NCBI GenBank assembly: GCA_946548715.1
Contig: CAMNPZ010000009.1
Span: 1 to 34,847, forward strand
Length of the DNA stretch: 34,847 nucleotides
Direction of reading: 5' to 3'
Source of the DNA: an uncultured Candidatus Saccharibacteria bacterium
GTDB taxonomy: Bacteria > Patescibacteriota > Saccharimonadia > Saccharimonadales > Saccharimonadaceae
Position numbers and translations under genes: made by a program
Notes under the pieces: generated by a model
Seen by the model: only the letters and a program-made list of their open reading frames with translations
Databases searched by the model: none
Told to the model about the DNA's origin: nothing
Shown here: positions 1-34,847 of the stretch, piece after piece
Layout: each line of letters opens with the position of its first letter
Position numbering within the stretch: the stretch's first letter is position 1

Positions 1-2
1 CC

Positions 3-3000
3 TCTACTAACCTTTATCTTAATGGTGACTCTACTAAAACCGCAGCCTACACTGCCGTAGATGGTACATCAGCATTAGATAGTACTAATAATACTAACAA
101 ATGGGGTTACACTCTCACTAACAATGCTACGTCTTCTACTGTCTTCTCTCCACTCTCTACTACTGCATCCAGTATCAGAACTATCTCTCAAACTACCAAT
201 GTAACTTCAGAAACCATTCCTATCTACTATGGTATCAAGACTGACAATACAGTAGATCCAGGTACCTATAGCATGGGTAATAATGGCACCATTACTTATT
301 ACCTCACCATGAACCCACTATGTAACATAGTAGACATCGCCTATGATGGTAACAATGCTGACGAGGGAACTATGGGTGCAGCAGGTACTGGCGTTATTCA
401 TACTGGCGTAAAGGATGGTAATAAAGTAAACTTAATCGCTTCTAACTTTAGTAGAGACGGTTACGGCTTTGCTGGTTGGAGTCTAGACAAAGATGCCGGA
501 ACAAAGCTCTTAGATAATGACAATACCAACAACCCAATCGTCTATGGTCCACAAGAATCCGTTACCCTACCAGAAGGCTTCATAGACAATGACACAGATA
601 ATGATGGTATCGTCAAGCTCTATGCTGTCTGGTTACAAAGCCAAGGTAATCTCCAAGGCTGGGCCGGTTGTGCCAACCTAGACACTACCACCTACGACTC
701 TACCACCGGAGCCCTAGACCTCACTAAAAACTCCGTCACCGCCTTAACCGATATGCGCGACCACGACACCTATGCCGTAGCCAGGCTCGCCGATGGCAAT
801 TGTTGGATGATTGAGAATTTACGCCTAGAAGCCGAAGACACCAGAACTCCAGAGAAACAAGCCCTCGCTCAAGGTTACGGTACATCTACTACTTACGGTA
901 ACTTCTCAGGTCTAGCTGATGCAGAATCCGCCAACTTCTCTTATTCTGCTATCGCAAATAGTCTATACTATAGCGGCACTCAGGAAGGTACTGCCAGCAT
1001 AGATATCGGTACATACGACTACTACCCAGCCTATCGTATACCACGTTATAATAACCTCAATACTCCAGCAAATGCTAATGATAGACCACAGAACCCCACT
1101 AGCAACACATTCACTAGCGACAACACAACTGCAGGTATGTATAGCTATGGCAACTACTACACTTGGCACGCAGCTATAGCAGATACTACTTATTATTCCA
1201 GTGGTGACCATAATACCACTTCCATTTGCCCAACTGGCTGGCAGTTGCCACTAGGCAATACCAGTACTGGTGATATAGAACAAGGCGCAGCCGATGCAGC
1301 AAACAAAGTCGGAGGGTTCTCTTACTTAGACAGAATAATGGGTGGTACAGGAGTGGGCCAACGCTCAGCATCGGCTTCTCTACGTTGGCGTACATTCCCA
1401 AATAACTTCCTCTACTCCGGCAGTTTCGTTTCATCGTCAACGGGCGGTAGAGGGGAGCGCGGCTACTATTGGTCGTCTACTGTGAACAGTGACCGCTATT
1501 CGTACCGCCTGCAGCTGGATAGTTCCAGCGTGTCCCCAGGTAGCGGTGACTACAATAAGTACGACGGCTACAGTATTAGGTGTACAGTTCCAAGCAATCT
1601 CTATGCCATCCATTTTGATGCGAACACTACCGATACGGTCACTGGTACCATGGCTAATCAAGCCATTGCAGTAGATGAGGCTACACAATTGAATAGTAAT
1701 TCATTCCAGCGTCCCGCCACTTCTAGCGCCGCCTACCGCTTCGTCAAATGGAACACTGAACCGGATGGTTCTGGCACTGACTATGCGGATGGTGCCTCGG
1801 TTACTAATCTAACCACTATCGGTCAAACCATCACTCTTTACGCTCAATGGGAACAAGTTACACCAATGACGGTAGACTTTAACGCCAATGGCCTATCCTT
1901 TAGCGATTCCTCTACGACCAACACAGTCTATTATGCTAACTATGATTCTATAAAAGCACTCACTAAATACTCCCATACTCCCAACATAGACGATAGTGGT
2001 AATCAAAACGGCAATTATCCCAATAACGCCAATCTAAACGAAGTCATCACTATTCCAGGTGCTTCCAAACTCCACATCGCACTTACCTACGAAGGCGAAT
2101 CTACCGGCTATGACTGGGTCAGCTTCTGGGAAGGGAACTATCCCAGCTATACCGCAGGCAGTAATTACAGTACTGGTGTTAAATGGACCGGTACTGGCAG
2201 TACCAATGGTAAGTACGGTGGTACTACTAAAACTACTCTAGAAGGCGACATCAATGGTGATACTGTAACCTTCGCCTTCAAATCCGATGGCGGTGGTGTT
2301 GGTGGTGGCTATGGCTACTATGCTGTCATTACAGGTCTAGACTCTAATGGTGATACCATGATTGGTCCAGTCTGCTCCCGCTCACTCATCACCGGCGACT
2401 ATAAAACACCCGTTATTGATTCTCTTCGTACCTTCTACGGCTGGAGCGAAAACCAATCTGCCACTACTGCAGATTACGCCACTGCCGACAAAGTTCTCAA
2501 CAATCTCCCAGGGAACAATGGTGAAACCAAAACTCTCTACGCTATCTGGAAAAACAACCTAACTATTAATTACGATGCCAATGGTGGTACGGGTACTACA
2601 GCCAGCCAGACCGTAGCTGCAGGAGAAACAATTACATTGAAGAGCAATAGCTTTACTGCGCCCGCAAATACAGCATTTAGAGGCTGGAACACAGAGCCAG
2701 ATGGCACTGGTACTTCCTACTCTGCTTATACTACCTTTACCGCTCCTAACAGTGTTGCCTATAATGATTCGCTTACTCTTTACGCTCAATGGATCCCCCA
2801 ATACACTATTACCTACGTGAATAATTGTCAGACTTATGCCAGTGCTAACACCAACTGTACAACAACTGCCTCAAACCGTACCAGCAAACAAAAGATTAAT
2901 CTAACCAACGACCCCAGCACTGGCACTGAAACCGGCACCCTCGCTGCCTACAACGAATGGACTCTCACTGGCTGGAAGATTACTGGTTGGAACACTAGCG

Positions 3001-4346
3001 CCGACGGCACCGGTACGGAATACGGAGTCAGTAGCACGTACACCGTCCCAGCAGGCTCCAGTGTAGGCAGTGGCATCACTCTCTATGCTCACTGGGTCCC
3101 AATCTATACTGTCCAATATGATGGTAATGGTTCTGACAATGACGATACTGGTATGGGTTCTACTAACACATCTACCGGCATTAAGACCGTAGCTCATACT
3201 AACGTAGCTGAAGGCGATACTTTTGATCTCTTCGCCTCTAACTTCAAGCGCGCAGGCTACGGTTTTGTAGGCTGGAGTACAGACTCTAATGCTTGGGACA
3301 AACTCACGGATAACGATACAACCAATGATGCCAAAATCTGGGGGCCAAATGAAGTTATTACTGCACCGCCCTATAACGGTACGCCCATTACTACCCTTTA
3401 TGCCATCTGGGCTCCAGCTGAAACAGATGATGGTAGCCCCGTATATCTACAAAACTGGACCGGCTGTTCCGCTATGACTGCTACCACTTATGATACTGCT
3501 ACTGGTAAGCTCACCGTAGCTAAGAATAGTATTACCGCATTAACTGACCAACGTGATGGCAATGTCTATACTATCGCGAAACTCGCTGATGAGAACTGCT
3601 GGATGGTGGAGAACTTACGTTTAGATGATTCTTCGGAACTTTCTACCACTAATACCAATATCAAGAGTACTAATTCTACTTTGCCTATTACCAATGTTTC
3701 CAATGACGATAGTTCGCTCGCTATTAAATCCAACTATCTCTCCGCTACTTCTAGTAGCTGGTGTGAAAGCTCATATCCTACATGTTACAACCAATCCATG
3801 TTAAACACTAATAATACAGTGACGAACATCACTCCATCTCAAACCCAAACGATCACTTTCACTTCGACCAATGATCATGCTAGCTTCAATAATGCCATTT
3901 ATAGTTATGGTAATTACTACAACTGGTATTCGGCTACTGCAGGATACGGCACCGATAGCACACCTACCACCAGTATTCCGACAGATGGCGATCTTTGTCC
4001 AGCTGGTTGGAAACTACCATACGGCAATACTGGAACTTCCGGAACTAATATCGGAAATACTAAAGGTGGTTTTTATTACCTAGCGAATCGGATGAGTGCT
4101 ACAAGCAGTAACCAAATAAACTCTAATAAGTTTCGTAGGTTCCCCAATAACTTTGTTTACTCTGGGAATTGGGTTGGCAATGATAACAATAATAGGGGCT
4201 ACCGCGGGATGTACTGGTCCGCCTCTTCTAAGGATGGTGGTAATAACGTTTACATTCTGCTCTTAGGTGTATCCGATTTAACTCCAGGTAGCGATTATGA
4301 TTCTAAGGATACTGGCTATTCGGTCCGTTGCTTGATAGGGAGCTAG
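3..4346 (+). CDS. Large secreted/surface protein, 5'-truncated by the window edge; about six InlB-B/Listeria-Bacteroides-type repeats and two FISUMP (Fib_succ_major) domains
   Basis: Frame 3 is open from base 3 (STNLYLNGDSTKTAAYTAVDG...), so the listed ATG at 273 is probably internal. Repeats of type 'YDGNG...GY.F.GW......YAVW'; FISUMP signatures 'LTDMRDHDTYAVARLADGNCWMIENLRL...ICPTGWQLP...GYYWSS...YSIRC' and 'LTDQRDGNVYTIAKLADENCWMVENLRL...LCPAGWKLP...MYWSAS...YSVRC'. Confidence 0.85.
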   Translation, partial: STNLYLNGDSTKTAAYTAVDGTSALDSTNNTNKWGYTLTNNATSSTVFSPLSTTASSIRTISQTTNVTSETIPIYYGIKTDNTVDPGTYSMGNNGTITYYLTMNPLCNIVDIAYDGNNADEGTMGAAGTGVIHTGVKDGNKVNLIASNFSRDGYGFAGWSLDKDAGTKLLDNDNTNNPIVYGPQESVTLPEGFIDNDTDNDGIVKLYAVWLQSQGNLQGWAGCANLDTTTYDSTTGALDLTKNSVTALTDMRDHDTYAVARLADGNCWMIENLRLEAEDTRTPEKQALAQGYGTSTTYGNFSGLADAESANFSYSAIANSLYYSGTQEGTASIDIGTYDYYPAYRIPRYNNLNTPANANDRPQNPTSNTFTSDNTTAGMYSYGNYYTWHAAIADTTYYSSGDHNTTSICPTGWQLPLGNTSTGDIEQGAADAANKVGGFSYLDRIMGGTGVGQRSASASLRWRTFPNNFLYSGSFVSSSTGGRGERGYYWSSTVNSDRYSYRLQLDSSSVSPGSGDYNKYDGYSIRCTVPSNLYAIHFDANTTDTVTGTMANQAIAVDEATQLNSNSFQRPATSSAAYRFVKWNTEPDGSGTDYADGASVTNLTTIGQTITLYAQWEQVTPMTVDFNANGLSFSDSSTTNTVYYANYDSIKALTKYSHTPNIDDSGNQNGNYPNNANLNEVITIPGASKLHIALTYEGESTGYDWVSFWEGNYPSYTAGSNYSTGVKWTGTGSTNGKYGGTTKTTLEGDINGDTVTFAFKSDGGGVGGGYGYYAVITGLDSNGDTMIGPVCSRSLITGDYKTPVIDSLRTFYGWSENQSATTADYATADKVLNNLPGNNGETKTLYAIWKNNLTINYDANGGTGTTASQTVAAGETITLKSNSFTAPANTAFRGWNTEPDGTGTSYSAYTTFTAPNSVAYNDSLTLYAQWIPQYTITYVNNCQTYASANTNCTTTASNRTSKQKINLTNDPSTGTETGTLAAYNEWTLTGWKITGWNTSADGTGTEYGVSSTYTVPAGSSVGSGITLYAHWVPIYTVQYDGNGSDNDDTGMGSTNTSTGIKTVAHTNVAEGDTFDLFASNFKRAGYGFVGWSTDSNAWDKLTDNDTTNDAKIWGPNEVITAPPYNGTPITTLYAIWAPAETDDGSPVYLQNWTGCSAMTATTYDTATGKLTVAKNSITALTDQRDGNVYTIAKLADENCWMVENLRLDDSSELSTTNTNIKSTNSTLPITNVSNDDSSLAIKSNYLSATSSSWCESSYPTCYNQSMLNTNNTVTNITPSQTQTITFTSTNDHASFNNAIYSYGNYYNWYSATAGYGTDSTPTTSIPTDGDLCPAGWKLPYGNTGTSGTNIGNTKGGFYYLANRMSATSSNQINSNKFRRFPNNFVYSGNWVGNDNNNRGYRGMYWSASSKDGGNNVYILLLGVSDLTPGSDYDSKDTGYSVRCLIGS

Positions 4347-4410
4347 CCCTGCTAGCCGGCCATACACGTTGTCCCAGCAGATTGGAATACCTCATAAGTA
4401 ATTTCTACTA

Positions 4411-4443
4411 CCTCCCCGCGGTCGCCTTAGCGACCCGGAGAGG
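4411..4443. other. GC-rich hairpin downstream of the FISUMP gene
   Basis: GGTCGC-CTTA-GCGACC inside CCTCcCCG...CGGaGAGG; no T-tract on the + strand. Confidence 0.6.
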
Positions 4444-4461
4444 CAGTGACACCTAGATAAT

Positions 4462-4503
4462 CTATTCCGAATTTTCCGTACATCACACGTTTCTTCGGAA
4501 TAG
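4462..4503. repeat. Inverted repeat, copy 1 (10-bp arms CTATTCCGAA/TTCGGAATAG, 22-nt spacer)
   Basis: CTATTCCGAA-ttttccgtacatcacacgtttc-TTCGGAATAG; near-identical copy at 5178-5218. Confidence 0.85.
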
Positions 4504-4520
4504 ACTCGTTTAATAGGGGG

Positions 4521-4997
4521 TTGAATAAGACTCTCATCCGTGATAGGATTACTGGCATGGCGAAGCAAAAAAGACCCAAAATCAAAAAGACTGAATTAGT
4601 CATTCCGAAAAACGGCAGACGTGGACGAGCGAAGTATAATGGGACAGAGCCATTGCCTCATGAGAAAAAGACAATTAGACATTTAACTAAATATGGCTTA
4701 GATATCGAAACAATTATCCCATCCAATATTCCAGGTTCCCGCAATCCCGATATTCTAATGATGGGAACTTTTTGGGAAATGAAGGGGCCAGTTGGTGCTA
4801 ACGAGAACACTATCAAGAACAGGTTTAAGAAGGCTAAAAGACAAGCTGACGGCAGGGCTATCTTTGACTTGAGAAACATCAGCTCTGATTCTATAGATGC
4901 AGAAAATATTATTATTGACCTGTTTGTAACTACTAGAGGTATGCACCGCATAATAATCATAGAAAAGAGCGGTAAAGTTATAGACATCACGAAATAA
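4521..4997 (+). CDS. Stand-alone CdiA C-terminal-like tRNase domain (PD-(D/E)XK-type); ATG at 4557 is a plausible alternative start
   Basis: 'LPHEKKTIRHLTKYGLDIETIIPSNIPGSRNPDILMMGTFWEMKGPVGANENTIKNRFKKAKRQADGRAIFDLRNI' matches the recognisable CdiA-CT/phage-head-associated nuclease pattern with D...ExK. 4521 is a TTG; 4557 has AGGA upstream. Confidence 0.7.
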   Translation: MNKTLIRDRITGMAKQKRPKIKKTELVIPKNGRRGRAKYNGTEPLPHEKKTIRHLTKYGLDIETIIPSNIPGSRNPDILMMGTFWEMKGPVGANENTIKNRFKKAKRQADGRAIFDLRNISSDSIDAENIIIDLFVTTRGMHRIIIIEKSGKVIDITK

Positions 4998-5003
4998 CTA
5001 TGC

Positions 5004-5009
5004 TATAAT
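5004..5009 (+). promoter_or_regulatory. Sigma70-type promoter for a small RNA (TAGACA 4981-4986, 17-bp spacer, TGcTATAAT)
   Basis: TAGACA-17-TATAAT with extended -10, immediately before a terminator-like hairpin. Confidence 0.65.
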
Positions 5010-5018
5010 CAAAGTACT

Positions 5019-5068
5019 GAAAGGGCGACCTAGTTCTGAACTGAGCTAGGCCAAGCCCTTTCTTTTTT
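5019..5068 (+). ncRNA. Tiny hairpin RNA / strong intrinsic terminator
   Basis: GAAAGGGC...CCTAG...CTAGG...GCCCTTTC followed by TTTTTT. Confidence 0.5.
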
Positions 5069-5101
5069 GTCTAGCTAAAGTTCACTCCTAGCGAATCATG
5101 T

Positions 5102-5156
5102 GACTGGTTTGAAATCGTGAAAGACCAGAAATCTCATGATTTTCGCGATTCCAGTC
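5102..5156. repeat. Imperfect inverted repeat (GACTGG..AAATCGTGAAA / TTTTCGCGATT CCAGTC)
   Basis: Direct reading of arms. Confidence 0.55.
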
Positions 5157-5177
5157 TTACCTCAGGTCTAAGAGAAT

Positions 5178-5218
5178 CTATTCCGAATTTCCCGCACTTA
5201 TATTTTTTTTCGGAATAG
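5178..5218. repeat. Inverted repeat, copy 2 of CTATTCCGAA/TTCGGAATAG
   Basis: CTATTCCGAA-tttcccgcacttatatttttt-TTCGGAATAG; shares AATCTATTCCGAATTTyCCGyAC with the 4462 copy. Confidence 0.85.
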
Positions 5219-5238
5219 AATTACCCAAAATAAACCCC

Positions 5239-5267
5239 TTGATAAAACCCAAAATCAGGTGTATACT
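5239..5267 (+). promoter_or_regulatory. ftsZ promoter
   Basis: TTGATA (5239-5244), 17-bp spacer, TATACT (5262-5267); GAGG Shine-Dalgarno before ATG 5293. Confidence 0.7.
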
Positions 5268-5292
5268 AGTAATAAATTAAGCGAGGTATATT

Positions 5293-6450
5293 ATGCCAGA
5301 AGTTAAACCAACAGAGGTGGAAAGTAAAGCAAGTATTAAAGTAGTAGGTGTAGGTGGCGCCGGTGGTTCAGCAGTGGAGCGCATGAAGGAAGTCGGTCTT
5401 TCTGGCGTAGAATTCGTTGCGATTAACACTGATGCCCAGGCGTTACATCATTCACCAGCCGATGTCAAGGTCCACATCGGTAAAGGTCTCGGTGCCGGTG
5501 GCGATCCCGAGAAGGGTCGCGAAGCCGCCGAGGAAGGCAGGGAAGCCATCGAGAAGGCACTCGATGGTGCCGACATGGTCTTCATCACGCTCGGTGCCGG
5601 TGGTGGTACTGGGTCTGGTGCTGGTCCGATTGTTGCCGAGGAAGCCCGCAAGAAGGATATCCTCACTGTCGGTGTTGCGACCAAGCCGTTTACATTTGAA
5701 GGTGCCCGCCGCAAGGCTAATGCCGATGTCGCTATTGACAAGCTCGCCCGTCAGGTCGACGCCCTTATCACTATCCCGAATGACAGATTACTCCAGACCA
5801 TCGACCCTCGCACCCCACTCCTAGAGACCTTCAAAATCGCCGACGATGTCCTCCGTCAAGGCGTCCAGGGCATTTCCGAGCTTATCACTGAGCATTCACT
5901 TATCAACCTCGACTTCGCCGATGTTAAAGCCATCATGAAGAACGCCGGCTCCGCCCTCATGGGTATCGGCCGTGCCAGCGGTGAGAACCGCGCCGTCATC
6001 GCCGCCCAGCAGGCTGTCGAATCTCCTCTCATCGAAGTCAAAATCGAAGGCGCCCGCGGTGTTCTATTCTCCGTTGCTGGTGGCTACGATATGAGCATGA
6101 GCGAGATTCAAGAAGCCGCCGAAGTCATTACCGGCGCCGTCTCGCCAGATGCGAACATCATCTTTGGTGCCAGCATCCGCCCAGAACTCGAAGATGAAAT
6201 TATCGTCACCGTTGTTGCTACTGGTTTTGATTCCGATTACTATAACGAACCAGCCTCCGAGCAGCCAGTCGAAGACGTCAAGAACGAGACTCCTTCCGCC
6301 GCTCCGAAGGATTTCGCTCTCGAGTCGAAGTCCAACATGTGGGAATCCATCAAGAACGAGCCCACCCCCGAGCCAGAACCAGCCCCTGAGGATGACGATA
6401 TGGATGTTCCGCCTTCTCTTCGCGAGCGTTTCAAGAAACGCAGGAAATAA
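5293..6450 (+). CDS. ftsZ: Cell division protein FtsZ
   Basis: IKVVGVGGAGGSAVERM, FITLGAGGGTGSGAGP, NxDFADVK, C-terminal DVPPSLRERFKKRRK. Confidence 0.98.
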   Translation: MPEVKPTEVESKASIKVVGVGGAGGSAVERMKEVGLSGVEFVAINTDAQALHHSPADVKVHIGKGLGAGGDPEKGREAAEEGREAIEKALDGADMVFITLGAGGGTGSGAGPIVAEEARKKDILTVGVATKPFTFEGARRKANADVAIDKLARQVDALITIPNDRLLQTIDPRTPLLETFKIADDVLRQGVQGISELITEHSLINLDFADVKAIMKNAGSALMGIGRASGENRAVIAAQQAVESPLIEVKIEGARGVLFSVAGGYDMSMSEIQEAAEVITGAVSPDANIIFGASIRPELEDEIIVTVVATGFDSDYYNEPASEQPVEDVKNETPSAAPKDFALESKSNMWESIKNEPTPEPEPAPEDDDMDVPPSLRERFKKRRK

Positions 6451-6475
6451 TCACACAAGGAGGCTTTAGGCGCGC

Positions 6476-7009
6476 ATGGATCACGGATATAGAATCGGAG
6501 ATAGCAAAGTCCTAGAGAGCCGCGAGACCGTCGACGGCAAGATGATTCGCCGTCGCCGCGAGTCGCCCGATGGCCGCCGCTTCACCACTTACGAGCGCAT
6601 CGAAATGCCACAACTCACCGTCACCAAGCGTAGCGGCAACAAAGAAATCTACGACCGCGACAAGCTTCTGCTCGCCGTCCGTCGCAGTGTCGGCAAATTC
6701 TTCAACTCCGAACTCGAAATCGAAGACGTCGTCAACCGCGCCACCGATATACTATATTCCTACGGCACCGACCAGATCACCAGTCGCCAAATCGGCGAAG
6801 CCGTCCTCGATGTTCTCGCCGCCGTCAACGAAGTCGCCTATGTCCGCTTCGCCTCTGTCTTCCGTGAATTCAAGACTCTTGAGGATTTCGAGACTATCCT
6901 CAAGGAACAGCGGGATCAACATCGGCGGGTGACGCCGCTGAAGGGGGGCCCCCGCGAGAGCCGAGCGGGGGAAGAAGCGGCGGCAGGACCCGCCGAAGGG
7001 AAACGGTAA
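6476..7009 (+). CDS. nrdR: NrdR-like ATP-cone regulator lacking the zinc-ribbon cysteines, with a palindrome-derived C-terminal tail
   Basis: SKVLESRETVDGKMIRRRRESPDGRRFTTYERIE...VTKRSGNKEIYDRDKLLLAVRRSVGK...; no Cys at the expected CxxC positions. Confidence 0.85.
   Translation: MDHGYRIGDSKVLESRETVDGKMIRRRRESPDGRRFTTYERIEMPQLTVTKRSGNKEIYDRDKLLLAVRRSVGKFFNSELEIEDVVNRATDILYSYGTDQITSRQIGEAVLDVLAAVNEVAYVRFASVFREFKTLEDFETILKEQRDQHRRVTPLKGGPRESRAGEEAAAGPAEGKR
6922..6996. repeat. 75-bp palindromic element (family 1, copy A) inside the nrdR coding sequence
   Basis: TCGGCGGGT-GACGCC...GGCGGCAGG-ACCCGCCGA; same ends and length as 26293-26367. Confidence 0.85.
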
Positions 7010-7013
7010 CACC

Positions 7014-7268
7014 ATGAGAATTGTATGCATTTATCGAGATAATCAAGACTACACTCGCTCGGTCGACGAGTGGCTTGAGAACATTCGTCGCCAGACCGGC
7101 AGGGAAATCGAAACCATGGATCCCGATCGCAATCCTAGCTTCTGTGAAGCCTACGACGTAGTCGAATACCCCACCATCATGGCGCTAGGGAATAACGGCG
7201 AAGTCCGCGAATCCTGGCGCGGCCGCGACTTGCCACTTATCAACGAAGTATTAGCATATATGGTTTAA
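7014..7268 (+). CDS. Small thioredoxin-fold-like protein without CxxC
   Basis: 84 aa; 'RIVCIYRDNQDYTRSVDEW...VVEYPTIMAL' keeps the cis-Pro-like segment. Confidence 0.55.
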   Translation: MRIVCIYRDNQDYTRSVDEWLENIRRQTGREIETMDPDRNPSFCEAYDVVEYPTIMALGNNGEVRESWRGRDLPLINEVLAYMV

Positions 7269-7275
7269 TTTAGTT

Positions 7276-8076
7276 ATGAAAACACTAGCAAACATCATCG
7301 AAAACATTTGGGTTCAACGCATCTTCTGGTCAATTGTAGTTGTTTTAGTAAGCACCCTCATCTATACGATTATTTCTCGTATCATCACCTCGCGCGAGCA
7401 GCAAAACGCCAAAGTCTTCAGCAACAAGAAAAACCGCACCTTCCTCAGGATGCTCAGAAGCGTCATCAAATATATCCTCATCATCCTAACTACGCTTGTC
7501 GTCCTTCAGATTTTTGGCGTAGACGTTACCTCAATGCTCGCCGGCGTCGGTATCATTGGTATCGTGCTCGGCTTCGCCATTCAAGACGCCTTGAAAGACA
7601 TCATCAAAGGTTTCGACATCATCTCCGATAATTACTACCGCGTCGGCGACATCATCAAATACGGCGACCTCACTGGCAAAGTCATCGCCGTCGGTCTCAA
7701 GACCACCAAGCTCGAAGACATCGCGACCGGCAACACCGTCTCCATCGCGAACCGCAACATCGACCAAGTCGACGTAGTTTCCGGCAATACCTTTATCAAA
7801 GTTCCATTACCCTACGAACTCCCCGTCGCCGAGGCCGAAGCCGTCATCGCTGAGATTGTCAAATCCATTCAGAAGTCACCTAGAATCTCCGAAGCCTCCT
7901 ACCTCGGTCTCACCGAGCTAGCTGATTCCTCTCTCCAATATCTCCTTAAGATAGTCTCCGACCCCGCCGACAAACTCCAAGCCCGCCGCGATGCCTTGCG
8001 CATCATCGTCACCACTCTGGAAACTCACCACATCTCCATTCCCTACACTCAGCTCGACCTTCACAACAAAAAATAG
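7276..8076 (+). CDS. Small-conductance mechanosensitive channel (MscS family)
   Basis: N-terminal TM region then 'LAGVGIIGIVLGFAIQDALKDIIKGFDIISDNYYRVGDIIKYGDLTGKV'. Confidence 0.95.
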   Translation: MKTLANIIENIWVQRIFWSIVVVLVSTLIYTIISRIITSREQQNAKVFSNKKNRTFLRMLRSVIKYILIILTTLVVLQIFGVDVTSMLAGVGIIGIVLGFAIQDALKDIIKGFDIISDNYYRVGDIIKYGDLTGKVIAVGLKTTKLEDIATGNTVSIANRNIDQVDVVSGNTFIKVPLPYELPVAEAEAVIAEIVKSIQKSPRISEASYLGLTELADSSLQYLLKIVSDPADKLQARRDALRIIVTTLETHHISIPYTQLDLHNKK

Positions 8077-8093
8077 CCCCTCAGGAGGGGCTA
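8067..8093 (-). terminator. Intrinsic terminator for the minus-strand HD gene, overlapping the mscS stop
   Basis: TAGCCCCTCctGAGGGGCTA followed by TTTTTT on the minus strand. Confidence 0.75.
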
Positions 8094-8109
8094 TGGGGTG
8101 GGGAATCAA

Positions 8110-8733
8110 TCACTCTAACGTAACATTATGATATCTTGCCATCATTACCAACGTTCGTTTCAGTGCAGTGCGTATCGTATGCATCATATCCGACAGCTCC
8201 GGGTATTCATACTTTGCTTCCTTCAGCACAGGCATCAACAGCTCATGCGTTTCGTGAATGTTTTTCACAATTGCTTCTTCCGACAAAGCCCCTTCGGCAT
8301 CGTTCAGATTTGCATACCTGTCAAACGCCTTGCAAATTACTGCCTCCTTCGAGTCCAGCAATTCGTTAAAATATCGCCGCTTCGTCTCAAGCTTGTCTTC
8401 GCCCTGAAACGGGCGAATCGTCATCAGTTTCACTCCGCGCCTTACCACTTCATTTACCGGCAAAGCCGACAGCGGAATATTGCAATCCTCGCATACATCA
8501 TGTAGTAGTATCGTCGCGATTATCTCATCAGTTGCGCCTTTGCACGCAATCGCATCGCACGCCATCGACAGGGGATGGACAATATACGGCGCACCGCCCT
8601 TGCGGGTCTGCCCGGCATGAGCCTTCCTCGCAAACACCAAAGCCGCGCGGGACTGCTCGAACCCCGGTCCATCCAGTCGCCCCCTGAGATACGTAAACAT
8701 CGTTTGTTCATTCGGTGCATAAACATTAGACAT
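8110..8733 (-). CDS. RelA/SpoT-type HD hydrolase domain protein (Mesh1-like, no synthetase domain)
   Basis: 'ARKAHAGQTRKGGAPYIVHPLSMA...ATILLHDVCED'; ends in TGA. Confidence 0.85.
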   Translation of the reverse strand: MSNVYAPNEQTMFTYLRGRLDGPGFEQSRAALVFARKAHAGQTRKGGAPYIVHPLSMACDAIACKGATDEIIATILLHDVCEDCNIPLSALPVNEVVRRGVKLMTIRPFQGEDKLETKRRYFNELLDSKEAVICKAFDRYANLNDAEGALSEEAIVKNIHETHELLMPVLKEAKYEYPELSDMMHTIRTALKRTLVMMARYHNVTLE

Positions 8734-8773
8734 GTTTTCACCACCTTCCTAAAGTACGCCCCACCTTGCCCCG

Positions 8774-8782
8774 ATTATACCA
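8774..8782 (-). promoter_or_regulatory. Extended -10 promoter of the HD gene
   Basis: Minus strand TGGTATAAT; SD AGGAAGG before ATG. Confidence 0.6.
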
Positions 8783-8870
8783 TATCTATCAGCTTCTCTG
8801 CGCAACTCGCTAGAAACCCAATCTTCGCCAAACATGAAGCCTTCCATATTGGTACGATTTAGTTCGTTAA

Positions 8871-8879
8871 TGGTATAAT
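8871..8879 (+). promoter_or_regulatory. Extended -10 promoter of the LiaF-like gene
   Basis: TGGTATAAT, then AAAGGA SD and ATG 8911. Confidence 0.6.
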
Positions 8880-8910
8880 ATACCTAGAACTAAACAAAGG
8901 ACTATTTACC

Positions 8911-9621
8911 ATGAAAAAAGCAAGACCAATCATCTGGGGAGTCGCCATCATGGCACTCGGTATTATTTTCGCCTGTCGCGCCATCGGCTGGTTCGACTTC
9001 GACATTTTCTTCGACGGCTGGTGGACATTATTCATCATCATCCCATCTGTCGTTAGCATCTTCACCGAGAAGGACAAACTCGCCAGCGTCGGCTTCCTGT
9101 CCGCCGGCATCATTCTCCTTCTTGCCGCTCAAAGAGTCATCACCTACGACATGGCCTGGAAAATCATTCTCCCCGTCTTCCTCGTACTAATCGGCCTCGG
9201 CATCATCCTAAGAACCATCTTCCACAGTGACAACGACAAAGAAGTCGAACAAAAAGTCAAAGAAACCGGCGACGGCAAAAGTCTCGACTCCCAAATGGCC
9301 ATCTTCTCCGGTAGCGAACGCACGTACAAAGACGAAACCTTCACCGGCTCCAACCTCGTCGCCGTCTTTGGCGGGGTCGACCTCGACCTCTCCCATGCCA
9401 GATTCACCAAAGACACCGTTATCAAGGCCTTCGCACTCTTTGGTGGCATTGACATCCGAGTCCCCGAAGACGTCATCGTCAAATCCCGCTCCGGCTTTAT
9501 TTTTGGCGGCATCTCCGACGACCGCAAGTCCGACCGCGAAAAAGGCAAACACACCATCTACCTCGACGCCGCTGGCGGCTTCGGCGGCATCTCTATCACC
9601 GACAAATCCACCAAGCACTAA
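8911..9621 (+). CDS. LiaF-like membrane protein
   Basis: Four-helix N-terminus, then 'FGGVDLDLSHARF...FALFGGIDIRVPEDVIVKSRSGFIFGGISD'. Confidence 0.8.
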   Translation: MKKARPIIWGVAIMALGIIFACRAIGWFDFDIFFDGWWTLFIIIPSVVSIFTEKDKLASVGFLSAGIILLLAAQRVITYDMAWKIILPVFLVLIGLGIILRTIFHSDNDKEVEQKVKETGDGKSLDSQMAIFSGSERTYKDETFTGSNLVAVFGGVDLDLSHARFTKDTVIKAFALFGGIDIRVPEDVIVKSRSGFIFGGISDDRKSDREKGKHTIYLDAAGGFGGISITDKSTKH

Positions 9622-9648
9622 AGCTTGTGGTTAGCATCCAGTTTCCTC

Positions 9649-9675
9649 GGGAGCACTACATTGCTCCCATTTTTA
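9649..9675 (+). terminator. Intrinsic terminator
   Basis: GGGAGC-ACTACATT-GCTCCC-ATTTTT. Confidence 0.7.
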
Positions 9676-9703
9676 CTCCGCTATTTTTTTGCAATCCCTC
9701 TTG

Positions 9704-9722
9704 ATATATATATATATATATA
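9704..9722. repeat. (AT)n dinucleotide tract directly upstream of a promoter
   Basis: gATATATATATATATATATATtacaa; about 9-10 units. Confidence 0.9.
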
Positions 9723-9752
9723 TTACAATAAACATAATGATTATGGTAAAAT
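9723..9752 (+). promoter_or_regulatory. Promoter of the FISUMP surface gene
   Basis: TTACAA (9723-9728), 18-bp spacer, TGgTAAAAT (-10 at 9747-9752). Confidence 0.6.
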
Positions 9753-9781
9753 AGCATATAAGAAAGGTCATCAATCATATT

Positions 9782-11347
9782 ATGAAAACAATCCAATCAA
9801 ATATCCTAAACTCTATCAACCTTATTCCATTAGGACTAGTTTCTCTTAGCTTACTTTCTGGTACTATCCTAGTCTCTAGTACTGTCTCCGCCGATGATAC
9901 TTCCGTCGTAGACCAAATCAACATCACCGTTCCAGTCTCCTGTACTATGTCTGGCACTGGTATGCAATCCCATAATGCCAATATTAATAATGGACTATAT
10001 GACCATGATATAGGTTCTACAGTACTTCATGCATTCTGTAATGATAATGAAGGATTCGCTATCTATGCAGCAGGATATACCGGAAATGAAGTAGGAGGAG
10101 CAAATAGTAATAAACTAGTAGGAACAACTGCAAGTAACAATGCAACTATAGAATCCGGTATAGCAACAACTGCTAGTAACCCAGACGTATCTAACTGGGC
10201 TATGAAACTCACTATGACTCAGGATAGTGGAGATACTACAGCTGATAATGCCTTTACCATTGATTCTGCTCCTAACGAGGCACTGCCTAGCCAAGCAGAA
10301 TCCGGTGCTACTCAGGCTCCTTTTTCACAATATCACGTAGTCCCAAATGAATACGTTAAAGTAGCTCATAAGAACTCTGGTACCGACATGACTGAAACTA
10401 CTGGTGGAGTTAAGCTTACTACTACTTATGCCGCTTACATTTCTAAAACTCAAGCTGCCGATACATATTCTGGACAAGTAATTTACGTTCTAGTCCATCC
10501 TGCTGATGCCGCTGCGCCAACCATTCCGAAATCTCTAGATACCGCTACTACTATGCAGGAAGTAACTTACTGTTCCGAAGACCTTCCAGAAGGACAAGTC
10601 TACACATTGACTGATGAACGTGACGGTAACACCTACCATGTAGCTAGACTCAAAGATGGCAACTGCTGGATGCTGGACAATCTAGCCCTTGATCCAACTG
10701 ACCCAACTACTGCGTCCAATATGAATGTATCAAACACTAACGCTACTCAAGAAGCCATCGATAATCTCCTGAATGGCGGCAGTACTATAGCTGGATGGAG
10801 CAGCGTAGCGATAGCTAATGTAGTAGATGATTTCGCTACTAGTTATAATAGTCTTATCCGACCACGAATTAATAATACTAGTAAAGATACTTTCGTCACA
10901 TCTTATGGTCCAACTTCAATTAATGGTCGGGCTAAAGTAGGTATCTATTACAATTTTTGTGCTGCTAGTACTGGCACCTACTGTTATACGAAAGATAGCG
11001 GTGTAGATATACCAGATACAATTATTGATGCTCCGCAAGACATCTGTCCAGCTAACTGGAGAATGCCTACTGGTGGTGACGGAGAATACTATACTCTCTC
11101 TCAAAAGTATGGGAGTAATGCAACAAATACTAATAGCTTACAATACAATTTATCTGTTCCTTTGTCGGGCAGCTATCTCGCTAGCTCGGCGAGCAATCAG
11201 GGTAGCTACGGCTACTGGTGGTCGTCTACTTACTACAATAGTAACGGGATATACTACATGAGCTTGAATTCGACGAATGTATACTCGAACGATAACATCA
11301 ATATCCGTGGTGTTGGAATGTCTATAAGATGCTTGATGGCTGAGTAG
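9782..11347 (+). CDS. Secreted/surface protein with N-terminal signal segment and one FISUMP domain
   Basis: Hydrophobic N-terminus ending VSADD; 'LTDERDGNTYHVARLKDGNCWMLDNLAL...ICPANWRMP...YGYWWSSTYYN...GMSIRCLMAE'. Confidence 0.85.
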   Translation: MKTIQSNILNSINLIPLGLVSLSLLSGTILVSSTVSADDTSVVDQINITVPVSCTMSGTGMQSHNANINNGLYDHDIGSTVLHAFCNDNEGFAIYAAGYTGNEVGGANSNKLVGTTASNNATIESGIATTASNPDVSNWAMKLTMTQDSGDTTADNAFTIDSAPNEALPSQAESGATQAPFSQYHVVPNEYVKVAHKNSGTDMTETTGGVKLTTTYAAYISKTQAADTYSGQVIYVLVHPADAAAPTIPKSLDTATTMQEVTYCSEDLPEGQVYTLTDERDGNTYHVARLKDGNCWMLDNLALDPTDPTTASNMNVSNTNATQEAIDNLLNGGSTIAGWSSVAIANVVDDFATSYNSLIRPRINNTSKDTFVTSYGPTSINGRAKVGIYYNFCAASTGTYCYTKDSGVDIPDTIIDAPQDICPANWRMPTGGDGEYYTLSQKYGSNATNTNSLQYNLSVPLSGSYLASSASNQGSYGYWWSSTYYNSNGIYYMSLNSTNVYSNDNINIRGVGMSIRCLMAE

Positions 11348-11567
11348 TGACTGACGTTTTGCTGCTGCCTGGTTGTTCCGGTGCAGGTTCTTGTTCCCAA
11401 CGCCACCCTTTGGAATAATGCGCCCCGTTCCTGCGAGCCAATGCGAGCAGGAACAAGGGGGCATAGAATAGCTTAGACGACACCTCGCAAGCGACATCTA
11501 CGTCACGACATAAGTAAACCAAATCACAGGGGTTGCAATTATGACCATCTTGTAGTAAGGTGCTAAC

Positions 11568-12230
11568 ATGATCGACAAAAAACAACTAGTCAAACAACTC
11601 TTCGCTTCGTCGGGTGCGGAGCCCGAAGCCGAGCCTGCCGGGTTTTTCATGGCCGGACTCCCCGGCTCAGGCAAGACTGAGATTTCGAGAAACCTTATTC
11701 GTGATTCCGGCGTAAAACTCTTTAGAATCGACATGGATGAAATCGCCGAGATGTTACCAGGCTATACGCCTGAGCATGCGGACGAGTTTCGTAAGCCCGC
11801 AACGGCCATCCTCAGCGAATGCTTCAGCTATGCGCTTCACCACGACATTAGCTTCCTAATGGATGGAACATTTGGAAGTACACAGGCGATTCGCAATATC
11901 GAACGAAGCCTCAACCATGGGTTTAGAGTACAAATCGTTTATGCCTTCCAGAATCCGAAAACCGCCTGGCACTTCACTTTGGCACGCGAAAAAATTGAAC
12001 ACCGTGCGATTAGATTTGATGGATTTGTTGAAGTGTATTACAAGACCATCGCCAATATCAAAAAAGCGTGCGAGCTGTTTGAAGGGCAAATTGCAATAGA
12101 TATTGCAATAAAGAATTCAGACAATAAGGTGGGGAAATGGCTTCGAGACGTCTCACCTGACGAGATTGACGACATCATTAAGATGGAATATAATAAAGAT
12201 AAGTTAATTCAATATATCAAAGGAGCATAA
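11568..12230 (+). CDS. Zeta-toxin-family P-loop kinase
   Basis: 'GFFMAGLPGSGKTEISRNL' Walker A, 'FRIDMDEIAEMLPGY', 'FLMDGTFGSTQAIRNIERSLNHGFRVQIVYAFQNPKTAWHFTLARE'. Confidence 0.8.
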   Translation: MIDKKQLVKQLFASSGAEPEAEPAGFFMAGLPGSGKTEISRNLIRDSGVKLFRIDMDEIAEMLPGYTPEHADEFRKPATAILSECFSYALHHDISFLMDGTFGSTQAIRNIERSLNHGFRVQIVYAFQNPKTAWHFTLAREKIEHRAIRFDGFVEVYYKTIANIKKACELFEGQIAIDIAIKNSDNKVGKWLRDVSPDEIDDIIKMEYNKDKLIQYIKGA

Positions 12231-12231
12231 A

Positions 12232-12384
12232 ATGGCGCCAGGACAGAACCAAAAAATAACGGCTAAGGATTTAGCATCGCGAAACAAGAGCCCACGAGTG
12301 AAGGCAATCTATGACCTTGCCTTGAAACATGCCTACGAAGACCAGCAGAAGCTCCTCGAGCAAGCCAAAGCACTCCAGAAATAA
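12232..12384 (+). CDS. 50-aa small protein immediately downstream of the zeta-like kinase
   Basis: ATG one base after the upstream stop, AGGAG SD; MAPGQNQKITAKDLASRNKSPRVKAIYDLALKHAYEDQQKLLEQAKALQK. Not in the ORF track because of length. Confidence 0.65.
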   Translation: MAPGQNQKITAKDLASRNKSPRVKAIYDLALKHAYEDQQKLLEQAKALQK

Positions 12385-12425
12385 CTTCTTTACGCAAACG
12401 TCCTCAGCGCAAGCCGCTCGAAACA

Positions 12426-12434
12426 TGGTATAAT
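12426..12434 (+). promoter_or_regulatory. ileS promoter, leaderless-type
   Basis: TGGTATAAT, 8 nt before ATG 12443. Confidence 0.65.
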
Positions 12435-12442
12435 ATATAGAT

Positions 12443-15400
12443 ATGAAATATAGAGCAGGGAGTCGCCGCAAGGCCATTGAATACGAAAAATCACTCACCG
12501 AATGGTGGAAAAAGAATAAAACCTTCGAAAAATCGGTCGAAAACCGACCAATCGATAAATCCTACGTTTTTTATGATGGCCCTCCTTTCATCACCGGCAA
12601 CCCTCACCACGGTACGCTGCTGAGCTCCATCGTGAAGGACGCCGTTCCGCGTTACTGGACCATGAATGGTTACCGCGTCGAACGCCGCTGGGGCTGGGAC
12701 TGTCACGGCCTTCCCGCTGAGAACTTTGTCGAGAAGCAGCTTGGCATCACTGATCGCCGTGACATCGGCACCAAATGGTCCCTCGAGGACTACATCATCA
12801 AAGCTCGCGAATCCATGGTCGCAAACTCCGAGACCTGGCGCGCCACCATCGACCGCGTCGGCCGCTGGGTTGATTTCGACAACTGCTACCGCACCATGAA
12901 CAAAGACTTCATGGAATCCGTCTGGTGGGCTTTCAAGCAGCTCTACGAAGCCGGCAAAATCTACGAAGGCCGCAAAGTTCTCATGTACGATACGAAATTC
13001 GCCACTCCAGTCAGCAAGGCCGAAGTCACCATGGACAACGACGCCTACCAAACCGTCACCGACCCCTCCGCCTACGTCAAGTTCAAGCTAGTAGATGCGG
13101 ATTCAGAATATATGCTAGCTTGGACCACCACGCCCTGGACCTTGATGGCCAACCGTGCCCTCGCCGTCAGCAAAGACTTAGACTACGGCATATATAATAT
13201 CGACGGCGAGCATCTCATCGTCGCCACCAAGCTCGCCGGTAAACTCTTTGGCAAAGATGCCAAACCAGAAAGAACAATTAAAGGCAGCGATCTCGCCGGT
13301 CTCAAATACGAATCTCTGGACGGTACGATTTGCCAAGTCTTCACCGCCGGCTTCGTTGGTGACGAAGAAGGCACCGGCATCGTTCACATCGCTCCCGCTT
13401 ACGGTGAAGACGATTACGAACTCTACAAACAACACGAAGGTGAAATCGATTTCGTCGACACGCTAGACGAGAACGGCTACTATATTGAAGAATACGCCGA
13501 CAAACTCCACGCTCTCGGCGTCCGTGACACCGACGAACATGGCATCCAGATTTGGGCCGGCAACAAATTCATCGCCAAAGTCCTAGAACAGCAGGGAATC
13601 ATTTATAAGATTGAATACATCCAGCACGAATATCCCTTCAACCCACGGAGTAAAGAACGCATCATGTACCGCGCCTTCCCGAGCTGGTTCTTCGACATCG
13701 AAGGCCAGAAGCCCCTCATGCTCGCAGAGAACGAAAACATCAACTGGTTCCCAGCCTATCTCAAACACGGCCGTTTCGCTAAAAACATCGACGCCGCTCC
13801 CGACTGGAACTTATCTCGTGACCGCTTCTGGGCCACTGCCATGCCAGTCTGGAAAGGCGAAAAAACCGGCGCCATCAAGGTCTTCGGCTCCTACAAAGAG
13901 CTCGAGGAGTACTCCGGCAAAACCCTTGACGATTACCATCGTCCATGGGTCGATGAAATTGAATTCGATGCATATGTGATAGATGGACCGGCGAAGTCGG
14001 AAGATGGTTTTTCGCGACCTTCCGCGACTAACGAGGAGCGGGGGAGCGAAGTGTCCCCCGTAACGACGGGCGGACACGAGCGTGTCGAGAAAAAATCATC
14101 TTCGACTTCGGGCGGCACTCTAGACCATTTCGTTCGTATTGAAAAGGTTCTCGACTGCTGGTTCGAATCCGGCTCCATGCCTTTCGCTCAGCTTCACTAC
14201 CCATTTGAAAACAAAGAGAAATTCGAGCGTAACTACCCAGCTGATTTCATCGTCGAATACGTCGGCCAAGTTCGCGCTTGGTTCTACTATGTCCACGCTG
14301 TGAACACTGCTCTTGCCGAGATTGGCGCCTTTGGCCCCAAAGCCAAGCAAGGCCACAAGAACGCCTACAAGAACGTCATCACTACCGGCACTCTCGCCGG
14401 CAACGACGGTCGCAAGATGAGCAAATCTCTCGGCAACTTCACCGACCCCAATGTCCTGATGGATCAATATTCTGCCGACGCCCTCCGCTTCCTCCTTTTA
14501 TCCAGCCCAGTCCTCTCCGGCGAAGACTTCGCCCTTCTCGACAAAGACGTCTCCGATGTCCACCGCAAGTTATCGATGCTCTGGAATGTCTACGACTTCT
14601 TCACAACCTATGCCGAAGTTGAAAATCTAGATTCAGATGAGCTCGACCAAGTTGCTCGGATTAAGAACCCGCTAGACAGATGGATTATCCTCCGCGTTCA
14701 TCAGCTTCGCGACGAAATCACCGAAGGCATGGAGGAATACAATATCCCGAAGGCCCTTCAGGGCGTGTTACCTTATATTGACGACCTATCGAACTGGTAC
14801 GTCCGCCGTTCTCGCCGCCGCTTCAGCAAAAACCCCGACCGCGAAGACAAGCTTTCCGCCTTCTCTACCCTCTATTCGGTACTTAAGCTCACCGCTATCC
14901 TACTCGCTCCGTTTACTCCATTCCTCTCCGAGGAGCTCTATCAGAAACTCACTGGCAAAGACGAATCCGTCCACCTCTTGGACTGGCCCGGTGAACTCAA
15001 GCCCTCAGCCACAGAAACCGTCCTCACCGAAATGTCTCGCACTCGCCAGATCATCACCGATGCTCTAGCCCTCCGCATGCAGAAATCCGACACCGAGGAC
15101 CAAATCAAAATCCGCCAGCCACTATCGCAGCTTACTTATGACGGCGACCAGCTCGACGAATTCTACGAGCAAATCATCGCCGACGAGGTCAACGTCAAAG
15201 CAGTCAAACACGGCGATAAGCTCTTCCTCGATAAGACTCTCACCCCAGAACTCAGGGAAGAAGGCTACGCCCGCGAAATCATCCGTGCCGTCCAAGCCGC
15301 CCGTAAACACGCCGGTCTCCGCCAGGATGACCAAATTAAGCTATCGCTCTCGTGCGACCTCCCCAAAGCCCACGAAGCTCTCATTAAATCCGAAGTTGGT

Positions 15401-15493
15401 GCCACTGACATCGTCAAAACAGGCAACTACGCCCACGACGAAATCGCCAAAATCTCCGGCGACAACGTCACCATCTCCCTAGAGAAGATTTAA
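12443..15493 (+). CDS. ileS: Isoleucyl-tRNA synthetase with an in-frame palindromic insertion
   Basis: 'FITGNPHHGTLLSSIVKD', 'GRKMSKSLGNF', 'VLDCWFESGSMPFAQ'. Confidence 0.98.
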   Translation: MKYRAGSRRKAIEYEKSLTEWWKKNKTFEKSVENRPIDKSYVFYDGPPFITGNPHHGTLLSSIVKDAVPRYWTMNGYRVERRWGWDCHGLPAENFVEKQLGITDRRDIGTKWSLEDYIIKARESMVANSETWRATIDRVGRWVDFDNCYRTMNKDFMESVWWAFKQLYEAGKIYEGRKVLMYDTKFATPVSKAEVTMDNDAYQTVTDPSAYVKFKLVDADSEYMLAWTTTPWTLMANRALAVSKDLDYGIYNIDGEHLIVATKLAGKLFGKDAKPERTIKGSDLAGLKYESLDGTICQVFTAGFVGDEEGTGIVHIAPAYGEDDYELYKQHEGEIDFVDTLDENGYYIEEYADKLHALGVRDTDEHGIQIWAGNKFIAKVLEQQGIIYKIEYIQHEYPFNPRSKERIMYRAFPSWFFDIEGQKPLMLAENENINWFPAYLKHGRFAKNIDAAPDWNLSRDRFWATAMPVWKGEKTGAIKVFGSYKELEEYSGKTLDDYHRPWVDEIEFDAYVIDGPAKSEDGFSRPSATNEERGSEVSPVTTGGHERVEKKSSSTSGGTLDHFVRIEKVLDCWFESGSMPFAQLHYPFENKEKFERNYPADFIVEYVGQVRAWFYYVHAVNTALAEIGAFGPKAKQGHKNAYKNVITTGTLAGNDGRKMSKSLGNFTDPNVLMDQYSADALRFLLLSSPVLSGEDFALLDKDVSDVHRKLSMLWNVYDFFTTYAEVENLDSDELDQVARIKNPLDRWIILRVHQLRDEITEGMEEYNIPKALQGVLPYIDDLSNWYVRRSRRRFSKNPDREDKLSAFSTLYSVLKLTAILLAPFTPFLSEELYQKLTGKDESVHLLDWPGELKPSATETVLTEMSRTRQIITDALALRMQKSDTEDQIKIRQPLSQLTYDGDQLDEFYEQIIADEVNVKAVKHGDKLFLDKTLTPELREEGYAREIIRAVQAARKHAGLRQDDQIKLSLSCDLPKAHEALIKSEVGATDIVKTGNYAHDEIAKISGDNVTISLEKI
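13988..14115. repeat. ~128-bp palindromic element inserted in the ileS coding sequence
   Basis: CCGGCGAAGTCGGAAGATGGTTTTTCGCGAC pairs imperfectly with GTGTCGAGAAAAAATCATCTTCGACTTCGGGCGG; core GTGTCCCCCGTAACGACGGGCGGACAC. Confidence 0.8.
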
Positions 15494-15578
15494 TTAACTC
15501 AATTCAAAAAAACATAAAACAAATCAGGCTTGTTGTAAGTTCTGAATGGCTCAGAGTGTAAGCGTCGAATCCAAGTGC

Positions 15579-15794
15579 ATTATATAAATGGATCTAAAAT
15601 CCAGTTTCTCGCGAGCATATGATGAACCCGGTTATTTTTTACAACTTTTCCTCATCCGAGGCGAGTAAAGTTACAGATTTGCGAAGCAAGTCTGATAACT
15701 TGATCGAGACGAGGATTGAGCGAAATGTTGTGGAAAATAACACGGCGTGAAATCATCGCAAGCGAAAACTGGGTTTTAGACATTTTTATATAAT
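15579..15794. repeat. 216-bp imperfect long inverted repeat downstream of ileS
   Basis: ATTATATAAATGGATCTAAAATCCAGTTT...GTTATTTTTTACAAC versus GTTGTGGAAAATAAC...AAACTGGGTTTTAGACATTTTTATATAAT. Confidence 0.8.
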
Positions 15795-15844
15795 TGTAAC
15801 AGGGGTATATTTGACAAAACCGCAATATTTTAGCATAAACACTA

Positions 15845-15873
15845 TTGACAAAATCAACAAAGTGTGCTACACT
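15845..15873 (+). promoter_or_regulatory. Sigma70-type promoter
   Basis: TTGACA-17-TACACT with TGc extended -10. Confidence 0.75.
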
Positions 15874-15940
15874 TAAAACAAGTTAGAAAACAAAACAAAA
15901 ATTCTAACAAATAACAAACACAAACAAAGGAAAACAAACA

Positions 15941-16156
15941 ATGCCACAAACCGAAACCATTAACTTACCAAACAAAGTAATCAAATCTAATTGGAAAGAC
16001 GACATCGATTACGAAGCCTACCAAGATGAGAAAACTTATATCTCGCCAGCCAAAGTTAAAAAAGAAACCATTACCAGAATCAAAAACTCCCCCATCAAAC
16101 TCGCAATTCGCAATATGGTAGATTGGAACAAAATTATCAACAAAACTGCCGCCTAA
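15941..16156 (+). CDS. Hypothetical 71-aa basic protein
   Basis: Good promoter, AAAGGA SD, complete ORF. Confidence 0.6.
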   Translation: MPQTETINLPNKVIKSNWKDDIDYEAYQDEKTYISPAKVKKETITRIKNSPIKLAIRNMVDWNKIINKTAA

Positions 16157-16330
16157 TTAAAACCACAATTATAATCAAATCATCACAATAATCAAACTCA
16201 ACCGTATAAGCAATAACCCAACCATAGAAAGGAAAAACCAATGTAATACAAACACCTCGCAATAATTATTAATCATGAACAAGGAGATATGCCTATAAGA
16301 TAGACATCTAAGACGGGCTATAAATTACAC

Positions 16331-16359
16331 AAAAAACCGAACACTACGTTCGGTTTTTT
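16331..16359. terminator. Bidirectional intrinsic terminator
   Basis: AAAAAACCGAAC-ACTAC-GTTCGGTTTTTT. Confidence 0.9.
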
Positions 16360-16377
16360 GTCATAAGCATAAAATCA

Positions 16378-16406
16378 TTGACCAAAAATCTAGCTTATGC
16401 TAAACT
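16378..16406 (+). promoter_or_regulatory. Promoter of the surface-protein operon
   Basis: TTGACC-17-TAAACT with TGc extended -10. Confidence 0.7.
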
Positions 16407-16447
16407 GAAAACAGAAAGGTTAATATATCATTAAATAGGAAAACATC

Positions 16448-16780
16448 ATGCAAGATTATCTTCTTGATCGAGAAACTCTGGCCCAGTTTATCGACGAGCT
16501 TATGAAAAAGCGACCAATTCCGGTCGACAATGCTACAGAAATCAATAACTTTAGGGAAGAACAAATGAAAGCCCTAGACGACCATATCTCTGATGCCATC
16601 TTCGGCGGTATGAGCGATGCGCAGCTATCCAGTCTAAACCAACTGCTTGACCAAGAGAAAGATAATCCAGATGTTTTTCGAAACTTCTTCAAGGCGCAAA
16701 ACATCGACATCGACGGGATAGTCGCCGATGCATTTAATTCGTTTAGTACAAATTATTTAACAGGAGGTCACAATGGCTAA
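16448..16780 (+). CDS. Hypothetical 110-aa acidic protein
   Basis: AGGA-like SD; overlaps the next ATG by 8 nt. Confidence 0.65.
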   Translation: MQDYLLDRETLAQFIDELMKKRPIPVDNATEINNFREEQMKALDDHISDAIFGGMSDAQLSSLNQLLDQEKDNPDVFRNFFKAQNIDIDGIVADAFNSFSTNYLTGGHNG

Positions 16781-18620
16781 ATCACCCGATTCATTACCCG
16801 GAAGTAATCCTGAAACCGGACGGCAAAGAGATGATCATCGTAAAATTGGCGGCAAAGTCATAGCGGCCGCCAAAGCCGAAGGAAAAACACCTGAAGCTCC
16901 AGGCAAAACAGCTAGAGAGATTTTCGACCAAATGACTCCAGGTTCAGATGCAGACGAAGCAATTCGGCGAGCTGAGGAGGCCGAGCAAGCGGCACTCCGA
17001 GGGCAAGCAGCTAGAGCGATTTTCGACCAAATGACTCCAGGCCCAGATGCAGACGAAGCGATTCGGCGAGCTGAGGAGGCCGAACAAGCGGCACTCCGAG
17101 GGCAAAAAGCAACACCGAATGCAGAACGAGGTAAAACTCCCGCCGAAACAACCAAAGAAAAAGCCAAAACCAACTCTGCCTTTAAAACAGCAGTCCGTGG
17201 GTTAATAGCTGGCGGAGTAGCCACACTCGCCGCACTTGGTATATTTGGCGCCTATGAGTCTAATAGGAGATTAAACCCAACGCAACCACAGGCAACTGAG
17301 GCAGAAGCTGTTCCTGGCGGCTCATCGGAGGATGACGCTGGTGCCACCGCGGAAGCAGAAAACCAGTCTAGCTTCGAAAGTCTTAATGCTACGCTTAACC
17401 ATTCATTTGAGCAAGATGACAATTTAGGTTGTTATGAAGATGCTAACAAAGTCGACCCAGCCTCAATCGGTAATCCTAGAGCGATAGCCGAAGAACTAGG
17501 CTTAGATTTCGACAATCTTCCTGCCGACCAACGTGGGAAGATTAGTGAATATATCGCTCGTTCGATGAAATACCCAGCAGCTGCGGAAGCTATTACTCAT
17601 GGCTACCCTGGATTCGAGGGGCTAAGCCAACAAGAAGCCGAAGATAGAATTGCTAGCATGTCTCCTGAAGAAAAAGCTAATTTTGACGCATTCCTCGTGA
17701 ACGAATATGCAAATTCTACATATACCTACATGGATGGTAACGGAACAATGGTAAATCATGGTGTCGTAGGCGAACGGGGTGATAGGCATAGCACATCGCG
17801 AGAAGCAGACATGACTGGAAAGAGAATCCTGGTCCGTGAAACAACCCAGCAAGGCGGAGCCAAAGTTACAGATTATATTAAAGATGATTGTAATAACTGG
17901 TTATACACAATCGTCATACGTCCAGATGGACAAACTACCGTTATTACGCCTCCCCCTGCTCCAACTCCAAGCAATCCTAGTAATCCCGATAATCCAAGCA
18001 ATCCCAGCAATCCCGATAATCCCAGCAATCCCGATAATCCCAGCAATCCCGATAATCCCAGCAATCCCGACAAGCCCGATAAACCAGACCAGCCCGCACA
18101 TCCTCCGAAAAATAAAGAAGCCGAAAGGCGGAATGCTGGCGAGCATGTTACTCCAATATCGGTTGATCCAAACGCTGCCAATTCCGAACAGGCTCACGAA
18201 GCGCAGGAAAAAGCCAATCGTGAATCCGTAGACGCTCAAGCCGAAGCTAAACGACAGGCTGCAGCCGAAGCAGAGCGCCAAGCCGCCGCTCAAGCCGAAG
18301 CGGAGCGTCAAGCTGCCGCCGAAGCTGAACAACGTCGTCAGCAAGCCGAAGCAGAGCGCCAAGCCGCCGCTCAAGCCGAAGCAGAGCGCCAAGCCGAAGC
18401 GGAACGTCAAGCCGAAGCTGCACGACAAGCCGCAGAACAAGCTGCCGCCGAAGCCGCACGTCAAGCCGCCGAAGAAGCTCAGCGTCAAGCCGCCGCCGAC
18501 GAAGCTGCAAGGCGGGCACAAGCCGAAGCCGACGCCGCTGCAGCCGCCGCCGCTGAGACTGCCCCGGCCGGCGCAACCGCCGATGACTTTGCCGCTGCAG
18601 CTGATGAAGAAGGTTTTTAA
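16773..18620 (+). CDS. Membrane-anchored low-complexity protein: duplicated 33-aa repeat, one TM, (SNPDNP)n linker, A/E/R/Q-rich tail
   Basis: Repeats 'AREIFDQMTPGSDADEAIRRAEEAEQAALRGQ' x2; TM 'GLIAGGVATLAALGIFGAY'; TolA-like AEAERQAAAQ. Confidence 0.8.
   Translation: MAKSPDSLPGSNPETGRQRDDHRKIGGKVIAAAKAEGKTPEAPGKTAREIFDQMTPGSDADEAIRRAEEAEQAALRGQAARAIFDQMTPGPDADEAIRRAEEAEQAALRGQKATPNAERGKTPAETTKEKAKTNSAFKTAVRGLIAGGVATLAALGIFGAYESNRRLNPTQPQATEAEAVPGGSSEDDAGATAEAENQSSFESLNATLNHSFEQDDNLGCYEDANKVDPASIGNPRAIAEELGLDFDNLPADQRGKISEYIARSMKYPAAAEAITHGYPGFEGLSQQEAEDRIASMSPEEKANFDAFLVNEYANSTYTYMDGNGTMVNHGVVGERGDRHSTSREADMTGKRILVRETTQQGGAKVTDYIKDDCNNWLYTIVIRPDGQTTVITPPPAPTPSNPSNPDNPSNPSNPDNPSNPDNPSNPDNPSNPDKPDKPDQPAHPPKNKEAERRNAGEHVTPISVDPNAANSEQAHEAQEKANRESVDAQAEAKRQAAAEAERQAAAQAEAERQAAAEAEQRRQQAEAERQAAAQAEAERQAEAERQAEAARQAAEQAAAEAARQAAEEAQRQAAADEAARRAQAEADAAAAAAAETAPAGATADDFAAAADEEGF
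16911..17108 (+). repeat. Two tandem 99-bp repeats
   Basis: Copies 16911-17009 and 17010-17108, nearly identical at DNA level. Confidence 0.9.
17970..18081 (+). repeat. 18-bp tandem repeats AGCAATCCCGATAATCCC encoding SNPDNP
   Basis: Direct reading; several near-identical units. Confidence 0.9.
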
Positions 18621-18628
18621 TTAAAGGG

Positions 18629-20089
18629 ATGGGGAAAGGAAATAAAATGAATAAGGCAATATCAAATCTAATTGGTGGGATAACTATAGCAAGTAGTTTG
18701 GCTATTGCTGGGACTGCTATTGCATGGGGACCAAGTGACCGTCCTACTTATACCAACGCAAAACCAGCCGATTATGCTACATTTAACTCTATCACCGATA
18801 ATGTCGCAGTCGGAGATGAACGCAATTTCGTACGCGTTAGGGAGCTTGGCACCGAAAACACATATTCGGATGAAGTTAAAGTCGAACCAGGTAAAGAATA
18901 TGAAGTATATCTTTACTACCACAATAACGCTGGTTCCGACACTAATGCATCGGGCGTAGGTTTGGCTTTGCAAACCAAAGCCGCCGCCACCTACCCAGCC
19001 AAAGTCACTAAAGGCACAAATGGTACTCTCACCGGCGAAATTACCTGGAGATATATTACCTCGAAAAACGATAGCACAGTCCATGACGGTAAAGTTTGGG
19101 ACGAAGCCACACTTACCACCGATTATGACGAAGTCGTTCTTCGCTATAAACCTGGTTCTGCTACTATTCATAATGACGGCAAGATTAACGGCTCAATTCT
19201 CTCGACCAATCTATTCGCCGAAGGAGGCACCTATATCGGCTATAACTCATTGAATGGGGTTGTTCCAGGTTGCGCTGAATACTCTGGGCATATTACCTAT
19301 ACGCTTGTAGCTGACAAAATAGACTCCACGTTAAGCAAGATGGTATCACTTGATGGCGAAAATTGGGCCAAAGAAGTAACCGCAAAACCAGGGGATTATG
19401 TTACTTATCGTGTTGCTTTCCAGAACACTGGGAACACCACCATGACAAACGTTATCCTTAAGGATACTCATGATGATGGACTAACCTTACGGTCTGGTAG
19501 CACTAAAGTTTTCGATATTAATAATACAGAAGGTAAGCAAATCGATGATATTCTCGACATCAGTGGCTACAACACTGGTGACGCCATACCTAGTGCACTT
19601 GTCCAGGTTACCTACCAAGCGCAAGTTGGACGTGAACAGTCTCTTTGTAACAAAGCTCTCAACAACACCATTACAGCATCTTATAATTCTACCGAGCAAA
19701 AAACTGATACTGCAAGCGTCTTAGTCGCTTGTGATGAGCCAGAGCCAGAAACCCCAGTAGAAGATTGTAAAAACAACCCCAACCTTCCAGGTTGTCAGGA
19801 TTGCACCACTAATCCAGATCTTCCCGAGTGCCAAGAGAAAAACTGCAAAACCAACCCTGAAATGGAAGGTTGCCAAGAGCTCCCGAACACTGGTCCGCTT
19901 GAAATAGTCCTAGCCATTGTCATTATTGCTGGCATCGGTGGAGTCGGCTATTACTTCTACCGCACCAAGAAGACACTCAACAAGGTTAAGAAAACAGCCG
20001 TCGGCAAAGATGAAACTTTAGAACACTCAGAAGCCAACAAGGAGACAGTAAGAGAAAAAGAAAAGGAAGTGGAAGAAAAATCGGAATAG
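18629..20089 (+). CDS. Surface protein with DUF11-like domain, Cys-rich repeats and LPNTG sorting-like signal
   Basis: 'VTAKPGDYVTYRVAFQNTGNTTMTNVILKDTHDDGL', three C-x(2)-NP-x-(L/M)-x(2)-CQ repeats, 'ELPNTGPLEIVLAIVIIAGIGGVGYYFYRTKK'. Confidence 0.85.
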   Translation: MGKGNKMNKAISNLIGGITIASSLAIAGTAIAWGPSDRPTYTNAKPADYATFNSITDNVAVGDERNFVRVRELGTENTYSDEVKVEPGKEYEVYLYYHNNAGSDTNASGVGLALQTKAAATYPAKVTKGTNGTLTGEITWRYITSKNDSTVHDGKVWDEATLTTDYDEVVLRYKPGSATIHNDGKINGSILSTNLFAEGGTYIGYNSLNGVVPGCAEYSGHITYTLVADKIDSTLSKMVSLDGENWAKEVTAKPGDYVTYRVAFQNTGNTTMTNVILKDTHDDGLTLRSGSTKVFDINNTEGKQIDDILDISGYNTGDAIPSALVQVTYQAQVGREQSLCNKALNNTITASYNSTEQKTDTASVLVACDEPEPETPVEDCKNNPNLPGCQDCTTNPDLPECQEKNCKTNPEMEGCQELPNTGPLEIVLAIVIIAGIGGVGYYFYRTKKTLNKVKKTAVGKDETLEHSEANKETVREKEKEVEEKSE

Positions 20090-20194
20090 TTTGATTCGGG
20101 GGATTTCGGAGCGCGGCAGCGCGAGAGTTAGCGCCGTCCGCCCGTGGCGACGGGCCGGACGGACGCGACCCCGAAGTAAACTATTCGATTTTTC
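20075..20194. repeat. 120-bp palindromic element starting in the last codons of the LPNTG gene
   Basis: GAAAAATCGgAATAGTTTgattCGGGG ... CCCCGaagtAAACTATTCGATTTTTC; inner CCGTCCG-CCCGTGGCGACGGG-C-CGGACGG. Confidence 0.85.
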
Positions 20195-20217
20195 ATCTTC
20201 ACTTTTTTATTATATTA

Positions 20218-20226
20218 TGTTATAAT
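20218..20226 (+). promoter_or_regulatory. rplU promoter
   Basis: TGTTATAAT; AAAGGA SD before ATG 20252. Confidence 0.6.
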
Positions 20227-20251
20227 AATATGAGTTAAACAAAGGAATAAT

Positions 20252-20560
20252 ATGAAAAAAGCAGTCATTCTGGTTGGCGGGAAACAATATCTCGTCGCAG
20301 AGAAAGAGACCCTACGGGTGGACCTCCTCCCGGCAGGCACCAAAGAGCTCGAACTTGACGCTTTACTTGTTATCGATGGCGACAAAACCACCGTCGGCAC
20401 ACCTATAGTAAAGGGCGTAAAAGTTTCAGCGAAAGTAGTAACGCCCGAAGTAAAGGGTGATAAAATTCGCGTTATTCGCTACAAAGCCAAGAAGCGCGTC
20501 CACAAAGAAACTGGCCACCGCCAGAAATACACCGAACTCGAAATCACCAAAATCGGTTAA
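20252..20560 (+). CDS. rplU: Ribosomal protein bL21
   Basis: 'AVILVGGKQYLV...GDKIRVIRYKAKKRVHKETGHRQKYTELEI'. Confidence 0.95.
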   Translation: MKKAVILVGGKQYLVAEKETLRVDLLPAGTKELELDALLVIDGDKTTVGTPIVKGVKVSAKVVTPEVKGDKIRVIRYKAKKRVHKETGHRQKYTELEITKIG

Positions 20561-20769
20561 AAAAGAAAATAAACTTGGGTGGTTGCAACCTGTTTTTCTG
20601 GCAGCATAAAATGATTTGAAATTTTAACACGTATATTCCTGCCGGCGCCGAGAAAGTTGCCCTTTAGGGCAATCTTTCCCGGACGCCCAGCGTATGACGT
20701 GCTTAAAATTTCAAGTCCCGCTGCCAGAAAAAATAGGTTCAACCAGGACCCAATTTTATTTTCTTTTTT
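20559..20769. repeat. 211-bp long inverted repeat between rplU and parA
   Basis: AAAAAAGAAAATAAACTTGGGT..GGTTGCAACCTGTTTTTCTGGCAGC versus reverse complement of GCTGCCAGAAAAAATAGGTTCAACCAGGACCCAATTTTATTTTCTTTTTT. Confidence 0.9.
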
Positions 20770-20781
20770 GCCAATTTTTGT

Positions 20782-20789
20782 GTTATAAT
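20782..20789 (+). promoter_or_regulatory. parA promoter
   Basis: TGTTATAAT 10 nt before the ATG; no SD. Confidence 0.6.
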
Positions 20790-20799
20790 CTTAAGTATT

Positions 20800-21567
20800 A
20801 TGAGTGCGAAGGTAATCTGTGTTACGAATCAGAAAGGCGGCGTAGGCAAGACCACTACGGCAGTCAATCTCTGCTATTATCTTGCAAAAGACAAGTTCAA
20901 AACGTTACTAATCGATTTCGATCCTCAAGGCAACGCCACCTCCGGTCTCAATATTGACAAAACTACCTTGAAAGCCACTATGACCGATGTCATCCTGGGC
21001 CAAGCCGAACTATCCCAGGTCATCACTCCTACGAAATATAAGCGTTACGATATCGCTCCCACCACTCCTGAACTCGCCAATGCCGAAGTTGAAATCACCT
21101 CTGAGCAGAAACGGTTCACGCGTCTTCGGGATGCCGTGCGCACCGTGGCAAACAACTATGACTATATCATCATTGATTTACCGCCATCTCTCAGTCTTCT
21201 CACCGTTAACGGCATGATTGCTAGCAATTATGTTCTTCTCCCAGTCCAAACCGAATTCTACGCCCTAGAAGGCGTCGCACAACTCCTCGAATCCATGAAG
21301 CTTGTCATGAAGCAGGCCAATCCCGGCCTCAGATTACTCGGCGTTCTTGCTACCATGTATGACAAGCGCACCAGCCTATCCGTTCAGGTTTATAACGAAA
21401 TCAAGAAATACTTCAAGCAACTTGCATTTGAAACCACTATTCCGCGCAATGTTCGCGTCGCCGAAGCTCCGTCTCACGGCGTCCCTGTCGGTGCATACGA
21501 TAAATTTAGTAAAGGTGCCAAGGCTTACAAAGCCTTCACCAAAGAATTAGAGGAGAGAACCAAATGA
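20800..21567 (+). CDS. parA: ParA/Soj-family partition ATPase
   Basis: 'VICVTNQKGGVGKTTTAVNLCYYLA', 'LLIDFDPQGNATSGL'. Confidence 0.97.
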   Translation: MSAKVICVTNQKGGVGKTTTAVNLCYYLAKDKFKTLLIDFDPQGNATSGLNIDKTTLKATMTDVILGQAELSQVITPTKYKRYDIAPTTPELANAEVEITSEQKRFTRLRDAVRTVANNYDYIIIDLPPSLSLLTVNGMIASNYVLLPVQTEFYALEGVAQLLESMKLVMKQANPGLRLLGVLATMYDKRTSLSVQVYNEIKKYFKQLAFETTIPRNVRVAEAPSHGVPVGAYDKFSKGAKAYKAFTKELEERTK

Positions 21568-22415
21568 GTAAAGGCCTAGGTCGCGGTTTTGAAAGCCTCA
21601 TTCCTACCGACCTCGTCGATGAGGAATTTGACTTAACCGCCAGCGAAGACAAGAGTTCTAGCGAACTCAAACAAATCAAACTTACCGACATCATCCGTGA
21701 CGAAGAACAGCCGCGCCGTGATTTTAGCGAAGAAGCCATCGAAGCTCTCGCTGCTTCCATTAAAGAGCACGGCGTCTTGCAACCCATCGTTGTCACCAAA
21801 GAAGACGGCAAATACAAAATCGTCGCCGGCGAGCGCCGTTGGCGCGCCAGCAAAATTGCCGGCCTCGACAAAATCCCCGCCATCGTCCGCACCCTCGATT
21901 CGCAGAATCGCCTCGAACTCTCCATCATCGAGAATGCCCAAAGGGAAGACCTCAACGCCATCGAGCTCGCCACTGCCTACGCTAAGCTCAAGAACCAATT
22001 CAATCTCACTGCTGAAGAAATCGGCGTCAAAGTCGGCAAATCCGAACAAAGCGTCAACAACACCATGCGTCTCCTCACCCTCCCCGAAAAGGTCAAAAAA
22101 ACCATGGTCAAAGAACATCTCACCGAAGGCGTCATGCGGCCATTAGTCTCGCGTGACGAGAAGACAATTAATAAAGTTCTCCCCAAAATCATCGAAGAAG
22201 GTTGGACTGCCCGCAAGGTGGAACGCTATTTTGCCATGAACAAACCCAAATCCAGTACCGCCGCCGTCAAGTCCATCATGCAGAAAAAAGACGAAGATGC
22301 TCTCTCAGCCAAATACGACGCCACTGCCCGTATCAACGCCCAATCCCTCACCTTCCGTTGCAAATCCGAAACCGCTTTGAAAGAACTCGTCAATCGCCTA
22401 AAACGAATAGCCTAG
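21564..22415 (+). CDS. parB: ParB/Spo0J-family partition protein
   Basis: 'KGLGRGFESLIP', 'REDLNAIELATAYAKL', HTH region; 4-nt ATGA overlap with parA. Confidence 0.97.
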   Translation: MSKGLGRGFESLIPTDLVDEEFDLTASEDKSSSELKQIKLTDIIRDEEQPRRDFSEEAIEALAASIKEHGVLQPIVVTKEDGKYKIVAGERRWRASKIAGLDKIPAIVRTLDSQNRLELSIIENAQREDLNAIELATAYAKLKNQFNLTAEEIGVKVGKSEQSVNNTMRLLTLPEKVKKTMVKEHLTEGVMRPLVSRDEKTINKVLPKIIEEGWTARKVERYFAMNKPKSSTAAVKSIMQKKDEDALSAKYDATARINAQSLTFRCKSETALKELVNRLKRIA

Positions 22416-22608
22416 CGAGAGTATTATTTGGCAGCATAATGAGATTTAGACCAGATTTCTAAATTGTAAGTTTTGCAACTCAGCAATGAAAAAATCTCCC
22501 CCAGCCCGAAGGGCGAATAAGGAGATTTTTTCTTGCCCTGTGTTGCAAGTCTTACAATTTAGAAGTCCAAGCTGCCAAATAATACTCTCGCTAGGCTATT
22601 CGTTTTAG
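22398..22608. repeat. 211-bp inverted repeat with perfect 38-bp arms, left arm containing the last codons and stop of parB
   Basis: 22398-22435 is the exact reverse complement of 22571-22608; inner arms TTCTAAATTGTAAG/CTTACAATTTAGAA, TTGCAAC/GTTGCAA, AAAAAATCTCC/GGAGATTTTTT. Confidence 0.97.
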
Positions 22609-22665
22609 AACGTCCTAACATGGCGTGAAGTCATCGCAAACGAATCCAAGCTTGCTTTAAAGCTA

Positions 22666-23343
22666 TTAGAACGTCCGAATTCTATCAAGCGGGAACAGCC
22701 TTAGTATAACTGGTCCGATAATGCGGCAATAGGGAATTGTGCCAAGCCCATTGCGCGAATCCCACGAGTTCGAACCTTCACGATTATCACCCGATACAAA
22801 TAATTCACCATCCGGCACCACTGTGTCAACTTCACCCGAAGTATGTTCTTTCGGCCCGTCTGTTTCCGAGGTCCTCCACTGTTCATCGTATACAAATCCA
22901 TCTGGATGCTCATCATTATAAATCTTCATCACGCCATCCTTCACGGTAACACGCTCACCCGGAAAAGCAATCACACGCTTAATAATGTACTGATCTTTGA
23001 CATTTGACGGCACCGAACATGTCATCGGATGCTCTACCCCGGCCGCCTTGTATTCGGCCACTTTTGCTTCGTCTTCGTTTAAGAACACGATAATCTGCCC
23101 CCGCTCCGGCACATACTCCGATCCTGTAAAATGTGCCCATGATACTGCAGCTCGGTTCACGATTACGCGGTCATCTCCATGTAAAGTATTCTCCATTGAA
23201 CCCCCAACTACATTATATGATCGATAAATAAACGTGTTTAAAAAAACAGTTCCTAACACTACTGCCACAATAAACCCCGCGAGGCTTAGCAAATCCTTCA
23301 ATAGTGGATGCTTCTGAAAAAACTTCGGTTCCATTCGTTCCAT
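22666..23343 (-). CDS. lepB: Signal peptidase I (likely start MERMEPKFF; ORF track extends to 23382)
   Basis: 'GGSMENTLHGDDRVIVNR', 'YIIKRVIAFPGERV', 'GELFVSGDNREGSNSWDSRNGLG'. TGATATAAT lies inside the longer ORF, 7 nt before this ATG. Confidence 0.9.
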   Translation of the reverse strand: MERMEPKFFQKHPLLKDLLSLAGFIVAVVLGTVFLNTFIYRSYNVVGGSMENTLHGDDRVIVNRAAVSWAHFTGSEYVPERGQIIVFLNEDEAKVAEYKAAGVEHPMTCSVPSNVKDQYIIKRVIAFPGERVTVKDGVMKIYNDEHPDGFVYDEQWRTSETDGPKEHTSGEVDTVVPDGELFVSGDNREGSNSWDSRNGLGTIPYCRIIGPVILRLFPLDRIRTF

Positions 23344-23440
23344 GATATCCATTATATCACTATCCGGCCCCATTCGCACCAAAAACCTTGCTTATGCCTA
23401 ACCCGCTCAAGTTTCTTTAAGCTTCTTTTAAATAATCTGA

Positions 23441-23446
23441 TATAAT
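23441..23446 (+). promoter_or_regulatory. Leaderless-type promoter
   Basis: TGATATAAT, 8 nt before ATG 23455. Confidence 0.6.
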
Positions 23447-23454
23447 ATAAGAAT

Positions 23455-24237
23455 ATGGCAGATTACATATTAGCAAGAAAATCCCGCAATATCGCAAGCA
23501 CCATGGTGCATATTTTCCTTAATTTACTCCTAGGCGTTGGCGCGGTTCTCATCACCGTATTATCCAGTAGCCCGGTGTTAGGACTCATCCTCGTTCTACT
23601 TTCCAAATGGCGTGTCTTCGCTGTTCGCTCTCGTTTCTTGCTACTTAATATCAAATCTAACCTCGTCGATATCATTGTTGGTTTCAGTATTGTACTACTT
23701 ACTTATTACGCCGGCGCATCTTTCTTACCGGTTGACTTCATTCTTATGCTAATCTACTCGGTCTGGCTACTCATCATCAAACCACTCTCATCCGAGAATG
23801 CCAACTTGATTCAGTCTCTCATTGCCGTTTTTCTCGGTATTTCTGCCGCATCTATCATGTCAGCCAATCTAGATTCCATCGTCATCACCTTGCTTGCTTT
23901 TCTTATTGGCTATGCTGGCAGTCGTCACGTTCTCTCGCAGACCAACGACAATAATTTCACACTCTCTACTTTGGTTTGTGGTTTAGTCTTCGCCGAAGTC
24001 GCTTGGCTTTGCCATTCGTGGTCTATTATCTACACCTTCGGCAATACTGGTATCCGTATTCCGCAGCTTGCCATTATCTTGACTATTTTCGCCTTTGTCT
24101 ATAATTATGCTCGCCAAAGCATGATCAAATACCAAGACGATTTCCGTTTCAAACACATCATTGGCCCGGTTTTATTTGGCGTTGCCCTTATCGGCATCAT
24201 TGTTTTATGGTTTAGCAACCCAATATTTAATATTTAA
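23455..24237 (+). CDS. Polytopic membrane protein of unknown function
   Basis: 260 aa with multiple hydrophobic segments. Confidence 0.7.
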   Translation: MADYILARKSRNIASTMVHIFLNLLLGVGAVLITVLSSSPVLGLILVLLSKWRVFAVRSRFLLLNIKSNLVDIIVGFSIVLLTYYAGASFLPVDFILMLIYSVWLLIIKPLSSENANLIQSLIAVFLGISAASIMSANLDSIVITLLAFLIGYAGSRHVLSQTNDNNFTLSTLVCGLVFAEVAWLCHSWSIIYTFGNTGIRIPQLAIILTIFAFVYNYARQSMIKYQDDFRFKHIIGPVLFGVALIGIIVLWFSNPIFNI

Positions 24238-24247
24238 AGGAGGTAAT

Positions 24248-25501
24248 ATGACAACATCATCAAAGGGTGAAATTTCTGAAGAAAACATTTCGAAACAACC
24301 GACTCAAGCCAAAGCGGCGGAAGGGAACAACTCTGTCGGTTCTTCCACAAAAGAGTCGGAGAAACCCACGAACGCTTCTATGCCGACTACGAACAAACTT
24401 GCGGTTATCTTATCTGTCCTGGCACTAGCCTTTGGTGCCGGCGGTCTCGTACTCGGCTGGCTGGGTTTCGAGAAATCTAACACTCCCATCACTTTCCTAA
24501 GTGGCGGTCAAGATGGCAATTCGGCTAACTTTACCGAAGGCTCCATCGCCGACATCGCTGACAAAGTCTCGAAAAGCGTCGTCTCCATCATCACTTCCAC
24601 CAAAGTTACTAATTTCTTCGGACAAGATTACAATAGCTCCGCGGCCGGTACCGGCATTATCGTGACTAGCGACGGCTACATTCTAACCAACAAGCATGTT
24701 GTTAATGGCGCCACCAAAGTCACCGTCGTGCTCGACGACGGCACTACTTACGAAAACGTTGAGGTGGTGGCTGTGGATCCCATGAACGACATCGCCTTCC
24801 TCAAGATTAAGGATGTAAGCGACCTTACTGCGGCCACACTCGGTGATTCTAAGACTATTAATGTCGGTCAGCAAGTTATCGCCATCGGCAATGCTCTCGG
24901 CGAGTTCCAAAACTCCGTCACTTCCGGTATTGTTTCTGGCACCGGCCGCTCCGTTACTGCCTCTGACGGCTCCGGTTATAACGCCGAAACTCTCTCTGAT
25001 CTCATCCAGACCGATGCCGCCATTAACTCTGGTAACTCGGGTGGCCCGCTCGTCAACGCTGCCGGCGAAGTCATTGGCATCAATACTGCGACTAGTGCCA
25101 GTGCCGAAAACATGGGCTTCGCCATTCCGATTTCCAGCGTCAAAGGCATGCTCGCCCAACTCATCGAGACCGGCAAGGCCAAACGTGCTTATCTTGGCGT
25201 CTACTCTACTGCCATCACCGCCGAATCCGCCAAGCAAAACAATCTTCCAGTCACTAGTGGGGCCTACCTTTATAGTCCGTCAACCTACTCGGCCATCGTC
25301 AAAGGCAGTCCAGCCGACAAAGCTGGCCTCAAAGACAAAGATATCGTCACAGCCGTAAATGGTGTCAAAGTTGGCGCCGCGGGCTCACTCGCTGACCTCA
25401 TCAGCGAATATAAACCAGGTGACACTGTCCAACTCGCCGTCATCCGCGAAGGGAAGGAAATCGCCATCAATGTGACGCTAGAGGGCTACTCCGATAAGTA
25501 A
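24248..25501 (+). CDS. HtrA/DegP-like serine protease with TM anchor and PDZ domain (track start 24161 is probably too long)
   Basis: AGGAGG SD before ATG 24248; 'GTGIIVTSDGYILTNKHVV', 'DPMNDIAFLKI', 'GNSGGPLVNAAGEVIGINT', C-terminal PDZ. Confidence 0.93.
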   Translation: MTTSSKGEISEENISKQPTQAKAAEGNNSVGSSTKESEKPTNASMPTTNKLAVILSVLALAFGAGGLVLGWLGFEKSNTPITFLSGGQDGNSANFTEGSIADIADKVSKSVVSIITSTKVTNFFGQDYNSSAAGTGIIVTSDGYILTNKHVVNGATKVTVVLDDGTTYENVEVVAVDPMNDIAFLKIKDVSDLTAATLGDSKTINVGQQVIAIGNALGEFQNSVTSGIVSGTGRSVTASDGSGYNAETLSDLIQTDAAINSGNSGGPLVNAAGEVIGINTATSASAENMGFAIPISSVKGMLAQLIETGKAKRAYLGVYSTAITAESAKQNNLPVTSGAYLYSPSTYSAIVKGSPADKAGLKDKDIVTAVNGVKVGAAGSLADLISEYKPGDTVQLAVIREGKEIAINVTLEGYSDK

Positions 25502-25524
25502 AACATGGACGGGTGACGGAATCT

Positions 25525-25655
25525 GTTGCATAATTCGCTAGCATGGAGGGACGTTAAGACAAAATCTTTGATTTTGTCGCCGGAGGGGCGGAGCATTGGT
25601 GTATAATCGAAGATTACACCAATGCGAAGCTCCCGAAATGCGCGAATTATGCAAC
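25525..25655. repeat. 131-bp inverted repeat between convergent htrA-like gene and prmC
   Basis: GTTGCATAATTCGC / GCGAATTATGCAAC; inner hairpins ACAAAATCtttGATTTTGT and GCATTGGTGTAtAATCgaaGATTACACCAATGC. Confidence 0.9.
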
Positions 25656-25669
25656 AACTCTTCACGAAG

Positions 25670-26389
25670 CTAGTTTGCGAAATAAAGCGCAAACCCTCTA
25701 GTTTTATATAAAGCGAAGTTCCTTTTCTTGGCGTATTCCGCGATTTGTTCGTGTTGGCACGGGTCCGCTTCTAGTATGAGATGCCGAATGCTTCGTTCTG
25801 CCACCTGGTCAATCAGCCGCTTGATTAACGCCAAGCCCCCATCTTCAGCATACAACGCCAAACGCGGTTCTTTCGCTAAGGCCTCCTTGTCGAGCCACTC
25901 CCAGTTTTCATCCACATAGGGCAAATTCGCCACCACGATATCTGGCTGTGCATTTATTCCATCCATCAAATCCGCCCGTACGAACTCTACATCAGCACTC
26001 AGCCTCTTGGCATTCTCACATGCTACCGCCAGCGCTTCTTCGGAAACGTCACTCGCGATTACTCTCGCCTCTGGCAGTTCTAATTTCAAAGTCACCGCGA
26101 TACACCCCGACCCTGTCCCTACATCCAGAATCGTCAAATCCTGCGGCAACACTGCCGCGCTCGGCTTCACCCCCGGCAAATACGGTTTACCCACCAAGTT
26201 CAGCATCATATCAATCATCTGCTCCGTCTCCGGGCGGGGGATTAGTACATCAGGATTAACAACAAACTCTCTACCATAAAAGTCAATAAACCGGGCGGGT
26301 GACGCCATTTTGGGGACCCCATTCGAGCTTGACGAGAATGGGGAAAAAGTGGCGGCAGGACCCGCCCCATCATTATAGACTTCTTTCAT
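25670..26389 (-). CDS. prmC: PrmC-like release-factor glutamine methyltransferase, N-terminal domain missing/replaced
   Basis: '[24 protein letters not shown]', '[15 protein letters not shown]', '[10 protein letters not shown]' (NPPY-type). Confidence 0.9.
26293..26367. repeat. 75-bp palindromic element (family 1, copy B) inside the prmC coding sequence
   Basis: GGGCGGGT-GACGCC...GGCGGCAGG-ACCCGCCC. Confidence 0.85.
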
Positions 26390-27404
26390 GCCTGGTGAGT
26401 TCTGTGATTATGTCGTCAATATCCCCATCCATCACCGCTGGAATATTGGAGCGTGAATAATGAATCCGATGGTCAGTCACGCGGTCTTGCGGGAAATTAT
26501 ACGTCCGAATCTTTTCTGAACGATCGCCTGTCCCAATCAAAGACTTTCGTGCTTCCGAAGCGTTTTTGCGTTCCTCTTCTTTCTTCTTTTCGAGCAGCCT
26601 CGTCCGTAACACGTTCATCGCCTTGATTCGGTTCTGCTGCTGACTCCGCTCATCTTGCATTGCCACCACAATCCCTGTCGGCAAATGTGTAATGCGCACC
26701 GCCGAATCAGTTGTGTTCACTCCCTGACCGCCGTGCCCGCCCGATCGGTAAATATCAATCCGCAAATCTTCTTGCTTAATCTCCAAATCCTGTTCCGAAG
26801 CTTCTGGTAATACCGCCACCGTTACAGTGGAAGTATGAATCCGCCCTTGCGATTCTGTCACCGGGACTCGTTGCACGCGGTGCACGCCACCTTCAAACTT
26901 CAGTTGTCCATAGGCATTGTCCCCGGAAATCTTAAATATCACTTCCTTCATCCCACCAGCTTCATTCTGGTTCTCCGAAATCAATTCAAATTTCAACCCG
27001 TGTCGTTCTGCGTATTTGATATACATCCGCTCCAGTTCGCCCGCAAACAGGGAAGCCTCATCGCCACCTGCACCCGCCCGAATTTCTACAATCGCCGGCT
27101 TATCATCTTCCGGGTCGCGTGGAATCAAGAGCTCTTCCAGTCGCGCCTCGGCTGTCGCAATTTCTTGCTTCAGACTCTCTATGTCCTCTCTTGCCATTTC
27201 ACCTAGCTCCGCATCATTTACGAGCGCTTCGGCCTCCATCAAATTGTTTTTTAACTGTTCAATCTTTTGATTTAATTCAACAATTTCTCTTAGCACTACC
27301 GCTCGCTTGCTTTTCGTCGCAAACTCTGCATCCGCGTAGGCCTCCGGCTGCGCCAGAAAATCCTCAATTAGCGATAGCTCCTCTTTAATTTTTTCTAAAT
27401 CCAT
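26373..27404 (-). CDS. prfA: Peptide chain release factor 1 (likely start [10 protein letters not shown]; track start 27425)
   Basis: '[19 protein letters not shown]', '[26 protein letters not shown]'; overlaps prmC by 17 nt. TATAAT lies within the longer ORF, 6 nt before this ATG. Confidence 0.95.
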
Positions 27405-27427
27405 GGTATAATTATACCATACCATTT

Positions 27428-27504
27428 GGATCTTTAGCTCAGTTGGCTAGAGCGTACGATTCACATTCGTAAGGTCACTGGTTCGAGCCCAGTAAGATCC
27501 ACCA
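27428..27504 (+). tRNA. tRNA-Val (anticodon CAC), CCA encoded
   Basis: Full cloverleaf: GGATCTT/AAGATCC, GCTC/GAGC, TACGA-TTCACAT-TCGTA, ACTGG-TTCGAGC-CCAGT, ACCA. Confidence 0.95.
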
Positions 27505-27510
27505 ATTTTT

Positions 27511-28020
27511 ATGATGAATATTAAGCTTGCCCCACTAACCTTAGAAAACTCAGAATTTACTGAGTTTATTTTGAAGATGCGCTTAGATGATACAAATTAC
27601 GATTTTTATCAAGCGGATGCAGATTTAGAATCAGTAAAAAAATGGATAAGTAAAAATATAGCAAATAGAGATGAGTACTTTATCATCCTGAACGACGAAA
27701 AAATGGTGGGATATTGCGCACTATATAACTATAACCTCGAAAAGAAATCCGCAATGCTCAGTATCGGATTATATGGTGAAGACGCACGCGGAAAAGGCAT
27801 CGGCACGGCGGCAACTAAGCAATTGGTAAAATACGGTTTCGAGAATCGTGGCTTAAAAAGTATTCGACTATTAGTAAGCGAAGGAAACCCAGCCGCAATT
27901 AGAAGCTACGAAAAAGCTGGCTTTTCGAGTTTTGGCACGCAGCCGGCCAACCGTCCATACAATGGACAAATGTTTGATTTACGCCGAATGGCAATTATGA
28001 ATCCAAATTCTTTAGCTTAA
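27511..28020 (+). CDS. GNAT-family N-acetyltransferase
   Basis: 'GLYGEDARGKGIGTAATKQLVKYGFENRGLKSIRLLVSEGNPAAIRSYEKAGF'. Confidence 0.85.
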   Translation: MMNIKLAPLTLENSEFTEFILKMRLDDTNYDFYQADADLESVKKWISKNIANRDEYFIILNDEKMVGYCALYNYNLEKKSAMLSIGLYGEDARGKGIGTAATKQLVKYGFENRGLKSIRLLVSEGNPAAIRSYEKAGFSSFGTQPANRPYNGQMFDLRRMAIMNPNSLA

Positions 28021-28070
28021 TTGACTTCTTCGCATGCTGTTAAAGCCTGGTTAATTAAGGTCCACCAGCA

Positions 28071-28105
28071 AATAAAAAAAGACCCGCAGGCTCTTTATTT
28101 TATTT
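28071..28105. terminator. Bidirectional terminator-like hairpin
   Basis: AAATAAAAAAAGA-CCCGCAGG-CTCTTTATTTTATTT. Confidence 0.55.
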
Positions 28106-28253
28106 ACTGATAGCGTAGCTGGCTCGCCTCGTAAGGGGTTCGAATCGAGCGAGCGTAGCGAGCGACATCCCTACCCCTCATTTCCGAAACGACACCCTAC
28201 AGGATTTTTTTGCAAAGTGAAAAAGCATGATGTCACCCGCAACCGGAAAAATA

Positions 28254-28262
28254 TGATATAAT
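28254..28262 (+). promoter_or_regulatory. leuS promoter
   Basis: TGATATAAT. Confidence 0.6.
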
Positions 28263-28275
28263 ATAAAAATATTAG

Positions 28276-30693
28276 ATGGAGAATAGGCTCATGATAGAGC
28301 AATATGATGCAAATAAGATTGAAAGAAAATGGCAAAAAATCTGGATTGATAAAAATGCGTTTACAGCAAAGAATGATAGTAAGAAACCAAAGTATTACTA
28401 TTTAATTGAGTTTCCATACCCTTCAGGCGCAGGATTGCACGTCGGACATCTAAGAAGTTATGTGGCACTTGATTCGATGGCAAGGGTAAAGAGAATGCAG
28501 GGTTATAATGTGCTTTATCCGATTGGATGGGATGCTTTTGGTTTACCAGCAGAGCAATACGCTATCAAGAATCATATTTATCCAGCTGACGCAGTAAAAC
28601 AGAACATTGCGACATTTAAAAAGCAGATTAAAACTGTTGGGATATCGTTTGATTGGGATAGAGAGATAAATACTACTGACCCGGAGTATTATAAATGGAC
28701 ACAGTGGCAGTTTTTGCAGTTTTATAAACATAATATGGCTTATAAGGACAAAAAGGAGATTAATTGGTGTCCGAGTTGTAAAATAGGTTTGTCTAATGAA
28801 GAGTCGTCTGGAGGAGTTTGCGAACGTTGTGGCGGTAAAGTTGAGAAAAGGCTGAAAGAGCAATGGATGCTCAGGATGCGCGATTACGCAGAAATTCTGT
28901 TGAAGGGTCTGGACAAGACGGAATTTATTGATCGAGTCAAGAATGCACAGATTGAGTGGATTGGTAGGAGCGAAGGAGCGACTATTGATTTTTCTATTAA
29001 GGGTAGGGATAGTAAGATTACAGTTTTTACAACTCGTCCAGATACGATATTTGGTGCAACTTTTTTGGTAGTTTCGCCGGAGAATAAGTTTATTTTAGAA
29101 AACATTGACGTTGTTACAAATCAAGATGAGGTAAAAAAATACCAAAAGAAGGCAAGTGAAAAGAGTGATATTGAAAGGACTGATGTAACTCTTGAAAAGA
29201 CTGGTGTGATGCTAAATGGTATCGTGGCAATTAATCCAGTTAGCGGAAAGGAAATGCCGATCTATGTGGGCGATTATGTGTTGAATGATTACGGGACTGG
29301 TGCGATTATGGCGGTACCAGCTCATGATGAGCGAGATTATGAATTTGCAAGGAAACATGATTTAGAAATAGTGCCGGTGATTAAGGGAGGGGATATTGAG
29401 AAGAGCGCTTATGAAGGGGACGGTGAGCATATTAATTCTGAGTTTCTTAATGGGTTAAATCAGGCTGATGCAATCGCCAAGATGTTGCAATACTTAGAGG
29501 AGAACCATATTGGTGGTAAGAAGATTAATTATAGACTGCAAGACTGGGTATTTTCGCGTCAGCGGTTCTGGGGTGAGCCAATCCCAATGGTTTACTGTGA
29601 AAAATGTGGTTGGGTACCGGTACCGGAAGATGAATTGCCGGTTAAATTGCCGAAAGTGGCGGCTTATGAACCAACGGATGACGGCGAGAGCCCACTAGCC
29701 CGCATTAAGGATTGGGTGAATACGACTTGTCCAAAATGTGGTGGCGAGGCTAGACGCGAGACTGATACAATGCCAAACTGGGCCGGTTCATCATGGTACT
29801 GGTTGCGTTATATGGACCCGCATAATAAAGAGACGTTTGCTAGTGAGAAGGCAATGAAATATTGGAATATGGTGGATTATTACAATGGTGGGATGGAACA
29901 TGCAGCCCGGCATTTATTGTATGCTAGGTTTTGGAACAACTTTCTTCATAACCAGGGTTTGGTTCCTTTCCCGGAGCCATTTAAGAAACGGGTTGCTCAT
30001 GGGATGATTCTAGGTCCGGATGGACTAAAAATGAGTAAATCAAAGGGTAATGTGATTAATCCTGATAATGTGATTAAAAAAGTTGGAGCAGATGCTTTAC
30101 GTTGCTATGAGATGTTTATTGGTGACTATAAAGAAGATGCGGCTTGGACGGATAATGGCTTGTATGGCTGTAAGCGGTTCTTGGATAAGGTTTGGAATTT
30201 TCAAAATAAGTTGAACGATAGCGATGGTTATACGAAGGAACTTGAGGTGTTGATAAACCAAACTATTAAGAAAGTGACAAAAGATATAAATTCGATGAAG
30301 TATAATACGGCGGTATCGAGTTTGATGATTTTAGCTAATGCCTATGAAAAACAAAAATCGATTACTAGAAAAGATTTTAGAACTTTAATTCATCTTTTAA
30401 ATCCGATTTGTCCACATATAACTGAGGAATTGAATGAAGTATGTAAACTAGGGAAGGCTCTTTATGAGTCTGAGTGGCCAAAATATGATGAGAAAAAGAT
30501 TGAACAGGCAGATAAAAACATTGCCGTACAAGTAAACGGCAAGTTAAGAGGGTTAATCGTGGTGCCGAGCGACCTTTCGGAAAATGAGATAATTACTTTG
30601 GCTAAAGAAGAAGTTAATAAATATTTACTTGGTAAAACTATCAAAAAGACTATCTACGTGCAGGGTAGAATTGTAAATATTGTAGTTGGTTAA
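28276..30693 (+). CDS. leuS: Leucyl-tRNA synthetase (ATG 28291, MIEQYDANKIERKWQ, is a plausible start)
   Basis: 'FPYPSGAGLHVGHLRSY', 'LKMSKSKGNVINPD', 'HIGGKKINYRLQDWVFSRQRFWGEPIP'. Confidence 0.97.
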   Translation: MENRLMIEQYDANKIERKWQKIWIDKNAFTAKNDSKKPKYYYLIEFPYPSGAGLHVGHLRSYVALDSMARVKRMQGYNVLYPIGWDAFGLPAEQYAIKNHIYPADAVKQNIATFKKQIKTVGISFDWDREINTTDPEYYKWTQWQFLQFYKHNMAYKDKKEINWCPSCKIGLSNEESSGGVCERCGGKVEKRLKEQWMLRMRDYAEILLKGLDKTEFIDRVKNAQIEWIGRSEGATIDFSIKGRDSKITVFTTRPDTIFGATFLVVSPENKFILENIDVVTNQDEVKKYQKKASEKSDIERTDVTLEKTGVMLNGIVAINPVSGKEMPIYVGDYVLNDYGTGAIMAVPAHDERDYEFARKHDLEIVPVIKGGDIEKSAYEGDGEHINSEFLNGLNQADAIAKMLQYLEENHIGGKKINYRLQDWVFSRQRFWGEPIPMVYCEKCGWVPVPEDELPVKLPKVAAYEPTDDGESPLARIKDWVNTTCPKCGGEARRETDTMPNWAGSSWYWLRYMDPHNKETFASEKAMKYWNMVDYYNGGMEHAARHLLYARFWNNFLHNQGLVPFPEPFKKRVAHGMILGPDGLKMSKSKGNVINPDNVIKKVGADALRCYEMFIGDYKEDAAWTDNGLYGCKRFLDKVWNFQNKLNDSDGYTKELEVLINQTIKKVTKDINSMKYNTAVSSLMILANAYEKQKSITRKDFRTLIHLLNPICPHITEELNEVCKLGKALYESEWPKYDEKKIEQADKNIAVQVNGKLRGLIVVPSDLSENEIITLAKEEVNKYLLGKTIKKTIYVQGRIVNIVVG

Positions 30694-30803
30694 ACTATTT
30701 CTGTGAGTTTCCCATTTTTCATTTTGTAGATTTTGTTGGAGTACTTTTCTACGAAATCATTGTCATGCGATACAATGAGGAGGGTAAACTTGGCGGTTTG
30801 AAT
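30690..30803 (-). pseudogene. C-terminal remnant of an ABC-type (ABC-F-like) ATPase
   Basis: Minus frame reads IQTAKFTLLIVSHDNDFVEKYSNKIYKMKNGKLTEIV*, preceded by an in-frame TGA; H-loop SHD pattern. Confidence 0.6.
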
Positions 30804-30857
30804 TCAAGAAACTTAGGGTAAAATAATAGTATCCATTTTTGGAGCATTTTTACAACA

Positions 30858-30882
30858 AAAAACTGCCAAAAACGCAGTTTTT
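30858..30882. terminator. Terminator-like hairpin
   Basis: AAAAACTGC-CAAAAAC-GCAGTTTTT. Confidence 0.55.
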
Positions 30883-30923
30883 ACCACTGTTGAATCATCT
30901 GTTAATACCCTAAACAATCAGGT

Positions 30924-31445
30924 CTATGATTTAGCTTCTTTCAAAATCTCCAAGACCCGCTTTTCACGCTCCGCCATCTGCTTTTTAAACGCATCGTCAC
31001 TTTTAAAAACAGAGTTTGCTGCTATAGCTTCTTCGATTGGTACGAATCTTAGAACAAAATCTAGCGCCTTTTCTCCATCATCTAACTCTTGGCTGCCTAT
31101 CTCGTCTTCCACTTTACAAGTGTAGTAGAAATTTTGCTGAATATGAATAGTATCCTTACCAGATTCGTCGCCATTTTGAATCTTTAAGACTTCCCCAAAT
31201 TCTTTGACCGAGTCCGGAATAAGTGTCATACCAGTTTCTTCTTTGATTTCACGAGCTAATGTTTCAAGATGCGTTTCATCACCCTCAATTCCACCACCAG
31301 GAAATTTATAAAAATGGCACTTACGGCTATAAATCATTGCAATATTACCATCATGATCAAAAATAATTCCACGAACCGATGGGCGATAAAACTTTTTTCC
31401 GTTCGGATTATAATCTTTTAAATCAATAGTAAAAAGTTTTCTCAT
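30924..31445 (-). CDS. NUDIX hydrolase
   Basis: Nudix box 'GGGIEGDETHLETLAREIKEETGM'. Confidence 0.9.
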   Translation of the reverse strand: MRKLFTIDLKDYNPNGKKFYRPSVRGIIFDHDGNIAMIYSRKCHFYKFPGGGIEGDETHLETLAREIKEETGMTLIPDSVKEFGEVLKIQNGDESGKDTIHIQQNFYYTCKVEDEIGSQELDDGEKALDFVLRFVPIEEAIAANSVFKSDDAFKKQMAEREKRVLEILKEAKS

Positions 31446-31457
31446 ATCACTATTGTA

Positions 31458-31862
31458 TCATAAGATTCGCTTTGCCCACTTCGGTGGTTTCATGCCAAAC
31501 ATAATCTCTGGCGTGTGCAAATTCACTATATCAGGTTCTACTCCGTAATAGTGTTGATAAGTAGTATCTACCGAACCAAATTTTGCTTGTTCTTTCTCAA
31601 ATCCAAGTTTTTCTGCTGTTTCCCAGACCAATTCTTCGCTTGGTCCTTCTATCTCTATGAAAGTCGGTAACCATGGCCAGGTATCGATGCAAATTTCTAC
31701 TTCGCCGAACTTCCAAATTTCTCGCTTAGTTTCTTGGTGAGCTTTAGTTTTAAGCCCACAGCCCCTCAAAAAGAGAATTGCATCATCATAATCGTTTACT
31801 TCAATATTAACTTCTTTTGTGCCGAGAATAGAATGATCGTCACTGACATTCTTATAAGTCAT
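31458..31862 (-). CDS. CYTH-domain protein, N-terminally truncated
   Basis: 'KREIWKFGEVEICIDTWPWLPTFIEIEGPSEE'; same frame upstream continues FARVRDEGDKIVMTYK but reaches a stop before any ExExK motif. Confidence 0.7.
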   Translation of the reverse strand: MTYKNVSDDHSILGTKEVNIEVNDYDDAILFLRGCGLKTKAHQETKREIWKFGEVEICIDTWPWLPTFIEIEGPSEELVWETAEKLGFEKEQAKFGSVDTTYQHYYGVEPDIVNLHTPEIMFGMKPPKWAKRIL

Positions 31863-31878
31863 AACGATTTTATCACCT

Positions 31879-32187
31879 TCATCTCGAACACGAGCAAAAG
31901 AATGTTCGCCAGTATATTACTTCAACGCCGCCCTTATCGCTACCAGCCCAATACGTAACAACCGGCTCACCAATAAGCTCAATATTGTTCTCTTCGAAAA
32001 TAGTATTATTGTATATTTCGTATGGCGCATTAACATTGAACGCTAAGATGACATAAATAACAGCCGCGATAATCGTGATAGCTCCAGTAATAAGGCGCGA
32101 TTTTTTATTCTTTAGAATAGCAAAAATAATCAATCCTGGCCAAGTCAGAGTTATGCCTCCAAACAGCTTTTCGAAAATCTTCTTCAT
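31879..32187 (-). CDS. Small membrane protein, apparently truncated/fused at its C-terminus
   Basis: Two TM segments; final residues (IYWRTFFCSCSR) are the out-of-frame 5' part of the CYTH region. Confidence 0.45.
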   Translation of the reverse strand: MKKIFEKLFGGITLTWPGLIIFAILKNKKSRLITGAITIIAAVIYVILAFNVNAPYEIYNNTIFEENNIELIGEPVVTYWAGSDKGGVEVIYWRTFFCSCSR

Positions 32188-32277
32188 ATATTATTATAAC
32201 ACTAGTAAAATATACTATTTTGTCATATTTAAATCATGGTAAAATAATTACAGTGCAAAGCAATAAAAGGAGCTCAC

Positions 32278-34746
32278 ATGGATGATTTAGTATCACTCCA
32301 AGATTTATTCACAAAAAGACTTTTTAGAATACCAGATTATCAGCGTGGATATTCCTGGACGAATCAACAACTTGCAGAATTCTGGGAGGACATCATTAAC
32401 CTGCCGACAGGTAAAGACCATTATACTGGCATGATTTCTCTCCGTAAACTTAATATTGAGACTTTGGATTCTTGGAATGATGAAAAATGGCTCCTTAGGG
32501 ATTGGGGATATAATGCATATCATGTCGTTGATGGTCAACAACGTCTTACAACTTTCGTCATTCTTATCAATGAACTCGTAAACTTTTACAAAGAATTGCC
32601 AGATAATCACGGTAAAGCCGAGCGGGAAATTTTTGTGAACAGTATACCTTTAAGTACAATTAGAGAAGAATACCTATGCATTATAAAACCAGATTCTTTT
32701 AATCAGCTAAAAACCTATAAATTTGGTTACGAAGTAGATAACCCGAGTTATGAATTCTTTAAGAGCCGTATCCTAGAGGAGACGAATCCAGGTGATATAC
32801 AAGAAACCTTCTATACCCTAAATCTCGAAAATGCCAAAAGGTTCTTCTGGGAGGCTCTCCGCGAGGCGTATAAGAAATACGGAATAGAAGAGATTAATGA
32901 GTTATATATAAAACTTACGCAGAGGCTCAAGTTTAATATCTATAATATCGATGATGATTTCAATGTATTTGTCGCTTTCGAAACAATGAATAATCGCGGC
33001 AAAAAACTGTCTAATTTAGAGTTACTTAAAAACCGTTTAATATATCTTTCGACGCTATTTAATACTGAAGAGGACGTCAAAGCTTCTATTAGGAACAGAA
33101 TCAATGATGCCTGGAAAACAGTCTATGGATTCCTCGGGAAGAATAAAGAAAAAGCATTGAATGATGATGAGTATCTTCAGGCACACTGGATTATTTATTA
33201 TGGATATACGAGACAAGCAAAAAATGACTATGTGACTTTTCTTTTGAATAAGCAGTTCACACAAAAAAGAATACTCGAGAAGATTGAAAACAAGAGCGAG
33301 TTGGAAGAAACAGGGAACGACGAAATCTCACTGGATGGAGATGGCGATAACGAGATCGAAGACACGACTAAACAGGATACCGTAACGGAAGACATGAATA
33401 AGCTAACAATCGGCGATATTGGTAATTATGTCGATAGTATGAAGAAGCTAATTCCGTTCTGGTATTGTATAAATTTTCCTGATAAGTCCAATTTGCCGGA
33501 GGAGATGAAAGCTTGGCTTGACCGCATTAATAGGATTGGTTTCGTATATTTCAAACCACTTACGACGGTAGTTTTAGCAAAAGAGAACATTTTATACGAA
33601 GACAAAATTGAATACTTGAAGCGGGTCGAGCGTTTCATCTTTATGCATTTCCGTCTTGCGGGTGATATGTCTTCATTTCGTAACACGGTGTATTATAAGC
33701 TAGCTCATGATTTGTACCACGACGTCAAAAGCATTAAATATGTCCTAAACGAGCTAGACAAGATTGATGGTGTTGGTGAAAATGGAGTATTAACTATCGA
33801 CGCCGTTATCAATAACATACAAAGACTATTTAGAAACTACAAGGGGTACTATGATTGGTCGATTATTAGGTATTTTCTATATGAGTACGAAACCTATATA
33901 GCGAACGAAAATGAAGCACCAAAAACACTCTACCCCAAAGATATCTTCAGAAAAGACGAAAAAGATAAAGTCTCTATCGAGCATGTGTACCCACAAACTC
34001 CAACTGACGACTATTGGATCAACATTTTTAAAGACTACACTGGTGAGCAAAAAAAGCGTTTTAATGGCACATTGGGTAACTTGTTGCCGCTTTCACTCGC
34101 CATCAACAAGCGTCTTCAAAACAATCCCTTTCCGCAGAAAAGAGAGAGATATAAAGACGGCTCTCATAGCGAAGTTGAAGTCAGTAGATACGAAGACTGG
34201 GGCCCAGAAAGTATTCTTGAACGTGGCAAAAAAATGTTGAACTTCATGGCTGATAGATGGGGTTTCAAGTTCAAGAACGAATATGACATGCTTCGTCTTC
34301 TCGGTCTTGAATTTATGGGCGACGAGCCAGATGGTCCTCCCGATAATGAGGAGGATGATGATTCTACTTACTCCAAAAAGATGCAACGTTCTATTACAGA
34401 AGAGATGATTGAAAAGTCATATGAATTAGCCAAAGAAGTGTACAATTCTAATCTCGAAATGCAAGATGCTGTATCCGTTCTTGAAGATATGGGTATGAAC
34501 ACATCAAGCGCCTGGATGTACTTAGATTGTTTTGGCCACATGATGAATGGCGAATGTTATAAAAGAGACATTTCCAGAATAGCAGTTAATTATTACGTTG
34601 ATAATATCATGAAAGACTTCGGCAAAGAGTACAAACAAAAGGCAATCGAAGCAGTCCGCCAGAATTACCTATACAGAAAAGAAAAAGGATACAACATGCC
34701 TTGGCTCAAAGAGTGGTTAACTGTTCAGGGTGCCCTAGATAACTAG
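32278..34746 (+). CDS. GmrSD-like protein (DUF262 + DUF1524/HNH), candidate type IV modification-dependent restriction enzyme
   Basis: 'RIPDYQRGYSWTNQQLAEFWEDI', 'YHVVDGQQRLTTFVIL', 'FETMNNRGKKLSNLELLKNRLIYL', 'VSIEHVYPQ...GTLGNLLPLSLAINKRLQNNPFPQKRERY'. Confidence 0.85.
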   Translation: MDDLVSLQDLFTKRLFRIPDYQRGYSWTNQQLAEFWEDIINLPTGKDHYTGMISLRKLNIETLDSWNDEKWLLRDWGYNAYHVVDGQQRLTTFVILINELVNFYKELPDNHGKAEREIFVNSIPLSTIREEYLCIIKPDSFNQLKTYKFGYEVDNPSYEFFKSRILEETNPGDIQETFYTLNLENAKRFFWEALREAYKKYGIEEINELYIKLTQRLKFNIYNIDDDFNVFVAFETMNNRGKKLSNLELLKNRLIYLSTLFNTEEDVKASIRNRINDAWKTVYGFLGKNKEKALNDDEYLQAHWIIYYGYTRQAKNDYVTFLLNKQFTQKRILEKIENKSELEETGNDEISLDGDGDNEIEDTTKQDTVTEDMNKLTIGDIGNYVDSMKKLIPFWYCINFPDKSNLPEEMKAWLDRINRIGFVYFKPLTTVVLAKENILYEDKIEYLKRVERFIFMHFRLAGDMSSFRNTVYYKLAHDLYHDVKSIKYVLNELDKIDGVGENGVLTIDAVINNIQRLFRNYKGYYDWSIIRYFLYEYETYIANENEAPKTLYPKDIFRKDEKDKVSIEHVYPQTPTDDYWINIFKDYTGEQKKRFNGTLGNLLPLSLAINKRLQNNPFPQKRERYKDGSHSEVEVSRYEDWGPESILERGKKMLNFMADRWGFKFKNEYDMLRLLGLEFMGDEPDGPPDNEEDDDSTYSKKMQRSITEEMIEKSYELAKEVYNSNLEMQDAVSVLEDMGMNTSSAWMYLDCFGHMMNGECYKRDISRIAVNYYVDNIMKDFGKEYKQKAIEAVRQNYLYRKEKGYNMPWLKEWLTVQGALDN

Positions 34747-34786
34747 TAGTCATTTTATTGAACTTTATTCTAGACCTGCGTTTTGT

Positions 34787-34847
34787 CTATTTTTCTCCAT
34801 CAACAACCACTCTATATAATTCTTCAAGCTTTGCTCGTTGTTCTTCG
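34787..34847 (-). CDS. Possible 3' end of a minus-strand gene running off the window
   Basis: Frame ...EEQRAKLEELYRVVVDGEK* open to the right edge. Confidence 0.3.
   Translation of the reverse strand, partial: EEQRAKLEELYRVVVDGEK

Follow-up and report, generated by a model that had tools for sequence, protein, structure and literature searches.

We report that two imperfect palindromes in protein-coding genes of a Candidatus Saccharibacteria genome, one in nrdR (copy A) and one in the opposite orientation in prmC (copy B), belong to a single family. They probably represent a new group of non-autonomous hairpin elements that, in the manner of Rickettsia palindromic elements (RPEs), are translated with their host genes, tolerated in protein loops and mobilised in trans. 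Both copies lie in the window studied here, a stretch of 34,847 nucleotides (contig CAMNPZ010000009.1 of assembly GCA_946548715.1), and their features are collected in Table 1.

Exact matches to the 13-mer GGCGGGTGACGCC occur at copies A and B only in the 781,578-bp genome, so that the shared ends described in an earlier note on this DNA are not a matter of chance. The common hairpin layout described there was borne out as well, both copies folding better than 200 of 200 dinucleotide shuffles (z = -4.5 for copy A and -5.4 for copy B). A third match to the 13-mer (C10, one mismatch) is a chance occurrence within a gene where there is no element. The length of 75 bp first given for each copy holds for the full spans, which count paired flanking bases (two per side in nrdR, one per side in prmC), but not for the unit from GGCGGG to CCCGCC, which is 71 nt long in copy A and 73 nt in copy B. 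As had been proposed, the nrdR copy supplies an extra C-terminal tail, its ORF ending with RRVTPLKGGPRESRAGEEAAAGPAEGKR, and the prmC copy is read on the opposite strand as 25 residues near the N-terminus. The comparison of orthologues suggested at the time found neither insert in relatives: NrdR in several of them ends with KEQKGKK or KEQKGKR and a stop, or very nearly so, without the tail, GKR and the stop resuming after the insert in the window protein, and PrmC starts without the 25 residues.

Table 1. Positions in the window of the two palindromic copies, their parts and their host genes.
Feature	Position	Strand	Score or basis
Copy A, palindromic element at the 3' end of nrdR, sense	6922..6996	+	model R1 64.3 bits, E 3e-10
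Copy A, core stem-to-stem unit, 71 nt	6924-6994	+	
Copy A, outer stem, left arm GGCGGGT	6924..6930	+	
Copy A, variable apical hairpin CCCCCGC...GCGGGGG	6949..6971	+	
Copy A, conserved AGG bulge, right arm	6985..6987	+	
Copy A, outer stem, right arm ACCCGCC	6988..6994	+	
Copy B, of the same family as copy A, antisense, close to the 5' end of prmC	26293..26367	+	R1 82.6 bits, E 7e-14
Copy B, core unit, 73 nt	26294-26366	+	
Copy B, conserved AGG bulge	26357..26359	+	
nrdR host gene; KEQ-RDQHR[element]EGKR-stop here vs orthologue ends KEQKGK[KR]-stop	6476..7009	+	orthologue comparison
prmC host gene; 25-residue insert before DFYGR, without counterpart in orthologues	25670..26389	-	orthologue comparison

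Searches with a covariance model (R1) of the window's own genome, of same-genus genomes and of wider samples gave the extent of the family. The window's own genome holds five copies, among them one in frame inside a PBP2-like gene (C5), one just ahead of, or at, the start of pgsA (C13) and one outside long ORFs (C12). In 60 same-genus genomes an exact pattern detected five more copies, no two of them in the same gene. R1 matched in 88 of 174 same-genus genomes, with a maximum of 23 copies per genome; the suggestion that the two palindromes were members of a repeated element is thereby supported by further genomic copies. The carriers seem to be Candidatus Saccharibacteria of animal guts. Strong R1 matches were present in only 8 of 384 genomes of a phylum-wide sample, and the pattern scan together with the model also detected related copies in Omnitrophota, Deltaproteobacteria, Nitrospirae, Kerfeldbacteria, an Actinobacteria MAG and other groups. 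Several assemblies from outside the Saccharibacteria hold two or more copies, and the copies in other phyla are mostly outside conserved genes. Pattern matches in Streptomyces, Gemmobacter and Tardiphaga were low-scoring, GC-rich and probably due to chance. The pattern had no match among 2.9 million viral contigs, and a phage origin is thus unsupported. In a Lachnospiraceae MAG (L156), one open frame of 536 codons contains two copies with the same flanks (2030-2105 and 2777-2852) at a distance of 747 bp; the pair has a low model score and may reflect tandem repetition of a gene segment, or chance.

Across the family the element is a unit of 70-85 bp forming one long hairpin, in which an outer stem (NNCGGGT/ACCCGNN) is followed by a conserved AGG bulge, an A.G mismatch, a second stem and an apical hairpin. 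The second stem shows many compensatory changes, with G-rich and A-rich inner strands, and the apical hairpin differs between genomes and is often common to the copies within one genome. Among 110 distinct copies, 95.1% of cells are paired in an alignment that was fitted to the model's own structure and therefore favours pairing, slid controls falling to 42-63%. Changes on both sides of a pair were found in 212 cells, against 52.5 in shuffles (reached in 0 of 500), and changes on one side in only 8, so that G-T pairs are nearly absent, unlike in typical RNA families. Such scarcity of intermediates points less to selection on an RNA than to a DNA hairpin under selection, or to repair by which the arms stay complementary. 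The purine mismatch is flipped from A.G to G.A in 7 of the 110 copies, AGG is retained, and a kink-turn reading of the bulge was dropped because that swap is incompatible with it. Just outside the core, the two flanking positions pair across the hairpin in 86% and 79% of copies, against expectations of 31% and 36%; they form inverted rather than direct dinucleotides, and beyond them complementarity ends abruptly. In another family of the phylum, two loci of one genome (L131 and L141 of G330) have copies of about 130 nt with an extra hairpin nested in the apex (e.g. TTTTGCCAAAGGCAAAA), which gives the impression that a second palindrome was inserted there.

In the reading that we prefer, the palindrome would fold into its long hairpin as single-stranded DNA or as a cruciform, and a factor encoded elsewhere would recognise the conserved hairpin base and insert copies at new sites. 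A tentative refinement is that the hairpins are handled as single-stranded DNA by a trans-acting enzyme of the tyrosine or HUH type, much as REP/RAYT and integron attC sites are, and would thus be hairpin recombination sites and not classical MITEs. Strict Watson-Crick covariation is consistent with this, and so are the form of one long hairpin, bulged, mismatched and variable at its apex, and three loci in other phyla (L193, L226 and L230) whose copies cap a longer inverted repeat in the flanks; yet most carriers lack a RAYT-type Y1 transposase, no constant GTAG or CGTC tag flanks the aligned copies, and there is no attC consensus. Y1 transposase, reverse transcriptase and resolvase were examined as possible mobilising genes and rejected, since none of them tracks copy number. 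The Y1 (IS200-like) transposase PF01797 occurs in 8 of 170 genus genomes and is absent from the window's own; reverse transcriptase and serine resolvase occur in about half of the genomes and are missing from several copy-rich genomes, G004 and G033 among them, the former being 96% complete with 13 element copies.

Integron attC sites are imperfect hairpins in which a bulge close to the base is conserved and the terminal structure varies. Our element shares this layout but is without the attC core sequence and is dispersed singly in genes, not in cassette arrays. The likeness to REPs lies in dispersed palindromes that are sometimes coding, intragenic cases of GTAG/CGTC-tagged REPs being known in Opitutus and Rickettsia (PMC3733652), and CGTC REPs too have no dedicated transposase; REPs, however, are 20-40 bp long, carry an unpaired GTAG/CGTC tag and often form dimers, whereas the element is one 70-85 bp hairpin, lacks a conserved tag and is mostly inside genes. 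Intragenic MITEs such as ERIC and Correia/NEMIS are likewise small and non-autonomous, with terminal inverted repeats and translatable frames (PMC2229807), but here the whole element is one hairpin, with no TA target duplication apparent in the inverted dinucleotides that flank it and no parent transposon found. It is possible, if speculative, that we are dealing with an undescribed class of hairpin mobile DNA spanning several phyla, whose AGG bulge and purine mismatch would be read as folded DNA, which would insert at the centre of short palindromes through a mobilising factor, and which would serve as a recurrent source of peptide loops in the essential proteins of one ultra-reduced lineage, at spots taken in turn by different palindrome families.

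The hairpin could also be a structured RNA acting in the transcript, in regulation, stability or processing, that is found in coding regions by happenstance. Such an RNA would leave strong stem covariation and conserved non-paired motifs, and it would suit the many transcripts that carry copies and the mostly extragenic positions in other phyla. We nonetheless consider it unlikely, given that almost no G-U occurs among the 8 one-sided and 212 two-sided changes, that the element lies in both orientations to the gene (20 antisense against 38 sense among interior copies in phase 2) and that the host genes are unrelated and have no common position of insertion. No Rfam family matches the element either; the sole hit, a weak one of copy A to Pab91, involves the apical hairpin and is due to chance.

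Dispersal as mobile DNA, the preferred reading, is also consistent with the state of individual sites. MurB alignments have the insert in three genomes and not in two, and in TyrRS it is absent from some orthologues. Insertion points differ within one gene (topA, ileS), and copies decay, one having lost its whole apex and another being left-truncated to the right arm alone. The close trio G056, G152 and G156 yielded no clean nucleotide-level empty site, the site flanks having diverged too; these sites are old. AlphaFold models of MurB and TyrRS were of low confidence, with too little alignment depth, and the placement of the MurB insert as a low-confidence coil between two strands, predicted from a shallow alignment, is only suggestive.

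Some spots are occupied by other palindromes. The tyrS loop carries the studied family in four genomes, unrelated palindromes in three (G000, G005 and G007); in others it is empty. In the window's own genome (G000:C2:60100-61400, L312) the in-frame occupant of this loop is a different and longer palindrome of about 120 bp (GGACGAGCGGAA...TTCCGCTCGTCC), at the same spot where relatives have the studied element, and G005 (L316) and G007 (L317) have two further unrelated families there, also in frame. What looks like the G007 type (LGPRPAGP...RIPSS) is found again in queA of G028 (L012), and several protein-coding palindrome families seem to coexist in the genus. The start of prmC holds the studied family in both orientations and another palindrome in G009, and one intergenic site has the studied element in G156 (L047:1493) and, in G152 and G056 (L333, L334), a palindrome unrelated to it, about 160 bp long (CATAATTCATC...GATGAATTATG). 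Either hairpins are readily accepted at such spots or palindromes replace one another. The window has other repeats besides. A perfect 38-bp inverted repeat at 22398-22608, with 135 nt between its arms and a second 30-bp inverted repeat inside, lies at the end of ORF 21564-22415 and, judged by its sequence, looks like another nested palindromic element. Nested inverted repeats with arms of 26-33 nt (20548-20780) lie between ORFs 20252-20560 and 20800-21567. ORF 16773-18620 includes two tandem 99-bp copies that are 92% alike (16901-17098), NPSNPD repeats (17946-18098) and Ala/Glu/Arg-rich repeats.

Use of the tyrS loop by the studied family in some genomes and by unrelated palindromes in others might mean that inserts are recruited as helpful adaptive loops rather than tolerated. 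This is very improbable in our view, because insertion points vary within topA and ileS, many orthologues have no insert and copies decay.

Most sampled copies in the studied genus are deep inside ORFs, and the host genes include tyrS, ileS, topA, murB, pheT, typA, gatA, gatB, cysS, obg, argS and exonuclease I (two loci, L077 and L027, were at first taken for LepA and corrected to TypA). Where both flanks had 80 or more open codons on one strand, 61 of 61 copies strictly inside one ORF kept the frame without a stop, in a sample of best-scoring copies that includes related copies of one site and is therefore not fully independent; a third at most would be expected if frame were irrelevant. The only three exceptions, including the nrdR copy of the window, are gene ends beside the start of the next gene. 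Net length relative to element-free orthologues was a multiple of three in 85 of 99 comparisons. This frame rule strongly implies that the element is translated with the host protein. In a census of 67 interior copies at a 60-codon threshold, 58 were in phase 2 (38 sense, 20 antisense), 8 in sense phase 1 and one in antisense phase 1, and the phase 2 peptides are bland and rich in Gly, Ala, Pro and Ser on either strand (sense AGDAA...GPA, antisense AGPAA...SPA). The earlier description of an element that stays open when read from either strand therefore stands in so far as both strands can be translated, but does not extend to every frame, sense phase 0 always running into TGA (CGGGTGAC). A segment that is excised from the RNA like an intron, or bypassed in translation, and so leaves the host protein unaltered, might interrupt conserved essential proteins with a conserved structured core and a variable periphery, but it is hardly credible here, as it need not keep the frame that every interior copy keeps and as there is a preferred phase with antisense copies tolerated too. 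If the elements are instead translated mobile DNA, as we favour, genic insertions would persist only if their length and phase left the host frame intact and their peptide was a bland linker bearable in a surface loop or at a chain end, and such copies would be translated as part of the protein and later decay by substitution and in-frame deletion.

RPEs are 105-146 bp long, and according to a review one RPE host protein is made and active (PMC2229807). They (Ogata et al., 2000, 2002; reviewed in PMC2229807, PMC10969869) resemble the present family as short palindromes in frame at N-terminal, internal and C-terminal positions of conserved protein genes, and also outside genes, a lineage having several families unrelated to one another, for which no mobilising enzyme is known, and the host a reduced genome. 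The RPE-like behaviour first proposed from two copies is thus matched by a dispersed palindromic repeat that is in frame, in either orientation, in unrelated, conserved and essential genes with insert-free orthologues, and that has several unrelated palindrome families beside it. The element is set apart from RPEs by its length and description, not by sequence alignment, being shorter (70-85 bp), GC-rich, spread over several phyla and built on its own conserved core GGCGGGTGAC...GGCAGGACCCGCC with the AGG bulge. The comparison is apt in behaviour, while the family itself, judged by these features, is a different one. A literature search on Saccharibacteria and Patescibacteria, with most subscription journals outside its scope, returned no description of such a family, in line with the earlier statement that none was known for the lineage.

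In summary, protein-coding palindromes had been called a feature of Rickettsia and its kin, and the Saccharibacteria family is independent of these and abundant, with 88 carrier genomes, so that the process recurs in reduced, host-dependent bacteria. Its many sites, both orientations, empty orthologues and decaying copies make two questions testable, the movement of such palindromes and the frequency with which essential enzymes gain peptides from selfish DNA. Our data also call for caution in the annotation of Saccharibacteria proteins, whose in-frame extra segments may be inserted DNA and not conserved domains.
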